Source: Edaphobacter paludis
GTDB lineage: Bacteria; Acidobacteriota; Terriglobia; Terriglobales; Acidobacteriaceae
Direction of reading: 5' to 3'
Assembly: GCF_039993895.1 (NCBI RefSeq)
Contig: NZ_CP121194.1
Coordinates: forward strand, 1 to 64,000
Length of the DNA stretch: 64,000 nt
Position 1 is the first letter of the stretch. Each line of letters starts with the position of its first letter. This document shows, one piece after another, positions 1 to 64,000 of this stretch. The translations under genes and the position numbers were made by a program. A model generated the notes under the pieces. That model was not told the origin of the DNA. It made no database searches and saw only the letters and a program-made list of their open reading frames with translations.

Positions 1-1449
1 ATGTCATTCGTTCCGACGGCTACCGCCGTATTGAATTATTGGGTTCGCATACTCGCTGCGCTCGAGAAGAAGATCAATCGCCAATCGTATGAGACGTGGC
101 TAAAGCCGACGCGATTTTCGCATCTCGAGGGCAAGACGCTGTTCGTGCGCATTCCCTCAGCCGACTTTCAACATGTTGGTGACCGTTACGCCGACCTGAT
201 CCAGGAGGCGATCGATAATCTTGGCCTGGATGTTGAGACGGTGACGTTTACTACTCCCGAGCAGGACCCGCGTGCGCCCAAGCTGCGCGAGGATGGCGGC
301 TTTGCGCCGGTGCCGAGCCATAGCCCGAATGCACCGAATTCCAATTCGAGAATGGGCGGACCGCAAAATTCAACCGGCTCGGGGGCGCGGCAGGGAGCCG
401 GGCCGGAGCAGTCGCGGTTCGACTGGAACACAGCCTCGCAACTGAACCCGCGATACCAGTTCGACGCGTTCGTGATCGGCAGCGGCAACCAGTTCGCCAT
501 GGCGGCGGCGCAGGCTGTGGCCGAGCGGCCATCGAAGGCGTACAACCCGCTGTTTCTGTATGGCGGCGTGGGCATGGGCAAGACGCATCTGATGCACGCG
601 ATCGGCCACGACGTGAAGCGTCGGCAGCCGCATGCGTCGATCTGCTATGTGAGCGCGGAGAAGTTTACCAACGAGATGATCGACTCGGTGCGCTACGACA
701 AGATGACCAGCTTCCGCGACAAGTTCCGCAGCGTGGACGTTCTCTTGATCGACGACATTCAGTTTCTGGCGGGCAAGGAGCGGACGCAGGAGCAGTTCTT
801 CCACACCTTCAACACGCTGCACGAGAGCATGAAGCAGATTGTGATTGCCAGCGACCGGCCGCCGAAAGAGCTTTCGGACTTTGAAGACAGGCTGCGCTCG
901 CGTTTCGAGTGGGGTTTGATCGCCGACATTCAGCCGCCTGATCTTGAGACCAAGGTTGCGATCCTGCAGAAGAAAGCTGAGAGTGAGCAGACGCAACTGC
1001 CGACCGATGTCGCTTTGTTCATCGCGTCGAACGTGCGGACCAATGTGCGCGAGCTTGAGGGCGCGCTGGTGCGGCTGATCGCGTGGTGCTCCATGCATGG
1101 CGTGGAGATTACGCTGGCGGTGACGCAGCAGTGCCTGAAGCAGTTCATCGACACGCAGGTCAGGAAGATCACGATTGAGGCGATTCAGCGCAGCGTCGCT
1201 GAGCAGTTTGGAATGCGCGTCGCGGAGTTGAAGCAGAAGAACAACTCGCGCCAGATTGTGGTGCCGCGGCAGATTGCGATGTATCTGGCGAAGCAGTTGA
1301 CCGAGGCTTCGTTGCCTGAGATCGGGCGGCAGTTCGGGGGCAAGCACCATACGACGGTGATGCACTCGATTGCGAAGATCGACGAGCAGCGACGGACGGA
1401 CAAGGCTCTGAACCAGACGGTGAACAAGCTGATGGAGACGTTGAGCTAG
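1..1449 (+). CDS. dnaA: Chromosomal replication initiator protein DnaA
   Basis: 482 residues, normal for DnaA. It binds DnaA boxes at oriC, oligomerises with ATP and opens the duplex. Domain I is residues 12-80 (LEKKINRQSYETWLKP is the family hallmark). A low-complexity G/S/N/P linker follows (about 85-140). The AAA+ domain has Walker A GGVGMGKT at 188-195 and Walker B LLIDD at 248-252. The C-terminal helix-turn-helix carries the DnaA signature GGKHHTTVMHS at 446-456, with His where many proteobacterial DnaAs have Asp (GRDHTTV). The window starts exactly at this ATG, as in a chromosome numbered from dnaA, so its promoter and RBS are not visible. A strong terminator follows at 1503. Confidence 0.98.
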   Translation: MSFVPTATAVLNYWVRILAALEKKINRQSYETWLKPTRFSHLEGKTLFVRIPSADFQHVGDRYADLIQEAIDNLGLDVETVTFTTPEQDPRAPKLREDGGFAPVPSHSPNAPNSNSRMGGPQNSTGSGARQGAGPEQSRFDWNTASQLNPRYQFDAFVIGSGNQFAMAAAQAVAERPSKAYNPLFLYGGVGMGKTHLMHAIGHDVKRRQPHASICYVSAEKFTNEMIDSVRYDKMTSFRDKFRSVDVLLIDDIQFLAGKERTQEQFFHTFNTLHESMKQIVIASDRPPKELSDFEDRLRSRFEWGLIADIQPPDLETKVAILQKKAESEQTQLPTDVALFIASNVRTNVRELEGALVRLIAWCSMHGVEITLAVTQQCLKQFIDTQVRKITIEAIQRSVAEQFGMRVAELKQKNNSRQIVVPRQIAMYLAKQLTEASLPEIGRQFGGKHHTTVMHSIAKIDEQRRTDKALNQTVNKLMETLS

Positions 1450-1502
1450 GTGGATTGCTTAACGGCTTAGCGCCGAGCGGATTGCAGGACGAGTAACGGA
1501 TA

Positions 1503-1540
1503 AAAAGAGCGGCCCTCGCTTCGAGCAGGGCCGCTCTTTT
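1503..1540. terminator. Bidirectional intrinsic terminator after dnaA
   Basis: A perfect 14-bp stem (1503-1516 with 1527-1540) encloses a 10-nt loop. It has an A-run on the left and a T-run on the right, so it could terminate on either strand. It lies 54 bp past the dnaA stop and separates dnaA from the methyltransferase gene. Confidence 0.9.
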
Positions 1541-1650
1541 GCGTCTCGATTGCTCGCCGCTGCTGCGAACCGGACAAATCCGGGGAGGTGGACTAGAATT
1601 TCGCCTCGGGTTCCCTAGCCATCAAACTTCACATTCAAAAGGAGAAGAGA

Positions 1651-2667
1651 ATGAGTACGAGCGCCTCCGCAGTTACGCCGGAACGGATCATGCAGTTTGC
1701 GTGGGGGTATGTTCCCCCCTTGGTGCTGGAGTCGGCGATACACCATCGCGTCTTCGACGTGCTGGACAGCGGCCCGATGACGGTGAAGGAGGTGTCGGTG
1801 GCGACGGGAGCTTCGGAGCGCGGCCTGCGGGCCATCATGAATGTACTGGTGGGGCTGAATTTCCTCTCGAGAGGGGAGGAGGGGCGGTACGCTCTGACGC
1901 CGGAGAGCGAAGCGTTTCTGGTCAGCACGAAGCCCGGCTTTCAAGGGGGAGTGCTCAGGCATGGCAGTGGGCAGCTCATTCCAAAGTGGCTGCACTTGAA
2001 TGAAATCGTACGCACTGGTAAACCGGTGCAGGCGGTCAATCAGGAGGAAGACGGCAGCGATTTCTTTCAGCAGTTCGTCGTCGATATCTTCCCCATGAGT
2101 TATCCCTCGGCAAGGACGCTGGCGAAGGAGCTGGCGTTGGATGAGACGGGAGCGGAGGTGCGTGTGCTGGATCTGGCGGCGGGCTCAGGAGTGTGGGGCA
2201 TTGCGCTGGCCGAGAGTTCAGAGCGCGTGGCGGTGACAGCGGTGGATTGGGGCGACGTGCTGCCGGTGACGCAGAAGATGGTGGAGCGCTTCGGGCTGAC
2301 GGACCGGTTCAGCTTCGTCGCCGGAGACCTCATGGAGGCGGACTTCGGGCACGGCCATAACGTTGCAACGCTAGGTCACATTCTGCATAGCGAGGGCGAG
2401 GCCAGGAGTCGAGCCTTGCTGCGGAAGACGTTCGACGCGCTGGCGCCGGGCGGAACGATTGTGATCGCCGAGTTCCTTGTGAACGAGGAGCGGACTGCGC
2501 CGCTGGGCAGCCTGTTCTTCGCGGCGAACATGCTGGTGAATACGGAAAATGGCGATACGTACTCGTTCGAAGAGATTGCAGGCTGGTTGAAGGATGCGGG
2601 ATTTACCAATCCGCGTCTGCTGGACGCTCCGGGACCTTCGCCGCTGGTTCTAGCGACGAAGCCGTAG
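1651..2667 (+). CDS. SAM-dependent small-molecule methyltransferase (O-methyltransferase type)
   Basis: 338 residues. The N-terminal 100 residues look like the winged-helix dimerisation domain of plant-type/tetracenomycin O-methyltransferases. The Rossmann SAM-binding domain has motif I VLDLAAGSGVWG at about 172-183 and a late motif LAPGGTIVIAEFLVNEE. These enzymes methylate hydroxyl groups of aromatic or polyketide-like compounds, but the substrate cannot be read from the sequence. A good RBS (GGAG) sits just before the ATG at 1651. The gene stands alone between the dnaA terminator and the convergent NAD(P)-binding gene, which ends 17 bp away. It is not a usual member of the dnaA-dnaN neighbourhood. 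Confidence 0.85.
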   Translation: MSTSASAVTPERIMQFAWGYVPPLVLESAIHHRVFDVLDSGPMTVKEVSVATGASERGLRAIMNVLVGLNFLSRGEEGRYALTPESEAFLVSTKPGFQGGVLRHGSGQLIPKWLHLNEIVRTGKPVQAVNQEEDGSDFFQQFVVDIFPMSYPSARTLAKELALDETGAEVRVLDLAAGSGVWGIALAESSERVAVTAVDWGDVLPVTQKMVERFGLTDRFSFVAGDLMEADFGHGHNVATLGHILHSEGEARSRALLRKTFDALAPGGTIVIAEFLVNEERTAPLGSLFFAANMLVNTENGDTYSFEEIAGWLKDAGFTNPRLLDAPGPSPLVLATKP

Positions 2668-2684
2668 GTCGGATTTCAAAGCGA

Positions 2685-3323
2685 TTACCAGGCGATGTAG
2701 ACGGCTTTCTTGATCCACTGCGGGTTGTTGATCTGCTGCATCATGAAGTCGGCCACGTCTTCGCGGGAGATGCGGCTGGCGTTGGGCGGCAGAGCGTCGG
2801 GGTCGATACGCCACTTGCCGCGGCCGCGGCTGTTGGTGAGCATCGGCGGCATCGCCATGGTCCAGTCGAGGTCGCTGGCTGAGAGCGCAGCGTACTGGGC
2901 GCGCTGCGAGGCCACGGGCCACTTCAGGAAGGTGTTGTAGACGAGGTGCTCGACGATCCAGCGGCGCCAGGCCGGCTGCTTATCGAGCGCGTCGGGCTTT
3001 GCCCCGGCGGAGCCGAGGACGATGATACGGCGAACGCCCTTCTGCTGCATGGCTGCGACGATCACTGGGACGGCGCGCTCAAGAACATCCTCTTTTTTCA
3101 GCGACTTTGCGCCGAGCGCGGAGAGGACCACGTCTGCGCCTTCGATGGTCTGGGCGACGGCTGCGGGGTCGAAGACGCTGCCGTTTACCGCGTGGACCGC
3201 TATGCGCAGAGGAAAGGTCTCGGGATGGCGCAGCAGCGCGGTGACCTCATAACCGGCATCGAAACAGCGCTTGGTGAGCAGGCGTCCGGTCGCTCCGCTG
3301 GCTCCGAAGATGGCGATCTTCAT
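2685..3323 (-). CDS. NAD(P)-binding atypical short-chain dehydrogenase/epimerase-like protein
   Basis: 212 residues beginning MKIAIFGASGATG, the glycine-rich dinucleotide-binding motif (G7-x-x-G10-x-x-G13) of the NmrA/atypical SDR group. The middle (DVVLSALGAKS) and the C-terminal DWTMAMPPMLTNSRG segment match the family of single-domain NAD(P)H-binding proteins, several of which act as flavin reductases or redox sensors. No Tyr-x-x-x-Lys catalytic pair is obvious, so an enzymatic role is uncertain. AAAGGAG lies a few bases upstream of the start. It is transcribed away from the candidate origin. Confidence 0.85.
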   Translation of the reverse strand: MKIAIFGASGATGRLLTKRCFDAGYEVTALLRHPETFPLRIAVHAVNGSVFDPAAVAQTIEGADVVLSALGAKSLKKEDVLERAVPVIVAAMQQKGVRRIIVLGSAGAKPDALDKQPAWRRWIVEHLVYNTFLKWPVASQRAQYAALSASDLDWTMAMPPMLTNSRGRGKWRIDPDALPPNASRISREDVADFMMQQINNPQWIKKAVYIAW

Positions 3324-3914
3324 AGAAGGCTCCTTTCAGATTTTGAACGACTTATCCTCAGCGTTATTGGATGTGTGTGAAAAACATGTGTATGGCAACT
3401 ACCTCATTCCGTGTTGCTTTGACGGTATTCCCACGCTGGGGACCAGTCTTCTCAGAATTGCCGGATGTTGCCTGTGGAGAAAACGGATAACGAGGCCGAC
3501 TTTGTGCAACGGGTGTCCAGTCTTCCTTGAGATGCGTTTTTCGGCGGCGGGTTTTCTAAAACCGGGACCAGAGTTAAGTCGATGACCTATCGATAGATAG
3601 GAGAGATATCCACTTTTCCAGCGACAATGATTATGAGTATGAGTATTTGTACTGTTTAAGTCTTGTTTCATAACAACACTCGCGCCTTGGCAGCAGGTTT
3701 GTGCGCTGGGGGAGAGTGCACGGCGGCTCACACAACGACCCTGCTTTCCACAAAGAATCCTGTCGCCTTCGAGAGCCGTTCGCCCCTAGAATCAGGGAAT
3801 CAGGAAACGGGCCGAAGCCGGGGCGCGGAAAACACGCAGGCTGCGATTCGGTGTAAAGTTTTTGCAAGCGTTCCAGACGAAATTTGACGACTGAGATTCA
3901 GGGAGAACCCGACC
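3324..3914. other. Candidate replication origin (oriC) between dnaA and dnaN
   Basis: 591 bp with no convincing gene. DnaA-box-like words (consensus TTWTNCACA) are seen at 3352-3360 (+, TTATCCTCA, one mismatch), 3376-3384 (-, TTTTTCACA, perfect), 3473-3481 (-, TTCTCCACA, one mismatch), 3606-3614 (+, ATATCCACT, two mismatches) and 3744-3752 (+, CTTTCCACA, one mismatch). A 10-bp palindrome ctatcgatag lies at 3587-3596. A relatively AT-rich stretch with a short tandem repeat (atgagt twice) at about 3625-3675 could be an unwinding element. The segment is flanked by dnaN and lies about 2 kb from dnaA. The region upstream of dnaA is outside the window and is an alternative origin site. Confidence 0.55.
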
Positions 3915-5102
3915 GTGACGATCGCTACCCAGGAGCACCCGATGGACGAGACGACCGCAGCAGCAGCCCCCACCGGCAACCTCGAAATCACCGTGTCGCG
4001 CGCCGAGTTGCTGCGCGAGCTGACGGCGGCGCAGTCGGTGGTGGAGCGCAAGACGACGATCCCGATCCTGTCGAATTTTCTGTTCGAAGCGGCTGACGAC
4101 AAGCTGACGATCACGGCGACCGATCTGGACCAGAGCCTGCGGACGAGCTGCGTGGCCAAGGTGAAGAAGCCGGGCGCCTGCACGATTCCGGCGCGCAAGC
4201 TGTACGACTACATCAAGCTGCTGCCCGAGGGAGAAATCTCTCTCAAACTGATGGACAACCATTGGGTACAGATTCGCGCTGGCCGCTCGAACACGAAGAT
4301 GGTGGGCATGGCGCGGGCGAACTTCCCTCAGGTGCCGGAGTTTCCGGCTTCATCGGCGGTGAAGATTTCCGTGCCTGCTTTGAAGAACATGGTTTCGAAG
4401 ACGATCTTCGCGATCTCGAACGAGGAGTCGCGCTACACGCTGAACGGTGCGCTGCTGGTGCTGAAGGCAGAGTCGATGGCGATGGTGGCGACGGATGGTC
4501 ATCGGCTGGCGCACATCGAAAAGCTGGGGGAGACGCTGGAGGGAATCTCGGGCGAGAAGAAGACGCTGATTCCGCGCAAGGCGCTGGCTGAGATTGCCGG
4601 ATTGCTGGGAAGCACCGATGCGGAGACGCTGGAGTTCGCGGACGACGACCAGACGCTGTTCTTCAAGATCGGCGGGCGCGTGCTGACCAGCCGCAAGCTG
4701 ACCGGACAGTTCCCGAACTACGAGGCTGTGCTGCCGCGCGACAACACTAAGTTTGTGATCGTGCGCTCGGAAGACCTGATGAGTTCGATCCAGCGCGTGG
4801 CGCAGTTCGCGGATGAGCGGTCGGGCGCGATCAAGATTCGGCTGGAGCAGAATGAGCTGAAGTTGTCGTCGTCTTCGACGGATGCGGGCGAGTCGGAGGA
4901 CACCATTGAGACACCGTACAACTACGATCCTCTGGTGGTTGGATTCAACAGCCAGTATCTGATCGACTTCCTCAAGGCGATTGGAAATACCGGCGAGGTG
5001 CGGCTGGAGTTCAAGGACGCGCAGAGCGCTGGGCAGATGCGGCCCGAGGACGCGAATGAGGATGTGAAGTACCGGTATATTTTGATGCCGATGCGGATCT
5101 GA
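3915..5102 (+). CDS. dnaN: DNA polymerase III beta subunit (sliding clamp)
   Basis: 395 residues from the GTG at 3915. It forms the ring-shaped homodimer that tethers DNA polymerase to DNA. The sequence shows the three repeated clamp folds (about 23-145, 155-275 and 276-395) and ends in YRYILMPMRI, the typical clamp C-terminus. Two starts are possible: GTG 3915, after AGGGAG, and ATG 3942, with AGGAG six bases upstream. The residues between them (QEHPMDETTAAAAPTG) are low-complexity and give no help. A terminator-like hairpin at 5114-5150 separates it from the convergent neighbour. Confidence 0.97.
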   Translation: MTIATQEHPMDETTAAAAPTGNLEITVSRAELLRELTAAQSVVERKTTIPILSNFLFEAADDKLTITATDLDQSLRTSCVAKVKKPGACTIPARKLYDYIKLLPEGEISLKLMDNHWVQIRAGRSNTKMVGMARANFPQVPEFPASSAVKISVPALKNMVSKTIFAISNEESRYTLNGALLVLKAESMAMVATDGHRLAHIEKLGETLEGISGEKKTLIPRKALAEIAGLLGSTDAETLEFADDDQTLFFKIGGRVLTSRKLTGQFPNYEAVLPRDNTKFVIVRSEDLMSSIQRVAQFADERSGAIKIRLEQNELKLSSSSTDAGESEDTIETPYNYDPLVVGFNSQYLIDFLKAIGNTGEVRLEFKDAQSAGQMRPEDANEDVKYRYILMPMRI

Positions 5103-5113
5103 CGATTTGCCAA

Positions 5114-5150
5114 GTCGCGTTTCCAGGCCGGTTGCTCCTGGAAACGTGAC
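5114..5150. terminator. Terminator-like hairpin between convergent dnaN and the ThuA-like gene
   Basis: 14-bp stem with one mismatch (5114-5127 with 5137-5150) and a 9-nt loop. It lies in the 51-bp gap between two convergent stop codons. The flanking T-runs are weak, so termination strength is uncertain. Confidence 0.6.
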
Positions 5151-5153
5151 TGC

Positions 5154-6593
5154 TTATTTCACTGAGGGGCTGTCGTCCGCTTTCAGGTCGCCAAGCGCGT
5201 ATTGAATCCCAGCTCGAATGTGCTCCAGCATCGGCGTCATGGCATACACCCGATCACTGTGGCCGTGCCCTTCGTAGAAAACTCGCCCCTTGCCCTCGCG
5301 GCGAATATAACTCAAGGCATAATCGGCATCGGTTCGCGGATTCACTTCTTTTGCTTTATCTGCAGCGCTCATCTTGCCGTAGTCAATACTCGTCAGTACA
5401 TGCACGTTTTTCCGCGAGAACGATTCCTGCTCGAATGTGTATGTCTCATCATGGATCTCGAACTCCTTACCATGGAACATAGCCGTCAAAGGACTGTTCG
5501 GGTCATCAATCTTGACAGTAATCAGTTGCGGATCGGGCCAGTGAAATTTGAAGTAACCGCCAATGAGCTTATTGAACTCCGGCCATTGCAGTACAGGTTT
5601 CGATTCCAGATGCAGACGACGCATGTCCGGTGGGGGTAACAATGAATTGAAATGCGCCACGAAATCGGCGCGGGTGACCTTACCCGTATTGCCGGTATCC
5701 AACTTCTGGAACCAATCATCGGCAAGTGCGGCCCACTCCTGCCGACTGACGGTTTCGTCGTTATCCTTGTCGGCTGCTGTGACGAGCCGGGAAGCTAAAA
5801 CCAACGCTCCTAGGTTCCGTCCGGTACTGCCGTTCTTTGCAGCAGCCTCACTTGCCAGGCAATCGGTGTGGTACGAGTCTGTCGCCGCGTGTATTGCGGC
5901 AACGCCCTTTCCACCTCTCACGAAATCCAGAAATGCCGCTCGCCGCGCGGCCGTAACGGCGGGATTCGGATCGTCAAGAAAACACGCAGTTGTGCTGTCC
6001 AGGAAAATGGCGTCGTATTTCTTGAGATTATCGGTGTTGATATCCGCGGCGTCGTAACTGACAGTAGTGGTCCATAAACCGCCTCGGTTCCCCAGTGCTT
6101 CTACCGCCTTCGCAGCCAACGGGATGGAGGCATGCACGAACCCTCCAGCGCCCGTATGGGCCAGCACCAGCACTCTGCGTTCGTGTATCGGTTTGCTACC
6201 CGGGGTAGTCGGTAAGGCTGCCATCATGGCGTCCACAGCAGCTTGCGATACCGGGATCGGCGTCGAGTTACCGGCCGGATTGAAAGTGTTGGCTTGCCCG
6301 GGCTTCACGGCGGGCGGCGCCGGCAGCAACTTGCTGATTCCGGCCAAAATCTGAGACTGGGTAAGAGTCCGGCTATTTGTGTCGTCCCAGGCTGTAAACC
6401 AGGAGTTGAAGCCAGACTCCAGTTCGGGCCGAGTCAGCGTTCCATCCTTATGGGTGTCGAGGGCAGCAAATAGCGCCTGAGCTGTTTGGCCACCGCGCGG
6501 TGCCTGCGCTCGTAGATCCGCGATACCGAATGCGAGCAGTACAGCAGCGCCAGTCGAGATACAAGTCGTTGCGATAAATCTGGTTTGTCTCAT
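5154..6593 (-). CDS. Secreted ThuA-like domain protein with inserted EF-hand calcium-binding motifs
   Basis: 479 residues if started at the ATG at 6593, which gives a signal peptide (MRQTRF then a hydrophobic stretch, cut near LRAQA). The longer reading from 6689 buries the signal peptide and is unlikely. ThuA-like (trehalose-utilisation, glutamine-amidotransferase fold) sequence occupies about 138-250 and resumes at about 335-470 (WPEFNKLIGGYF...FHGKEFEIHDETY). EF-hand loops are seen at D46-E57, at about 70-81 (degenerate), at D275-E286 and at about D299-D310. The second pair therefore interrupts the ThuA fold. ThuA domains occur widely in secreted sugar-metabolism proteins of Acidobacteria and Planctomycetes. 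The biochemical activity is unknown. Confidence 0.85.
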   Translation of the reverse strand: MRQTRFIATTCISTGAAVLLAFGIADLRAQAPRGGQTAQALFAALDTHKDGTLTRPELESGFNSWFTAWDDTNSRTLTQSQILAGISKLLPAPPAVKPGQANTFNPAGNSTPIPVSQAAVDAMMAALPTTPGSKPIHERRVLVLAHTGAGGFVHASIPLAAKAVEALGNRGGLWTTTVSYDAADINTDNLKKYDAIFLDSTTACFLDDPNPAVTAARRAAFLDFVRGGKGVAAIHAATDSYHTDCLASEAAAKNGSTGRNLGALVLASRLVTAADKDNDETVSRQEWAALADDWFQKLDTGNTGKVTRADFVAHFNSLLPPPDMRRLHLESKPVLQWPEFNKLIGGYFKFHWPDPQLITVKIDDPNSPLTAMFHGKEFEIHDETYTFEQESFSRKNVHVLTSIDYGKMSAADKAKEVNPRTDADYALSYIRREGKGRVFYEGHGHSDRVYAMTPMLEHIRAGIQYALGDLKADDSPSVK

Positions 6594-6887
6594 AAATTCC
6601 GTCGGAGTGAGTGTATATCGAATGGGATCTTCGAGTCGCGGCAAAAAAATTGACGGTTTTGGCGATTTGGAGAAGACGCGGGACATCAAGCAGAATTTGT
6701 TTTGAGCGATGATGCTGGATGAGTGACTCGGCCTGATATCGCCATTTCAATCGCGGTCGCTAGTCCGATATGGCGACAACTCGCAAAAGTGGATGGCAGG
6801 ACCCTGCGCCCTTTTCCCTGGATCTCAATCGCATGAGCTCGCTCTGTGAGGGCTACGCCTGTTGGTAGCAAGGATGGAGCACAGGCA

Positions 6888-8123
6888 TCATCGAGCGAAG
6901 AGATTGAGTGGAACAGCTTCGCCCATTGCTTTATATCCAGCGGGTGATGGATGCAGGTGATCTCCGGAATCGAAGGCGGGAAGCAGATGGTCGGGGTGGT
7001 GCGGATCGCGCACCACGCTGTCGAAGTCGATGACTGCGTCGAAGTGGCCCGCTGCACGAATCCACGCGTTGACCGCTTGGCGATCGGCCTCACTGAGCGG
7101 ACCGGGATGGTAGTAGTCTGACCCCACATATGGTGTTATGGTCGCGCCAAATACACGCAGCCCATGGGCGTGGGCGCGGAGAACAATCTGCTCGTCGGCG
7201 GACAGGACGCGCTTCACCAGCGCGGCGTGTTCATCGGGCGTTACCTCGCCGTTGCGCGCTAGACCTCCGAGATCGTTCACGCCTTCGAACAGGATGACCC
7301 AGCGCACGCCCGCAGGTGCCAGCACGTCGCGATCGAAGCGGGCCAACGCATTGGGGCCCAGCCCATTGATTAGCAGATGATTCCCGCCGATGCCCTGGTT
7401 CGAAACGCCAACGCTTCGCGTATCCGGCGATGCCTGCAGCCGTTGCGCGAGAACGTCGGTCCAGCGATCGTTTCCATTGGTGGTCGCGGCGTGCCCGTCG
7501 GTGATGGAGTCTCCCAGCGCCACGATGGAAGCCGCACCGGAAGTCGCCAGCACGTCGATCCCGGAGACCTGGCACCAGTGGTCTGCGTGCTTTGCGCCCA
7601 GCAGATTTGGCTCGCCCACGGAATCTCCATGAACGAAGTAGGAGGTGGCGCGCGAGCCGGGATGGCCGGTCTCTGTTGCTGGAGGCGCGTCGAGATGGAA
7701 GGTCACGGAGAGGTCGGAGAGAGCGGCTACGGGGTAGTTCAATGCATCGGATACGAACTCCGCACCCGGGGGCACGGTCACTTCATTGCTCCCGGCAAAG
7801 GTCAGAGGCCGGTCGGTTGCTGGATCGATTGTGGAGGAAGAGGGCGAGATTGGCCGCGCGATGTGCACCGAGGTAAAGTGCAGCGCCTCGGTTCCGAACG
7901 CATTCGATAGATGAACGCGCAGCGCCGCTCCGCCGACAGAGAGATGGAAGATTTGACGCACCGTGGCATCGCGCAGATCGTCGGTCGGCATGGCATTCTG
8001 CGGCTCGGGAATCTGTTGCGAGGCGCCCCAAGTTGCGACCCACGTTTGCTGCCCCTGCGCGTTCGAGTGCGTCGCAGGAAACGTCATCGCCATCAGGATG
8101 GTAAAAATTGCGCGGATTTTCAG
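6888..8123 (-). CDS. Secreted SGNH/GDSL-family esterase, probable CTG start
   Basis: The SGNH hydrolase fold is clear: block I ALGDSITDG (catalytic Ser), block II NQGIGGNHLL, block III GVNDLGG and block V SGDHLHPSPAGY (catalytic Asp and His). An N-terminal beta-rich domain of about 160 residues precedes it, as in GDSL esterases acting on acetylated glycans. The first ATG (8093) starts inside a hydrophobic stretch. Reading upstream in frame to CTG at 8123 gives MKIRAIFTILMAMTF... followed by an Ala-x-Ala-like cut site, a complete signal peptide. AGGAG lies six bases before that CTG. 411 residues from CTG, 401 from ATG. Likely exported. Confidence 0.88.
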   Translation of the reverse strand: MKIRAIFTILMAMTFPATHSNAQGQQTWVATWGASQQIPEPQNAMPTDDLRDATVRQIFHLSVGGAALRVHLSNAFGTEALHFTSVHIARPISPSSSTIDPATDRPLTFAGSNEVTVPPGAEFVSDALNYPVAALSDLSVTFHLDAPPATETGHPGSRATSYFVHGDSVGEPNLLGAKHADHWCQVSGIDVLATSGAASIVALGDSITDGHAATTNGNDRWTDVLAQRLQASPDTRSVGVSNQGIGGNHLLINGLGPNALARFDRDVLAPAGVRWVILFEGVNDLGGLARNGEVTPDEHAALVKRVLSADEQIVLRAHAHGLRVFGATITPYVGSDYYHPGPLSEADRQAVNAWIRAAGHFDAVIDFDSVVRDPHHPDHLLPAFDSGDHLHPSPAGYKAMGEAVPLNLFAR

Positions 8124-8215
8124 TGCGTTCTCCTCAGGTCACGATTTACCATTGTTTGCCATAACTAAATCGTTTTTTCAAAGCGCAGCAAGAATATCAT
8201 TCGTGGAGGTTGGGC

Positions 8216-9757
8216 GTGGGTTTGTTGCTGAAGTCTGTTGCTGTTTCCCTTTCGTGTCTATGCGCAGTTGCGGCAATGGGCCAGAGCATCGAGGCTGCTT
8301 CCAGTTCACCGCGCCCGGTCCCTTTTACGTCGGAGCAAGATCATCAGAACATGATGGACCAGCTCGGCATCAAGGCGCTGCGTCCGGGGCCGAGCGGCGA
8401 TGAGAAGGCACCGAACCACGCTAACTATGATGAGTCGAAGGCCAATCCATATCCTGATCTTCCCGATTCTCTGACATTGAACGATGGCGGGAAGGTCACG
8501 ACTCCGCAGATGTGGTGGGAGAAGCGCCGTCCTGAGATCGTGGCGATGTATGAGAGGTATGTCTACGGCCGCATCCCTAAAGAGGTGCCCACGGTGAAGT
8601 GGAGCGTCACTGCGGTCGATCACGAGAGGATCGGCTTTACTCCCGTCATCGCCAAGGATCTGGTTGGGCAGGTCGACAACTCTTCTTATCCTGCTATCAG
8701 CGTCAAGATCCACATGACGTTGGTTACGCCGGCAAACGCGAAGGGACCTGTTCCCGTTCTCGTGATGTTTGGTCGCGCCGGTTTTCCCGCACCGCATGAG
8801 CCTTCGGGCGACGACTTTGACCGCATCAACGCGGCATGGAAGGCGCTTCTTGTGCAGCAGGACCCTTCCTTGAAAGAGGTCTTTGCAAATCATCCCGCCT
8901 GGCAGCCGGTTAAGGCTACGCCCTTTCAATTTCCGGCACTGAATGCGGACGGTGGTCTGCCCAACACCTGGCAGTTGGCCGCAGCGGGCTGGGGTTTCGC
9001 GCTGCTCGACCCGGCCAGCGTGCAGGCTGACGACGGCGCTGGAATGACGCGCGGCATCATCGGTCTGGTCAACAAGGGGCAGCCGCGCAAGCCGGAAGAC
9101 TGGGGCGCGCTGCGGGCGTGGGGCTGGGGTGCGGGGCGTGCTCTCGACTACCTCGTGACCGATCCCTCGGTCGACGCAAAACATGTCGGCATCGAAGGCG
9201 TCTCGCGCTACGGCAAAGCTGCTTTGGTAACTATGGCGTTCGATCAGCGCTTCGCTATGGTTCTTGTCGGCTCCTCCGGCAAGGGTGGGGCTACGCCGCT
9301 GCGCCGTAATTATGGTGAAGCGGTCGAAAGCCTCACCGGCGGCGAGTACTACTGGATGGCTGGAGACTTCATGAAGTACGGCGCATCCGAGGCCAGCTTT
9401 GGCAGCAAGACGCCGGGAGATATTCCTGTCGATTCGAATGAACTCATCGCGTTGTGTGCGCCCCGGCTGACGTTTATCAGCTATGGGATTCCCGAGAAGG
9501 GCGACGCCCACTGGCTCGACCATGAGGGCAGCTTTATGGCGACGGTGGATGCGAGCCGGGTGTTTACGCTGCTTGGCGCCAAAGGCCTCGATGTGGAAGG
9601 GGACTATCATACGGCGAAGATGCCGCCGGTGAATCAGGGGTTCCTCTCTGGAAAGCTCGCGTGGCGACAGCATGACGGCGGGCACACCGATGCGCCGAAC
9701 ATGAAGTATTTCATCGAGTGGACGGACAAGTTTATCGGTCACACTCCGCCGCAATAG
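8216..9757 (+). CDS. Secreted CE15-like (glucuronoyl esterase / acetyl xylan esterase-like) hydrolase
   Basis: 513 residues from GTG 8216, which has GGAGG six bases upstream. A TTG at 8210 is the other option. A signal peptide (LLLKSVAVSLSCLCAVAAMGQS) is followed by an alpha/beta hydrolase domain. The motif GVSRYGKAAL, with nucleophile Ser at about residue 330, matches the G-x-S-R-x-G-K signature of CE15 4-O-methyl-glucuronoyl methylesterases. These cut ester links between lignin and glucuronoxylan. The C-terminal HDGGHTDAPN probably supplies the catalytic His. Its neighbour, a GDSL esterase on the other strand, is also secreted, suggesting plant-polymer use. Substrate is inferred from family only. 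Confidence 0.85.
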   Translation: MGLLLKSVAVSLSCLCAVAAMGQSIEAASSSPRPVPFTSEQDHQNMMDQLGIKALRPGPSGDEKAPNHANYDESKANPYPDLPDSLTLNDGGKVTTPQMWWEKRRPEIVAMYERYVYGRIPKEVPTVKWSVTAVDHERIGFTPVIAKDLVGQVDNSSYPAISVKIHMTLVTPANAKGPVPVLVMFGRAGFPAPHEPSGDDFDRINAAWKALLVQQDPSLKEVFANHPAWQPVKATPFQFPALNADGGLPNTWQLAAAGWGFALLDPASVQADDGAGMTRGIIGLVNKGQPRKPEDWGALRAWGWGAGRALDYLVTDPSVDAKHVGIEGVSRYGKAALVTMAFDQRFAMVLVGSSGKGGATPLRRNYGEAVESLTGGEYYWMAGDFMKYGASEASFGSKTPGDIPVDSNELIALCAPRLTFISYGIPEKGDAHWLDHEGSFMATVDASRVFTLLGAKGLDVEGDYHTAKMPPVNQGFLSGKLAWRQHDGGHTDAPNMKYFIEWTDKFIGHTPPQ

Positions 9758-9844
9758 GAAGGCAGATGCCGAATGCTTAACCCTGAAATGACAGCTTTTT
9801 TCGGGCGGCAGGGGCACAGACACGGCCTTGAGCAACCGGAGCCA

Positions 9845-10258
9845 TCAGCAGGTCTCGCAGGGTGCTTGAGGAATGACTGTGGGCAACGGTGCGCCTTCGA
9901 GGAGGGCGTACTTCGCCGGAGAGCAACATGCCTTCGCGAGTCGCGCCCTGTCTGCCTGCATGCCCTTGTCTTCCTGAAGCCAGTCCAGTGTCTGCCGAAG
10001 AATCTGAGATGCGCCGAGATGCGGTGGCATGACGATGCGATAGTGCATCCATCGTCCTTCCCGCCGCGCCGAGATGATTCCAGCGCTGCGCAGGTAAGCG
10101 AGGTGGCGGGAGATCTTGGGTTGGGGGCCGCCGAGAATCTCGACGAAGTAGCACACACAAATCTCCTGATCGCCCATAAGGTTCAGGAGCCGGAGGCGGG
10201 TGTTGTCCCCGAGAGCCTGGAAGAGCCGTTCTATGTTAAAAGTCCGCTTCGCTGCCAT
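9845..10258 (-). CDS. arsR: ArsR-family arsenite-responsive repressor
   Basis: 137 residues, a winged-helix ArsR/SmtB repressor. The recognition region contains EICVCYF with Cys34 and Cys36, the classic As(III)/Sb(III)-binding pair of ArsR. A second Cys cluster lies near the C-terminus (KACCSP and PCETC) and could add a third thiolate ligand. It is divergent from arsM, with 75 bp between the start codons. That gap holds two dyads (10270-10285 and 10298-10321) that could be its operators. On binding arsenite it should leave DNA and release both directions of transcription. Confidence 0.93.
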   Translation of the reverse strand: MAAKRTFNIERLFQALGDNTRLRLLNLMGDQEICVCYFVEILGGPQPKISRHLAYLRSAGIISARREGRWMHYRIVMPPHLGASQILRQTLDWLQEDKGMQADRARLAKACCSPAKYALLEGAPLPTVIPQAPCETC

Positions 10259-10269
10259 GAATCCAATAT

Positions 10270-10285
10270 ATACGCATTGACGTAT
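10270..10285. promoter_or_regulatory. Candidate ArsR operator dyad 1
   Basis: atacg and cgtat form a 5-bp perfect dyad around a 6-bp centre, in the short divergent region between arsR and arsM. Position and symmetry fit a repressor site, but the exact ArsR consensus for this group is not known to me. Confidence 0.45.
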
Positions 10286-10297
10286 TAGTTGTCCGAG

Positions 10298-10321
10298 AAT
10301 ATAGTCGCCTAAGCGAATATT
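10298..10321. promoter_or_regulatory. Candidate ArsR operator dyad 2
   Basis: Nested inverted repeat: outer arms aatat/atatt, inner arms tcgc/gcga around ctaa. It ends 2 bp before the GGAGG RBS of arsM, so binding here would block transcription or initiation of arsM. Confidence 0.4.
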
Positions 10322-10333
10322 TTGGAGGCGGGC

Positions 10334-11218
10334 ATGTCGGAGCAGCTATTGGATTCGGTGAAGTCGAAGTACGGCGCGGTCGCAGAGAGCACGCTATCGA
10401 ACGATCACGCAGGCGTGAAGGCGGTCGCGGAGGCCTTTGGCTACAGTGCAGAGGAACTGACTTCGATTCCCGCCGGGGCGAATATGGGACTCTCCTGCGG
10501 GAATCCCACGGCGACGGCGCACTTGAAGCCGGGTGAGGTTGTGGTCGATCTCGGCTCCGGTGGAGGTCTCGATGTGTTTCTTGCATCTCGGATGGTGGGC
10601 CCGGAGGGACGCGCTATCGGCATTGATATGACGACGGCGATGATCGAGCGTGCGCGTGAGAATGCACAGAAGGGCGGTTATACCAATGTGGAGTTCTACC
10701 AATCCACCATTGACCAGATCCCGCTCGAGGATGCTTCTGTCGATTGCATCATCTCGAATTGCGTCATCAATCTCGCACCGGATAAGCCAGCCGTCTTCCG
10801 CGAGATTGCGCGAGTCTTGAAGCCGGGTGGCCGCGTCGCCTTGAGCGACATTGCGCTGAAGCACGATCTGCCTGAAGCGGTCGCGCAGAGCATGGCGGCT
10901 TATGTCGGCTGCATTGCCGGGGCGATTTTGATTGACGACTATCGTGCCGGGCTGCTCGCAGCCGGATTTCAGCATGTGGAAATTGTGGATAGCGAAGCCG
11001 ATTTGAACGCATATGCCAAGGTCGAGAATCAGGCAGGTTGTTGCTCGCCGAGCATGGAAGTTGGCAGCCCCTTCCAGGTGATCGGAGATGCTTGTTGCAC
11101 ACCGGCAACGAGCGAGCCTTCGTTGCACGAGGAGCTGACGACGCTTCTCTCGCAGTATGACGTGAACGAAGCGGCGGCCAGCGTGAAGGTTTACGCTATC
11201 AAACCTCGGGTCGTATAG
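10334..11218 (+). CDS. arsM: Arsenite S-adenosylmethionine methyltransferase
   Basis: 294 residues from ATG 10334 (GGAGG five bases upstream; the earlier TTG at 10322 is unlikely). ArsM methylates As(III) stepwise to volatile or less toxic species in the cytoplasm. SAM motif I is [13 protein letters not shown]. Three conserved As-binding cysteines are visible, in [17 protein letters not shown] and [10 protein letters not shown]-terminal extension carries extra Cys (GCCSP, DACCTP). It lies divergent from arsR and 8 bp upstream of arsC, so it is probably cotranscribed with arsC and controlled by ArsR. Confidence 0.95.
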
Positions 11219-11226
11219 GAGACGCG

Positions 11227-11631
11227 ATGTACAAGGTAATCTTTGCGTGCGTCCACAACGCGGGGCGCTCACAGATGGCGGCAGCTTTCTTCAATCACCT
11301 CGCCGACCCGCAAAAAGCGGAAGCAATATCTGCCGGTACTGAGCCCGGGCTGCGGGTGCATCCCGAAGTGCTGACAGTTATGCAGGAAGTTGGCATCGAC
11401 CTAAGCGGTGCCAGGCCTCAAAGGCTGACCGAGGCCTTGGCGCGGGAAGCGCAACTGCTCATTACGATGGGCTGCGGGGATCAATGCCCCTATGTTGAAG
11501 GGCTGCGCCGCGATGATTGGCCGCTGCCCGATCCTAAAGGACGGCCCCTCGATGAAGTCCGCGCTGTGCGCGACGACATTCGAAGCCGGGTTTCAGCACT
11601 GCTGAATACAGAGGGTTTAGGTAAAGCTTAG
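11227..11631 (+). CDS. arsC: Arsenate reductase, thioredoxin-coupled LMW-phosphatase type
   Basis: 134 residues. It reduces As(V) to As(III), the substrate of ArsM. The P-loop is C8-V-H-N-A-G-R14-S. The redox shuttle cysteines are C83 and C87 (MGCGDQCPYV), and the general-acid Asp is in WPLPDP. This is the staphylococcal pI258-type enzyme rather than the glutaredoxin type. It starts 8 bp after the arsM stop. No arsB or acr3 efflux gene is present nearby, so the locus appears to detoxify by reduction plus methylation unless a pump lies elsewhere. Confidence 0.93.
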   Translation: MYKVIFACVHNAGRSQMAAAFFNHLADPQKAEAISAGTEPGLRVHPEVLTVMQEVGIDLSGARPQRLTEALAREAQLLITMGCGDQCPYVEGLRRDDWPLPDPKGRPLDEVRAVRDDIRSRVSALLNTEGLGKA

Positions 11632-11799
11632 CTGTCAGATTAGCCGCACGCTTTCCAGCGTCTTCGTCGACCTCCTTTTTCCCGTCTCCCCCATATTGTT
11701 CGTGCATAGCACAAAAGTGCAGTCTCGATCACGGAAGTGGAAGTGCCAATCACTAAAGATTCCGGCACTCTATTTACAAGTAAACGAGGTCTTCGAGCC

Positions 11800-12876
11800 A
11801 TGCGAATCGCATCTGTAGGAACTGCATTTCCGGAACATCGCTATCCCCAGGCCGTTATCACGGAAGCCCTGAAAGAACGTATGCAGGACAAACTGGTGAT
11901 CCCCGCCATCATGAACCGTCTTCACAATAATTGTGGAGTCGACTTCCGCCACATTATGTTTCCCCTGGACACTTTGGGAACGCGTTCTGGATTCGGTCCG
12001 AACAACGACCTGTGGATCAAGGGCGCCCTGGATCTTGGCCAGAAGGCAATTCAGAAGGCGCTCGATCACGTCGGTCTCGCTCCGTCGGATATCTCCGCCA
12101 TCTTCTTTACCTCCGTTACGGGAATAGCCTGTCCGAGCATCGACGCTCGCCTGGTCAACCTGATGGGCTTTCCCAAGGACATCAAACGTACCCCGATCTT
12201 CGGACTCGGTTGCGTCGCCGGAGCCGCGGGGATTTCCCGCGCGACGGACTACGTGCGCGCGTTTCCGAAGCAGTACGCGCTTCTGCTCTCGGTCGAGTTG
12301 TGCTCGCTCACGTGGCAGGAAAATGACCATTCCATGGCCAATCTTGTTGCCTGCGGACTCTTCGGAGACGGTGCGGCCGCGGTTGTCCTCGCAGGAGAAG
12401 AGACGCCGATTGCCCAAAAGCCGACGAGCGTTGAAGATCCGTGCCCCCGCGTCGTTGCTACTCGTTCTACGTTCTACCCCGACACGGAACACCTGATGGG
12501 ATGGAACATCGATGAGAGCGGTTTCAACATTGTCCTCTCCGCGGACGTGCCGGAACTTGTCAGTACGAAACTTCGGAGCACGGTGGAAGACTTCCTCTCC
12601 GACAATGAGATGAGCCAGGGACAGATTTGCAGCTACATCATGCACAGCGGAGGACCCAAGGTGCTGAAAGCGATGGAGAGCAGCCTTAACCTGCCGCCCA
12701 ATGCTTTGGCGGCTTCCTGGAACAGCCTGCGTCAGCGCGGGAATCTCTCCTCCGCCTCTGTCCTTACGGTGTTGCAGGATTCTTTGCTGAACCGCCCCGG
12801 AAGCCCAGGTTGTTACAGCATGATGGGCGCGATGGGACCGGCGTTCTGCTCGGAACTGCTTCTGCTTCAGTGGTAA
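11800..12876 (+). CDS. Type III polyketide synthase (chalcone/stilbene synthase-like)
   Basis: 358 residues from ATG 11800 (MRIASVGTAFPEHRYPQ, the usual family start). A GTG at 11737 would add 21 residues of unconvincing sequence. The thiolase fold has the catalytic Cys in GLGCVAGAAG, the His in IMHSGGPKV and the Asn in RGNLSSASVL, so the Cys-His-Asn triad is intact. FGDGAAAVVL is also typical. Such enzymes condense malonyl-CoA onto an acyl-CoA starter to make alkylpyrones, resorcinols or phloroglucinol-like products. No adjacent methyltransferase or oxidase gene indicates the product. A strong terminator follows. Confidence 0.9.
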   Translation: MRIASVGTAFPEHRYPQAVITEALKERMQDKLVIPAIMNRLHNNCGVDFRHIMFPLDTLGTRSGFGPNNDLWIKGALDLGQKAIQKALDHVGLAPSDISAIFFTSVTGIACPSIDARLVNLMGFPKDIKRTPIFGLGCVAGAAGISRATDYVRAFPKQYALLLSVELCSLTWQENDHSMANLVACGLFGDGAAAVVLAGEETPIAQKPTSVEDPCPRVVATRSTFYPDTEHLMGWNIDESGFNIVLSADVPELVSTKLRSTVEDFLSDNEMSQGQICSYIMHSGGPKVLKAMESSLNLPPNALAASWNSLRQRGNLSSASVLTVLQDSLLNRPGSPGCYSMMGAMGPAFCSELLLLQW

Positions 12877-12897
12877 GGTTGACGAATCGCAAATAAT

Positions 12898-12927
12898 AAA
12901 AAGGGAGCCGATTGCGGCTCCCTTTTT
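12898..12927. terminator. Bidirectional intrinsic terminator after the polyketide synthase gene
   Basis: Perfect 13-bp stem (12898-12910 with 12915-12927), 4-nt loop, A-run and T-run on the two sides. It lies between the rightward polyketide synthase gene and the leftward DUF5985 gene and can serve both. Confidence 0.92.
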
Positions 12928-12990
12928 AGCGCGAAGGGAAAGAACTCGCTACGAATTTCGAAGGTAGTCTTCTCCTGAATATTGGCGGGC

Positions 12991-13266
12991 CTAACGGGCA
13001 GCACCATAATTCTTTTTTAAAATTGCGATCAGGATAAGAAGAGAAGCAAGCAGACGCACAAGGTATATCCACGGGCTGCCTTCATTCGGTTTTTCGAGAA
13101 ATAGCACGGAGGCGCGGCTGAGCGCCTCGATGATGAAAGCAATGGCGAATGCGAGAAATAAGAAGTCTCTTGTACGCTTCCAGAATTTCAGGAAGAAGAT
13201 GCCTGCCATCAATGAACAGGTGGCGATAATACCTAACAGAAATCCTTGAATCATCGGGTCACTCAC
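12991..13266 (-). CDS. DUF5985-family small membrane protein (second copy)
   Basis: 91 residues with about three transmembrane segments (residues 6-27, 36-57 and 66-83) and a conserved polar loop with EALSRASVLF. It resembles DUF5985 proteins, which usually occur as tandem pairs next to signalling genes. The start overlaps the end of the preceding paralogue by 8 bp, so translation is probably coupled. It is the last gene of the leftward unit 13904-12991. Function unknown. Confidence 0.75.
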   Translation of the reverse strand: MSDPMIQGFLLGIIATCSLMAGIFFLKFWKRTRDFLFLAFAIAFIIEALSRASVLFLEKPNEGSPWIYLVRLLASLLILIAILKKNYGAAR

Positions 13267-13516
13267 CTTCCCATATCAGTCCATAGAGCAAAAGCAGGGT
13301 GGCGACGGCAGCGGTGGCCAGCCGCCAGACGTAGAGGTCCACCTGCGGCAAGACCACTAAATCGAGAAATAAAAGTAAATTGGATATGGCGAGTCCAAAA
13401 AAACAAAGGCTGCTCCATAACAAGAGCCTCTGCTTCATACGCCAATATCCGCGCAAAAGCAGGATGGCGCAGGTCGCAAACGTCATAGAACTTAAAATGT
13501 AAACTGCTGGTCCCAT
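13259..13516 (-). CDS. DUF5985-family small membrane protein (first copy)
   Basis: 85 residues, about three transmembrane segments, with the RGYWRMKQRLLLWSSLCFFGLA core seen in DUF5985. It starts one base after the stop of the upstream winged-helix gene (TGA-T-ATG) and overlaps the second DUF5985 gene by 8 bp, so the three genes form a tight operon. The pair may make a hetero-oligomeric membrane protein. Function unknown. Confidence 0.75.
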   Translation of the reverse strand: MGPAVYILSSMTFATCAILLLRGYWRMKQRLLLWSSLCFFGLAISNLLLFLDLVVLPQVDLYVWRLATAAVATLLLLYGLIWEGE

Positions 13517-13517
13517 A

Positions 13518-13904
13518 TCACTCCCGGTCCTTCGTAAAGCGGAAGGCCTGGGCGAACTCCCGTATGCCAGGAGCCGCCTTTGAATGAATCATTCTGGATA
13601 TCCGAATGAGATTTCTACGATAAGCGGCGTCGACAGCCTGAACCAGGCCATCCCGTTTGCCGGACTCATAACGGTACAACTCTGGAACGCCGTGCCTGGC
13701 GAGAAGCCCACGCCTCGTTAACCCTTGCAGAATATTGCGGGCGACTCCGGACGACACGTACAACGCATTTGCCATCTCTTCCACCGTCCATTGCTTCGGA
13801 CGGTTGTTCCATAGCAGCAGCAAAGCCTCAAGATGAGGAACGGTATCGATTTGATCCAGAATGAACGCATCGACTTCTTTGGTATGTAGAGTCTCTTCAT
13901 TCAT
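13518..13904 (-). CDS. Winged-helix DNA-binding-like protein, unknown function
   Basis: 128 residues. The middle (WTVEEMANALYVSSGVARNILQGLTRRGLL, about 39-68) reads as a helix-turn-helix with wing, like MarR/ArsR-type winged helices. No ligand-binding motif is visible. It heads the three-gene unit with the two DUF5985 membrane proteins and lies directly downstream (83 bp) of the receiver gene at 13988, so it may belong to the same signalling operon. It could be the local regulator of the membrane pair. Confidence 0.65.
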   Translation of the reverse strand: MNEETLHTKEVDAFILDQIDTVPHLEALLLLWNNRPKQWTVEEMANALYVSSGVARNILQGLTRRGLLARHGVPELYRYESGKRDGLVQAVDAAYRRNLIRISRMIHSKAAPGIREFAQAFRFTKDRE

Positions 13905-13987
13905 GAAACAAGCTCGATCCTCAGTATCACGACGCAGAAATTGGTATCTCCACCCTAACTCTGCATTTTTTCATTCCGCAGGGGTGG

Positions 13988-14362
13988 TCAAAGGGTATGA
14001 CCATAGGCCGCCAATATTTCGGCAACTGTTTTGAAGAGAAGCTCGGGGCCTCCCACTTTGCTTATAAATCGATCGGCATAGCTTGCATCCGCGGGTAGCT
14101 CGTTGACTCCCGAGATGAGGATGACGGGCATCGTGGGGCGGCTGGATTTGATGGTTTTGGTGAGTTCGGTACCGGTCATGCCTGGCATCATCTGATCGGA
14201 GAGAACAAGATCGATGCCGCCGGCGGCGAGCAGTTCCAGGGCTTCCTTGCCCGATTCTGCGGTTAAAATCCTGTAGCCCTGTCTTTGCAGGATGAGGCTG
14301 CGGAGCGTTCGGGGAATCCTTTCGTCGTCGACGATCAGGATTGTGATGTCGTCAGCGGCCAT
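13988..14362 (-). CDS. Single-domain response regulator (CheY-like)
   Basis: 124 residues, receiver domain only, no output domain. The acidic pocket is D12/D13, the phospho-acceptor Asp is about D56 (LVLSDQMMPG), the switch Ser is in VILISG and the Lys in FISKVGG. Its start overlaps the end of the receiver-PAS-histidine kinase gene by 11 bp, which implies coupled translation and a shared pathway. It may take phosphate from that kinase or act as a phosphorelay intermediate. Confidence 0.9.
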   Translation of the reverse strand: MAADDITILIVDDERIPRTLRSLILQRQGYRILTAESGKEALELLAAGGIDLVLSDQMMPGMTGTELTKTIKSSRPTMPVILISGVNELPADASYADRFISKVGGPELLFKTVAEILAAYGHTL

Positions 14363-15941
14363 GGGAATTTTCGGTTACCTCTTCTGCGGGAGCAAAGTGA
14401 ATTGTCTCGTCAATTTTCTGAAGATCCGCGTTAGGCAGTGTCACTTGGAAGCAGGTAACCTTGCGATCTGTAAGCGCGAGGGTGCGGAAGCGGATTGTTC
14501 CGCCATATTTCTGGATAATCCCTTTGCTGATCCAAAGGCCCAGCCCGGTGCCCTTGGTGGATTTCGTGGTGAAGAAGGGTTCGAAGAGGTGCTTTGCGTG
14601 TTCGGGCTCGATGCCGGCGCCCGTATCGCAGATGGAGATGCAAACAGAGGGATGCCGGTTCTTTCCGGAGGTGGTTTCGAAGACATGGAGGCGCATCGTG
14701 CCGCCCTCGGGCATCGCCTGGGCTGCGTTTCCAATCAGATTGAGAAATACCTGTTTGAGCTCAACAGGAAAGCCCTGGATTGTGCCGCCGCTACGGTACT
14801 CCTTTCGTAGAGTGATATTGCTGAACTCCATGCGACGAGTTTGCAATTCAAGGATTTCATCGAGAAGGCCGGAGATGGAGACCTGCACCGGGTGTTTGGA
14901 TTCGCGATAGAAGCCAAGGGTCTGCCGTGTGATATGAGCGACGCGACGAAGCTCCTCCTCGCCGAGCTTTGCATAGTAGCGTGCTTCTTCGTCGAGCGAG
15001 GGGTGGTCGCGAAGCAGATAAAAAGTATTGGTGATGGCTTCGAGCGGGTTGTTGATCTCGTGCGCGATAATGCCGGCGACCCTTCCCATAGCAGCCAGCC
15101 GTTCGGTCTTGCGCAGCGCATCCTCCGTCTTTAGTTGGGCGGTGATATCGCGGTTGATCTCAAGGATCGCATTGCCGTCCGCCTTGAGAGCCTTTCGACA
15201 GGCGACGACCACTTCATGACCGTCGCGGGTGGTCTGGGTAAGGTTTCCCTCCCACTTACCGTTCTGGGCCAGAGTAGCCTGCACGCTGCTGTATTCCGTC
15301 GGGAACCTGGTTTGCAGGACCTGGTGAACCGGTTTGCCGAGCACCTCTTCACGCTGCCAGCCATAGAGCGCCTCGGCTCCGGAATTCCAGAAGAGGACGG
15401 TGCCGTTCATGTCTCGCACGATGATTGCTTCGGTGGCCAATTCGAGCAGATCTGCGCGCTCGCGAAGCAGATCTTCGTTCTCCCGTATCTGTGCTGTCCG
15501 GTCTTCTACGCGCTTTTCCAGTTCGCTGTTCAGGCGTTCCAGTTGGCGGTTCTTGCGATGCAGTTCGGCAAAGACGCTGACCTTGGCACGAAGCAGCTCA
15601 GGAATTACAGGGACTGAGATGTAATCGACAGCGCCGCTCCGGTAGCCCTTAATGCGGTCCAGATCAGTGAGATGGACCGCGGAGATAAAGATGATGGCAG
15701 TCTTCTGAAAGCGGGGATGCTGGCGCATCATCTCCGCGAGTTCGAAGCCGTCTATCTCAGGCATGCTGACGTCCATCAGGACGACCGCAATGTCGTTGCG
15801 CAATAGCTGGTCGAGTGCTTCCCTGGCCGACCTTGCCTTGATCAGGTTTTCTCCCAGTGTTCCAAGAATGGCCTCATAGCTCATCAGCTTGCCAGGCTGA
15901 TCGTCCACCATGAGTATGTTCGCCCGATCGTTATCTTTCAT
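14352..15941 (-). CDS. Receiver-PAS-histidine kinase hybrid, soluble
   Basis: 529 residues without membrane segments. An N-terminal receiver (acceptor D57, VVLMDVSMPEIDG) has Val where most receivers have the conserved Lys (DYISVPV). A coiled coil (about 125-160), a PAS domain (about 160-270), a HisKA domain with phospho-His H294 (AHEINNPL) and a HATPase (N box NLIGNAAQAMP, G1 DTGAGIEPE, G2 GTGLGLW) follow. It lies 72 bp downstream of the giant HAMP kinase and overlaps the CheY-like gene by 11 bp. The N-terminal receiver suggests that it is itself controlled by phosphorylation, plausibly by the giant kinase. Input signal unknown. Confidence 0.93.
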   Translation of the reverse strand: MKDNDRANILMVDDQPGKLMSYEAILGTLGENLIKARSAREALDQLLRNDIAVVLMDVSMPEIDGFELAEMMRQHPRFQKTAIIFISAVHLTDLDRIKGYRSGAVDYISVPVIPELLRAKVSVFAELHRKNRQLERLNSELEKRVEDRTAQIRENEDLLRERADLLELATEAIIVRDMNGTVLFWNSGAEALYGWQREEVLGKPVHQVLQTRFPTEYSSVQATLAQNGKWEGNLTQTTRDGHEVVVACRKALKADGNAILEINRDITAQLKTEDALRKTERLAAMGRVAGIIAHEINNPLEAITNTFYLLRDHPSLDEEARYYAKLGEEELRRVAHITRQTLGFYRESKHPVQVSISGLLDEILELQTRRMEFSNITLRKEYRSGGTIQGFPVELKQVFLNLIGNAAQAMPEGGTMRLHVFETTSGKNRHPSVCISICDTGAGIEPEHAKHLFEPFFTTKSTKGTGLGLWISKGIIQKYGGTIRFRTLALTDRKVTCFQVTLPNADLQKIDETIHFAPAEEVTENSHGR

Positions 15942-16013
15942 CTTCTCCCTTTGCTGCTGAGGCCCGCATTCGAGTCGGCGGCTGCCTTTGCGCCCTGCTT
16001 GACCATGGGTAAT

Positions 16014-21782
<5,769 letters not shown>

Positions 21783-22272
21783 AAAATCAGGATCTCCCGT
21801 TCAAGTGCAGATCAAAAACCGCGTCTCAGGTATCTAACTAACGTAAGGGCACCGCAATTTCAAAAACTTTATAAGCCCTTCATGGAAGCAAATGGATCTT
21901 CATCGTTACAGATTAGCCTGCATCAGAAAACATAGAAAAACATAGAACGAGACGCATTATCAGATGCAGACTAACAGGCTCAGGATGGCCGCTTGTGGTT
22001 TTGTAACCCTGCCCCAATTCTCCTTATTATCCAACTTTGTACCTCTGTCCCGCATCAGGAGCGTCGACGGTGATGAGAAGTCCTGCTGCACATCGTGCCG
22101 GGATCTGACTGATAGGTGCGTATCGTAAAACGGTACTGATCCTGGATCGATTATCGTGCTACGGCGCGGTCCTCTTGAATTCCACTAAATATGTAGCTGT
22201 CGCTAAAGACTCCCCGCTCCCGCTAAAATCCTATCGTTCCTGAATCGTCTCAATCGGAAGGCACAAAACTCC
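21783..22272. other. Intergenic region upstream of the giant kinase and the DUF1080 gene
   Basis: 490 bp between divergent genes with no convincing ORF or RNA gene. It should hold both promoters, but no clear -35/-10 pair was identified. An imperfect inverted repeat is present (21913-21927 with 21960-21974, about 13 of 15 positions paired), along with a short direct repeat acatagaaaaacatagaa. Confidence 0.5.
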
Positions 22273-23181
22273 ATGTCCCCATCGTATTGCTGCTATGCGC
22301 GCTTCGTTCGTCAGTCACTTTTGCCGATAGCTGCGTTGGGTGTCTTATGCCTGACGCTCCCGGCGGCGCTCAGCGCCCAGACGGTGCCGCCCGCGCTGGA
22401 GTCTCCTGCCGCGCAGCCGCCGCAAACGGGTTCGCATGGCGAGAAGCTGATTGGTATGCCGAAGTTTCACGACCCCGCGCCCTACGACATTGACGAGCAC
22501 ACGGGATACAAGCAGATCTTCGATGGTAAGAGTTTCGCCGGATGGGACGCCGACCCGAGCATCTGGCGCGTCGAAGACGGCGTTATGGTGGGCGAAACGT
22601 TTGAGGGCAAGCCGAAGGGCAACAACTACGTCGTCTATCGCGGTGACAAGACCCGCGACTTCGACCTGAAGCTGCAGATGAAGATCGAAAAAGGCGGTGG
22701 GGGTGGAATTCAGTACCGCAGCGTCACCGGTGTACCGTGGACCCGACCGCAGCCCGCGGGCCAACCGCCGTATGACCTCAAGTTTATGATGACCGGGCCA
22801 CAGGCCGACTTCTGGTTCCCGGTCACGGCACGGGCTGCGTCGTACACAGGTCAGTGGTACTCCGAAAACACCATGCAGGGCATCCTCGCGTACCGCGGTC
22901 AGGTAACGCAGGCGTTGCCCGGCCAGACCAATCGCCTGGTCGCCACTATCGGCGACAAGCAGGCGCTGGGTGGCTATGTGAAGGTAAACGAATGGAACGA
23001 CTACGAGATCATCGCGCGCGGCGGAGTGATGATGCACATCATGAACGGCCAGCTGATGGCTGTCTTCATCGATGACAATAAAGACTCAGTCAATAACCAA
23101 CCGGGACTTATCGGCTTCGAGATCGAAAGCCAGCCGTGCAAAATCTCTGTGCGCAATATCTGGCTTCGGAAGTTCGATTAG
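22273..23181 (+). CDS. Secreted DUF1080 (3-keto-disaccharide hydrolase-like) protein
   Basis: 302 residues. A signal peptide (about 1-36, ending AALSAQ) precedes a concanavalin-like beta-sandwich. The opening TGYKQIFDGKSFAGWDADPSIWRVEDGVMVGE is the standard start of the DUF1080 domain, and the C-terminal VNEWNDYEIIARGGVMMHIMNG and IGFEIESQPCKISVRNIWLRK complete it. Some DUF1080 proteins cleave 3-keto-glycosides; for most the substrate is unknown. GGAAGG is 12 bases from the ATG, a rather long spacing. The gene stands alone. Confidence 0.9.
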   Translation: MSPSYCCYARFVRQSLLPIAALGVLCLTLPAALSAQTVPPALESPAAQPPQTGSHGEKLIGMPKFHDPAPYDIDEHTGYKQIFDGKSFAGWDADPSIWRVEDGVMVGETFEGKPKGNNYVVYRGDKTRDFDLKLQMKIEKGGGGGIQYRSVTGVPWTRPQPAGQPPYDLKFMMTGPQADFWFPVTARAASYTGQWYSENTMQGILAYRGQVTQALPGQTNRLVATIGDKQALGGYVKVNEWNDYEIIARGGVMMHIMNGQLMAVFIDDNKDSVNNQPGLIGFEIESQPCKISVRNIWLRKFD

Positions 23182-23247
23182 TCGGTCAGCTTCGCCTCGA
23201 CAGTGTAAGCTCGACGGTTGGCTGTCAATTGTCACGCGCAGAACTCC

Positions 23248-26200
23248 TTATGGGGTGGGGGTTTCGTTGGATGGTGGTGCAGGACGTTGGCGGAGGAGCA
23301 GGGGGAGAATGAAGAGAATGGAGATGATCGTGGTGATCATTCCTCCTACGACGACGCGGGCGAGGGGTTGCTGAGCCTGGGCTCCGATGCCGTTTGAGAG
23401 CGAAGCGGGCAACAGACCGAGGCCAGCGGCGAGGCAGGCCATGACGACGGGACGCATCTCGTCGATGCAGCCTTCTTCGAGGCCCTTGTCTGTGACTCCA
23501 TCCTCGGTGATGCTTTCCCGCTGGGCGCGGCGCACTCCCGACATGAAGACAACGGCGCCCAGCGTAGCTACGCCTATTAGCGAGGTGAAACCTACAGCGG
23601 CGGAGATGCTGAACGGCGTTCGCGTGACGAAGAGAGACGCTGCACCGCCTACGGCAGCGAAGGGTAGGGTGGCGATGATGATGAATGCGTCCTTCCAGGT
23701 GTTGAACTGGATGTAGAGAAGGACCACGATAATCGCGAGCGAGATGGGGATGATGACGGCGAGGCGGCGCTGCTCTTTTCTGAGCGAATCAAACTCGCCG
23801 GCCCAGGTGTAGTCGTAGCCGGTGGGGAGTTTCACGGTCTGCTTGAGCTTGCTTTGCAGTTCGTTGATTGTGGTCGAGAGGTCGCGACCGCGAACGCTGA
23901 ATTTGATGGGGATGTAGCGGCGTCCGCCCTCACGATAGATCATGAAGCTGCCTTCGCGGATGGCGATATCGGCGACCTGGCCAAGCGGGATGCGGCCGCC
24001 GTCGGCGGTGGGGATGAGGATAGCGCGTATGGCGTCGGGGCTGCTGCGGTCGGCCTCGGGGTAACGGATGGTGAGGTCGAAGCGGCGGTCTCCCTGGATG
24101 ACCTGCGAGACGGGCGCTCCGCCGATGGCGGCCTGGACGGCGGCGTTGATGTCGGCGGAGAGGATGCCGTAGCGCGCGGCCTTGGCGCGGTCGATCTGGA
24201 TGACGAGCGAGGGCTGCCCGCCGACCTTGAAGACGCCGACGTCGGCGACTCCGGGAACGGACTTCATGACCTGCTCGATCTTGTCGGCGAGGCTGGTGAG
24301 GGTGTCGAAGTCGTCGCCGAAGAGCTTGAGCGAGTTCTCGCCTTTGACTCCGGACATGGCCTCTTCGACGTTGTCCTGGATGTTCTGGGAGAAGTTGAGC
24401 TCGATGCCGGGAAAGCGCGAGAGGCGGTTGTTGATCTCTTCGATGAGCTGGGGTTTGGTGAGGCCGTGACGCCACTTGGCGGCGGGCTTGAGGGCGACGG
24501 AGACCTCGATGTTGTTGAAGGTGCTGACGTCGGTGCCGTCGTCGGGTCGGCCCATCTGGGAGACGGTCTGCGTGACTTCGGGTGATTGCGCGATGACAGC
24601 GCGAATCTGGTTGGCCATGGCAGCGGCGGTGTCGAAGGAGATGTCCTGCGGTAGCGTGGCGCGGATCCAGAGATTGCCCTCTTCGAGCGGCGGCATGAAT
24701 TCCCCGCCGACCAGAACGAAGCAGAGGACTCCCGCGGTGAGCATGGCGCCTGCGCCGATCCAGACTCCGGAGGGGTGGCGGAGAACGCGATGGAGAATGC
24801 GCTCGTAGCCTCTGCGCAGTCCGCGGCTGAGCCAGGTGTAGCCATCGCCTACTTTTTGCACCGCGGGGGCGGTGAGGTAGCCGAGCACGGGAGCGAAGAC
24901 AAGAGCGAAGATGAGCGCGCCGAGGAGAGCGAATCCGTAGGTGACGGACATGGGAGAGAAGATCTGTCCGGCGACGCCCTGCATGGTGAAGAGCGGAATG
25001 AAGGCGATGCAGATGATTGCCGTTGAGAAGAGGACGGGCGTTGCAGCGTCGGTGACGCCTTCGACGATGAGCGCGCCGGTCTCTTCGCCTTCGATACGGC
25101 GGGATAGCTTTCGATAGATGCTTTCGAGGACGATGATGGAGGCATCGACGAGGATTCCGAAGTCGATGGCGCCGATGGAGATGAGATTGGCGGAGCGGCC
25201 CGTAAGAACCATCATCCCGAAGGCGAACAGCACGGCAAACGGAATGGTGACTGCCGCGATGAAGGTGATGCGCAGGTCGCCCAGCATCGACAGCAGGACG
25301 AGCGTCACCAAAACCAGACCGGTGATGATGATGTCGCGGACGGTGTGGGTGGTCTCGCCGATGAGGTCAGTGCGGTCGTAGATCGTGCTGATCTTCATGC
25401 CGGGAGGAAGAAGGCTGCCGGCGTTGAGACTGGCGATCTTTTCCTTGAGGGCCTTGAGGGTGGGCAACGATTTTTCGTCTTTCTGAAGAAGGACGATGCC
25501 GAGGACGATGTCGTTCTGCTTGTCGCGGCCGACCTGGCCGAGGCGAGGCTGGAAGCCTTCGGTGACCTTGCCGATGTCGCGCACGGTGATGGGAGCGCCG
25601 TTCTTCTCCGCCACCACAATCGCACCGATGTCCTCGATGGAGTGAACCTGGCCGACGGCGCGGACGTTGACGTTCTGGTTGCCTAGCTGGAGATAGTTGC
25701 CGCCCGCATTGGCGTTCGACGCCTGGACTGCGTTGATGACCTGCGGAAGCGTAACGCCGAAGCTGAGCAGTTTGTTGGGGTCGGCCTCGATCTGATACTG
25801 GCGCGTGGTGCCGCCGAAGGTGGTGATGTCGATGATACCGGGAACCTGTTTGAGCTCGCGGCGAACGAGCCAGTCCTGCGTGGCCTTGATCTCGTTGAGG
25901 GTGTAGCCGGGGCCGGTGAGCTGGTAGCGATAGATTTCGCCGATGGGCGACCACGGGGAGAGTTGCGGCTGGAGATTGTTGGGCAGCGTGAGGGTCTGCA
26001 GGCGGTTGAGGACTTCCTGGCGATCGCGGAAGCTGTCGCTGCCGAACTCGAAGTAGAGCTTGACGTCGGAGAGGCCGAAGATGCTGATGGAGCGCACCTG
26101 ATCGAGGTGGGGCGTGCCGTTGATGGTGGTCTCGATGGGAACGGTGACCTGCTGCTCCATCTCTTCGGCGGACCATGAGGGGTTCTGGGTGATGATCTCA

Positions 26201-26337
26201 ACCAGCGGTGGCGAGGGGTCGGGGTAGGCCTCGATATCGAGACGCGAGACCAGGAATCCGCCGAGCGCGAGCATGACGAAGAAGAGGATGAGGATGATGG
26301 CGCGATAGCGGATGAAGAGACGAATGAGTGGCTGCAC
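23248..26337 (-). CDS. Heavy-metal efflux RND inner-membrane pump, CzcA-like
   Basis: 1029 residues, 12 predicted membrane helices and two large periplasmic loops. TM4 reads GAIDFGILVDASIIVLE, with Asp, Asp and Glu at the spacing of CzcA D402, D408 and E415, the proton-relay residues of Zn/Co/Ni pumps. The Cu/Ag pump CusA lacks the first of these. It exports divalent metal from periplasm or cytoplasm through the tripartite complex. The start is GTG at 26337, 2 bp after the adaptor stop, so it is coupled. It is the last gene of the operon 28711-23248. Confidence 0.93.
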   Translation of the reverse strand: MQPLIRLFIRYRAIILILFFVMLALGGFLVSRLDIEAYPDPSPPLVEIITQNPSWSAEEMEQQVTVPIETTINGTPHLDQVRSISIFGLSDVKLYFEFGSDSFRDRQEVLNRLQTLTLPNNLQPQLSPWSPIGEIYRYQLTGPGYTLNEIKATQDWLVRRELKQVPGIIDITTFGGTTRQYQIEADPNKLLSFGVTLPQVINAVQASNANAGGNYLQLGNQNVNVRAVGQVHSIEDIGAIVVAEKNGAPITVRDIGKVTEGFQPRLGQVGRDKQNDIVLGIVLLQKDEKSLPTLKALKEKIASLNAGSLLPPGMKISTIYDRTDLIGETTHTVRDIIITGLVLVTLVLLSMLGDLRITFIAAVTIPFAVLFAFGMMVLTGRSANLISIGAIDFGILVDASIIVLESIYRKLSRRIEGEETGALIVEGVTDAATPVLFSTAIICIAFIPLFTMQGVAGQIFSPMSVTYGFALLGALIFALVFAPVLGYLTAPAVQKVGDGYTWLSRGLRRGYERILHRVLRHPSGVWIGAGAMLTAGVLCFVLVGGEFMPPLEEGNLWIRATLPQDISFDTAAAMANQIRAVIAQSPEVTQTVSQMGRPDDGTDVSTFNNIEVSVALKPAAKWRHGLTKPQLIEEINNRLSRFPGIELNFSQNIQDNVEEAMSGVKGENSLKLFGDDFDTLTSLADKIEQVMKSVPGVADVGVFKVGGQPSLVIQIDRAKAARYGILSADINAAVQAAIGGAPVSQVIQGDRRFDLTIRYPEADRSSPDAIRAILIPTADGGRIPLGQVADIAIREGSFMIYREGGRRYIPIKFSVRGRDLSTTINELQSKLKQTVKLPTGYDYTWAGEFDSLRKEQRRLAVIIPISLAIIVVLLYIQFNTWKDAFIIIATLPFAAVGGAASLFVTRTPFSISAAVGFTSLIGVATLGAVVFMSGVRRAQRESITEDGVTDKGLEEGCIDEMRPVVMACLAAGLGLLPASLSNGIGAQAQQPLARVVVGGMITTIISILFILPLLLRQRPAPPSNETPTP

Positions 26338-26339
26338 AG

Positions 26340-27431
26340 TTAGTCTCCGCTCGTTGGGCGCAGCAACGCGCCGCCGGTTGTGACCACCTTGTCGCCGTCG
26401 TGGAGGCCGTCGACGACTTCGATATTTTTTATCGTTCCGGAGTCGAGTGTGCGGCCCACAGTGACTACGCGCTGATCGTATTTTCCAGAGGAGTCGGCGA
26501 TGAAGACGAAGGTCTTGTCGGCTTCATGCAGGACGGCGGTAGCAGGAAGAACAAAGGTTGCGCGGGTTGCGCCTGCGATGCGAATCGTGGCGAACATGTC
26601 CGACTTCAGCAGATGCTTCGGATTCGGCAGCACGACGCGCAGCTTGAGGGTGTGAGTAGTGGGGTCGAGAGCATCGGAGACGTTGTCGATGCGGCCCGTG
26701 AGCTTGAGGTCGGGGTATGCAGGCACGACGATGTCGACGGCGCGGCCAGGGCGAAGCGTGGCCAAATCCTTCTCGAAGACGTCGCCGACGACCCATACGG
26801 TGTCAAGATTTGCGATGGTGGCGATGACGGTTGCGTTGTCGAGCGAGCGCTGCATCTCGCCGGTGGCGGTGCCGATGTCGAGGACGACGCCGGAGATGGG
26901 AGCGCGCAGGGGCACGGTGTCGGATACGCTGTTCTCGTCGAAGCCAAGCTCGTGGATGTGCTGGCGTGCGCGGTCGAGTTCGGAGTGGGCGACCTGGTCG
27001 GTGGCCTGGAGTTCGGCGAAGTCCGCCTGTGAGAGAACTTCGTGTGCGAGGAGAAGCTTGCCGCGATTGAGAGCACTGTCAGCACGGATGACTTCGATCT
27101 TCGCTTTTTCGAAGTCAGAGCGGGCGACGGCGATGTCGTTGCTCTGGAGCTGAGCGATGACCTGACCCTTGGCTACATTCTGGCCGGGAAGAATGTTGAG
27201 GCCGAGGATGCGTCCGCTGAGCGGCGGATAGATGTGGACGACGTGCGCGGGGTCGGCGGTGACGTGCGCGGGGACTTCGAGGTAGTCGGTGTTTTGGGTC
27301 GAATGAACGACTGTGGTTTCGACGCCGACGTTGCTGGGTTGCTGTTCAACCGGTGGCGGAGCGTGTTTGCATGCCGTGAGGGGAACGACGGAGAGCGCAA
27401 GGGCTGACAGAATTTCGATACTTTTTTTCAT
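26340..27431 (-). CDS. RND efflux periplasmic adaptor lipoprotein, CzcB/CusB-like
   Basis: 363 residues from the ATG at 27431. The longer open frame to 27674 is a shadow of the TolC gene. A lipoprotein signal with lipobox LTAC (Cys21) is followed by a membrane-fusion protein: lipoyl-like segment SGRILGLNILPGQNVAKGQVI, alpha-hairpin, and beta-barrel domain. It bridges the pump and the outer-membrane channel. Its ATG overlaps the stop of the TolC gene (ATGA), and the pump starts 2 bp after its own stop, so the three subunits are made in a coupled manner. Confidence 0.93.
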   Translation of the reverse strand: MKKSIEILSALALSVVPLTACKHAPPPVEQQPSNVGVETTVVHSTQNTDYLEVPAHVTADPAHVVHIYPPLSGRILGLNILPGQNVAKGQVIAQLQSNDIAVARSDFEKAKIEVIRADSALNRGKLLLAHEVLSQADFAELQATDQVAHSELDRARQHIHELGFDENSVSDTVPLRAPISGVVLDIGTATGEMQRSLDNATVIATIANLDTVWVVGDVFEKDLATLRPGRAVDIVVPAYPDLKLTGRIDNVSDALDPTTHTLKLRVVLPNPKHLLKSDMFATIRIAGATRATFVLPATAVLHEADKTFVFIADSSGKYDQRVVTVGRTLDSGTIKNIEVVDGLHDGDKVVTTGGALLRPTSGD

Positions 27432-28711
27432 GGGATGATGTCCGTCGCGGTCGCGTAGCTGAGTTGGTGAATGGCAAGCCACACCTGAACGTTGGCGTTG
27501 AGGCTGCTGAGATGGATGGAGCGGTAGTCGCGCAGGGCGTCGAGGTAATCGAGCAGCGTGGAGTTGCCGTTGCGATAGCTGAATTGCAGGTTGTCGCGGA
27601 CGCGGCCGGCCTCGGCGAGGTAGTGGGTGTTGTAGCGAACAGCCTGCCGCTGAGCGGTGTTGAGCGCGAGCCACGCCTGATCTACATCGGAGACGACCTG
27701 ATTGCGGGCGGCGGTGACGGCGAAGCGGCTGGAATCGACTTCGTAGCGGGTGCGTTCTTTCTCGCCCTGGTTGCGGTCGAAGATGCGCAGCGGGATCTGA
27801 ACGCTGACTCCGAAGGTGTTGTCGGCGCCGCTGCGTTCGTACTCGCTGGCGACGGTAGGATCAGCTGTGCCGCTGGCGATGGCAAAGCGGGCGTTGGCCT
27901 GCGAGAGCAGAAGCGATTGCTTCGCCGCTTGATAGTCGGGTCGTGCAGCAAGGGCGCGATTTTCGGCGTCGGCCATGGTCAGGGTGAGCGGTGGCGGTTC
28001 GAGCGTGCCGGTGACATCGAAGGTGGGCGAGGGGTGATCGACGCCGAAGAGCTGCTGAAGCTGGGCGCTGGTCTGCTGCATGTTCAGCCGGGCTGCGTCG
28101 TCGTCGGCTTCGAACTGCGCGAGTTGTAGATCGATGCGCTCGTAGTCGGTGCGGGTAATGGCTCCGGCATCGAGCTGTGCTTTGCTGAGGTCGAGTGTTT
28201 TGCGGTAGTCGGCGAGATTTTCTTCCGCGATGCCCAGCGCGGCCTTGGCGGCGAGCATGTTGGTGAAGGCCTGGCGCACGTTGAGAACGAGTTGGCGCTC
28301 CTGATCGTGAAGCTGGCTCTCGGTGACGTCGGCGGTGTCGGCTGCGCCGTCCATCCGCCAGCGGCGCTTTTGTCCGCGCTCGAAGAGCCGCGAGACATTT
28401 GCCGAGTAGTAGTAGGGGTTGCCGCCGTTATTGTTGATCTCGGGCAACGTGACGCCCTGGCCCAGCAGGGTCAGGCTGGGGTTCTGACGCGCCTTGGCGG
28501 TAAGCATGGTGGCATGTACGGCGGAGAGATGTTCGCGTGCCGCAGCCAGCGATGGGTTGCCGGTGAGGGCGCGATCGACCGCCTGCTGGATCGTGATGGG
28601 AGCGGTCTGGACGTTTTGGACCGGCGGAACGGCTGGCGACGATGATTGCGCCACAAGAGGTGGACACGCCATCAAGGTAGCGCATAACAGGTAAAGACAT
28701 TTCTGCGTCAT
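27428..28711 (-). CDS. TolC-family outer-membrane efflux channel
   Basis: 427 residues from the ATG at 28711, which has GAAGG five bases upstream. A TTG 18 bp earlier is unlikely. A signal peptide ending PPLVAQS is followed by two repeated outer-membrane-efflux (OEP) domains of long helices and short strands (about 45-225 and 240-420). It provides the outer-membrane exit duct for the metal pump and is the upstream gene of the tripartite operon. Confidence 0.92.
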   Translation of the reverse strand: MTQKCLYLLCATLMACPPLVAQSSSPAVPPVQNVQTAPITIQQAVDRALTGNPSLAAAREHLSAVHATMLTAKARQNPSLTLLGQGVTLPEINNNGGNPYYYSANVSRLFERGQKRRWRMDGAADTADVTESQLHDQERQLVLNVRQAFTNMLAAKAALGIAEENLADYRKTLDLSKAQLDAGAITRTDYERIDLQLAQFEADDDAARLNMQQTSAQLQQLFGVDHPSPTFDVTGTLEPPPLTLTMADAENRALAARPDYQAAKQSLLLSQANARFAIASGTADPTVASEYERSGADNTFGVSVQIPLRIFDRNQGEKERTRYEVDSSRFAVTAARNQVVSDVDQAWLALNTAQRQAVRYNTHYLAEAGRVRDNLQFSYRNGNSTLLDYLDALRDYRSIHLSSLNANVQVWLAIHQLSYATATDIIP

Positions 28712-28762
28712 ACTGCCTTCGAAGTTCAAAAAATGTAGGGAGAGCTGGGGGGATACGATCTG

Positions 28763-29176
28763 CTAGCGAACGACGTATGCCAGGGCAGGAGGCGGACGAA
28801 CGCCAATGGCCCGGATGAATCCAGCCAGAAGCTTCTCCGCAAATAAGGGAGTGCGCATGGGAGAGTAGAACCGCGGCGCAGTCATGTCCAGGACGACTAA
28901 TACGACTGCTGCCAGCAAGCCGAACAGCCCAAGGACAGCGACCGGTCCGAGGGGGGCTTCGCTCGCTCGCATCATGTGTTCCAGCTCGGCCGGTGTGCTC
29001 ATGGCGACGCGGTCATCGGTCATCGAGATGGCGGGGAAGAGAAGCACGAGCAGCAGAGCGAGGGCCACTAAAGTCGTCCACTGAAACTCAGTGTGCCCTT
29101 TACGGATCGACCATACCCAGCCCCCGATGAGAAGAATGGAGAGTGCTGCCCAGGCGAGATTGAGGAAAAGCTCCAC
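28763..29176 (-). CDS. Small membrane protein upstream of the metal-efflux operon
   Basis: About 137 residues from GTG 29176 (a TTG at 29197 would add seven). Three membrane helices are seen (about 5-20, 35-50 and 85-105) with a soluble loop MTDDRVAMSTPAELEHMM between helices 2 and 3. Neither start has a clear RBS. It lies 51 bp upstream of the TolC-family gene on the same strand, so it is probably the first gene of the efflux operon. The Met/His-containing loop could be a periplasmic metal contact, but that is a guess. Not recognised. Confidence 0.65.
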   Translation of the reverse strand: MELFLNLAWAALSILLIGGWVWSIRKGHTEFQWTTLVALALLLVLLFPAISMTDDRVAMSTPAELEHMMRASEAPLGPVAVLGLFGLLAAVVLVVLDMTAPRFYSPMRTPLFAEKLLAGFIRAIGVRPPPALAYVVR

Positions 29177-29412
29177 GCTGGGCCGAGAATAGCACAAATT
29201 GTCAGAGGGTTAGGTAACGAGCTGGTGGCGGGGGCGGGAAAAATCGTTCTCGCGCAGTGTCCAAATCGGCTTTGTTGGGGCGTCATAAGGGTAGAGCATT
29301 TCGGTTGGTATGAGTCGTATTCTGGGGCACCCGGGTCTTTTAAACGCTGGATTTGAAGATGCTCCAGCGGGCCGCCATTATGGCCTCTTGAAAATCCAGG
29401 ACGGAGATACAG

Positions 29413-29777
29413 ATGGATACATTTCTTGCTGCTATCGAAAACCCACAAGGCTTGATGATGAAGCTGGTCTATGCGATGACGCGGCGGCAGTTTGGCAAAG
29501 TGCTTACGCCGGTTAAAGTGGTTTCTGCACGGATGCCGCTTGCATTCGGCATGTTCTCCGACAAGATTGGCAAGCTGGATAAGAAGCTCCTGCTGCGCGG
29601 GAGATGGTGACGCTGGTCCGCGAACAGGTGGCGCGTCTTAATGTTTGTCTCTTCTGCATCGATATCGGCAGATCGTTGACGATCAAATCGTCGACGAATG
29701 AAGACAACTTGATTGAAGCCCCGACCGCACCATCACCGCTCACCATCACCAAAGGAACAGACACTTCCGAATCCTGA
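29413..29777 (+). pseudogene. Frameshifted remnant of an AhpD/carboxymuconolactone-decarboxylase-like gene
   Basis: The first frame (ATG 29413, stop 29610) reads MDTFLAAIENPQGLMMKLVY...KIGKLDKKLLLRGRW. A second frame from 29601 continues the family sequence: EMVTLVREQVARLNVCLFC, with the C-x-x-C of AhpD-like disulfide reductases, then IDIGRS. One missing base near 29595-29601 would join them. After the CxxC segment the homology is lost and the frame ends at 29777, so the C-terminal half is also gone. No function is expected. Confidence 0.75.
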
Positions 29778-29790
29778 GATCTGTGGTCTC

Positions 29791-32283
29791 CTACCAGCGC
29801 AGGGTTACTGTCTTTCGCTGATAGCCGTCTCCTGTGGGAAACTTCACCAGCAACTGTCCGGTGTTGCTGTTGGTGGGCGGAACGATGGTGGCTCCGTCGG
29901 CGAGGAGGTGCTTTACCTCCACATTTCTGCGTAGCTTGAATTCGACTGTCGAGCTGCCTTGCGCTTCGAGCTCGAGCTTCATGGAGTGTGCGTCGATATT
30001 CTCGGCGAGGACCTTTGGTTGTGCCGTGCGGGCGCCGGGAAGCGGCAGGCCGTGCGGCAAGGAAACTTCGATCGCCGGCAGCTTGAACGCAGCAGTCTGC
30101 CCATTAGCAGCGACCTCCTTTCCACTCGCCGCCAGTCGAACTGGCTCACCTGAAACCAGCGTGAGCCGCACAATCATCTGCTGCTTTTCACGCCGGTAAT
30201 TCAGATCGACGACAGAGCTGCCAACGTGGAGCCGCCGAACATTGGCTTCGTTCCAGTCTGCGGGCAGATGGGGATTGAGCCGCACCGTCTTCGTCAGGGC
30301 ATCGACTTTAATGCCGAAGAGGCCGCGGAGAGCGGGCATGATGACCATGGAGGAAGACCAGAGCTGATGGGTGGTGCTTCTGCCGAAGGGCTGAAAGTAG
30401 GCGCCGGAGAGAAGCTCGGTGACCGCGCCCAGATCCTGAGTGGTGGTCTGGTCAGCGGTCTGCATGAGGTGAGCGTAGCCCGAGAGAGGACGGTCCGTCC
30501 GATATTCCGCCAACGACAGCCAACCGGTAAAGAGCGGCCACACGGAGCCCTGATGATAGCTGATGGGATCGTAGAGGGGGTCGCTTTCGGCTACGTCGCG
30601 CAGGCCCCAGTCGGTGGAGAAGTCGTGCGATGCCCAGCGCTCGAAGCTGGGCTCGGGATGGGCGAGACCAGCTCCGCCATTCCACCATGCGACGGAGGGG
30701 AAGATGGTCGGGGTGTGGTCGAGTGCATTGGCGTTGTGACTGAAGGCATACGTTTGCGAAGCGGGCATGTAGTACTCGGCTTCGATCTTCTTTGTCAGCT
30801 CGGTCGCGCGTGCAGATGCTGCCGCAGAGGTTGCATTGTCGCCGAGCAGCGTGGAGAGCTCCGCCATGGCAGACGATGCCTGCTGGTCGAGCAGGGCGAG
30901 ATAGATCTCCTGATGTGGCATTCCCGGGGGCCAGCTCTCGACCCAGCCGGTGCCCTGGGCGTTGTCGTAGATACCGTCGCCGTCGGAGTCGTGCGTGGTC
31001 TCGAAGTGCCACGCATCTTCGATAGCTTTGCGATGGGTGCGGAGAAATTCGACATCGCCGCTGGCGTGCACATAGTCGAGCATCTGCGTGAGGAAGAGCG
31101 GCGTTGCGTCGGCTGCGGCGTACATATACGGCAGCGACTTCCAATCGGTGTAGGCTGCGGTCTGGCTGTACTCATGCATCATCTTGCCGTCGTCACGCTG
31201 GCGCTTGATCAGAAATTCGAGCGCCTCGCGGCTCAGCGTGAAGTCGCCGAAGCTATTGACCGCGTAGAGAGTGTAGAGCGTGTCCCGGCCAAAGAACCAG
31301 CCGAAGCCAGGCCTCGCTGAATCACCCGAGGAGTAGTATCCGGCGACTAGTCCAATCTCGTCGCCGGTGCGCGCCCGGAGCTGTTCGATCGACATCTCCG
31401 CCCATTGAAAGTCGTCATTCAATCCAGCGTCGGGAGTCTGGATGGAAGTCAGATCGCCGAGCATCTGGGCGTAGCGTGCGGTGTGTTCTTCATAGGTCTG
31501 GGGCAGGTTTGCGTTGAGCGCGGAGATCTTCGCCAGCAGAGCAGCGGTGTTCGCCGTGGCAGTGGTGGTTCCCTCGGCCATCAGCAGAGGGAAGAAGCGC
31601 GAGCCATCACGCTTGGGCTCGTAGTGAAGCTTGAGCTCGAGCGGATAGACGCGCGGCTTCTCCTGATAAGGAGCCATGATGCCGGGCTGCGCGGTGGGCA
31701 TGGCTACAGCGCCCGCAAGGTCGGGATAGTCCGTATGCAGCACGTAGAATCCGCTGTTGCCCTGCTTGACCCACTCGGCTGAGGGAATGCCTTCGCCTCG
31801 CTCGGGCCACATGGTGCGCATCTCGGGAGTAAAGCGAAAGGTGAAGTCGACCGGGCGAATGGAATCGATCTGGAAGAGAACGACCGCGCCGGTGCCATCC
31901 TTTGCCTCATCGGGAGCGAAGATCGTCTGTCGCAGGGTAAACGCGATGTGCGAGTAGGTGATGGTGGTGTGGTCGGGAAAGACTTCGATCTCGCTGGCGT
32001 CCTGGTTGACGTCGATAGGGACGGTGTAGCCCTGGACGTTGGCCTCGATGGAAAAATGGCTGAGAAGTTTTACCGGAAGCACCCAGGCTTCGAACTGACC
32101 GTCCTGCTGGCCGACGACGATGCCGCGCGTGCCTGCGACGGTGAACGGTTTCTGCGACTCGACATGGCGGCGAATCACGAGACCATGGTCCTGAAGCGGA
32201 AAATTGTTGATGGGACGAAGCTCTGTGGTCTGCGCCGCGGCCACGCCGCAGAGGGTGATCAGACTCCAATGAAAAAAACGCAT
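29791..32283 (-). CDS. Secreted (alpha/alpha)6-barrel glycoside hydrolase-like protein
   Basis: 830 residues with signal peptide MRFFHWSLITLCGVAAAQ. An N-terminal beta-sandwich (about 25-290) leads into a six-hairpin barrel (about 300-680) with FGRDTLYTLYAV, HQEIYLALLDQQ and SYHQGSVWPLFTG, then C-terminal beta domains. This matches amylo-alpha-1,6-glucosidase/MGH1-like glycoside hydrolases (GH15/GH63-type barrel). Asp and Glu residues in FGRDTLY and GTGWVESWP are candidates for catalysis. GGAG lies eight bases before the ATG. Likely periplasmic or secreted oligosaccharide breakdown; substrate unknown. Confidence 0.85.
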   Translation of the reverse strand: MRFFHWSLITLCGVAAAQTTELRPINNFPLQDHGLVIRRHVESQKPFTVAGTRGIVVGQQDGQFEAWVLPVKLLSHFSIEANVQGYTVPIDVNQDASEIEVFPDHTTITYSHIAFTLRQTIFAPDEAKDGTGAVVLFQIDSIRPVDFTFRFTPEMRTMWPERGEGIPSAEWVKQGNSGFYVLHTDYPDLAGAVAMPTAQPGIMAPYQEKPRVYPLELKLHYEPKRDGSRFFPLLMAEGTTTATANTAALLAKISALNANLPQTYEEHTARYAQMLGDLTSIQTPDAGLNDDFQWAEMSIEQLRARTGDEIGLVAGYYSSGDSARPGFGWFFGRDTLYTLYAVNSFGDFTLSREALEFLIKRQRDDGKMMHEYSQTAAYTDWKSLPYMYAAADATPLFLTQMLDYVHASGDVEFLRTHRKAIEDAWHFETTHDSDGDGIYDNAQGTGWVESWPPGMPHQEIYLALLDQQASSAMAELSTLLGDNATSAAASARATELTKKIEAEYYMPASQTYAFSHNANALDHTPTIFPSVAWWNGGAGLAHPEPSFERWASHDFSTDWGLRDVAESDPLYDPISYHQGSVWPLFTGWLSLAEYRTDRPLSGYAHLMQTADQTTTQDLGAVTELLSGAYFQPFGRSTTHQLWSSSMVIMPALRGLFGIKVDALTKTVRLNPHLPADWNEANVRRLHVGSSVVDLNYRREKQQMIVRLTLVSGEPVRLAASGKEVAANGQTAAFKLPAIEVSLPHGLPLPGARTAQPKVLAENIDAHSMKLELEAQGSSTVEFKLRRNVEVKHLLADGATIVPPTNSNTGQLLVKFPTGDGYQRKTVTLRW

Positions 32284-32363
32284 GCAGGATTCTCCAGTTA
32301 GCTAGAGTAGTCTATCGCTGGTTGCGGGCAGGATATTTGGCAGACAGCGACACTGGAACCCGG

Positions 32364-33920
32364 TTAGCCGATCTGCGCGGGAACATCGCTCGAAGCATAC
32401 TCAATTCTGTCGCGCCCATTCCTTTTGGCGAGATAGAGCGCTTCGTCCGCGGCCCGAAGGAAGGTAGCCGATGTGCCCTCGGTGGGAAACATGTAGGTCA
32501 CAACGCCGATGCTGATGGTGACGAACTCGCCGATTGGGCTCTCGTTCTTCAGATTCAGGGCTTGAATGACTTCGCGCATTCTTCGCGCGACAATGTCGGC
32601 GCCGTGCGCGTCGGTTGCCGAGAGAATGACCGCAAACTCCTCGCCGCCGTAGCGCGCCAGCAGGTCCGCAGTACGCGGCAACGCGGATTGCAGCGCCTGG
32701 GCGATCTGGATGAGGCAGTCGTCGCCATATGGATGGCCATACCTGTCATTCAGCTTCTTGAAAAAGTCCACATCGATCATTAGCAGCGACAGTGGACTGC
32801 GTCGCCGCACCGCCCGCCGCCATTCGACTTCAAGCGAGTGATCGAAGCTGCGGCGATTGGCGATCTCGGTGAGGCTGTCGGTCAGCGACATCGCCTCCAT
32901 CTTGTCGCGGGCGTCCTGCAGCTCCTGCTGGGCCTGCATGTAGCGGCTTTGCAGAAGCGTCGCCCGGATGCCATACACTACCAGCGCAACGACGATGCCG
33001 CTCATCCCGATATAGAAATGTTGCCGGACCAGCGCAGCGCCAAGGGCAAGCAAGGCCACCGTGAAGAAGATCGGACTGGCATTATCGATGAACAGGGTAA
33101 GGGGCTTTCGCCGAAAGGACTGCACTCTTTCCTCGCCGCGTGCGGGGCGCCCGAAGAGATAGACTGCACCGAGTGTCAGAAAAACAAAAGGAAGAATGGT
33201 CAACAGATCGTACTGGCCGGTCTGCTCATTCGTGGCAACGGTTACATGGTTGTAGAGCGCGGTGAGCAGCCCATAAATCCACAGATAACCGCATAAAATC
33301 TGGTAGAAGCGACGCTCTTCGCCATCGTTGGTATAGGCCAGCAGGCGCAGGGTCGCGGCACCGGCGAGCGCGAAACTCTCCACGTTGTAGGTCACCAGAA
33401 GACGTGACTCGGACAGCGAATGACCGGCTCGGTGAGCGAACGGAAGCACGGAAAAGATTGCTACATAGGCCAGAAATGCCGTCATCAGTACCGAAATAGC
33501 ATCGAGCCACACAAACAGGGAGTCCCGTTCTCCTTCGGTTGGAGAGGAGATGGCCAGCAGGACCGGCATCCCGTAGACGAAGAACAGGAAGTCTGAAAAA
33601 TCCGCGCCGATCAGCGCGCTATGCTGCAGGAGATCTTCCCACGCGGCGAAGAGGATCCCCACGCCCCAGATCGCGAGCGCAGCGCAAAGCAGCGTCCACA
33701 AGAGACGCGTCCGCACCGCACCGGCACGACCGACCCGCCAGCACACGGCCAGCGCAAGCCACGGCGCCAGAATCATGAAGGGGTACGAGACGCCCATGGC
33801 ATGGGTGGGAAACAGCGCAATACATATTGATTGCAGGCCGAGATAGAGAGCCGCGAACAGAACGAAATGTATTGGCTTCAGCGTACGGTTCAACAGAGGC
33901 CCCAAGGTGCTGTGACTCAC
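32364..33920 (-). CDS. Membrane-bound diguanylate cyclase (GGDEF)
   Basis: 518 residues. About ten membrane helices fill the first 320 residues and probably form a sensor of unknown ligand. A GGDEF domain follows (about 350-515) with active-site GGEEF (RYGGEEFAVIL) and an intact inhibitory I-site RTAD five residues before it. It should therefore make cyclic-di-GMP with product inhibition. The start is GTG at 33920 with no clear RBS, so a slightly shorter protein is possible. Single gene. Confidence 0.93.
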   Translation of the reverse strand: MSHSTLGPLLNRTLKPIHFVLFAALYLGLQSICIALFPTHAMGVSYPFMILAPWLALAVCWRVGRAGAVRTRLLWTLLCAALAIWGVGILFAAWEDLLQHSALIGADFSDFLFFVYGMPVLLAISSPTEGERDSLFVWLDAISVLMTAFLAYVAIFSVLPFAHRAGHSLSESRLLVTYNVESFALAGAATLRLLAYTNDGEERRFYQILCGYLWIYGLLTALYNHVTVATNEQTGQYDLLTILPFVFLTLGAVYLFGRPARGEERVQSFRRKPLTLFIDNASPIFFTVALLALGAALVRQHFYIGMSGIVVALVVYGIRATLLQSRYMQAQQELQDARDKMEAMSLTDSLTEIANRRSFDHSLEVEWRRAVRRRSPLSLLMIDVDFFKKLNDRYGHPYGDDCLIQIAQALQSALPRTADLLARYGGEEFAVILSATDAHGADIVARRMREVIQALNLKNESPIGEFVTISIGVVTYMFPTEGTSATFLRAADEALYLAKRNGRDRIEYASSDVPAQIG

Positions 33921-34224
33921 AAAACGTGCAAATCGTTAGTTAAGGCTGATAAAGAAACAAACGGTAACCTGCCGCTCTTTGAAATCGCAGAGGCAGCTAA
34001 ATTCCACATAATATAGGCTGCTGCTGAAGTTACAGGGTTCTGGAGCTAATGCTATTCCCCGTTGGTGTAATCCTGTCGGAGGGATGGGGTACAGCAGGCA
34101 AGCGCGAGATGCGGCGGCGGATATGCCGCCTTCGGTCGAGATGAGGTGGGTTTGGGTGGGGCAAGGAAATCAGGCTACGGCAGACTTTATCTCTGACGAT
34201 TTATTGCAGCAAAGAGACTTCTTT
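33921..34224. other. Intergenic region with a dispersed repeat
   Basis: 304 bp with no gene seen. It contains a short G/C hairpin (ggcgg...ccgcc, 34116-34130) and one copy of a dispersed repeat at 34133-34162 that recurs at 37159. Confidence 0.5.
34133..34162 (+). repeat. Dispersed 28-30-bp repeat, family B, copy 1
   Basis: Matches 37159-37186 with two single-G insertions and one substitution. Shared core: cggtcgagatga, then gtgg, tttgg, tggggc. Both copies lie in gaps between genes on the same strand of the window. Confidence 0.7.
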
Positions 34225-35001
34225 CTAAGCACGCCGGCGATAGCGGATGGAGAACTCGTATCCCGAATTTGGCGGGAAGAGTCTGGCCACGAGGCGTAAG
34301 CGTTCCGCCAGCGCCTGAGGAGCCAGCAGCGGATACTCGCGCTCGCGCAGTTCCGAGTAGTCGAAGTCGACCGAAAGCGATAGTTGATAGATGGCCACCG
34401 CGTCCGAGAAGGCCGATTCAAGGAAGCTCGATTTTGCCTTCTCGTCGATGACCGGCTTGCTGTCGATCTTTCCCGAATTGGCACCGCCGCCCACTGCGAG
34501 GTTGCGACTCTCCCACGCGTCCTGGCTGGTCTCGCCGCGCACGTCGGCAAGCGCCTGCGCCCATACAAGTGTGTTGAACTCCTCGGGGACGCCCGCAACA
34601 TCTACAAAAGCATGGCCGACATTGATGAAGAACTCGAACGCCAGGGCGAAGCGGTCGCCCAGCAGACGGGTGGAGATAAAGACGGCCTCAGTGCCATCCA
34701 GCGTCAGATTGCGATGGCAGGTGGCCTGGTCGCCCAGTTCGGGGGTATAGGCGGCGGCGATCAGTGTGGCTTCACTGCCGCGGCTCTCGCTGAGGGCGAG
34801 CGGGACAAAGTAATACGTTTTGCGGTTAAGCGCGTGGGCAATGGCGAGGGGAACCGCCTGTACCATGTGGTCGAGGTCCTTGCCCTCCAGGCTGTTTTCG
34901 CCGAACGCGGCATAGTTGACGCCATTCGCGGCCTTCCGCACTTCCGTCTCGCGGGCAACCTGCGCCGCCTGAATCAGCCCATCTTGAACGTTCTCTGCCA
35001 T
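34225..35001 (-). CDS. Conserved-looking hypothetical protein
   Basis: 258 residues from ATG 35001 (MAENVQDGLIQAAQ). The open frame extends to 35031 but would then overlap the divergent gene. Mixed alpha/beta, no signal peptide, no membrane helix. Noted segments are FALAFEFFINVGHAFVDVAG and SLSVDFDYSELREREYPLLAP, which look like buried strands and a charged helix. I do not recognise the family. There is no Shine-Dalgarno before the ATG, and the next gene on the opposite strand begins only 19 bp away, so the mRNA may be leaderless. Confidence 0.75.
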   Translation of the reverse strand: MAENVQDGLIQAAQVARETEVRKAANGVNYAAFGENSLEGKDLDHMVQAVPLAIAHALNRKTYYFVPLALSESRGSEATLIAAAYTPELGDQATCHRNLTLDGTEAVFISTRLLGDRFALAFEFFINVGHAFVDVAGVPEEFNTLVWAQALADVRGETSQDAWESRNLAVGGGANSGKIDSKPVIDEKAKSSFLESAFSDAVAIYQLSLSVDFDYSELREREYPLLAPQALAERLRLVARLFPPNSGYEFSIRYRRRA

Positions 35002-35020
35002 AAAGCAGTATTCTACTGGT
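35002..35020. promoter_or_regulatory. Possible bidirectional leaderless promoter (19-bp gap)
   Basis: Between the two divergent ATGs there are only 19 bp. The word tattcta (35009-35015) reads TATTCT on the plus strand and TAGAAT on the minus strand, both -10-like. A start site about 7 nt beyond would fall on or within about 2 nt of the ATG in each direction. No Shine-Dalgarno exists on either side. -35 elements are weak (TTGAAC at 34984-34989 for plus, 19-bp spacing). Confidence 0.4.
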
Positions 35021-35338
35021 ATGGCGCACACATCACAGAATGGGACGTTGACGGCTCCCCGTGCATTCGGCTCAGGCTACCTGTTTGGCGTTCCCCTCGG
35101 CGACCTCGGACTCTTCACCACGCTGCTGATGAGCGCAGCGGTTGGCTTCGCCGCATTCTTTGCATCAACCTTCTGCGCCATCATCACTCTTCTCTTCTAC
35201 AAAGTGGCCACCAGCCATATGCCCGACTTCACCATCACGTACAAGTGGGTCGGACTTCCTGTGGGTGTAGTTGTTCTGCTGCTGACGCTGGCCTATCTAG
35301 GCACGCTTTGGGTGAAGCGCAAGCTGCGCAAGGGCTGA
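35021..35338 (+). CDS. Small membrane protein, unknown function
   Basis: 105 residues with two or three membrane helices (about 32-58 and 76-97) and a basic C-terminus (WVKRKLRKG). The N-terminal 20 residues are polar. Not recognised. There is no Shine-Dalgarno before ATG 35021. It diverges from the hypothetical gene at 35001 and ends 15 bp from the convergent methyltransferase gene. Confidence 0.7.
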   Translation: MAHTSQNGTLTAPRAFGSGYLFGVPLGDLGLFTTLLMSAAVGFAAFFASTFCAIITLLFYKVATSHMPDFTITYKWVGLPVGVVVLLLTLAYLGTLWVKRKLRKG

Positions 35339-35353
35339 ATGCTGGTCAAGATT

Positions 35354-36199
35354 TTATAGCCACGCACTGAGCAACCGCCCCGCTGTGCCGCGGAGCATTA
35401 GTGAGTCGCTGCGTCCTGCAAAGTAGCGCGAGTTGATCTCGTCGGTCCCAAGGTCCTCGATTGCCCGAAATGCAGCAAGCTCGGCGGCCATCTCTTCCGG
35501 CGTGAAGAAGAGCTGAAAGGGCTCTCCTGCCAGCGCCACGCGCGACGCGAGTGAGTCGTGCGCCAGCTGTTCGAGCATCGGCAGCACGCGTCGCGGCTGG
35601 CCATAGTCGAGCACCACGCCACTTCCCTGGGGCTGGCTGGAGATGAAATCCAGCGTCGTCCGAAATGCCGCAGCGGTGAGATAAGGCACCACTCCGAGCC
35701 AGGCAAAGAAGCTTGGAGCCTGCGGGTTGAACCCAGCCGCCAGCAACTGACCGGGCAAGGACTCCCGCTCGAAGTCCACTGGCGCATAGGTCAAACGATC
35801 CGGCGCGGCGATGCCGCCGGCCTCCAGCAGTTGGCGTTTCCAAAGCTGAGTCGCCGGGTGGTCTACCTCGAACACCCGCAGTCCGGGATACGAGTTCCTG
35901 TGCGCGAACGTATCGAGTCCCGCGCCGAGCAGTACATACTGCGAGACGCCCCGGGCCACGGCACGGGCCAAATTGTCCTCGGCGTAGCGGCTGCGAGCTA
36001 CCAGAAACGCCCGCAGCGAAACCGAAAAAGGCCGGTCGGGCCGTGTCGGCGTCCGCCGGATCTCTTCGGCATAGGTATCACCCAGGATCGACACGGCAAA
36101 CGGGTCGTCAAATATCAGCGGCCTGGCATCATAAATCTGGTGAGCGGCGCGCCGCATGGCGACGCGGAGTGCAGTACGGGATGGCCTGGCCTGTTCCAT
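35354..36199 (-). CDS. Class I SAM-dependent methyltransferase, PPM1/LCMT-like (TIGR00027 type)
   Basis: 281 residues. N-terminal TALRVAMRRAAHQIYDARPLIF and YVLLGAGLDTFAHR (SAM-binding motif I) are the hallmarks of the leucine carboxyl methyltransferase-like family common in actinobacteria and acidobacteria. FEVDHPATQLWK follows, with the acidic residue that contacts SAM. The methyl acceptor is unknown for most members. The gene starts 10 bp after the accD stop on the same strand, so it is probably cotranscribed with accD, although a functional link is not evident. Confidence 0.88.
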   Translation of the reverse strand: MEQARPSRTALRVAMRRAAHQIYDARPLIFDDPFAVSILGDTYAEEIRRTPTRPDRPFSVSLRAFLVARSRYAEDNLARAVARGVSQYVLLGAGLDTFAHRNSYPGLRVFEVDHPATQLWKRQLLEAGGIAAPDRLTYAPVDFERESLPGQLLAAGFNPQAPSFFAWLGVVPYLTAAAFRTTLDFISSQPQGSGVVLDYGQPRRVLPMLEQLAHDSLASRVALAGEPFQLFFTPEEMAAELAAFRAIEDLGTDEINSRYFAGRSDSLMLRGTAGRLLSAWL

Positions 36200-36209
36200 T
36201 CAAATCGTC

Positions 36210-37067
36210 TCAGGCGGTCTTGCTGTCCACGGCGGTCATCCATGTCAGGGCCTGTGCGAGGTACTGCTTCATCTGTTTGCGTGGAACGATGGCGTCGAGA
36301 AAACCATGCTGCATCAGAAACTCCGACCGCTGAAATCCCTCAGGCAGCTTCTGCCGAATCGTCTGCTCGATGACGCGCGGCCCGGCAAAGCCGATCAGCG
36401 CCTCTGGTTCAGCGATATTCAGGTCGCCGAGCATGGCAAAGCTCGCCGTCACGCCGCCTGTGGTCGGGTCGGTCATCAAGGAGATGTAGGGAATCTTCTC
36501 GTCATCCATCCGCGCGAGTCCGGCGGAGATTTTGGCGAGCTGCATCAACGAAGCGATGCCCTCCATCATGCGCGCGCCGCCTGAGGCCGAGACGATAATC
36601 AGCGGGTGCCGCGTTGCGAGTGACCTGTCCACGGCGCGGGCGATCGTTTCGCCCACGACCGCGCCCATGCTGCCGCCGATGAAGCTGTACTCCATCACGC
36701 TGAGCACGACCGCATGCGGGCCGAGCATCCCGGTCGCATTGATGATCGCGTCGTTCAGACCGGTCTTGGCCTGCGCCTCTGCAAGCCTTCGCTTATAGGG
36801 TTTCAGGTCGGTAAATTCGAGCGGATCGGTCGAGCGCAGCTCCAGGTCCACCAGCTCATAGCCGGGCTCCAGCAGATTGTTGATGCGGGTGCGCGCATCG
36901 ATGCGGAAGTGCTTGCCGCACTTCGGGCAAACCTGCAGATTGGCTTCGAGGTCTGCCTTGAAGATGATCTCGCGGCAGCCATCGCAGCGCATCCAGAGAC
37001 CTTCTGTGCGCACCGTCTTCTGCGGATCGTTGACGATCTCATTGTCTTCGCGTTTGAACCAGGTCAT
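36210..37067 (-). CDS. accD: Acetyl-CoA carboxylase, carboxyltransferase subunit beta
   Basis: 285 residues, typical length. The N-terminal zinc ribbon has C28, C31, C47 and C50 (CDGC and CPKC). The crotonase-fold carboxyltransferase domain follows, with VSASGGARMMEG and the oxyanion-hole glycines (TGGVTASFAMLGD). With AccA it transfers the carboxyl group from biotin to acetyl-CoA, the first step of fatty acid synthesis. The methyltransferase gene follows after 10 bp. Confidence 0.97.
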   Translation of the reverse strand: MTWFKREDNEIVNDPQKTVRTEGLWMRCDGCREIIFKADLEANLQVCPKCGKHFRIDARTRINNLLEPGYELVDLELRSTDPLEFTDLKPYKRRLAEAQAKTGLNDAIINATGMLGPHAVVLSVMEYSFIGGSMGAVVGETIARAVDRSLATRHPLIIVSASGGARMMEGIASLMQLAKISAGLARMDDEKIPYISLMTDPTTGGVTASFAMLGDLNIAEPEALIGFAGPRVIEQTIRQKLPEGFQRSEFLMQHGFLDAIVPRKQMKQYLAQALTWMTAVDSKTA

Positions 37068-37158
37068 TTGTTTTCAGCGCCCTCTGAGTTCGTGCCTGTC
37101 CATTGTACCGAGGTCTGTTCGATATTGGCTGGGAAGGTCTCTCCACTTCGCTTCTCTC

Positions 37159-37186
37159 CGGTCGAGATGACGTGGTTTGGTGGGGC
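37159..37186 (+). repeat. Dispersed 28-30-bp repeat, family B, copy 2
   Basis: Second copy of the repeat at 34133-34162. It lies in the 159-bp gap between rlmH and accD, 3 kb from the first copy. Confidence 0.7.
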
Positions 37187-37226
37187 CAGATCCCGTGTTC
37201 CCCGAGCGCAATTCCTGTTCTTGCCT

Positions 37227-37682
37227 CTAATGGCTGGAGTGGTAAGGGTGCCCGGCCAGAATTGTCAGTGCTCGATACACCTGCTCTGCTGCCACTACGC
37301 GAGCCAGCTGGTGGGGCAGAGTGATGCGTCCGAACGAGAGCAGCAGATTTGCCCGCTGCAACGCGGGAGCCGACCACCCATCCGCCGGTCCCACCGCCAG
37401 CACCAGCCGCTGGCTCCCGCCGTCGCGCAGGTTGCCGAAGCGGGCGGCAAACTCCTCCGACGAGAACTGCTGCCCTCGGCTGTCGAGCAGGATTGCGTAT
37501 GCAGGACCGCGCCCCGCCTGCTTGGTCAGCCAGTCCAGAAAGCCGGTCTCGTCGTCGAAGGTCTGGGACTCGCATGGGAGATACCGGCCACAGCGCTCTA
37601 TATAGTCAGCTAACAGGCGATCGGTCGCTTCGGACTTGGTTCGGGTGCGTCGCGGTGCGATTGCAGTCAAGAAAATTTTCAT
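37227..37682 (-). CDS. rlmH: 23S rRNA pseudouridine-1915 N3-methyltransferase RlmH
   Basis: 151 residues, SPOUT fold. The C-terminal trefoil-knot signature AVGPADGW, then RITLPHQLARVVAAEQVYRALTILAGHPYHSSH, is diagnostic of RlmH. It methylates the pseudouridine at 1915 in helix 69 of 23S rRNA, acting on the assembled 70S ribosome as a dimer. In many genomes rlmH sits with rsfS and nadD; here those two lie 4-8 kb downstream on the same strand. Confidence 0.95.
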   Translation of the reverse strand: MKIFLTAIAPRRTRTKSEATDRLLADYIERCGRYLPCESQTFDDETGFLDWLTKQAGRGPAYAILLDSRGQQFSSEEFAARFGNLRDGGSQRLVLAVGPADGWSAPALQRANLLLSFGRITLPHQLARVVAAEQVYRALTILAGHPYHSSH

Positions 37683-37966
37683 GAAATCGTCATCCGGCGC
37701 ATAGCAACCTCCTAAAAATTTCGCGATAGATCCATTTTCACAGATTATGTTCGCTCATTCTCTAATATTTCATATTCCGTATCGCCGTTCTTCACCAAAT
37801 GGTTCATTAGTTGCTGTTTGTTGCAAAAATCTGACTATGGCCTCCAACGTGCATGACCATTCGTAACCGTTGACGTGTTGGTTGGCAACGGCAGCTGAGG
37901 AAATGAGTAAGTTCCGATTTGCCACTCATCAGTTTCATACACAGCCTTGGGTCAGGAGTTCTATTC

Positions 37967-40900
37967 ATGCGTATACGGTCTTTCGCGGTAATCTCCGCAA
38001 TCTTGTTTGTTTTTATGGTGATGGCCGGGGTCGGTTTCTCTCAGACTGCCAGCGGTAATCTCGCAGGAACCGTTAAGGATGCAACTGGGGCAGTCATCCC
38101 CAATGCCACGGTCACCGCAGTCAATGAAGATACGAACATCTCATACAGCGGCAAAGGAAACTCCAGCGGCGACGTTCTCATCCCCAATCTTCCCTACGGA
38201 AACTATGATGTCACCGCTTCTTCCCCTGGCTTTACGAACTACACCCTCAAGGGCCTCCACATCGAAGTCGGCAAATCGTCTACTGCCAACCTGACGCTCT
38301 CCGTCTCCAGTGCCACCAGCGTCGAGGTTTCAGCAGTTGCGGCGGTTTCACTCGATACCACCAGCGCCAACCTCACGCAGACCTTCGAGCCTGCGGAACT
38401 CAAGATTCTGCCCAGCGCCACCGTCGGGCTCGGCGTGCTCAACGTCTCCCTTTTGAGCCCGGGCGTCGCCTCTAACGGCGGCATCGGCGCCGGCACCGGA
38501 CCTTCGGTCGGCGGCCAGCGTCCCCGCAACAATAACTACACCATCGAAGGTATCGATAATAACGACAAGGGCGTAACCGGTCCCCTCGTATATATCCCTA
38601 ACGACGCGGTAGGCGAATTCTCTCTCATTACCAATCAATTTTCGCCTGAGTTCGGCCACTCCTCCGGCGGCCAGTTCAGCACCAGCGTTATCAGCGGAAC
38701 CAATAAGTTCCACGGCGCGGCCTACGAATACTTCCAGAACCGCAATCTGAATGCCGAGAACGTTCCTGCCGGTCAACACCAGCCCAACCCGCGCTTCGAT
38801 TACAACCGTTATGGCGGTCAGGTTGGCGGTCCGATTCTCAAGGACAAGCTCTTCTTCTTCGGCAACTACGAGCGGCAGACCACCGGACAGAGCCTGCAAT
38901 CGTACGTTTGCACGCCGACGGCGGCTGGCCTCACCCAGATTCAGGCGATCCCTGGCCTCAATGCCACCAATGTGGGCCAGTATGTGAAGTACACTCCGGC
39001 TTCCCCCTCGCAGGTTGACGCTTCGGCAGATGTGGCGTGCTTCAATCAGGCGACCGGGCCGCAGACGATCTCAATCTTCAGCGGTACGGGCAACAGCGGC
39101 GACGGGAGCGGTACCGGAAATGGACCCGTACTTTCCGCCAACGTCGGCAGCCCGAGCTATGCTTCCGGCACCCAGTACAACATCCCTGTCGGCAACTACC
39201 TTGTCTCCTCGCCCACCTTTATCAACTTCGGCGCCCTCACGACCAGCGGCGACTGGACGATCTCACCGACCGATAACCTTCGCGTCCGCTACCTCTATAA
39301 CAGCAATACGCAGCAGGACACCGCGGCTGCGCTTCCGGTCTTCTATCAACCCCTGCCGCTGCGATACCACCTCGTTTCCATCAGCGAATTCCACACGTTT
39401 ACGCCTAACCTTACCAACGAGTTTCGCGTTGGCTTTACCCGCTTTACCCAGACTTATTCCGCCGGTAATTACAAATACCCCGGTTTGGACTCCTTCCCCA
39501 ACATCTATATCTATGACCAGAACGGCCTGGATTACGGTCCAGATGACAACGCTCCCCAGACCACGGTACAGAACCTGTACCAGGCTGTGGACAATATCTC
39601 CTGGATCAAGGGCAAGCATAACTTCAAGGTCGGTTTCGACGGACGCAAGTTCATTGCACCCCAGACCTTCACCCAGCGGGTTCGCGGCGACTATGAGTAC
39701 AACTACCTCACTGAGTATCTCCACGACCTCGCCCCCACCTCCTTCGGCGAGCGTTCCACCGGCAACTTCGTCTACTACGGCGACCAGACTGCACTCTATG
39801 GCTATGTCAACGACACATGGCGTGTAGCCCCCACGCTGACCCTCAACTACGGCTTGCGCTACGAGTTCACCTCGGTTCCCGTCGGTGAGCGCGCACAAAG
39901 CCTCAATAGCGCGGCCAGCGTTCCCGGCCTTATCAAATTCTCGTCACCCCAGCCTCAGTACACCAACTTCGCTCCCCGCGTAGGCATCAACTATGCGCCG
40001 GACGGCAAGACCTCGATTCGCGCCGCCTTCGGGATCGCCCAGGACGTGCTGTTCGACAACCTTGGCCTGCTCTCCTTCCCGCCACAGTATTCATCTACCA
40101 ATGACGTGGGAACCACGCCAGGACAACCGATCCCCGGCGACCCCAACTTCCTTACCAACGGCGGCCTGCCTGCGGGCAACGGCGCTCTCGCCACGTTCTG
40201 CCAGGATGGAACAGGCCCCGGCACTGGCGTTCCCTGCGCGCAGGATCTGTCCAAACAGCGTGCTGCCACTGCAGCCTACATGCCGGATCAGATCATTCCC
40301 TATGCGGAGACATGGTCACTCGGCGTCCAGCGTGTGTTCGCCTCTAACTACACCGCCGAAGTCCGTTACGTCGGCACTCGCGGCATTCACCTTCCGACCC
40401 AGATCCAGCTCAACGTACAGCCGAAGGTGAACGCGGGGAACCAGCTGTTTACCTCGCTCAATTCACCCGCCCTCATCGAAACAAACGCAAACGCCAGTAA
40501 TCTTGCCCAGATCGTAGCGGGTTCGAACATTCTTCCGAAGTACGCGGCGGCGGGATTCACCGGCAAGATCACCTCCTACCAGCCCTACTCTGGTTCCAGC
40601 TACAACGGTCTGCAGACCAACCTGACCCGGCGCTTCCAGCATGGCTTCCTGCTCAATGCTTCCTACACCTGGAGCAAGACTATGGATGATGCGACTGCAG
40701 AGGTCTTTTCTACGGTCCTTACGCCACGCCGTCCGCAGGACTCACAGAACGTCAACGCCGATTACAGCCGTTCGGCGCTGGATCGCACTCACCGCCTGAC
40801 GGTTGCGGCTGTCTACGATCTGCCCTACTTCAAGCACTCCAACTGGCTCAAGAAGAACATCATCGGCAACTGGGAGTTCTCACCCATCTACACCTACGAA

Positions 40901-41440
40901 TCGCCTGAGTATGCCACTGCACTCTCTGGGGTGAACTCGAATCTGAATGGTGATTCGGCGGGGATCGACCGTCCGATTATCAATCCGAATGGCAAGAAGG
41001 GGACCGGATCCGGTGTAACACCTGTCTACAGCATCAACCTTGCGAGCAATTGCGGGGCGGGTGTCGCCACTTGCAATGGCAATCTAGTTGGTTATACCGC
41101 AATCAACCCCAACGCCTATTACATCCAGGCGGGCAAAGGTACTCTGCCTACTGCCGGTCGTAATACCCTGCCGATTCGCCCCATCGACAACTTTGACCTG
41201 TCGGCGAGCAAGCGGATTAACATCACCGAGGGGCTGGCTATCGAGTTCCAGGCCCAGGCGTTCAACGTTCTCAATCACCCGCAGTACACCGCCGGGAAGA
41301 TCGATCAGATCGACCTGACCTCAACTCAAGGCACTTCCACGCAGTTTCAGACGGTGAGCAACCCGGCGTTCAATCACCCAGAGCTGCTCTTCAACCCCAA
41401 TGCCCGGCAGATGCAGCTGGCGGCCAAGCTTAGCTTCTAG
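37967..41440 (+). CDS. TonB-dependent receptor with carboxypeptidase-like regulatory domain (Oar-like)
   Basis: 1157 residues from ATG 37967 (AGGAG eight bases upstream). Signal peptide MRIRSFAVISAILFVFMVMAGVGFSQ, then a CarboxypepD_reg beta-sandwich (GNLAGTVKDATGAVIPNATV, about 26-110), a plug domain and a 22-strand outer-membrane barrel ending in aromatic LSF. This architecture is heavily expanded in Acidobacteria and is thought to import oligosaccharides or other large nutrients, or to export proteins. No SusD-like partner is adjacent, and the ligand is unknown. The 284-bp upstream region has no gene. A strong terminator follows. Confidence 0.93.
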   Translation: MRIRSFAVISAILFVFMVMAGVGFSQTASGNLAGTVKDATGAVIPNATVTAVNEDTNISYSGKGNSSGDVLIPNLPYGNYDVTASSPGFTNYTLKGLHIEVGKSSTANLTLSVSSATSVEVSAVAAVSLDTTSANLTQTFEPAELKILPSATVGLGVLNVSLLSPGVASNGGIGAGTGPSVGGQRPRNNNYTIEGIDNNDKGVTGPLVYIPNDAVGEFSLITNQFSPEFGHSSGGQFSTSVISGTNKFHGAAYEYFQNRNLNAENVPAGQHQPNPRFDYNRYGGQVGGPILKDKLFFFGNYERQTTGQSLQSYVCTPTAAGLTQIQAIPGLNATNVGQYVKYTPASPSQVDASADVACFNQATGPQTISIFSGTGNSGDGSGTGNGPVLSANVGSPSYASGTQYNIPVGNYLVSSPTFINFGALTTSGDWTISPTDNLRVRYLYNSNTQQDTAAALPVFYQPLPLRYHLVSISEFHTFTPNLTNEFRVGFTRFTQTYSAGNYKYPGLDSFPNIYIYDQNGLDYGPDDNAPQTTVQNLYQAVDNISWIKGKHNFKVGFDGRKFIAPQTFTQRVRGDYEYNYLTEYLHDLAPTSFGERSTGNFVYYGDQTALYGYVNDTWRVAPTLTLNYGLRYEFTSVPVGERAQSLNSAASVPGLIKFSSPQPQYTNFAPRVGINYAPDGKTSIRAAFGIAQDVLFDNLGLLSFPPQYSSTNDVGTTPGQPIPGDPNFLTNGGLPAGNGALATFCQDGTGPGTGVPCAQDLSKQRAATAAYMPDQIIPYAETWSLGVQRVFASNYTAEVRYVGTRGIHLPTQIQLNVQPKVNAGNQLFTSLNSPALIETNANASNLAQIVAGSNILPKYAAAGFTGKITSYQPYSGSSYNGLQTNLTRRFQHGFLLNASYTWSKTMDDATAEVFSTVLTPRRPQDSQNVNADYSRSALDRTHRLTVAAVYDLPYFKHSNWLKKNIIGNWEFSPIYTYESPEYATALSGVNSNLNGDSAGIDRPIINPNGKKGTGSGVTPVYSINLASNCGAGVATCNGNLVGYTAINPNAYYIQAGKGTLPTAGRNTLPIRPIDNFDLSASKRINITEGLAIEFQAQAFNVLNHPQYTAGKIDQIDLTSTQGTSTQFQTVSNPAFNHPELLFNPNARQMQLAAKLSF

Positions 41441-41458
41441 CTATCGGCGGCATTCAAC

Positions 41459-41495
41459 GAAAGGGGCGCTCCGTGATCCACGGAGCGCCCCTTTC
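41459..41495. terminator. Intrinsic terminator after the TonB receptor gene
   Basis: Perfect 17-bp stem (41459-41475 with 41479-41495) with a 3-nt loop. It lies between the rightward receptor gene and leftward rsfS and could serve both. Confidence 0.88.
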
Positions 41496-41530
41496 TCTTG
41501 TCCTGAAACGATACTGTGGTCAATACTGCG

Positions 41531-42100
41531 TTATTTTTTGCTGCTCTTTTTTGCTGCTACCTTTTTCGCTGCGGTCTTCTTGACGGCTACCTTTTTGGTT
41601 GCGGACTTCTTCGCAGGAGTCTTCTTTACTGCTGCCTTCTTCGCCGGAGCTTTCTTCACTGCGGCCTTCTTGGGCGGGATCGCCTTTGCCGGAGCCTTTT
41701 TCGCACGAACCGTTGCGATTCGTGCCTTCAGCTCGGCATTTAGATCGGCCACGCTCAGCGAAGTGGCAGTTTTGCGTAGCCGCTCCAGACCATAGAAGGC
41801 TCGTTTCTCTGCTGAAAATACATGGACGATAAAGTCCACATAGTCCATTAGGATCCACTCCGCTTGCCGTCGTCCTTCGACCGAGTTCGGATACACCCCA
41901 AACTCTCGTTTCAAACGAATCTCGATCTCGTCGGTGATGGCGACGTTCTGGCGTTCGTTGGTGCCATTGCAGATCAGAAAGTAGTCGGTAAGCCCGCTCT
42001 CCGCCGGGTCGAGCGCGAGAATTCGAATATCTTCAGCCTTTTTGTCTTCGCAAGCCGCGGCGGCGGCGAGCAGTAGCTGGTTGCTTTCCGTAGATGGCAT
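41531..42100 (-). CDS. rsfS: Ribosomal silencing factor RsfS with a Lys/Ala-rich histone-H1-like tail
   Basis: 189 residues from ATG 42100 (AAGGAG upstream); the frame open to 42154 is longer than needed. Residues 7-118 are the RsfS/Iojap domain (YFLICNGTNERQNVAI, GRRQAEWILMDYVDFIVHVF), which binds ribosomal protein uL14 and blocks joining of the subunits. Normal RsfS is about 105-120 residues. Here a 57-residue basic tail (133-189) contains KK doublets at strict five-residue spacing from 144 to 184, with Ala, Val, Thr and Pro between them, like the tails of bacterial histone-H1-like proteins. The tail probably binds rRNA or DNA. Confidence 0.93.
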   Translation of the reverse strand: MPSTESNQLLLAAAAACEDKKAEDIRILALDPAESGLTDYFLICNGTNERQNVAITDEIEIRLKREFGVYPNSVEGRRQAEWILMDYVDFIVHVFSAEKRAFYGLERLRKTATSLSVADLNAELKARIATVRAKKAPAKAIPPKKAAVKKAPAKKAAVKKTPAKKSATKKVAVKKTAAKKVAAKKSSKK

Positions 42101-42155
42101 GAGGCTCCTTAACGTCAATGGTAGCGGGTTGTGGCCGCAGAAGCCAGTGTTCATG

Positions 42156-43745
42156 CTATTTCTGCTGCTTCACCCAGGCGTCAAGATCGCCGGAGGTGTG
42201 CAATTGGCCGGCAATCAGGGCGTCCAGCAGCGATCGGGTGTGGACTGCCTTGAACGGCGTGTCGATTCGTGACCCTAGTTGCTGCCCTGGAAGCTTCACG
42301 ATGTAAGCCGGCCGGTCATCGAACTGGGCGCCGTGGCTGGCCGCTTCCTCTTCGGGCATCCAGCCTCTCATCTTCGACCACAGGAAGCTGGTCCGCCAGG
42401 AGTGGTCCCCCATAATCACGATCGCGGACGAATCCCACTCGTTCCGCTGCTGCAGCAGGCTGCGAACATGAGCAACATAGCTATCCGCGAGCGCAAGGTT
42501 ATCGATATAAGAAGACGGTCCAGTTGTGAGAATTTTATTGCGACGATCGTAGATGCCTTCCGGGTGCGGTATGGGCATATGCAGAAAGACGAAGTCTGCG
42601 TCTGAGTCTGCGAGCATAGAATCTCCTGCACTGCGAAGCTCGCGATAGTCGGCAATGTGAAGCCTGGTTTCCAGTTGAGGTTTGGCCGAAGCGGGGTGCT
42701 GGCCGGGAAGACGCACCGATATGGCCTTAATGCGATGAGCCATCTGCCGCAGCAGGTTATCGGAGAGACTCTGACCAGCAACGATGCCCCCGGGATAGGG
42801 AAGCTGAAAGGTCCAGAAGCAGTGATCGAGTACCTCGGGAAGAATGCGGCAATAGGGGTTATACCAGCCAGCTACCGCCGTGCTGTAACCGGCGTTCAAT
42901 GCATCCTGAAATACGGTCTGGTGAGGATCAAAGGGCTGCCACGTTTTTGTGTCCGGGCGATGCAGAGAGAGTTGCGCCCCACTGGAAGACACACGGATGT
43001 CATCTACCGGAAGGCCTGTCATCAGAGAAGGAATAGCTCTTTCGGTGAAATTGGCGGCGGGAACGACATGGGTGAAGACTACCGATTCGCGTGCGATGGC
43101 GTCGAAAGCGGGAAGCTCCAGGCCAGGAAATCGCCGTTCATAGACCTGCTGGTAAGAGAGTTCATCGAGCACAATCCAAATAATTCGCGGAGCCGAAGCC
43201 CGACGATGTGAGCTGACAGAATGTTGATGCAGCACGATGGGCGTGCTAAGTTCACGGGCCTGCCATCCATACCAGAGCAGTTGGCCCACGATGAAAATGC
43301 CATAGAGAGCGACAAAGCCGAGTACAACGCTCAGAAGCCCCTCAAGCCTTTGGAACGGTGGAAGGAATGCTGGTCTCCAGAAAACTGAAAGTGTGACAAA
43401 AGCCGTCAAGCACAAGGCGAGTAGAGATACGGTGACCGTATGAGGAATGACGAACCCGGCCAGCATCGATATGTTTTTCAGCAAAATCCATGGCAGAGAG
43501 AAGAGGATCGCAGACCAAATCTCGAATTGACGGCGGCCAGGCTTCTCCGCTAAAAGAAGCGCGAAGGAAAGAAGCGCCCAAAGCAAAAATAAGTCAAACA
43601 GTACCATTACAAAAAGGGTCAACGCCGGGCCGCTGGTGTGATAAAGGGCGGTATGCGCTGGGGCGATGAGGGGTCCAACAATGGCAAGCAGGCATAATGT
43701 CGCTATGCCAAAGGCGACAAGGACCGGATGGAAGGGACGCTTCAT
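42156..43745 (-). CDS. Membrane-anchored sulfatase/alkaline-phosphatase-superfamily protein (LTA synthase or EptA-like)
   Basis: 529 residues. Five membrane helices occupy the first 165 residues, then a periplasmic alkaline-phosphatase fold. The metal and active-site residues are visible: IVLDELSYQ (Asp), ANFTERAIPSLMTG (Thr nucleophile) and IVIMGDHSWRT (Asp-His). The layout matches phosphoglycerol or phosphoethanolamine transferases that decorate envelope glycans or lipids. The start is 2 bp after the methyltransferase stop, so the two are cotranslated. The donor and acceptor cannot be read from the sequence. Confidence 0.85.
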   Translation of the reverse strand: MKRPFHPVLVAFGIATLCLLAIVGPLIAPAHTALYHTSGPALTLFVMVLFDLFLLWALLSFALLLAEKPGRRQFEIWSAILFSLPWILLKNISMLAGFVIPHTVTVSLLALCLTAFVTLSVFWRPAFLPPFQRLEGLLSVVLGFVALYGIFIVGQLLWYGWQARELSTPIVLHQHSVSSHRRASAPRIIWIVLDELSYQQVYERRFPGLELPAFDAIARESVVFTHVVPAANFTERAIPSLMTGLPVDDIRVSSSGAQLSLHRPDTKTWQPFDPHQTVFQDALNAGYSTAVAGWYNPYCRILPEVLDHCFWTFQLPYPGGIVAGQSLSDNLLRQMAHRIKAISVRLPGQHPASAKPQLETRLHIADYRELRSAGDSMLADSDADFVFLHMPIPHPEGIYDRRNKILTTGPSSYIDNLALADSYVAHVRSLLQQRNEWDSSAIVIMGDHSWRTSFLWSKMRGWMPEEEAASHGAQFDDRPAYIVKLPGQQLGSRIDTPFKAVHTRSLLDALIAGQLHTSGDLDAWVKQQK

Positions 43746-43747
43746 GA

Positions 43748-45154
43748 TTATCTTTTGAGCAGATGGAACAGTATGCGTCCATTCTGCAAAGTGCTCTCAT
43801 TGAGGACACTGAAGTGCTCTGCGAAGGCATCGCGGAATGCGGTTTCGCTAATGTGAGCGTAGATGCTGTCCCGCCCGCGTACTAACTCCTGAAACTTCGG
43901 GTCGGTCGGCGGTACCCATTCGATAATCAGATTCCGTGTCGTGAGATTGCCGCACAAGGCGGCGATGCTGTTCATGGGAATCTGGCTGCGGAGCAGCAGA
44001 TGATGCAGCACTGCGAGGATCATCACCGTATCGAAATGCCCGGAGCAGCGACTGAGGAAGGAAGCGTTCTCGCGATTTTCCCAGCCGACAGAGGGTGTGG
44101 GATGGGCAAGATCGACGCACAGCGGCAGGATATTTTTGTCGCTTCCCTTCAGCATTGCGCATAGGCGATCGACCGTCTGGAGATCGGTGTCGATCGAAAC
44201 GACCTTGGCGCCTGCATCGGCGGCCAGCATGGAATAGACACCTGTGTTGCAGCCGACATCGAGAACGCGTGAAGGTGCAGCCGCAGCGAGTGCGTCGGCA
44301 ACGAAGCGGCGCTTGCCGGCATGGTCTTCCTCGCTATAGTGGGTTGCCGTCTCCGCGTAGTCCGACCATGTGGATGTTTTATGCGCCGGAGTGACCTGAC
44401 GCATGTGCGCGAGCAGACCTTTCAGGGTCTTCAGCAGGATATGTTTCGTGACTTCCGGATCTTTGACAGTGCGGGACGCAATGCCGGCAGTTGCGAGCTT
44501 TTTACTATTTGCCAGCAGCGAGGGGAGGGTAACGGCAGAGAGGGCAGGTTGTCGGATACGCGAAGACCACGGCAGAGCAGTGTAAATTTCCTCAGGCTCA
44601 TAACCGTCTCGTCGGGTCAGAACTCCTTGCAGAGGCCAGCCGAGTTGCGAGTAGGCGAGCATTGGCAGCAGAAAAGTGCGGACAAATTGTCCATAGGGAT
44701 ACCAGATGGGCTGGTCAGGAACCGCACGCTCGATAGAGAGCACATCGACAAAGACCGGCTTCATACCTTGAAACAGTACGTTGAGCGGAGTCGCGTCTTT
44801 CAGGAGCCAGCCCTGCTTGACGAGGTCGCTGCAGAGATTCAGCGTCAGTTCGGCGGCGGCGAGCCAAAGGGAAGGCGGCCACTCCCACGGATAAGAGGGA
44901 AATGCGATGCGCGGATGGCGGAGGGTGAGCGTCTCGGAGTCAGTGCCGGGATAAGAGCCGCGGGGCAATACTTCGCTGGCAACAAGGCGGTTATTGGCGA
45001 CGAGTTCGGAAGCGAGAGGCAGAGCGAGAAACTTGAGTATTTCGGCGTCGAATGGAGAGCGGATCGTGCGATACACTGCGTCCGATTTGATCTCTACATA
45101 TCCTGCGGGGTCACGAAATGTCGGGAGAAAGGGGAAAGAAGACAATTCCGCCAT
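43748..45154 (-). CDS. Two-domain protein: kinase-like N-terminus plus class I SAM methyltransferase (NoeA-like)
   Basis: 468 residues from ATG 45154, one base after the stop of the small upstream gene (TGA-C-ATG). The C-terminal half is a Rossmann methyltransferase (motif I VLDVGCNTGVYS; VSIDTD; VMILAVLHHLL). The N-terminal half contains GWLLKDATPLNVLF then PVFVDVLSIE, which resembles the catalytic loop (D...N) and metal Asp of small-molecule or LPS kinases. It resembles NoeA-like nodulation/host-specificity proteins thought to modify glycans. It lies in a three-gene operon with a YVDPGS membrane protein and a sulfatase-like transferase. Confidence 0.85.
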   Translation of the reverse strand: MAELSSFPFLPTFRDPAGYVEIKSDAVYRTIRSPFDAEILKFLALPLASELVANNRLVASEVLPRGSYPGTDSETLTLRHPRIAFPSYPWEWPPSLWLAAAELTLNLCSDLVKQGWLLKDATPLNVLFQGMKPVFVDVLSIERAVPDQPIWYPYGQFVRTFLLPMLAYSQLGWPLQGVLTRRDGYEPEEIYTALPWSSRIRQPALSAVTLPSLLANSKKLATAGIASRTVKDPEVTKHILLKTLKGLLAHMRQVTPAHKTSTWSDYAETATHYSEEDHAGKRRFVADALAAAAPSRVLDVGCNTGVYSMLAADAGAKVVSIDTDLQTVDRLCAMLKGSDKNILPLCVDLAHPTPSVGWENRENASFLSRCSGHFDTVMILAVLHHLLLRSQIPMNSIAALCGNLTTRNLIIEWVPPTDPKFQELVRGRDSIYAHISETAFRDAFAEHFSVLNESTLQNGRILFHLLKR

Positions 45155-45155
45155 G

Positions 45156-45386
45156 TCAGCGCGATTTGCCCGATACGTCAGTCGCATCAGCGGAGGATCG
45201 CGTGAAGAGCGCTTTTATTTTGCGGCGAAAGTAGAAGATGGCCCCGGTAACAATGGCACTAAGGCTTTGAAAGAGAAGAAGGCTTGAACCTGGATCGACA
45301 TATGCGTAAGCGCGCCGTTCGAAGCAGAAGCTGAGTGCGACAAAGAGAGCCGCCGTTACCGCGAAATATTTTAATTTCAATGCCAT
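45156..45386 (-). CDS. Small YVDPGS-motif membrane protein
   Basis: 76 residues. A signal anchor or signal peptide (about 6-27) ends in AYA, then YVDPGSSLLLFQSLSAIVTGAIFYFRRKI, a motif plus membrane helix seen in small proteins linked to exopolysaccharide and sulfatase-like loci. The basic C-terminal tail is cytoplasmic. GGAGCAGCAATG upstream supplies the RBS. It is the first gene of the three-gene unit 45386-42156. It may help anchor or assemble the envelope-modifying enzymes; no function is established. Confidence 0.75.
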   Translation of the reverse strand: MALKLKYFAVTAALFVALSFCFERRAYAYVDPGSSLLLFQSLSAIVTGAIFYFRRKIKALFTRSSADATDVSGKSR

Positions 45387-45559
45387 TGCTGCTCCTCGGG
45401 CGGATTGAGAAAAAGGGATGCCTAATCACCTGAAACACTGCGCAAACGAAATAGTCTTGCGCCCGGCCAACTTTTATTTCATCGTTTGTTTACGATTTAG
45501 CGGGCAAGATAGTTTCGCTCTCGCTACTAGATGGTTATCGGCTATTTGCTGAAAAAGTT

Positions 45560-46174
45560 TCAGTGGTAGAGATGGTGGGTATGGATGTAGGTTGAAACGG
45601 CTGACGGAAGCGCGTCAGTGCATGATTCTCCGGCTTGCAGACGTTGCCGCAGGACGGTTGCGGAGATGTCTTCGTGCACCGTAGTCAGAAGGTGTACACG
45701 ACTCTGCTGGTGCGGTGTGAGGTGGAGGGAGGAGAGATCTTCACGCGAAAAATCTGCGAGCGAAAAACCAGGGCGGCTGACGACGATCCATTCGGCCAGT
45801 TCGAGCAAACGGTTCGGCTCGTGCCAGCGGGGAAGGTCGAGAAAGCTGTCTGCGCCAACAAGGTTGAAGAGCGTGTCCTCGGGCAGGGCCCGTCGCAATG
45901 AGGCGAGCGTGTCCGCGGTGTAGTTGGGGAGGCCGTCGGAGCGGGGGGCATCGATGGCGGAGGCTCGAAAACGCTTGTCCTGCTTGCACGCCAGAGTCGT
46001 CATGGCGAGGCGGTCGGTGAAGGAGGAGGGGCTTCCGTCGAGCTTCAGGGGCTGGCGGCCTGCCGGGGCGAAGAGGACAGTATCGAGTTGAAACGCCTCG
46101 GCAGCGGCCCTGGCGATCGCGAGATGACCGAGGTGAGGTGGATCGAAGGTGCCGCCGAAGAGAGCGATGCGCAA
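45560..46174 (-). CDS. nadD: Nicotinate-nucleotide adenylyltransferase
   Basis: 204 residues. GGTFDPPHLGHLAIA (about 8-22) is the nucleotidyltransferase T/HxGH motif, and ISATVLRQRL near the C-terminus is the ISSTxIR motif. It adenylates nicotinate mononucleotide to give deamido-NAD. It lies 21 bp downstream of the beta-barrel gene. In many bacteria nadD is next to rsfS; here a three-gene envelope cassette separates them on the same strand. Confidence 0.95.
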   Translation of the reverse strand: MRIALFGGTFDPPHLGHLAIARAAAEAFQLDTVLFAPAGRQPLKLDGSPSSFTDRLAMTTLACKQDKRFRASAIDAPRSDGLPNYTADTLASLRRALPEDTLFNLVGADSFLDLPRWHEPNRLLELAEWIVVSRPGFSLADFSREDLSSLHLTPHQQSRVHLLTTVHEDISATVLRQRLQAGESCTDALPSAVSTYIHTHHLYH

Positions 46175-46195
46175 AGGCTTAACCTCTGGCCTGGC

Positions 46196-46810
46196 TTAGA
46201 AGGGCAGGTGGAAGACGACGCCGGAGCTAACGGATTGCAGCGGATAGTTGTGGCTGTTGGTCCCAAACGGATTGAGGCCGCCCGCGCCGATCTCGACGAG
46301 GCGGAAGTCCATATAAGGCAGCAGCGGAATGTCCACGCCGGCAAAGCCCATGTATTCGAAGTTACTGTGCAGGGTGACACCGTTGTCGTAAAGGAGGCCG
46401 TAATTGGTACTGCCGAGGCCGACCGACCCTTGAATATAAGGCCGGAGCGCGTGGTGGAGGAGGGGCGCGTTGAAGACGGCGCGAACGCCGATGAGGCCGG
46501 AGTTGATGCGAGCCCCGCCGCCATTGGCGTTGATATAGTCTCCCCGCTTGGTGGTGGTGATGGTGCCGCGCAGATCGGCGCCGAGCTTGACGACGCGGCC
46601 GAGCTTGAGGAAGTCGTAGTAGACGCCGCCAGTGCCGCCGAGGGGGGAGACATCGTTGTTGACAGCGCTTGGGGTCGTGACCAGCGGGGAAGACTTAATG
46701 TTGCTCAGGCGATTGGCGGTGAAGGTGCCATAAGCGCCGAACTGGGCCTGGGCAGTGGCTGTAACGAAAATTGCGACGGCCAGAAGGAGAAGTGCTTTGC
46801 GGAGATTCAT
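46196..46810 (-). CDS. Outer-membrane beta-barrel protein, unknown function
   Basis: 204 residues. Signal peptide MNLRKALLLLAVAIFVTATAQAQ, then alternating strands with glycine-rich turns and a C-terminal aromatic residue (VVFHLPF), the signature of outer-membrane porin-like eight-stranded barrels. Just upstream of nadD with a 21-bp gap, so possibly cotranscribed. No ligand or enzymatic motif is visible. Confidence 0.85.
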   Translation of the reverse strand: MNLRKALLLLAVAIFVTATAQAQFGAYGTFTANRLSNIKSSPLVTTPSAVNNDVSPLGGTGGVYYDFLKLGRVVKLGADLRGTITTTKRGDYINANGGGARINSGLIGVRAVFNAPLLHHALRPYIQGSVGLGSTNYGLLYDNGVTLHSNFEYMGFAGVDIPLLPYMDFRLVEIGAGGLNPFGTNSHNYPLQSVSSGVVFHLPF

Positions 46811-46926
46811 GTAGCGTCTAGTTTACCTGCTGGGGTGTTTTGAGGGGATTGTTGACGCACTTTTTTGCCGCCTTCGAGCCGTCGGCTTTTCAAAGAATTC
46901 TGTTGACTCTTGTGGGAAAGAAGATT

Positions 46927-46974
46927 CGGGTGCCACATCCTTTGCGCGAAAGATACGCAAGGATGAGGCACCCG
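46927..46974. repeat. Palindromic intergenic repeat, family A, copy 1
   Basis: Imperfect 18-bp inverted repeat: cgggtgcc...atcctttgcg pairs with cgcaaggat...ggcacccg (one bulge and a small internal mismatch). It lies between the beta-barrel gene and the second TonB receptor gene. The arms share catcctttgcgc with the copy at 54342 and the gggtgcc end with the copy at 60041. REP-like. Confidence 0.75.
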
Positions 46975-47004
46975 AGGTTTTGTTGCAGTTGATTTCCAGG
47001 TGCA

Positions 47005-49848
47005 CTAGCGCTCGTGGCCAGGCGACCAGCGTAGGCTTCCGCCGACGGTGGCCTTGTAGAACTCGCGCTGGATGGGGTTGCTGGTGCTGCCCTGGTAGAA
47101 GCCAAAGACCTCGTTATTCAGATTCAGGCCGTAGACGACGGCGGTGAACCCTCTGCCCAGGTTGTAGCTTCCCTGCAGGTCGGTTTGCAGGTGGCTGTAG
47201 AGATACAGGTCGCCGTTGGGGCCCTTGATGCCGCCGCCAGTGGCAGTGTTACCGGTGCCGTCGGGGTTGCCATTGTTGAAGACTACCGGGCCTGCGTTAC
47301 TGTCGTTGTAGTTGTAGGCGAAGATGTTCGCCGCGTTGTAGCTGAGGCCGAGACGGACCGAGAGATTGCGCTTGTCGTACGTCGGGCTGATGTTCCAGGT
47401 GTTGGGAGCCTGGCGCAGCAGGTCCGGTTTATCTGAGCGTCCAAAGGCATTGCCGGTACCGTCCGGGTTGAGCCCGGGGAAGCTGACCTGCGAAGCGGAA
47501 TAGCCGTAGTTTGCCGACAGGCCGAGGCCGCCGAACAGACCGGGCAGGTAATTGAAGTGCTGTTGATAAGCGATCTCGAAACCATAGACGAAGGCGCTTC
47601 CGGCATTCTGCGGCTGCGTCTGAATAATGGTTTTGCCGGGATTGGCCGGGTCGGGAACGATAGTGTTCAACGGAATGATGGGATCGGAGAGGTGTTTGTA
47701 GAAGACACCCGCCTGCAGCAGACCGGAGGAGCGAAGGTTGTTTTCATAGAGCAGGTCGACGTTGTCGGCATGTTCGGCCTTCAGGTTTGGATTGCCGACG
47801 CTCGAAAGAGTACGCACACCGCCTGGCGAGATTGAAGCGAAGGAGACCAGGTCGGAGAAGTTCGGCCGCGATAACCCGCGTCCATACACAGCACGCAGGC
47901 CGCTGGTGGGGGTCACGGCATAACGCACCGAGGCGCTGGGCAGCACGTCCAGGTAGGAGCCCTTGGTCGTAGGCGCGCTGGGGGTGTTGGCCGCGGTGTT
48001 GCCAGCGTCGTCTTCGCTGGTGTTTTCAAAGCGCAGACCGGCGACGACACGGAACCGGTTCAGCTCGATGGTGTTCATCACGTATCCAGCCGAGACCTTC
48101 TCGATGAAGTTGAAGTTGTTTCCCAGTTGGGCCTTGCTGATGTCCTCGACGGTTGCCGTGAAAGCGGTCACTTTGTTGTAGTCCACGGCCGGTCCAAAGA
48201 CATATTTCTTGCTGTAGTAGTCCGGATCGCTGAAGTTGTTGAGAAAGCGGGTCATCGAGAGCGACTGGTCTCCTGCCGCAGCGGTCGGGACGTAGTAGCG
48301 CGTGTCCTGATTGGCAAACTTGTGCACGTTGCGGAAGCGGCCACCAAACTCGAAGATGCTGGCGTGGCTTCCGGCGTTATAGCTGGTGGCGAGCGATGCT
48401 CCGAAGCCAAGATCGACCTCGGGGTTGTAGTAGTTGTTGATGCGCTGGCCGGTGTAGAAATACTGCGCCGGGTCAAAGACATTGACGCCGGAGGGCGTGG
48501 TCAGCTTCGGCGTCAACGGCTGAGAGACGTCGAGTCCATACTGGATCGCCTGCAGGTTCGAATTCGGTCCCGGCGCGAAGCTCGCGTCGGAGTAACCCTG
48601 GTCCCGCGTTCGTCCGACCGAGGTCTCAGTGTCCCACGAGAGCAGCGACCGGGAGATGGTGTGCCGTCCGCCCAATTGCAGACTGCCCAAATCCTGAATG
48701 GGACGGCGAATCTCCGCTCCGAAAGAGCTTGTGCCGGTTCCATCCGGCTGGCCGTCGGTCGTAAAGGTCGTGGAGAGGTTATAGTCCCAGCGATTGCCGT
48801 AGTTATGGAAGAGAGAGTAGAGGCCCTTGAGGTAGATGTTGGAGGTGTCGCTGAACTTGTAGTCGACGGTCCCGGCGAATCCCAATCGTTGGCGGTAGTA
48901 CTGATAGTCGCGCTCGTCGTAACCTCCCAGAACAATGGGACCGGGTTCAACGTCGTTGATGCCACGTCCATTCCAGTCATAGGAGCCGGAGAAGATCACG
49001 CCGAGCTTCTTGTCGGCGAGGAAGCGCTTGCCCAGCGTTCCATCGAACTGATAGACCGGCCGTCCGCCGATGATGTTGGTATAGCCGCCGCCACCTTCGA
49101 GCGAGATGGTGGGGGTATCGGTCGCACTCTTGGTGCGCAGATCGACCGAGCCGCCGATGCCGTCTCCGGGCATGTTGGCCTGCAGAGTCTTATTGATCTG
49201 GACGGATTCGACCAGGTCGGCTGGGATGATGTCGAGTTTGATCTGGCGGACGGTTTCGGCGGAGGCGATATTGACGCCGTCGATAGTGGTGTTGGTCAGG
49301 CGGGGTTCGGTGCCGCGAATCTGAACATACTTGCCCTCGCCCTCATCGCGCTCCAGCGTCACGCTGGGCAGGCGGCCCAGGGCATCTGCGATATTCGCAT
49401 TGGGGAGGCTGGTGATGACGTCGGCGGGCAGGACGTTGATGATATTGTCGGCGTTGATGGTGCGGTTGATCGCCTCTAACTCGCCACCCTGACGGGGAGC
49501 ATAGACCTGAACGTCCTGCTTATTCGAGGCAATCTGGAGCGCCGCATCGACGCGGACGGACTTCCCATCGGCAACGGTGGCAACTTTGACATAGGGCGTG
49601 AAGCCCGCATAGGAGGCCGTAACCGTGTATTGGCCCGCGGCGACTCCGATCAAGGTAAATTGACCGGTCGCATCGGTCACTGCGGTTGCGCCGCCGGGGT
49701 TGAGGGTCACCTTGACACCCTGCAAGGCGGCACCCTGCACGTCGGTGATGGCGCCGATCAGCGTGCCGCGGCCGCTCTGGCCTCTTGCAGAACCTGCAAG
49801 CGTGAGAAGGATGAGGACAAGGAAGGTGCAGACACGACGGAACGGCAT
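47005..49848 (-). CDS. TonB-dependent receptor with carboxypeptidase-like regulatory domain (second copy)
   Basis: 947 residues from ATG 49848 (AGGAG five to six bases upstream). Signal peptide ending SARGQS, then a CarboxypepD_reg domain (TLIGAITDVQGAALQGVKVTL), a plug with NIADALGRLPSVTLERDEGEGKYVQIRGTEPR, and a C-terminal barrel. The plug motif and the shorter length place it nearer to sugar-type (CirA/FecA-like, TIGR01782) receptors than the first copy. Outer membrane, energised by TonB-ExbBD. Ligand unknown; no transport partner is adjacent. Confidence 0.93.
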   Translation of the reverse strand: MPFRRVCTFLVLILLTLAGSARGQSGRGTLIGAITDVQGAALQGVKVTLNPGGATAVTDATGQFTLIGVAAGQYTVTASYAGFTPYVKVATVADGKSVRVDAALQIASNKQDVQVYAPRQGGELEAINRTINADNIINVLPADVITSLPNANIADALGRLPSVTLERDEGEGKYVQIRGTEPRLTNTTIDGVNIASAETVRQIKLDIIPADLVESVQINKTLQANMPGDGIGGSVDLRTKSATDTPTISLEGGGGYTNIIGGRPVYQFDGTLGKRFLADKKLGVIFSGSYDWNGRGINDVEPGPIVLGGYDERDYQYYRQRLGFAGTVDYKFSDTSNIYLKGLYSLFHNYGNRWDYNLSTTFTTDGQPDGTGTSSFGAEIRRPIQDLGSLQLGGRHTISRSLLSWDTETSVGRTRDQGYSDASFAPGPNSNLQAIQYGLDVSQPLTPKLTTPSGVNVFDPAQYFYTGQRINNYYNPEVDLGFGASLATSYNAGSHASIFEFGGRFRNVHKFANQDTRYYVPTAAAGDQSLSMTRFLNNFSDPDYYSKKYVFGPAVDYNKVTAFTATVEDISKAQLGNNFNFIEKVSAGYVMNTIELNRFRVVAGLRFENTSEDDAGNTAANTPSAPTTKGSYLDVLPSASVRYAVTPTSGLRAVYGRGLSRPNFSDLVSFASISPGGVRTLSSVGNPNLKAEHADNVDLLYENNLRSSGLLQAGVFYKHLSDPIIPLNTIVPDPANPGKTIIQTQPQNAGSAFVYGFEIAYQQHFNYLPGLFGGLGLSANYGYSASQVSFPGLNPDGTGNAFGRSDKPDLLRQAPNTWNISPTYDKRNLSVRLGLSYNAANIFAYNYNDSNAGPVVFNNGNPDGTGNTATGGGIKGPNGDLYLYSHLQTDLQGSYNLGRGFTAVVYGLNLNNEVFGFYQGSTSNPIQREFYKATVGGSLRWSPGHER

Positions 49849-50157
49849 AACGACTCCTGAAACGCTCAAATTTTGGCTTGCATAAGCCTGCCTCGGGGGC
49901 CGGTGCACATGAGATTGGCGGCGCAAAAGGGGGCAATGTCGACGCTATGCAGCGGACATTACGAACCAGCCAATAGAGTGTGAGGATTGGGTGAACTCAT
50001 GAAACAGCGCGTGCCATATCAATAACTTGAGAGGCAACCGCGAGCGTTAAATCAAGAAACGTTAACAGAACATGCAGCGTAAATTAAGGTTCGCTCCCGA
50101 GCTGCGCTACGGGCCAACATGGAGAGGCCTCCGTAGCGCCCGCAGCGCAGGCTGCAA
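49849..50157. other. Intergenic region between the second TonB receptor gene and the amidohydrolase gene
   Basis: 309 bp holding the receptor's RBS (AGGAG just after 49850) and presumably its promoter. I see no ORF with coding character and no RNA gene. Confidence 0.5.
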
Positions 50158-51615
50158 CTAGTCGTTCGCTGCCGCACGCTTTCCCGGCCCTACAAGTGCA
50201 TGGCCTGGGAAAACGTTCGGCACAATCTTGCCGTCGTCGACGAGTACAGTTCCACCCACCACTAAATAGTGCACGCCTGTACTTGGCTCCATGGGCTTCT
50301 CGAAGGTCGACCGGTCGCGGATCGTTGCCGCATCGAACACAACGATGTCTGCGTCGGCGCCCTCCTGCAATCTGCCTTTTTGATGTCCTGCGGGAGTCGA
50401 GCGCTCCAGCATCTCTGCGGGCATCAGGCTCATCTTTCGCAGCGCATCCATCAGCGTAATTGTTCCCTTTTCGCGAACATATTGGGCCAGCACGCGCGAA
50501 TAGGTTCCGGCGTTACGGGGATGTCCTTCGAGGCCATCGCTGGCAATCATCACCAGAGGGTTCGGGATCACTTTGTCGATTACTTCCTGCTTATTGTCGA
50601 AGATCACCACCCAGCGCGCCGTGCTGGAATTATGCAGCACATCGAAACGTTCCTTGGTGAGGCGCTCTCCGGTATCGGGAAGCATGAGGTCGCCATAGCT
50701 GATGCCCAATCTTTCCTGCCAGCCTGGGCTGAAGACGGCCGAGTTGATGGTGGTCATGCCGGCGATGTAGGGATAGGCCTCGGTGGTGACGTCGAGACCA
50801 CGGGCGCGCGCTCCTGCGACCATGGAGAGGCACTCCAGCGCGTCGCGCGAGCAGGAGCTGTTGATATGCACGATGTGCAGCGAAGCGCCCGTAATGGCGG
50901 CGGCTCCGATCACTTCGCTGACCGCCGCAATGGCGGAGTTGGGCTCGACGCGGCCGGCGCTGCGCACATGCGTGTAGACCGGCAACCTCCGCTCGGCGGC
51001 GAGACGAAACATGTCGATCACCTCGAGCCGGGTTGCTCCCGGCGTGTACTGGATGCCCATACCGACAGCGAGTCCGCCGGCGTCCAGTTCCTCGCGCAGG
51101 CGCTCCTTTATCCTCTCTATCTGCTCGGGCGTCGCGTGCTCATCGGTCGCAGGCCCGATCTTAGGCAGGATGGTTCCCACCGGCAGCGGAGCGCCGAAGA
51201 CCAAAGATCGCGCCGCTACCTGGCTGGCCGAGCTGCCGTAGTTAATCAGCGTGTGGCCTTCCTTCGCCTTAAGAAACTGAGCGACATCGGGCACGCCAAT
51301 CTCCATCTCCAGTGCGGTGGTGACGCCATCAAGCGCCTTGACGCGCTGGCTTGCGAGGTCCTGGCTGTGCTGATGCAGATCAATGAATCCTGGAGCGACC
51401 ACCAGCCCGTTGGCATCGATGACACGGTGGCCGCTCAGCGTCTCGGCCGCGATGCGGGCAATCTTTCCATCGCGGATGCCGACGTTGCGTACGGCATCCA
51501 GCCCGGTTTCGGGGTCCATGACGCGTCCGCCCGCGAGCACGAGATCGTACTGCTGTGCTGACACAATGGTGGTTGATAACGTCAGGAGAAAGAGGAAGAA
51601 AATCAGCTTGCGCAT
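50158..51615 (-). CDS. Secreted D-aminoacylase / N-acyl-D-amino-acid deacylase-like amidohydrolase
   Basis: 485 residues from ATG 51615 (signal peptide MRKLIFFLFLLTLSTTIVSAQ). The longer frame to 51663 would overlap the upstream gene. Amidohydrolase superfamily: FIDLHQHSQD (metal H-x-H), TALEMEIG with Glu as bridging ligand as in D-aminoacylases, THVRSAGR and HINSSC (His ligands), and IASDGLEGHPRNAGTYSRVL (catalytic Asp). It probably hydrolyses N-acyl D-amino acids or D-dipeptides in the periplasm. It starts 23 bp after the membrane-protein gene. Confidence 0.9.
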   Translation of the reverse strand: MRKLIFFLFLLTLSTTIVSAQQYDLVLAGGRVMDPETGLDAVRNVGIRDGKIARIAAETLSGHRVIDANGLVVAPGFIDLHQHSQDLASQRVKALDGVTTALEMEIGVPDVAQFLKAKEGHTLINYGSSASQVAARSLVFGAPLPVGTILPKIGPATDEHATPEQIERIKERLREELDAGGLAVGMGIQYTPGATRLEVIDMFRLAAERRLPVYTHVRSAGRVEPNSAIAAVSEVIGAAAITGASLHIVHINSSCSRDALECLSMVAGARARGLDVTTEAYPYIAGMTTINSAVFSPGWQERLGISYGDLMLPDTGERLTKERFDVLHNSSTARWVVIFDNKQEVIDKVIPNPLVMIASDGLEGHPRNAGTYSRVLAQYVREKGTITLMDALRKMSLMPAEMLERSTPAGHQKGRLQEGADADIVVFDAATIRDRSTFEKPMEPSTGVHYLVVGGTVLVDDGKIVPNVFPGHALVGPGKRAAAND

Positions 51616-51638
51616 GTTGCCCCGATTAAACCAGAAAC

Positions 51639-53195
51639 CTACGGTCTCGGTGAAATGTGGCACACGGCGACGTCAGCATTGTTGTACGGGCAATCGAGGC
51701 CGTCTTGCTGCGGGTGCTGCACAATGACCCATGTTGCCGGAGAGATCTGCGCCAGCCGTTGAAAGTCCGCCGGTCCGAAGTTGTGCCAGCCTTCGAGCAT
51801 CTGTTGCTGCTGCTGCCAGTCGTCGAGCAGCCGGGGAAACATGGTGACGGCGCCGCTGTCCTTGTAGGCATCGGCAATCATGCTGCGATCGGCGAGCGCG
51901 CGAAAGCCGTGCGTATCTTCGCCGCGAATGGCCATATAGTTGGGGTCGAGCGCAAAGACTGCGTCTGTCGGCGTGTTGGTGCGGGCCCAGGCAAATGCTT
52001 CGAGCCAGGGATTGGAGGACGCCTGCCAAGGCCACTCGATATGCGGGCTGAAGGAATACTGGATGCGGTCGACCGCAAACATGCCGATGGCAAGAGGAAG
52101 AAACAGAACGATCCAGCGCCACGCCTTTGCGCGAAGGACATACTCTCCCAGCAGGCCACCGAGCATAAGAAACATCAGCAGATAGACGATGTGGAACGAT
52201 CGCATCGGCTGCAGGCGGGTGAAGTTGTCGAAGCGGTGGCTCGCCGAGAAGAGCAGGAAGACAGCAATGGAGAACGCTCCCAGAACGATGAGAGCGCGGC
52301 TGGCCTTCGCGACGGAGGGGGCGGCTGCTTTCGGGGGCCAGCGGGCAACCGCTGCCAGCATAAGTAACGGTGCAATCGCTCCAATCCATTCAAACCAGTG
52401 CCAGCGGTAAGCGAAGAAATAGTTGCGGCTGTAAAGTACCTCGCGATAAGCGCCCGTGGCAGGCGCGAAGCTGAAGCTGTGCAGCAGTCCGGCTGACGGA
52501 ACAACGGCCAGAAGCCATGCCGACCGCTGGGTAACGCCGGCAACAGAGGAGGTGTTTCCCGCAAACTCTGGGGTTTGGTCAGAGGTGCGGTCGAAGTACC
52601 AGTAAAGAGCGAGAAATGCAGCGCAGTAGACCGCCATCTGCGGATGAACGAGCGCCGTGATCACGAGCCAGAGGAAGGCTAGCCGCGTCCGTCCGCGCAA
52701 CAGAAAGCCGATGGAGAGCAGCGCAAAAGGCGCGGAGAACGACCGCGCGGAGAGGTAGTTGTCGGAGAGCACAAGCGCGGTTCCGGCGACCGGCACCGGA
52801 AGGACGCTGGCCAGAAGCGCGACCGCACCCCAATGCGCGTGGGCGCTGCTGAAGAACGTTCGTGCCAGTTGCCAGCCCGCGATCAGGATGAGAAAAATGC
52901 AGCCGACGTGCCACAGCAGAACGGCCGTCTCAACGGAGAGATGCAGCAGCCGGGCCGAGTCTCCCACCAGCGGAGCAAACAGCGACATATGAGCATGGCT
53001 GAGAAAAAACTCCGAACCGAAGGGATAGAGGCGCGGATTGAAGACCTTCTTGATGGCGGGAATGTAGATCTCGCCGTCATCGACGCCGAGATGATAGCCC
53101 TGCACCAGAACTGCCGCGCAGGCCAGCAGAAATAGCCGCAGCAGGGGATAGCGAATGGATGGCGTGCCAGCTTCTTTCAAATGACGCTTCACCAT
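51639..53195 (-). CDS. Multispanning membrane protein, GT-C-like topology, unknown function
   Basis: 518 residues with about nine to eleven membrane helices up to residue 385 and a soluble C-terminal part (about 390-518) containing LDPNYMAIRGEDTHGFRALADRSMIADAYKD. An early DDGEIYIPAIKKVFN (about 39-53), with paired Asp after the first helix, resembles the D-D motif of GT-C lipid-linked glycosyltransferases, but this is not conclusive. It overlaps the stop of the UbiA gene by 7 bp. Together they suggest a polyprenyl-linked glycan or lipid pathway. Confidence 0.75.
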   Translation of the reverse strand: MVKRHLKEAGTPSIRYPLLRLFLLACAAVLVQGYHLGVDDGEIYIPAIKKVFNPRLYPFGSEFFLSHAHMSLFAPLVGDSARLLHLSVETAVLLWHVGCIFLILIAGWQLARTFFSSAHAHWGAVALLASVLPVPVAGTALVLSDNYLSARSFSAPFALLSIGFLLRGRTRLAFLWLVITALVHPQMAVYCAAFLALYWYFDRTSDQTPEFAGNTSSVAGVTQRSAWLLAVVPSAGLLHSFSFAPATGAYREVLYSRNYFFAYRWHWFEWIGAIAPLLMLAAVARWPPKAAAPSVAKASRALIVLGAFSIAVFLLFSASHRFDNFTRLQPMRSFHIVYLLMFLMLGGLLGEYVLRAKAWRWIVLFLPLAIGMFAVDRIQYSFSPHIEWPWQASSNPWLEAFAWARTNTPTDAVFALDPNYMAIRGEDTHGFRALADRSMIADAYKDSGAVTMFPRLLDDWQQQQQMLEGWHNFGPADFQRLAQISPATWVIVQHPQQDGLDCPYNNADVAVCHISPRP

Positions 53196-54190
53196 GTCGA
53201 TGGAGTAAAGATCCGCCCAACCATCGGGACATGAACGTTGAGCAGCACAATCATCACGATGGTCGTAAAGATCGCGGTCAGCATCAGCGAAGGCTCGCGG
53301 TACAGCTTCTCGGGATGCTGCACGGCGCTGTTGTCTTTGAAGGAGAGGTCGAAGTACATGGCCATCAGCAATGCGATGAACGGGAACGAAAGAATCAGCT
53401 CGATGCGATAGCGCACGACAAAGATGCCGAACATCAGCATGGCCATCGCGGCGTAGAAGACGACGGAGCCGAGCAGGCTGCGTTCGTTGTAATGCTCGAA
53501 GGACTTACGGTAGGCGCACGCGCCCTGCTGCGAACCAATCTCGCGGAACTCGCTGAAGCGCTTGAGGCCCATGAAGTAACAGCCCAGCATCCAGTAAGCG
53601 CAGAGCATCGATGTTGGCGGAACGATGACCTGGGTGACCATATACCAGCCCAGCAGCATGCGCAGCGGATTGTTGACTGACTCCGTCAGCACATCGAGGT
53701 AGGTGATGTCTTTGGTGCGCAGCGGCCGGATGTTGTAGATGCAGCCCATTACCCAGAGCGCGAAGGCGGCGACGGCGAAGTGAAGGCCAATCCACGCGGC
53801 CAGAGTCATGCCCACGCCCATCATCAGCAGCCATTGAGCATAAGCGGCATCGGAATCGACCAGGCCAAGCGCGGCGGGGCGGTTGCACTTATGCGGATGC
53901 AGGCGGTCAAAAGGCGCATCCAGCAACTCATTGAGCACATAATTGCTGCACGCGATCAGGGTCACAGACAACACGCCGACGCCGATTGGCAGCAAACGCA
54001 CGTCCCTGAGGCGCGGATGAAGCAGACTTAGGGCCACGGCAATGCCGGGCAGAAGAAAGATGTTCTTGATCGAGTGGTCCAATCGCATGATCGCGATGTG
54101 GGCGCGCAGGCGAACCCGGAGTGGCACGGGCAGCGCGGTATCGGTATGCGGTGCAGTGAGGACTGCGCTTTCCGGGCCTTGACTCGGCAT
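53189..54190 (-). CDS. UbiA-family prenyltransferase (decaprenyl-phosphate phosphoribosyltransferase-like)
   Basis: 333 residues from ATG 54190. The open frame to 54424 passes through palindromic repeat copy 2 and is not coding there. Eight or nine membrane helices. First Asp-rich motif NYVLNELLDAPFDRLHP, second motif YNIRPLRTKDITYLDVL. The opening IMRLDHSIKNIFLLPG resembles the RPxQWxKN start of DprA/Rv3806c-type enzymes that attach phosphoribose to decaprenyl phosphate, rather than quinone-type UbiA. Its stop overlaps the membrane-protein gene. Exact substrate unknown. Confidence 0.85.
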   Translation of the reverse strand: MPSQGPESAVLTAPHTDTALPVPLRVRLRAHIAIMRLDHSIKNIFLLPGIAVALSLLHPRLRDVRLLPIGVGVLSVTLIACSNYVLNELLDAPFDRLHPHKCNRPAALGLVDSDAAYAQWLLMMGVGMTLAAWIGLHFAVAAFALWVMGCIYNIRPLRTKDITYLDVLTESVNNPLRMLLGWYMVTQVIVPPTSMLCAYWMLGCYFMGLKRFSEFREIGSQQGACAYRKSFEHYNERSLLGSVVFYAAMAMLMFGIFVVRYRIELILSFPFIALLMAMYFDLSFKDNSAVQHPEKLYREPSLMLTAIFTTIVMIVLLNVHVPMVGRIFTPSTW

Positions 54191-54341
54191 AAAGTATTCG
54201 AATCCTAACAAAAAACGGCCAAAGCAGTCTTCATGTGCAGCAATATCTATTATCGCACTCTGATACGTAGATGCGTGGATTCGGGCGAACCCAGAGCGGC
54301 AAAGCTCTAAATGCATCTTGAGCTTAGATAAAAAATAAGAT

Positions 54342-54390
54342 GGGCCAGCCCATCCTCTGCGCGCCGTTTTGCGCAAAGGATGGGATGCCC
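54342..54390. repeat. Palindromic intergenic repeat, family A, copy 2
   Basis: About 20-bp inverted repeat: gggccagcccatcctctgcgc pairs with gcgcaaaggatgggatgccc with two or three mismatches. It sits between glyA and the UbiA gene and forms part of the false upstream reading frame of the latter. Shares the catcct-t-tgcgc core with copy 1. Confidence 0.75.
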
Positions 54391-54441
54391 TGGTTCTTTC
54401 CAGCCCGTCGATATCTTGAGCCAAAGTGCCCGGAAACCGAC

Positions 54442-55707
54442 TCAGGCGTTACGCAGCCAGCCATACAGCGGGAATTTATTGGCCAGCTCGCCTACCTGTC
54501 CGCGTATCTTCGCCAGCTTCGCCTCATCGCTACGATGCTCCAGCGCCTCGGCAATCCAACCGGCAATGACACGCATATCGGCTTCCTTCATGCCCCGCGT
54601 GGTCAATGCAGGCGTGCCGATGCGTATGCCGCTCGGCTTCATCGGCGGATTCGTATCGTAAGGGATCGCGTTCTTGTTCACGGTAATGCCAGCCGCGCCC
54701 AGTGCATTCTCCGCCTCCGAACCCAGAATCCCCTTCTGGAAGACATCGACGAGCATCAAGTGCGTGTCCGTTCCGCCGGAGATAATTCTGTAGCCTTCGC
54801 CCGCGAGAGCCTCAGCTAGCACCTTCGCATTGGCTACCACCTGCTTCGCATAGACAGCGAACTCCGGTTGCAGCGCCTCCTTGAAGGCCACCGCCTTTGC
54901 CGCGACGATATGCATCAACGGTCCACCCTGCTGCCCTGGAAATACGCTGCGGTCCACATTTGCGGCAAACTCCTGGCGGCACAGAACCATTCCGGCGCGA
55001 GGCCCGCGCAGCGTTTTGTGGGTCGTCGTTGTGACGATGTGCGCGTGCGGTACCGGCGAAGGATGAACTCCGCCTGCCACCAGCCCGGCAAAGTGCGCCA
55101 TGTCGACAACAAAGAAGGCGCCCACTTTGTCCGCAATCGCTCGCATCCGCGCAAAATCGAACTGCCGCGGATAGGCGCTGCCGCCACCGATGATCATCTT
55201 AGGCTTCTCGCGCACCGCGACGGCCTCAAGCTCGTCATAGTCGACCGTCTCCGTGTCCTTGCGCACCTGGTAGCCGACGACGCGATAGAGCTTGCCCGAA
55301 AAATTCAGCTTGTGCCCATGCGTAAGGTGGCCGCCATGAGCAAGATCCAGCCCAAGAATGCAGTCGCCGGGTGTCAGGATCGACATATAAGCTGCCGCGT
55401 TTGCCTGTGAGCCGGAGTGCGGCTGCACGTTCGCGTGCTCGGCGCCGAAGAGCTGCTTGGCCCGGTCTCGCGCAATGTTTTCTACAACGTCGGCGTACTC
55501 GCAGCCGCCGTAGTAGCGCTTGCCGGGATAACCCTCGGCGTACTTGTTCGTGAAAACTGTGCCTGCCGCCTCCAGTACCGCGCGGCTCACAAAATTTTCC
55601 GAAGCGATCATCTCCAGCCCTTCGTGCTGGCGGACGACCTCGTGCTCAATCTGCGCGGAGATATCGGGGTCCGCGGCGGCAAGGGATGCATTGAAATCAA
55701 TGGGCAT
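54442..55707 (-). CDS. glyA: Serine hydroxymethyltransferase
   Basis: 421 residues, typical. Pyridoxal-phosphate Lys is K231 in [20 protein letters not shown] near the N-terminus and [10 protein letters not shown] are also diagnostic. It converts serine and tetrahydrofolate to glycine and methylene-tetrahydrofolate in the cytoplasm. A single ancient housekeeping gene, with the palindromic repeat after its stop. Confidence 0.98.
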
Positions 55708-55765
55708 TCCCTTATTTTATGTCAACGCCTTTATGTCACGCCGCGAATCACGTATCAGAGCAACT

Positions 55766-56962
55766 TCAGCGGCCCTGTTGAGCCAGCCGCTTGAACGAGT
55801 TATAGATAAAGGACCCCAGATACCAGCCATCGATATATTTATAGGGCGTCTCGCCCGTGGTGTAGTGGCCGCAGGGTAGCACCTTCGAGACGTAATCCAC
55901 GCCGTGGCGTTCGAAGTTCGCCAGCACATCGAGGGAAAACTCCCGCAGAAACGTCAGGTCATACGTCGCGTGGACAACCAGAACACGCTTCGGGTTGGCC
56001 GCGAAGCGCTCCATGTATGACATGGGGCTGATGCCGGTAAAAATCTGCCGCGTCTGGTCCTGCGTCAACCCTGCCTGCTCAAAGGCTTCGCGAATGTGCC
56101 TTGTACTTTGCCCGGTCCAAACCACATCGCCGAACCAGGTGGAGGCGTGATTGAACGCGCACACCTTCAGCCGGGCATCGTGCGCTGCCGCGATAAACGC
56201 ATAGCAACTCCCAAGACTTGTGCCAAGCACGCCAAACTGCTCATAACCCTGTGATTCCAGCCAATCGAGACAGCTTCGAATATCCACCACCGCCTGTCGG
56301 CAGGCCTCAATCGTTCTTCCGATATTCGAGCTGACAGCGTAGTCCGATCGCTCCAGTTCGGCTGGGCGGCGGACGTCATGATAGGGCTTGGAGAGTCGCA
56401 GCGCCGAGATGCCGAAGCGGTTGAAGAGCGTGCAAAGTGCATTGTGGCTGAAGGCGTCCGCATTCCACTGCGGCATGACGATGATGGCCTGCTTCGGCTT
56501 GCCCACCTGTTTTTCCGCCGCCGCCGGATACCAGCGCGCATTGACTACATCGTTCTCTGGATAGCGTGTGCGAACCGCTGAGGTGAAGCGCAAAAAATCA
56601 GCTGCTGGCAACTCTCCGGCATCAGCTTTGCGCTTCAGCTCCGCGTCCTGCGCCAGCGTCTCCGGTCGCACGTTCGTGGGAAATAGCTGGGGATGGCGCG
56701 CCTCAAGACGAAAATCGTTTGGCGTTTCGTAGCCGAAGAACTCATCGGCGCGAGCAACGATGTCCTGGTTGACCGCGATCATCTGCGCGAGGGCGTCCGT
56801 ACTGGCGGCCTGCTCTGTCGCGGCGGCGGTCGCGGCGATCTGGCTGAAGTCCCCCAGCCAGTCGAAGCCCCATTCCACCGGCCTGACGATACGGTTCGTG
56901 TCGCGAGTGGTGAGCGCGTATTCCCAGTCGTACATCCACTTCGCGTAGAGACTTTGCGGCAT
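55766..56962 (-). CDS. Alpha/beta hydrolase, cytoplasmic, unknown substrate
   Basis: 398 residues, no signal peptide. Nucleophile elbow GVLGTSLGSCYA (Ser), VVHATYDLTFLREF (Asp) and LPCGHYTTGETPYKY (His) give the Ser-Asp-His triad. A 130-residue N-terminal extension rich in helices (MPQSLYAKWMYDWEYALTTRD) precedes the fold. WFGDVVWTGQSTRHIREAFEQ looks like a lid. Not a standard esterase subfamily that I can name. Gap of 58 bp to glyA. Confidence 0.85.
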   Translation of the reverse strand: MPQSLYAKWMYDWEYALTTRDTNRIVRPVEWGFDWLGDFSQIAATAAATEQAASTDALAQMIAVNQDIVARADEFFGYETPNDFRLEARHPQLFPTNVRPETLAQDAELKRKADAGELPAADFLRFTSAVRTRYPENDVVNARWYPAAAEKQVGKPKQAIIVMPQWNADAFSHNALCTLFNRFGISALRLSKPYHDVRRPAELERSDYAVSSNIGRTIEACRQAVVDIRSCLDWLESQGYEQFGVLGTSLGSCYAFIAAAHDARLKVCAFNHASTWFGDVVWTGQSTRHIREAFEQAGLTQDQTRQIFTGISPMSYMERFAANPKRVLVVHATYDLTFLREFSLDVLANFERHGVDYVSKVLPCGHYTTGETPYKYIDGWYLGSFIYNSFKRLAQQGR

Positions 56963-57012
56963 CCCTCAAGTTTAGCAACCGCTCGGAAGCTGATCCCATC
57001 GGCGTTTCGATC

Positions 57013-57732
57013 TCAGAGTTCGGAGAAGATCAAACAGACGCGCCCAACGATGTAATCGGCTGGCGATTCGTGCGACGCCAGTGGTATAAGCTGCACCGGA
57101 AAATCGCGCGAATAAGGCCGCAGAATAAGATGTCCTTCGTCGAAATCCACATAGCGAAGCAGCAGCGCCGTGCCACAGCGCACCGCATACAGCGTTGGTT
57201 GGTGCGCCCGATACGGTGCCAGCGAGTTGTAATGGCGGTCCAGCACGACAATCGCTCCCGGAGCCAGCAGCGGCTCCATCGCCGCCGACTGCTGCGCGTC
57301 CGCGCGAATGGCGACGAAACGCTGCCAGTGCGAGTGGCCGGTCGATGGGCGGGCGCGGTTGTCGTGAAGCCGCGAGCCTGACACCTGGACGTTCTCGATG
57401 ATCGAGGCCTCGGCCACGCGAGGTTCGTCCATCGCCACCGAGGAGGAGACAACCGGAACGATGTCTGTCGGCTCCTGTGTCTGGGCAGAAGCATGAGATG
57501 CGGCGGCAGCGGCCAAATCGAGAGGAAGAATCTGGTCAATGGTGAGGTTCTGCGACGCCAGCACGCGGTCAAGTCCTTCGAGCGAGAGCGCGCGCTTGCG
57601 GTTGAGGAAATTCGAGATGTGGGCCTGTTGAAAGCCGGCCTGCTGCGCGAGACGGCTTCCGGTCAGCGAGCCGCGTTCGATGCGGCGTTGAAGTTCGATG
57701 CGGAGGAGTTCGTGCAAATCTTGAAAATTCAT
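57013..57732 (-). CDS. XRE-type regulator with inactive S24/LexA-like C-terminal domain
   Basis: 239 residues. The N-terminal helix-turn-helix (GSRLAQQAGFQQAHISNFLNRKRALSLEGLDRVL, about 25-58) is of the Xre/Cro type. A linker rich in Ala, Ser and Pro joins a C-terminal S24-peptidase-like fold (MEPLLAPGAIVVLDR...LILRPYSRDFPVQLIPL). The position of the LexA/CI catalytic Ser (S-M) is Ala (SAAMEP), and no Lys sits at the second catalytic position (ALLLRYVD). It therefore should not self-cleave. It lies beside the phage module and might be its regulator, though it also looks like a host regulator. Confidence 0.85.
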   Translation of the reverse strand: MNFQDLHELLRIELQRRIERGSLTGSRLAQQAGFQQAHISNFLNRKRALSLEGLDRVLASQNLTIDQILPLDLAAAAASHASAQTQEPTDIVPVVSSSVAMDEPRVAEASIIENVQVSGSRLHDNRARPSTGHSHWQRFVAIRADAQQSAAMEPLLAPGAIVVLDRHYNSLAPYRAHQPTLYAVRCGTALLLRYVDFDEGHLILRPYSRDFPVQLIPLASHESPADYIVGRVCLIFSEL

Positions 57733-58207
57733 AAAGGTAAGGACTCCTCGATCTCTGCTTTATATCTTTTAGCATGACGAAGATTAGGCGAAAACTTCGT
57801 TTTATGCAATACGTTTGAAACATAAACTGCTACTTTCATGGGATTTCCCAGCTTGAAAATATGAGGAAATATTTCGATTGACAGAGTGTTTGTCTAAAGC
57901 TATAAACTTGAAACTTTCCAAATTGAAGTTGCAAGGATACCCCGGATGCCTGGTCAAAACAGGCTGAAGACGGTGTCTGCATTTGGGCCGAAGGGTGGAC
58001 GAACATGTGAGGGTGCGTTTTGATTTTTTCCAAGGTACTACACCGCGGAAGACCAAGGACAGATAAGCGTTTCAGCCTGATTTAGCGGGGCCATCAGAGC
58101 TTCGCGAACTGGCGGCAACCGCTTCATAGCAGCTCGAGTGGGCCCTTTCGACCATTGAAAAACAGAAGGCCCGCCGGGGGAGAACCACGCTTCGAAAGGG
58201 AAACAAA
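57733..58207. other. Intergenic region between the XRE regulator and the phage-like module
   Basis: 475 bp between divergent genes without a convincing ORF; it is locally AT-rich (57760-57930). It is the natural place for a phage control region and an attachment site, but I found no tRNA gene, no direct repeat and no integrase in the window. Confidence 0.45.
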
Positions 58208-58429
58208 ATGAAAGACTTGCGCTTGGTTATCAAAGTATGTGAGGGCTGGGGGGGGCTTTGGCTTCGCACGGAATCATCGGATGGTGTCTATTGTGAGGGA
58301 TGCGTACGCCACCTCTCCCGGTTTCCACCGCCGCGGGGAAGACACGCGGGCGGAAGAAAGCCGCGATTGGCACGGGTTTCGCGCTGCTCCGCAACAGCGG
58401 CAGCAGGCACCAATGGAGGTGCCCGATGA
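58208..58429 (+). CDS. Small Cys/Arg-rich protein, coupled to the sigma-like gene
   Basis: 73 residues. AGGG lies seven bases upstream of ATG. A C-x-x-C (YCEGC, about 28-32) precedes an Arg/Gly/Pro-rich tail with GRHAGGRKPRL. It could be a small DNA- or RNA-binding protein. Its TGA overlaps the ATG of the next gene (ATGA), which supports real translation. Another reading frame over the same bases (58281-58481) is also open, so the choice is not certain. Confidence 0.5.
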   Translation: MKDLRLVIKVCEGWGGLWLRTESSDGVYCEGCVRHLSRFPPPRGRHAGGRKPRLARVSRCSATAAAGTNGGAR

Positions 58430-58929
58430 GCGCGGCCCTGGTAGTGCTCCCGATGGTCTGGGCGACGGCCCAGGTCGATGAAGCGGCCAAGAAGGGGATG
58501 GAGCGGAAGGCGGTGACCCGATCGCTGGCGTTCTATCGAAAGTACACCGAGGCCCTGCTGCGGCGGTACGCACATATGGCGATGGAAACGGGTAGGGTGC
58601 CGTCCCTCCTGGGAAGGGAGCTGTTTCGCGGCAAGGTAACCAACTACGTCGTCCGCGGCTTCGATGACGTCGTAATCTTCGTCCACGACGTGGAGCAATG
58701 CCTCCAGCGACTGGACGACGAAGAGCAGCAAATGATCGAGCGGATCGCCGTGCAGGAGTACACACTGGAGGAGGCGGCAGGCTTGATGTGCCTTCCTCTC
58801 TGGACCGTGAACCGGAGATATGGTGACGCTCTGGATATAGTGACGAGGATGTTCCTGGACCGGAAGATGCTTGAACCCGCGATTTGCTGTCAAGAGGCGC
58901 AAACCGTGGATATCTCGCTATATAACTGA
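58426..58929 (+). CDS. Sigma-70 region-4-like regulator of the phage module
   Basis: 167 residues from ATG 58426 (GGAGG seven bases upstream). The open frame begins earlier at 58300 but that part is not needed. Residues about 95-145 (LDDEEQQMIERIAVQEYTLEEAAGLMCLPLWTVNRRYGDALDIV) read as a sigma-70 region-4 helix-turn-helix. The rest is basic and helical. No region 2 is seen, so it is not a full sigma factor. Such proteins act as late-gene activators in phages (RinA/ArpU-like). Intrinsic terminator at 59013-59043. Confidence 0.75.
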   Translation: MSAALVVLPMVWATAQVDEAAKKGMERKAVTRSLAFYRKYTEALLRRYAHMAMETGRVPSLLGRELFRGKVTNYVVRGFDDVVIFVHDVEQCLQRLDDEEQQMIERIAVQEYTLEEAAGLMCLPLWTVNRRYGDALDIVTRMFLDRKMLEPAICCQEAQTVDISLYN

Positions 58930-59012
58930 TTCAATTGTAGATAATAATTTTCCCAAAACTGCAAAACAGTTTCACCGCACTTGCTATTCTGGATAGGTAA
59001 GTGAGAACTGTG

Positions 59013-59050
59013 ACGGGAGAGCGCCTGAGGGCTGCTCTCCCGTTTTGTTT
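59013..59050 (+). terminator. Intrinsic terminator after the sigma-like gene
   Basis: Perfect 10-bp stem (59013-59022 with 59034-59043) with an 11-nt loop, followed by a T-rich run. A -10-like TATTCT lies at 58985-58990, so a short RNA of about 50 nt could also be made here. Confidence 0.85.
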
Positions 59051-59073
59051 TGGGGGGAACTTTGGGGGACAAG

Positions 59074-59301
59074 ATGGAGCGGAAGAGAGTGGCTGGACGG
59101 TTTGTGGCGGAAGACAAAGGTGGAGTTGCCAGGAAGCGAGCGGCAACTCCTCGGGCAAAGGAAGGGAGCGTTCAGCAGGAGACAGTTTTGGTTAAGCCGG
59201 AGGGGCTCGGCCCCAAGAACGCTTCGCAGGCCCCGAAGCAGCGAAACAAAGGCCTGCTCGGCTCGCTGCTCGAGCGACTGAAGAAGTCACCGAAGACCTA
59301 A
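59074..59301 (+). CDS. Small basic protein of the phage-like module
   Basis: 75 residues from ATG 59074 (GGGGGA nearby). A TTG at 59050 would lie inside the terminator tail. Highly basic (MERKRVAGRF, KKSPKT end) and without a recognisable fold. Its place after the sigma-like gene and before the prohead-protease-like gene is where small terminase or connector genes often lie, but it shows no terminase motif. Function unknown. Confidence 0.55.
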   Translation: MERKRVAGRFVAEDKGGVARKRAATPRAKEGSVQQETVLVKPEGLGPKNASQAPKQRNKGLLGSLLERLKKSPKT

Positions 59302-59346
59302 GGGCTGGGCTGGAGGTGCGGCGATTAGGAATTGGTTTTGCGTAAG

Positions 59347-59400
59347 GGCACGGCTTCAGCCGTGCCATAACTGTCTGGTCGTTCGTGGGGCTTTAGCCCC
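59347..59400. repeat. Pair of short hairpins upstream of the prohead-protease-like gene
   Basis: Perfect 7-bp hairpin ggcacgg...ccgtgcc (59347-59366) and a second hairpin ggggc...gcccc (59387-59400). GC-rich paired palindromes of this kind recur between genes in acidobacterial chromosomes. Confidence 0.55.
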
Positions 59401-59424
59401 GAGGGCAGGTTTGGAGGAGGTGGC

Positions 59425-60030
59425 ATGGAAGATGGGTTGGGACTTCATCGGAAGAGTACCGGCATTGCTTGCAGAACTGGCCTGACGCAGGGTTCGGCGG
59501 GAATGGAACTGCGAGCGATGGCGGTGGAGTTTCCGGTGGTGCATGGGCATCCGAACCGGCTGCCGTTTGAAGGCGTGCTGACGCTGGTGGACGTGGCCAG
59601 CGACAAGGCGCCCAGTGGAGCACGTGGGCATCGCGTGATCTTGACGCGAGCGGCGGCGGAGGCAGCCTTGCCCAGTCTGCTCGGCATGGCGGTCGACTAC
59701 AAAGCCGGTTGGGATGGGCACGATGCGCGGCAGAAGTGCGGCATTATTACTGCCGCCGAGGTGGATGGCAAACGGCTGACCGTTGCGGGTTATCTGTTTG
59801 CCAGGGATTTTCCGGAGATGGAATCGAAGATCCAGATCGAGGGAACGATGGGAATGAGTTATGAACTTGCGGATGCGCATGTAGCAGATATGCGGTCGCA
59901 GGTCTGGACTTTGACTCGCGCCACCTTTACCGGGGCGGCGATTCTGCTGCGGGAGAAGGCCGCTTACCGGAGCACAAGTTTCCGCGTGAAGCGGCCAGTC
60001 GTTGCGCGGCGAGCGGGGTTGGCTCGTTAG
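59425..60030 (+). CDS. Phage prohead protease-like protein (HK97/U35 type)
   Basis: 201 residues from ATG 59425 (GGAGG five to seven bases upstream). H99 in AGWDGHDARQKCG and S145 in MGMSYELAD are 46 residues apart, like the His-Ser pair of HK97-type head maturation proteases. A late WTLTRATFTGAAILLR (161-176) corresponds to the Glu/Ser...PAN strand region, here with TFTGAA instead of the usual sequence. It would cut scaffold and capsid N-termini during head assembly. The terminase and portal genes that normally precede it are absent. Confidence 0.75.
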   Translation: MEDGLGLHRKSTGIACRTGLTQGSAGMELRAMAVEFPVVHGHPNRLPFEGVLTLVDVASDKAPSGARGHRVILTRAAAEAALPSLLGMAVDYKAGWDGHDARQKCGIITAAEVDGKRLTVAGYLFARDFPEMESKIQIEGTMGMSYELADAHVADMRSQVWTLTRATFTGAAILLREKAAYRSTSFRVKRPVVARRAGLAR

Positions 60031-60040
60031 TTGGGGGCCG

Positions 60041-60077
60041 GGGTGCCCACGTTCGATGTTGCGGACGTGGGGCACCC
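60041..60077. repeat. Palindromic intergenic repeat, family A, copy 3 (hairpin)
   Basis: Inverted repeat gggtgcccacgttcg with cggacgtggggcaccc, one bulge. It shares its gggtgccc end with copy 1. A T-rich run follows, so it may act as a partial terminator between the protease-like gene and the next gene. Its presence inside the phage module is odd for a host repeat. Confidence 0.65.
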
Positions 60078-60103
60078 TGATTTTGTTTGAAAAAGGAGAT
60101 GCG

Positions 60104-60490
60104 ATGAGTTTTTTGGCTGTGCTCGAAGAGGTTGGCAAGGACTTTGAGAAGGGATTGATCTGGGCCGTAAAGTATGCGGTCCCGGTGGAGAAGCTGGTGG
60201 GCCTTCTGTTTCCACAGGCTGCTCCGGCAGTGGCTGCGGTTGCCGATGCAACCACATTGATACAAGGCGCAGTGCTGCTGGTCGAACAGAAGTATGCCGC
60301 CAGCGGTGCTCAGCACGGAACGGGAGCGCAGAAGCTGGCCGAGGTCATGGCACTGGCTGGATCAGCGGTAACGTCGCTGTTGCAGCAGGCCGGCATCCTG
60401 GCGACCACCGGATATGTGGAGAGCCTGGTCTCGGCCGTGGTCGGCGTGTTGAACGTCCAGGCTATGCCGGCGGCCAAGACTGCCGCTTGA
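60104..60490 (+). CDS. Phage-module hypothetical protein
   Basis: 128 residues from ATG 60104 (AAAGGAG upstream). The open frame from 60002 is partly the hairpin of repeat copy 3 and is not used. Hydrophobic and helical, with VEKLVGLLFPQAAPAVAAVADATTLI and a C-terminal ILATTGYVESLVSAVVGVLNVQ stretch, possibly one or two amphipathic or membrane helices. It could be a holin-like or head-decoration protein. Unrecognised. Confidence 0.7.
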   Translation: MSFLAVLEEVGKDFEKGLIWAVKYAVPVEKLVGLLFPQAAPAVAAVADATTLIQGAVLLVEQKYAASGAQHGTGAQKLAEVMALAGSAVTSLLQQAGILATTGYVESLVSAVVGVLNVQAMPAAKTAA

Positions 60491-60493
60491 TGC

Positions 60494-60580
60494 TTTACAC
60501 CGATCTGCGCGATTTACACCGACCAAAACAGGTGGTGGAAAAATCGATCTTCCAATGTTCATTGGCGTAATCGGTGTTAA
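60494..60580. repeat. Three copies of a 10-bp word TTTACACCGA
   Basis: Direct copies at 60494-60503 and 60513-60522 (19-bp period) and an inverted copy with one mismatch at 60571-60580, in the 135-bp gap before the scaffold-like gene. The helical phasing of the first two (19 bp, about two turns) suggests a binding site for a regulator; alternatively it is a remnant of a dispersed repeat. Confidence 0.45.
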
Positions 60581-60625
60581 GTAGTTCCTGCCTTACTCGT
60601 AACACAACTAAAGATTGAGGAGCGT

Positions 60626-61039
60626 ATGGAGATGGAATTGAAAGACGAGTTGGGAGTGACCGTGGAGCGGCTCGCCGCTGCGGCTGGTTTGCTGGAGCAG
60701 GCGGTGGAGCGATTGGCGCAGCGCCAGAGCGACTCCGAGGAATCGATTGGACGCATCGTCGCCACAGTCGAGGCCCAGCGCGAGACAGAGCTTGAGGCGA
60801 AGCTCGCGGCTGCCGAGGCCGAGATCGCCGAGCTGCGGGCCGCGGCCGCTTCTGCAACTCATACAGTTACAAATGGACGGAAGACCCTGCCCATTGCCAT
60901 GGCGAACCTGCTGGCAAAACAGGGCGTGACTGTCGATTCGATGGAGGCTGGCGCACTGGATGCTGCCCTTGTCAGTTTGAGCATGGAACAGCGCATCGCG
61001 GTGAAAGCTCAATTGATGCGGGCTGGCCTGCTGGGCTAG
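60626..61039 (+). CDS. Putative capsid scaffolding protein
   Basis: 137 residues. GAGGAG lies four bases before ATG (a second ATG is two codons later). Residues 14-75 form a strongly helical, Ala/Glu/Gln/Arg-rich coiled coil; the rest is a short globular tail (ANLLAKQGVTVDSMEAGALDAALVSL). Place and composition between protease and major capsid fit a scaffolding protein, which is cleaved during maturation. No sequence motif proves it. Confidence 0.65.
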   Translation: MEMELKDELGVTVERLAAAAGLLEQAVERLAQRQSDSEESIGRIVATVEAQRETELEAKLAAAEAEIAELRAAAASATHTVTNGRKTLPIAMANLLAKQGVTVDSMEAGALDAALVSLSMEQRIAVKAQLMRAGLLG

Positions 61040-61086
61040 AGCAAAGACTTCGCCCGCAAATTTCGTGCGACGAACATCGATAGAAC

Positions 61087-61119
61087 AACGGCGCGGCTTC
61101 GGCTGCGCCGTTCTTATTT
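61087..61119 (+). terminator. Hairpin upstream of the major-capsid-like gene
   Basis: 11-bp stem with one mismatch (61087-61097 with 61102-61112), a ttcg tetraloop and a T-rich tail. It may act as an attenuator or protect the 5' end of the capsid mRNA. Confidence 0.65.
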
Positions 61120-61136
61120 GAAAGGGAGATTTGAGA

Positions 61137-62108
61137 ATGAACGCAAAGTTTACTGAGATTCATGCAGCAGCCGACTACCTTGGACCTGGCGCGATTGAAG
61201 TTCCGATGTATCAGTCGGAGATCACCGACCTGGTGCAGCGACGCGGCGTCTTCGGTCGAAGGATCAAGCAGGTTCCTGCTACCGGACATCCATCGCGGTT
61301 CTTTGAAGAGACGTCGATTCCCTCGCCCACGGCGGCTTCAGGATTTGTCGACCCTCGCAACATTGTCGCGCCGCTGGTTAATCCCACGCGGCTTGAGCGC
61401 AGCGTTCCGCTGAAGGCCCTTGTCGCGCAGATCAACTACAACTTGTTCGACATCGAGCTTGGCCAGCAGCAGAGCCAGTTTGCCTATCTGCAAGCCAAGG
61501 ACCTCGCCGATACCGTCGACGGCGTTCTTCGCACGCATGATGTCGCGCTGTGGAACGGCAACGATACGAGCCTGAGTGCGCCTACGACTGCGCAGTATTT
61601 CGGCGCGGCTGCGCAGATCGCCGCCGGCGGCAATACCACTACCATCGGCACGTCGCAGAGCATCGTCGATGGCTTCAAGTCCACGATCGCGCAGATGGTT
61701 TCGAACAGCTCCTACGGTGTTCGGCCGACCGCCATCTATGCCAATCCGGTGCTGCTCGACCTCATCGATCGCGAGATGAAGTCCGAGTTCAACGTTGTCC
61801 TCAATACGAAGGAGATCGCTGCCGGACTTTCCGTCAAGACTCTCTCGACACAGGCCGGCGACATTCCACTCATTCCCGAGTGGACGTTGAGCTACACCGG
61901 CACTCCTGGTAGCGGATCGGCTGTGCTGCCTGCTTACATCGTTACGGAAGACCTCATCGAGTATCACTGGCTGAGCGATCCCAATCCGCGCATCTTCCAG
62001 CTCGGCGTTCCGGGCTCGCTGGCCTCGCAGTATGTCGTTGTGAAGTTCGGCGGCCTTGTAGTGAAGGGCGCGAACTACGCCCACTATCAGGTGCTGGTCG
62101 ACCGCTAG
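61137..62108 (+). CDS. Major capsid protein-like, HK97 fold
   Basis: 323 residues from ATG 61137 (GGGAG eight bases upstream). N-terminal ITDLVQRRGVFGRRI and the P-domain/A-domain order fit HK97-like major capsid proteins of non-cleaved type: DGVLRTHDVALWNGND and PTAIYANPVLLDLIDREMK are the typical central segments, and the C-terminal VVVKFGGLVVKGANYAHYQVLVDR ends in the usual strand. Flanked on both sides by hairpins, a common arrangement for highly expressed head genes. Confidence 0.8.
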   Translation: MNAKFTEIHAAADYLGPGAIEVPMYQSEITDLVQRRGVFGRRIKQVPATGHPSRFFEETSIPSPTAASGFVDPRNIVAPLVNPTRLERSVPLKALVAQINYNLFDIELGQQQSQFAYLQAKDLADTVDGVLRTHDVALWNGNDTSLSAPTTAQYFGAAAQIAAGGNTTTIGTSQSIVDGFKSTIAQMVSNSSYGVRPTAIYANPVLLDLIDREMKSEFNVVLNTKEIAAGLSVKTLSTQAGDIPLIPEWTLSYTGTPGSGSAVLPAYIVTEDLIEYHWLSDPNPRIFQLGVPGSLASQYVVVKFGGLVVKGANYAHYQVLVDR

Positions 62109-62138
62109 GACAGAAATCAGGGACTCGCAGGTAACTTG

Positions 62139-62178
62139 CAGGGGCCGGTGCATTTGTGTCGGTCCCTGTTTCTTTTTC
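62139..62178 (+). terminator. Intrinsic terminator after the major-capsid-like gene
   Basis: 9-bp stem with one mismatch or wobble (62139-62147 with 62160-62168) followed by tttcttttt. It overlaps the first possible start (GTG 62156) of the next gene and supports the later start at 62192. Confidence 0.75.
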
Positions 62179-62191
62179 GAGGGAGGTGGAT

Positions 62192-62815
62192 GTGGGTTAT
62201 TTATTGCCGGCGGAGTATGTGCAGTACGGGTTGACGGCGGAGACGACGGACAATTGGGTGACGATGGCGTCTGCGCTGATGGAAGCGTATTGCCGCCGTC
62301 CTAGCCTGATGGTGACGCAGTATGTGGAGCGGGTGCGGCTGACGGCAGGTGCGCAGACGGCGCGCCTGAGCTATCGTCCACTGGCTGCGGCGGCGGGTGC
62401 AACTTCGGCGCTGGTAGGCGTTAACGTGCGCTACGGACGGCCCCGACGAGGTGAGTTGCCGGATCCCTATCGCGAGCAGATTGCCTGGGCGTTCAGCGTG
62501 CCGGGAAGTTGGAATGCGTTAGACGTGGCCAGCGTGGATGTGAACGAGACGACGGCGGAGTTGACGTTCCCGATTAACTTTCTTGGGCTGAACTACAACG
62601 AAGTCGAGGTGACGTATACGTCGGGGCTCGTGACCATTCCGGATGCGGTGAAGGTGGCCTGCGTGCAGATTGTGAAGAATGCACAGGCGACTCCGGCGAT
62701 GAATGTGAAGTCAAGCCGGATAGACACGATGCAGATGCAGTACTTCAGTGGGTCGTTGATCGATGCCCAGGTGCAGTTACTGCTGCGGCCTTATGTAGCC
62801 GAAAGGCTCGGGTGA
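62192..62815 (+). CDS. Phage head-tail connector-like protein (gp6-like)
   Basis: 207 residues from GTG 62192 (GGGAGG upstream). N-terminal YLLPAEYVQYGLTAETTDNWVTMASALMEAYCRRPSL is characteristic of the head-tail connector gp6 fold, in which DNA-packaging helices pack around the portal. Later strands (VEVTYTSGLVTIPDAVKVACVQIV) complete it. It overlaps no other gene; the next begins 4 bp after its stop. Confidence 0.75.
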   Translation: MGYLLPAEYVQYGLTAETTDNWVTMASALMEAYCRRPSLMVTQYVERVRLTAGAQTARLSYRPLAAAAGATSALVGVNVRYGRPRRGELPDPYREQIAWAFSVPGSWNALDVASVDVNETTAELTFPINFLGLNYNEVEVTYTSGLVTIPDAVKVACVQIVKNAQATPAMNVKSSRIDTMQMQYFSGSLIDAQVQLLLRPYVAERLG

Positions 62816-62819
62816 CGCG

Positions 62820-63251
62820 ATGGCTGATCTGATAAGCAACCCGGATGCGGCGCTGCGGTTTGCGGAGACGTTGCTTCGCGGAGTGGGCGGCCGGTCTGTC
62901 GTGCTTCGCATGCCGGCTACGGCAAGCGCGGGTGATGTGACCGAGCAGTTGGGGCTGGCGGTGCCCCAGTTTCAGGATGTGGAACTTGCTCCCGTAGTCT
63001 TCCGTTCAGCGCGGGCGCGTGTCGTGGAGGGCAAGGCCGCGAGATGGGAGTTGCTGGTCTCTGGCTGCGCGGTGCAGGCGCTGACAGGGTCGTTGGGATT
63101 TGGCGCGGCGGAGTCGATGTTTGCTGCGGCGTTTGGCGTGTTGATCGATGGCGTGCTGATGACGGTGGAATCGGCCACGGCGGCGGAGGTAGAAGGCGCG
63201 GCTTATCTGTACCGGCTCGTATTGCACGCTCCCGTTGCGCAGGCGGTTTAG
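62820..63251 (+). CDS. Phage head-closure/tail-completion-like protein
   Basis: 143 residues from ATG 62820, 4 bp after the connector stop. Mixed alpha/beta, no recognised motif. By position it could be the head-closure or tail-completion protein. It contains an Ala/Gly-rich helical middle (GSLGFGAAESMFAAAFGVLIDGVLMTVESA). Function is inferred from neighbourhood only. Confidence 0.6.
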   Translation: MADLISNPDAALRFAETLLRGVGGRSVVLRMPATASAGDVTEQLGLAVPQFQDVELAPVVFRSARARVVEGKAARWELLVSGCAVQALTGSLGFGAAESMFAAAFGVLIDGVLMTVESATAAEVEGAAYLYRLVLHAPVAQAV

Positions 63252-63290
63252 TCCGATTGACGAAATTGTATCGAGAAAGGTTACAGATTA

Positions 63291-63785
63291 ATGCAGAACG
63301 CAAAAGATACGTTTTATACCACGCTGCGCGACCGGCTGGCGGCGGTAAACCCGGCGCGCACGATAGTCGTGAGAGGCGTGACCCGGCCGGCGGTGCTGGT
63401 CGAGGAGAACGAGCTGCCTTCTGATGCTGTGCCGGTCGATGCGTTTCGGCTGCGCTGGGTGGGGCTGAAAGCAGATCCGAATGGCGCGCAGCCGCTGGTG
63501 ACGATGAGCTGCGAGATCCGCTACGCGACCGATGGGAACTCTGGCAATGGCGGCATGGATCGCGGGCGTCTGTTGGCTGGGATGGATGCGGAGCTCGCCT
63601 CGGCCGTGAGCGAACATCCTCGAAGTGCGGTGAAGATGAGTTATTCCGCTGCGCCGCCTGTGGCCATGGGTACGAATGTGTTCTGGGGTGACGTCGCATT
63701 CAGCGCGGCTGCAACGACAGGTGAGCGGCTGGAGCGGGTGGCTACGGTGGAAGTTTTTTGCTACCAGGAAGCGGGTGAGCTGTGA
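63291..63785 (+). CDS. Phage tail-completion/terminator-like protein
   Basis: 164 residues. AAAGG about ten bases before the ATG. The N-terminal DTFYTTLRDRLAAVNPARTIVVRGVTRPAVLVEENE is a common start of tail-terminator-type proteins, with alternating strands after it. Its TGA overlaps the GTG of the next gene (GTGA), so the two are cotranslated. Confidence 0.6.
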   Translation: MQNAKDTFYTTLRDRLAAVNPARTIVVRGVTRPAVLVEENELPSDAVPVDAFRLRWVGLKADPNGAQPLVTMSCEIRYATDGNSGNGGMDRGRLLAGMDAELASAVSEHPRSAVKMSYSAAPPVAMGTNVFWGDVAFSAAATTGERLERVATVEVFCYQEAGEL

Positions 63786-64000
63786 GTGGATTGGTTGATG
63801 CAGTAGCTCCGGTGACGCGGAGGGTAAGGGCATATTTTGCTCCGGTGAACCGCGCAGCAGGCGTGCCCGCGATCTTTGACGCGGCGCAGATGGGCAGCTT
63901 TGAACTGGACGTTCCAACAGCTCCGTGGGTGGATCTGGGATGGTGTTCGGGGTTCGCTCGGAAGTGCGCAACCAAGGTTGCGCCGCTGCGAACAGGCGCT
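63782..64000 (+). CDS. Phage tail protein-like, N-terminal part (runs off the window)
   Basis: 73 codons, open to the last base. Begins at GTG 63782 overlapping the upstream stop: MSGLVDAVAPVTRRVRAYFAP, then DAAQMGSFELDVPTAPWVDLGWCSGFARK. The layout VDLGWC-x2-FARK resembles the start of a tail tube or major tail protein. Identity cannot be settled from this part. Confidence 0.65.
   Translation, partial: MSGLVDAVAPVTRRVRAYFAPVNRAAGVPAIFDAAQMGSFELDVPTAPWVDLGWCSGFARKCATKVAPLRTGA

Follow-up and report, generated by a model that had tools for sequence, protein, structure and literature searches.

The rsfS locus of Edaphobacter paludis

The window, i.e. the whole analyzed stretch of 64,000 nucleotides of DNA from the soil bacterium E. 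paludis, carries on its minus strand the gene rsfS, whose product combines an RsfS core with a linker helix and a polycationic tail. The relevant features, with the supporting lines of evidence in parentheses, are as follows:

41531..42100, minus strand: rsfS coding sequence, 189 aa (open reading frame, Pfam, NCBIfam, same-genus alignment)
41777..42067, minus strand: RsfS core, residues 12-108, PF02410 / TIGR00090 (Pfam, NCBIfam, AlphaFold, Foldseek)
41699..41752, minus strand: linker helix, residues 117-134, VADLNAELKARIATVRAK (AlphaFold, genus alignment)
41531..41704, minus strand: polycation tail, residues 133-189 plus stop (sequence counts, AlphaFold, Pfam)

The start codon of rsfS is the ATG at positions 42098-42100, which yields a product of 189 residues with an MPST start common to the same-genus relatives; if translation began instead at the ATG located upstream at 42154, the product would have 207 residues. 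Upstream of the gene lie a sulfatase-fold gene and a methyltransferase gene (42156-45187, minus strand), and downstream follows a convergent gene (37919-41440, plus strand) that by eye resembles a TonB receptor. A promoter scan of positions 41300-42300 returned no promoter-like site, and a terminator scan of the same interval identified two overlapping plus-strand terminator-like sites within the tail region, at the level obtained with shuffled sequence. The plus-strand frame at 41400-41795 is an F-rich antisense shadow.

The host protein of the tail is a genuine RsfS that agrees with the RsfS/YbeB/Iojap family (PF02410, TIGR00090) in its predicted fold, in the sequence of its core and in the residues that are most conserved. 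Its match to the Pfam family PF02410 (E = 4e-29) scores 101 bits (cut-off 21.6), and that to the NCBIfam equivalog TIGR00090 scores 91.7 bits (cut-off 56.9). In an AlphaFold model based on 35 aligned proteins, the block pLDDT is 84-98 up to residue 100 and ~74 for residues 101-110. When this model was compared with the PDB using Foldseek, it matched the solved RsfS structures 2o5a, 4wcw and 6sj6 at E ~1e-10, with target-normalised TM scores of 0.85-0.87, as well as 9ss4; the solved RsfS proteins matched by the core are those of Bacillus, Mycobacterium and Staphylococcus. Among the 35 aligned RsfS proteins, W82 and D86 are invariant and R100 is conserved in at least 90%. By alignment offset, these residues correspond to W77, D81 and R95 of E. 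coli RsfS, which have been described as the three most conserved residues of that protein, located on its predicted uL14 side (PMC3400551).

A linker helix and a lysine-rich tail follow the core

Most sampled RsfS proteins from other acidobacterial families stop ~10-25 residues past the core, mostly before or near the position of the linker helix, whereas the E. paludis protein adds this helix and a 57-residue tail. The linker helix (residues 117-134) is a predicted one, with a block pLDDT of ~84 for residues 111-130, and across the genus it contains R132 in all cases and E123 in 93%. The tail (residues 133-189) is unstructured in the AlphaFold model, with a pLDDT of ~50. It is of the K/A/P/T/V type, with 23 lysines among its 57 residues and not a single arginine, aspartate or glutamate. 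KK pairs occupy positions 144, 149, 154, 159, 164, 169, 174, 179 and 184, thus forming a strict run of nine at five-residue steps, and further pairs are found outside this run at 134 and 188. None of 200,000 shuffles of the 57 tail residues produced a run of nine; the maximum was six, reached in 12 shuffles.

In Pfam, the tail comes closest to HC2 (PF07382), at 26.3 bits under a gathering cut-off of 40; in NCBIfam, it has sub-threshold matches to the end of a valine--tRNA ligase model and to a model for histone H1-like proteins. Lysine-rich pentamer repeats, the trait expected of HC2, are present in the form of the nine KK pairs; membership of the tail in HC2 was rejected given its score and the in-frame fusion of the repeat behind the RsfS domain. 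Taken together with the above-cut-off matches of the core, these data bear out the initial annotation, which had described a histone H1-like tail of 57 residues with strictly spaced KK pairs from 144 to 184 that renders this RsfS unusually long.

A 15-bp period had also been pointed out in the underlying DNA. The period is real, with Tandem Repeats Finder reporting weak 15-, 30- and 45-bp periods in the tail DNA, but it does not reflect a DNA repeat in its own right and is explained by the amino acids and the codon pool. The nine 15-bp units show a mean identity of 61%, compared with 60 ± 1% after reshuffling of the codons within the tail (p = 0.22). Because the units are no more similar than these controls, the 15-bp period is a consequence of the repeat in the protein, with nothing to suggest a recent duplication of 15-bp units. 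Fresh slippage was likewise rejected, since the relatives are tailed and the units no more alike than the codon-shuffled controls. A sequence error expanding the repeat, a caveat raised by the initial annotation, was ruled out, as tails with arrangements of their own are present in independent genomes. Elsewhere in the window, a 276-bp unit is repeated in tandem (8.4 copies, 75% matches) at 18925-21233.

The tail is a single-origin trait of one Acidobacteriota family

RsfS was found in 58 of the 62 same-genus genomes searched, and all 58 matched genomes were read, with one open frame left out of the counts. In each of the 57 closed frames, the core is followed by 58-127 residues with a net charge of at least +8 (median +23); the absence of the tail from close relatives, named as a refuting outcome by the initial annotation, is thus not observed. 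The longest strict KK run comprises nine pairs in E. paludis and 1-7 in the other members of the genus. Among the 55 other non-redundant genus tails, a KK-to-KK spacing of 5 was observed 150 times, compared with 31 occurrences expected (relatedness uncorrected). The KK pentad is a genus-wide tendency, with E. paludis as its most regular case. The mean same-genus identity to E. paludis RsfS is 94% in the core, 62% in the helix and 41% in the aligned tail, and aspartate plus glutamate account for 1.3% of the tail segment as opposed to 18.6% of the core.

A search of 299 family genomes, including the genus, matched 260 other family members, from which 69 loci were read. Here, as in every search, the first loci (30 in this case) were the best-scoring ones, and later ones were hand-picked from lower ranks. 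Of the 30 closed best-scoring frames, 27 showed a tail of at least 30 residues with a net charge of at least +8, and the remaining three were 28-29 residues long; arginine is about as frequent as lysine in these tails. Basic tails were also evident by inspection in 18 lower-scoring and 20 further family loci. By contrast, no basic tail was detected in 56 sampled loci from other families of the class (111 matched genomes), and a single one in 68 sampled loci from other classes of the phylum (129 matched genomes), so that a phylum-wide trait was rejected. The survey of acidobacterial RsfS C-termini suggested by the initial annotation hence reveals a basic tail that is family-wide, but strict pentads that are only the extreme of a genus tendency and a trait that does not extend to the phylum.

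In a tree of 124 cores, in which a slightly looser tail rule was applied (28 residues, net charge +7), all 83 family rows were tailed as opposed to none of the 41 rows outside, with a single change on a branch with a support of 100/93. The tree includes about a quarter of the genus rows and about a third of the class and phylum rows, with open frames left out; it is built from few columns, and many of its inner forks are weak. Tails that are rich in lysine and preceded by the helix occur mostly in one nested group of 31 rows, to which the genus of E. paludis belongs; the deep genera of the family display tails of mixed arginine and lysine content, and the E. paludis genus lysine-rich ones. The tail, a single-origin trait of one Acidobacteriota family, predates the strict pentads and is more widely distributed than they are, and the family keeps its charge while the letters drift.

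The length of the tail is also of relevance for a potential role during synthesis, in which the basic nascent chain would slow termination in the exit tunnel and thereby tune RsfS output. Basic nascent chains can indeed slow ribosomes, but the natural tails range from ~28 to more than 100 residues, and we consider such a role extremely unlikely.

Tailed RsfS proteins recur in other phyla

A scan of the genome collection identified RsfS proteins with an H1-like tail in one Verrucomicrobiota, one Pseudomonadota and one Elusimicrobiota genome, all of them RsfS by Pfam; the scan used six patterns, two of them tail peptides, and is uninformative on the frequency of the trait in these phyla. The Verrucomicrobiota case (L330) scores 41.3 bits against HC2, above the cut-off, and 22 of 30 RsfS proteins from its family possess a tail of at least 30 residues with a net charge of at least +8. 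In two other Verrucomicrobia records of the scan (L320 and L326), RsfS stops nine residues past the core. The RsfS tail has therefore arisen more than once. At L330, a gene that looks nadD-like lies upstream of rsfS, a position from which it is absent in E. paludis. Two records titled Verrucomicrobia and Acidimicrobiia (L282 and L310) contain an acidobacterial-type RsfS, and their titles or bins look wrong. Another long KK-pentad locus is found in the Verrucomicrobiota genome G588 (C147:17784-17924, minus strand).

The same module occurs on few other proteins

In the 4.04-Mb E. paludis genome, the strict three-unit KK pattern is found at only four loci, namely rsfS and the genes for the ribosomal protein uL22, a DUF6496 protein and a 280-aa protein. 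The lysine-rich extension of uL22 is C-terminal (L147 1164-1691, plus strand; C1 ~755.7-756.2 kb). The DUF6496 protein (126 aa; L148 1424-1804, minus strand; C1 near 3726.1 kb) carries KK pentads at its N-terminus and is possibly an H1-like protein. The 280-aa protein (L146 1450-2292, plus strand; C1 near 558.4 kb) has an acidic first part and lysine pentads in its second, with an HC2 score of 33.6 bits, below the cut-off of 40. With a looser pattern, a fifth locus can be added (L269 1024-1644, plus strand; C1 near 3804.9 kb): it encodes a response regulator of a single domain with an H1-like KK/KAPA tail behind it, and its opposite-strand neighbor appears IF-3-like by eye.

A basic uL22 tail (at least 25 residues, net charge at least +8) was present in 25 of the 30 family genomes read (of 31) and in three of the best-scoring 30 of 61 class genomes, all from other families; these three belong to a single family, f6. 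In other genomes of f6 (loci L182 and L184, for instance), RsfS shows no basic tail at its end. In the Verrucomicrobiota family, none of the 27 genomes read (of 31) encodes a basic uL22 tail; therefore, RsfS, rather than the whole ribosome, is the target common to both phyla. The lysine counts of RsfS and uL22 were weakly correlated (Spearman 0.40, p = 0.055; 24 genomes, relatedness uncorrected). Given this weak correlation and the absence of uL22 tails in the Verrucomicrobiota family, strict coupling of the two tails is unsupported.

These distributions bear on the idea that the tail is non-adaptive, a KKxxx/Ala repeat to which the lineage is prone, added to a tolerant C-terminus and retained because it is nearly harmless. 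The rapid turnover of letters and length (58-127 residues past the core within the genus, 41% identity in the aligned tail) is in line with such an origin, as is the presence of similar repeats on other, unrelated E. paludis proteins, among them the response regulator. However, none of the 57 closed genus frames and none of the 83 family rows of the tree lacks the tail, in which acidic residues hardly occur; with only four strict-pattern loci, the repeat is not a widespread feature of the proteome; and RsfS gained such a tail again in another phylum. On balance, we regard a purely non-adaptive origin as unlikely.

A putative rRNA-binding arm

Few ribosome dormancy factors are as widespread as RsfS, which is accepted to act by one-to-one blocking via uL14. 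The initial annotation identified a true feature and assigned it a sensible class of functions, and binding of the tail to rRNA or the nucleoid is plausible by analogy. Because the tail is common to the family and has re-arisen in an unrelated phylum, it probably helps RsfS to grip ribosomal RNA. More specifically, it may serve as a disordered, polycationic arm with which RsfS is clamped to 50S rRNA near uL14, bL19 and H95, a proposal to which we give about an even chance. Once the RsfS core has docked on uL14 at the face of the 50S subunit, the arm would come to rest on nearby 23S rRNA in the area of H95 and bL19, gripping it non-specifically by many weak lysine-phosphate contacts, with the pentads distributing charge evenly over the chain without any need to fold. 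The affinity of RsfS for the 50S subunit and its dwell time would rise, and fewer copies of RsfS could suffice to keep 30S subunits off in starvation. Points in favor of this clamp are the identity of the host protein as RsfS, the unstructured nature of the tail, its preserved charge, its single origin in the family, its recurrence and the uL22 tails. Counted against it are the DNA-binding tails in HupB, TopA and PhaF/AlgP, the lack of strict coupling between the RsfS and uL22 tails and the fact that most RsfS proteins function without a tail.

Structural work on the ribosome places RsfS on uL14 and, for the S. aureus 50S subunit, counts bL19 and H95 among the components of the RsfS cavity; contacts between RsfS residues and rRNA phosphates have been proposed (PMC7125091). 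Close counterparts of the tail itself are chlamydial Hc2 (HctB) and the Hc2-like proteins of Burkholderia and Bordetella (BpH1), which contain comparable pentamers with two basic residues. In Hc2, these are reported to combine two basic with three mainly A/V/T/P residues, yielding an evenly spread charge, and to vary in number; moreover, Hc2 is described as having a higher affinity for RNA and repressing translation more strongly than Hc1 (PMC2848022). Unlike the RsfS repeat, which forms the C-terminal arm of a ribosome factor and remains under the HC2 cut-off, Hc2 is a free-standing chromatin protein.

The likeness to Hc2 in composition and pentads, i.e. to a DNA binder, is one reason to consider that the tail might instead contact DNA and hold RsfS, or RsfS-bound 50S subunits, at the chromosome and so couple dormancy to compaction of the nucleoid; a link between dormancy and nucleoid binding had already been put forward in the initial annotation. 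The genome also encodes the DUF6496 protein, which shares these repeats and fits this notion, as does the precedent of PhaF/AlgP (PMC9239181). However, a tail on a protein seated on rRNA would meet RNA first, and ribosomal uL22 bears the same type of tail in the family, so that a ribosomal target fits better; we therefore judge tethering to the nucleoid quite unlikely. Mycobacterial HupB and actinobacterial TopA possess a lysine-rich C-terminal arm as well, reported to increase the affinity, stability or processivity of a nucleic-acid-binding protein (PMC5676037; PMC7398561), but their ligand is DNA, whereas RsfS acts on the ribosome.

The KPAA domains of AlgP and PhaF resemble the RsfS tail in forming a disordered K/A/P arm behind a folded domain and differ from it in having KPAA repeats with single lysines on granule proteins. 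These arms have been tied to starvation granules, and AlgP is reported to move to polyphosphate granules under nitrogen starvation (PMC9239181), raising the question of whether the RsfS tail could bind polyphosphate or several RNAs in starvation and thus cluster silenced 50S subunits. A further parallel is provided by the KKE/D domains of yeast snoRNPs, equally lysine-rich and disordered, which reside on ribosome-making factors, concentrate them near rRNA and, together with RNA, form coacervates, with the nucleolus compacted under stress (PMC11528048). However, these eukaryotic tails are of mixed charge and include acidic residues, of which the RsfS tail has none, and we do not claim common ancestry. 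Such a condensing role appears quite improbable. The same holds for its more elaborate version, a doubtful scenario in which tailed RsfS would act as a multivalent cross-linker that gathers 50S subunits into starvation condensates through tail-rRNA or tail-polyphosphate contacts, representing a separate form of large-subunit storage that emerged independently in two phyla, possibly with lysine-tailed uL22 as an acidobacterial partner.

RsfS and, as exemplified by Hc2, AlgP/PhaF, HupB and TopA, this type of tail are already known; their combination appears to be new. A literature search covering mainly papers outside subscription journals returned no report of an RsfS lysine tail or of a lineage survey of RsfS C-termini. 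The fresh content lies in the scope of the phenomenon: a fixed, single-origin tail in one acidobacterial family that has a counterpart on uL22 and evolved anew in Verrucomicrobiota. The fixation of this arm in one family and its reinvention in another phylum suggest selection on the strength with which silenced 50S subunits are bound, on their localisation or on their clustering, and the lysine tails of uL22 in the family point to a wider change in ribosome surface charge.

Follow-up and report, generated by a model that had tools for sequence, protein, structure and literature searches.

Gene transfer agents (GTAs) are recognised by a set of criteria (Kogay et al. 2022, PMC9662315): they encode caudovirion-like particles, are fully endogenised and are inherited mostly vertically, co-diversifying with their hosts. 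Their particles package mostly random host DNA, cannot package the whole gene set that encodes them and deliver the DNA to other cells (PMC9662315). RcGTA, BaGTA and BhGTA are classified as viriforms by the ICTV (Kogay et al. 2022, PMC9662315). In the Acidobacteria, the ‘Cluster 153’ elements have been read as predicted active prophages (Eichorst et al. 2018, PMC5900883), and the 2025 Tunturi virus paper (PMC11924767) describes ‘group (ii)’ Terriglobales proviruses of Acidobacteriaceae, SbA1 and Koribacteraceae that are related to a Koribacter versatilis provirus. The locus of Edaphobacter paludis described here is probably a phage-particle locus that was domesticated long ago and has been inherited vertically, and it is most likely a GTA-like element. 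Its domestication is well supported; packaging and transfer of DNA by its particles are what we infer from the sequence.

Gene content of the cassette

The window, i.e. the whole 64-kb stretch of DNA that was analysed (positions 1 to 64,000), breaks off at its right edge within a cassette of ~18.6 kb that consists of tailed-phage particle genes, and includes only the left end of it. On the complete 4.04-Mb chromosome the cassette runs from 58.3 to 76.9 kb and is directly followed by the host genes purE-purK (purE at 77032). Its G+C content and codon usage are near host values. The left flank is a gene on the - strand (57013-57732) for a Cro/C1-type HTH regulator, whose match to Pfam HTH_26 (E 0.0011) falls below the cut-off of that family. 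Most same-genus genomes, as well as one from another genus, have this gene adjoining the cassette; it is retained in several genomes that have lost the cassette, and may encode a repressor. A degenerate S24 peptidase was considered for the C-terminus of the protein and rejected, as Pfam gives no S24 match.

Within the window the features of the cassette lie on the + strand. The first gene (58300-58929) encodes a putative regulator that ends in a sigma-70 region-4-like part (PF04545, E 4e-5) and is akin to ArpU-like late-gene regulators (PHROG_36, E 1e-3); relatives carry orthologues at the same place. Both this sigma-like regulator and an ordered run of head-type genes had been proposed in an earlier note on this DNA, and both are borne out at 58.3-64 kb. 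Next come a small basic, fast-evolving protein with the N-terminal motif KRVAGRFV (59050-59301), whose counterparts among the ORFs of relatives share both motif and position, and two perfect intergenic palindromes. The first, of 20 nt (59347-59366), is beyond chance, and a palindrome like the second, of 14 nt (59387-59400), also appears in 16 of 100 shuffles. These had been taken for host-type palindromes inside the module; they are indeed present, but neither occurs again within the 80 kb of chromosome checked.

The gene at 59425-60030, whose true start may be at 59503, encodes a head maturation protease-like protein, as judged from conservation and gene position. It has been called so before, and the conservation agrees: the protein is 69-85 % identical over 17 genomes, its GHD and GMSYE motifs are invariant, and its gene stands between those for portal and capsid, both in other genera and in distant phages. 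A small protein with weak holin-like matches (60104-60490; PF09682, E 0.021; PHROG_20760, E 7.5e-4), conserved across the window's Edaphobacter/Granulicella clade, lies inside the head-gene run and had gone unnamed. In almost every locus, the capsid gene is directly preceded by that for a scaffold-like coiled-coil protein (60626-61039; PHROG matches weak only). The putative major capsid gene (61131-62108, true start probably at 61137) is assigned from its position and from phage relatives of 37-49 % identity in portal-protease-capsid order, which uphold the earlier capsid call, whereas significant PHROG, Pfam or PDB matches are lacking. The head-tail connector (62156-62815) is confirmed by its match to PHROG_442 (head-tail adaptor, E 2.7e-13). 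It is followed by genes for a tail-completion-type protein (62820-63251) and a tail-completion/terminator-type protein (63291-63785), both in conserved order and with no family match. Like the scaffold gene, the proposed tail-completion genes are in place but take their identity from position only. The last gene, for a 321-aa tail-tube-like protein, has only its start in the window (63782-64000) and ends at 64747.

Past the window edge lie genes for a 1529-aa fibre with a GDSL domain and a conserved hydrophobic leader of the kind seen in secreted proteins (64862-69451), the terminase TerL (69490-71001), a HipA-like kinase (71159-72091), a DUF3037 protein (72136-72984), the portal (73088-74326), a 772-aa distal tail protein (74323-76641) and a 72-aa protein (76648-76866). 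Both the HipA-like kinase and the DUF3037 protein have matches (E ~1e-9 each) in PDC-M66A/B, a candidate defence pair. The predicted packaging and head set is complete (terminase, portal, protease-like, scaffold-like, capsid and connector genes) and is accompanied by a few tail-type genes. The description of a head module without terminase or portal is not supported, nor is the epithet ‘defective’, and the earlier suggestion that packaging genes lie downstream of the window proves right.

The putative terminase, portal and connector are identified by homology; the capsid and protease are assigned from where their genes lie and from distant relatives in phages. Profile searches of PHROG, Pfam, NCBIfam and PDB gave nothing significant for the capsid, protease-like, tube and 772-aa proteins, the capsid has no match among reference phages, and AlphaFold predictions for the capsid and tube proteins were of too low a confidence for use (pLDDT ~43). 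None of the cassette copies yielded a tape-measure gene, which makes a long tail doubtful. Searches for a small terminase and for a consistently linked lysis enzyme were also negative. One candidate for the latter, a GH24 phage lysozyme encoded nearby (84647-85192), was set aside: only 26 of 62 same-genus genomes have it, and it is not regularly found close to the cassette.

A fixed locus under purifying selection

The cassette terminase is present in 50 of 62 same-genus genomes, 41 of which have purE at ≤10 kb from it. The chromosomal site is the same across the genus and in 8 of 10 genomes from other genera, and the cassettes are co-linear across the 38 loci examined. Within the family, 147 of 250 genomes, from 52 of 79 genera, have the capsid gene, with few exceptions as a single copy; it is 77-94 % identical among the best 80 loci. 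Among the matches listed in an order-wide capsid search, all lie within the Acidobacteriaceae, and a portal-profile search of 22 genomes of other families in the order or class, run without a positive control, gave no match. Since about a third of high-quality Acidobacteriaceae genomes have no capsid gene, this gene is dispensable.

Only in the window's clade (Edaphobacter/Granulicella) does the head block precede the terminase block, whereas other Acidobacteriaceae have the normal order terminase-portal-protease-scaffold-capsid-connector-tail. It is because of this clade-specific block swap, which is common to the clade by descent, that terminase and portal lie downstream of the window's head genes.

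The cassette tree has 11 of 19 splits in common with a host tree of rpoB and uvrA, compared with a maximum of 3 in 5000 label shuffles. Cassette and host distances are likewise associated (Mantel test, 0/5000 shuffles), with a correlation (r 0.81) close to that of the flanking housekeeping genes (0.84). Three well-supported conflicts between the trees reflect some recombination or tree error. The largely host-like phylogeny argues for mostly vertical inheritance and co-diversification with the host.

The particle genes are mostly intact, and in close pairs the dN/dS of every one of them is well below 1, i.e. they are under purifying selection. For the capsid it is 0.02-0.05 in seven of eight close pairs and 0.12 in the remaining one, a constraint equal to that of glyA or purE. 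Most of the six same-genus genomes without the cassette body retain truncated reg, prot, p72 or HTH pieces with differing breakpoints, and decay or deletion was independent in some lineages.

Alternative explanations

Relatives of the cassette have been called predicted active prophages or proviruses in surveys (PMC5900883, PMC11924767), and its gene content is phage-like. Nevertheless, an ordinary temperate prophage that integrated separately at purE in each species is very unlikely. An integrase-like extra ORF was found in none of the 38 cassette loci examined, in line with the earlier note, which had seen no integrase. The cassettes hold no replication or lysogeny gene, the sole regulator of lysogeny type being the flanking HTH gene; there is no tRNA at the cassette, and the longest repeat common to both flanks is 7 nt (chance mean 8), which leaves no att-like repeat. 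Clean empty sites, expected in related strains, were not found, and most of the six genomes mentioned above show remnants instead. Host-congruent trees, a clade-wide block swap by descent and an almost invariably single copy at a single locus also speak against repeated integration, and on such sequence evidence an ordinary prophage is strongly disfavoured. By the earlier note, terminase and portal beyond the window would have pointed to such a prophage if joined by an integrase and att sites; the former two are there, but not the latter. A capsid-forming satellite (cf-PICI) is a mobile island with integrase and replication genes that obtains its tails from a helper. A cassette with head and packaging genes and no tape measure might be suspected of borrowing helper phage tails in this way; this is highly improbable for a locus that has no integrase or replication module, occupies a fixed site, is inherited vertically and has its own fibre and distal tail protein.

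A different possibility, unlikely but less remote, is that a domesticated remnant has been kept for another job and is inherited vertically with no gene transfer, be it as a HipA-like/DUF3037 anti-phage module, for superinfection immunity or as a DNA-free killing or signalling particle. The resemblance to PDC-M66A/B would fit, as would the retention of the HipA-like and DUF3037 genes together with the portal in three partly deleted copies (G021, G035, G070), the missing tape measure and the leader of the fibre. However, capsid, protease, connector, terminase and portal are about as strongly selected as HipA/DUF3037, which would be needless for pure defence, and terminase and portal would be useless to a DNA-free particle. 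Moreover, genome G117 has retained the particle genes, but neither a HipA-like nor a DUF3037 gene can be recognised in it.

With respect to the GTA criteria, endogenisation is reflected in a fixed site with no integrase or att, and mostly vertical inheritance in host-congruent splits, the common block swap and deletion scars. Together with the family-wide vertical inheritance and purifying selection, these features support the domesticated, GTA-like particle that the earlier note had envisaged. An ancestor of the Acidobacteriaceae would have captured the particle genes and fixed them beside purE, with vertical descent since. The regulator might then switch the cassette on in some cells, where capsids would form and be loaded with DNA by the terminase via the portal. 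This DNA could not be the cassette's own phage genome, as none would exist. Particles released by lysis would deliver it to relatives by means of the fibre and tail proteins. Such a sequence of induction, filling, lysis and delivery would make the cassette a GTA-like element.

Acidobacteria rank with the most common bacteria in soil, and the majority of sampled Acidobacteriaceae genomes carry the locus under selection. If the locus is a GTA, DNA passes between soil bacteria via a route not yet described there, and some soil ‘prophages’ and IMG/VR ‘viral’ contigs are pieces of host chromosome, including most of the 25 IMG/VR contigs found in the first capsid search. As carriers are in culture (Edaphobacter, Granulicella and relatives), the GTA idea is directly testable.

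Comparison with known systems

In the literature found, this type of cassette has not been described as a GTA and its relatives are called proviruses. Cluster 153 is very probably the same element: its member KBS 89 (scaffold00005, 60-90 kb) covers one of the loci studied here (L104, KB906758.1, capsid gene at ~69.3 kb). No mention of a fixed locus, vertical inheritance or GTA was found in that survey (PMC5900883). By their description, the group (ii) proviruses (PMC11924767) probably overlap this cassette set. The Tunturiibacter phage Tunturi_4 (PP885687) has a virion protein, gp15, that shares 26 % identity with a portion of the 772-aa distal tail protein (E 3e-17), but this isolated 88-kb phage has a tape measure, major tail protein and endolysin and nothing that matches the cassette capsid. 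The IMG/VR phage contigs L254, L256, L258, L259, L263 and L265-L267 encode relatives of the portal, protease and capsid (29-49 % identity), arranged in canonical order; in the two read by ORF, a tail-sheath-like (L254) and a tape-measure-like protein (L267) were recognised by eye.

We lean slightly towards an Acidobacteriota GTA whose origin is separate from those of the known GTA families and whose age is close to that of the Acidobacteriaceae. It would have a minimal tail devoid of tape measure, a HipA-like/DUF3037 pair within the packaging module and possibly a host-secreted fibre. Like RcGTA, BaGTA and BhGTA, the cassette consists of structural genes of Caudoviricete type that have a fixed place in the host genome and are vertically inherited, with host-congruent trees; it also shows purifying selection, decay in some lineages and the lack of integrase and replication genes. 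Unlike these three, it belongs to a different phylum, has no tape measure and is known here from genes alone. It further differs from them in the HipA-like/DUF3037 pair between terminase and portal and in a gene order that is block-swapped in one clade.

Gene content beyond the window edge

Between 58.2 and 64 kb the head-type genes of the earlier note are present in the order given there. First comes a regulator with a sigma-70 region-4-like end, then the genes for a small basic protein and for protease-like and scaffold-like proteins; the capsid gene follows, and after it a connector (a match to the head-tail adaptor family PHROG_442, E 2.7e-13) and a pair of genes of tail-completion type. 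The protease-like, scaffold-like, capsid and tail-completion proteins, which gave no significant family match, are assigned by their position and the conserved gene order. Two perfect palindromes (59347-59400) lie in the gap that separates the small basic gene from the protease gene; neither recurs elsewhere in the 80 kb of the chromosome that was scanned for them.

The window makes up bases 1-64000 of a complete chromosome (one contig of 4,038,441 bases), and the cassette runs on along it past the window edge, which cuts a tube-like protein of 321 aa. Next come a fibre of 1529 aa that carries a GDSL hydrolase domain (64862-69451; L002:8862-13451 in the corresponding chromosome slice), the large terminase subunit (69490-71001), which matches PHROG_2 (E 2e-25) and exceeds the cut-off of PF17289, a HipA-like kinase and then a DUF3037 protein (71159-72984; L002:15159-16984), the portal (73088-74326; PF04860, E 4e-51), the adjoining 772-aa tail protein (start 74323) and a protein of 72 aa. 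The host genes purE and purK come directly after the cassette, from 77032. No tape measure turned up among the cassette genes. The observation in the earlier note is thus partly right. The head module was wrongly thought to be without terminase or portal, and the alternative that packaging genes lie downstream of the window proved correct; the apparent lack is due to the window edge and to a clade-specific block swap.

The HipA-like kinase and the DUF3037 protein, both conserved along with the cassette, have their match in the candidate defence pair PDC-M66A/B. The fibre appears to begin with a hydrophobic, signal-peptide-like leader, which is kept in most relatives and would be unusual for a phage fibre.

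Gene order and distribution

Classification of 80 GTDB loci together with IMG/VR loci yielded only two arrangements. The canonical one, found in most of the family, reads fibre (where recognisable), terminase, HipA-like, DUF3037, portal, protease, scaffold, capsid, connector, two completion genes, tube, 772-aa and 72-aa in 10 genomes of other family genera, drawn from large contigs or closed chromosomes; purE-purK come next in 8 of these, and one of the 10, G273, carries on the left side the same HTH gene and regulator as the window. In the other, block-swapped arrangement, the head block stands in front of the fibre-terminase block. These records form the window's clade, mostly labelled Edaphobacter, Granulicella or Acidobacteriaceae without a genus name. 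In the window genome portal and 772-aa gene now abut (the portal ends at 74326, the next gene begins at 74323), as they should if a head block that lay between the two had been removed.

The cassette has a fixed place and is spread across the family. Of 62 same-genus genomes, 50 carry the terminase; purE is at most 10 kb away from it in 41 of these carriers and farther along the chromosome or on a different contig in the other nine. The capsid profile matches 147 of 250 sampled family genomes (52 of 79 genera), nearly always in single copy, and 116 of 177 high-quality ones. Among the matches listed in an order-wide sample, the capsid is confined to Acidobacteriaceae. A scan of GTDB r220 gave 185 capsid-encoding loci, the best 80 of which (77-94% identity) are almost all labelled Acidobacteriaceae or Acidobacteria; the two other-phylum labels among them (Verrucomicrobia and a Rhodanobacteraceae bin) may be binning errors.

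Prophage or inherited locus

The earlier note held that terminase and portal further right, together with an integrase and att sites, would indicate an ordinary prophage. Both genes are there, but the cassettes of 38 loci hold no additional ORF that looks like an integrase or a replication gene, as judged from ORF N-termini; the handful of ORFs left unmatched are either the small basic protein or isolated insertions of another sort. The intergenic regions on the two flanks share a repeat of 7 nt at most, below the chance mean of 8, and no tRNA lies within 60 kb around the cassette. A clean site was not seen in same-genus genomes without the capsid: in six of these, mostly truncated pieces are left (regulator, protease, 72-aa gene, HTH gene) with differing breakpoints, a shortened HTH gene being the sole remnant in one (G024). 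The terminase-portal half is retained without capsid in G021, G035 and G070, and the head half in G033, all of the same genus. The most fitting reading of all these remnants and half cassettes is that an ancestral cassette was deleted independently in different lineages. The cassette is not an ordinary prophage.

The window genome carries other phage genes. A second terminase of a different family (PF03354; 2518663-2519184, slice L006) suggests a separate prophage. A GH24 phage lysozyme, with a second copy elsewhere in the genome, is encoded near lipB on the minus strand (84647-85192; L003:8647-9192); it occurs in 26 of 62 same-genus genomes, is inconsistently associated with the cassette and could possibly serve it as an unlinked lysis gene.

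Selection was estimated from close pairs only, because distant ones are close to saturated at synonymous sites. The capsid dN/dS is 0.02-0.05 in seven of eight closely related pairs and 0.12 in the remaining one, while other particle genes mostly give 0.03-0.2, similar to glyA, purE and purK. In each of 21 genomes, 11-14 of the 14 genes checked read intact, and several connectors scored as "broken" seem to be so only through the choice of start site. The concatenated cassette tree has 11 of 19 splits in common with the rpoB+uvrA tree (at most three in 5000 label shuffles), cassette and host distances are correlated (Mantel test, 0 of 5000), and over 13 genomes the cassette tracks host distances about as closely as the flanking housekeeping genes (0.81 and 0.84). 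There are also three well-supported conflicts between the trees. The whole pattern is the one that mostly vertical inheritance with some recombination produces.

Comparison with known phages and gene transfer agents

Reference phages offered no match to the capsid and only distant ones to portal and terminase. The capsid and protease assignments gain support from IMG/VR contigs with capsids 37-49% identical, where portal, protease and capsid stand in that order and further phage genes are present; of the IMG/VR contigs with closer capsids, most are fragments of the cassette itself. Three IMG/VR contigs of 74, 214 and 124 kb (L197, L198 and L251), apparently from large phages, encode a capsid that shares 74-75% identity with that of the cassette but have none of its other genes nearby, which suggests that capsids have been exchanged between phages of this type and the inherited locus. 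In Tunturiibacter phage Tunturi_4, gp15, the second gene after the tape measure, resembles part of the 772-aa protein.

The "Cluster 153" predicted prophages, whose KBS 89 member covers the GTDB capsid locus L104, are the cassette or close kin (PMC5900883), as probably is the Terriglobales provirus "group (ii)" (PMC11924767). A peat-moss study raises GTAs in general terms only, as something that cryptic phages might be (PMC12142844). The literature searched, which mostly excludes subscription papers and preprints, contained no paper that describes the cassette as a GTA or its inheritance as vertical. Measured against the GTA criteria of PMC9662315, the cassette displays endogenisation and mostly vertical inheritance, and the particle gene set is only partly shown; packaging of random host DNA and its delivery are criteria for experiment. 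On these grounds it is filed as a GTA-like element and not as a proven GTA, and the GTA-like reading offered in the earlier note is the best supported.
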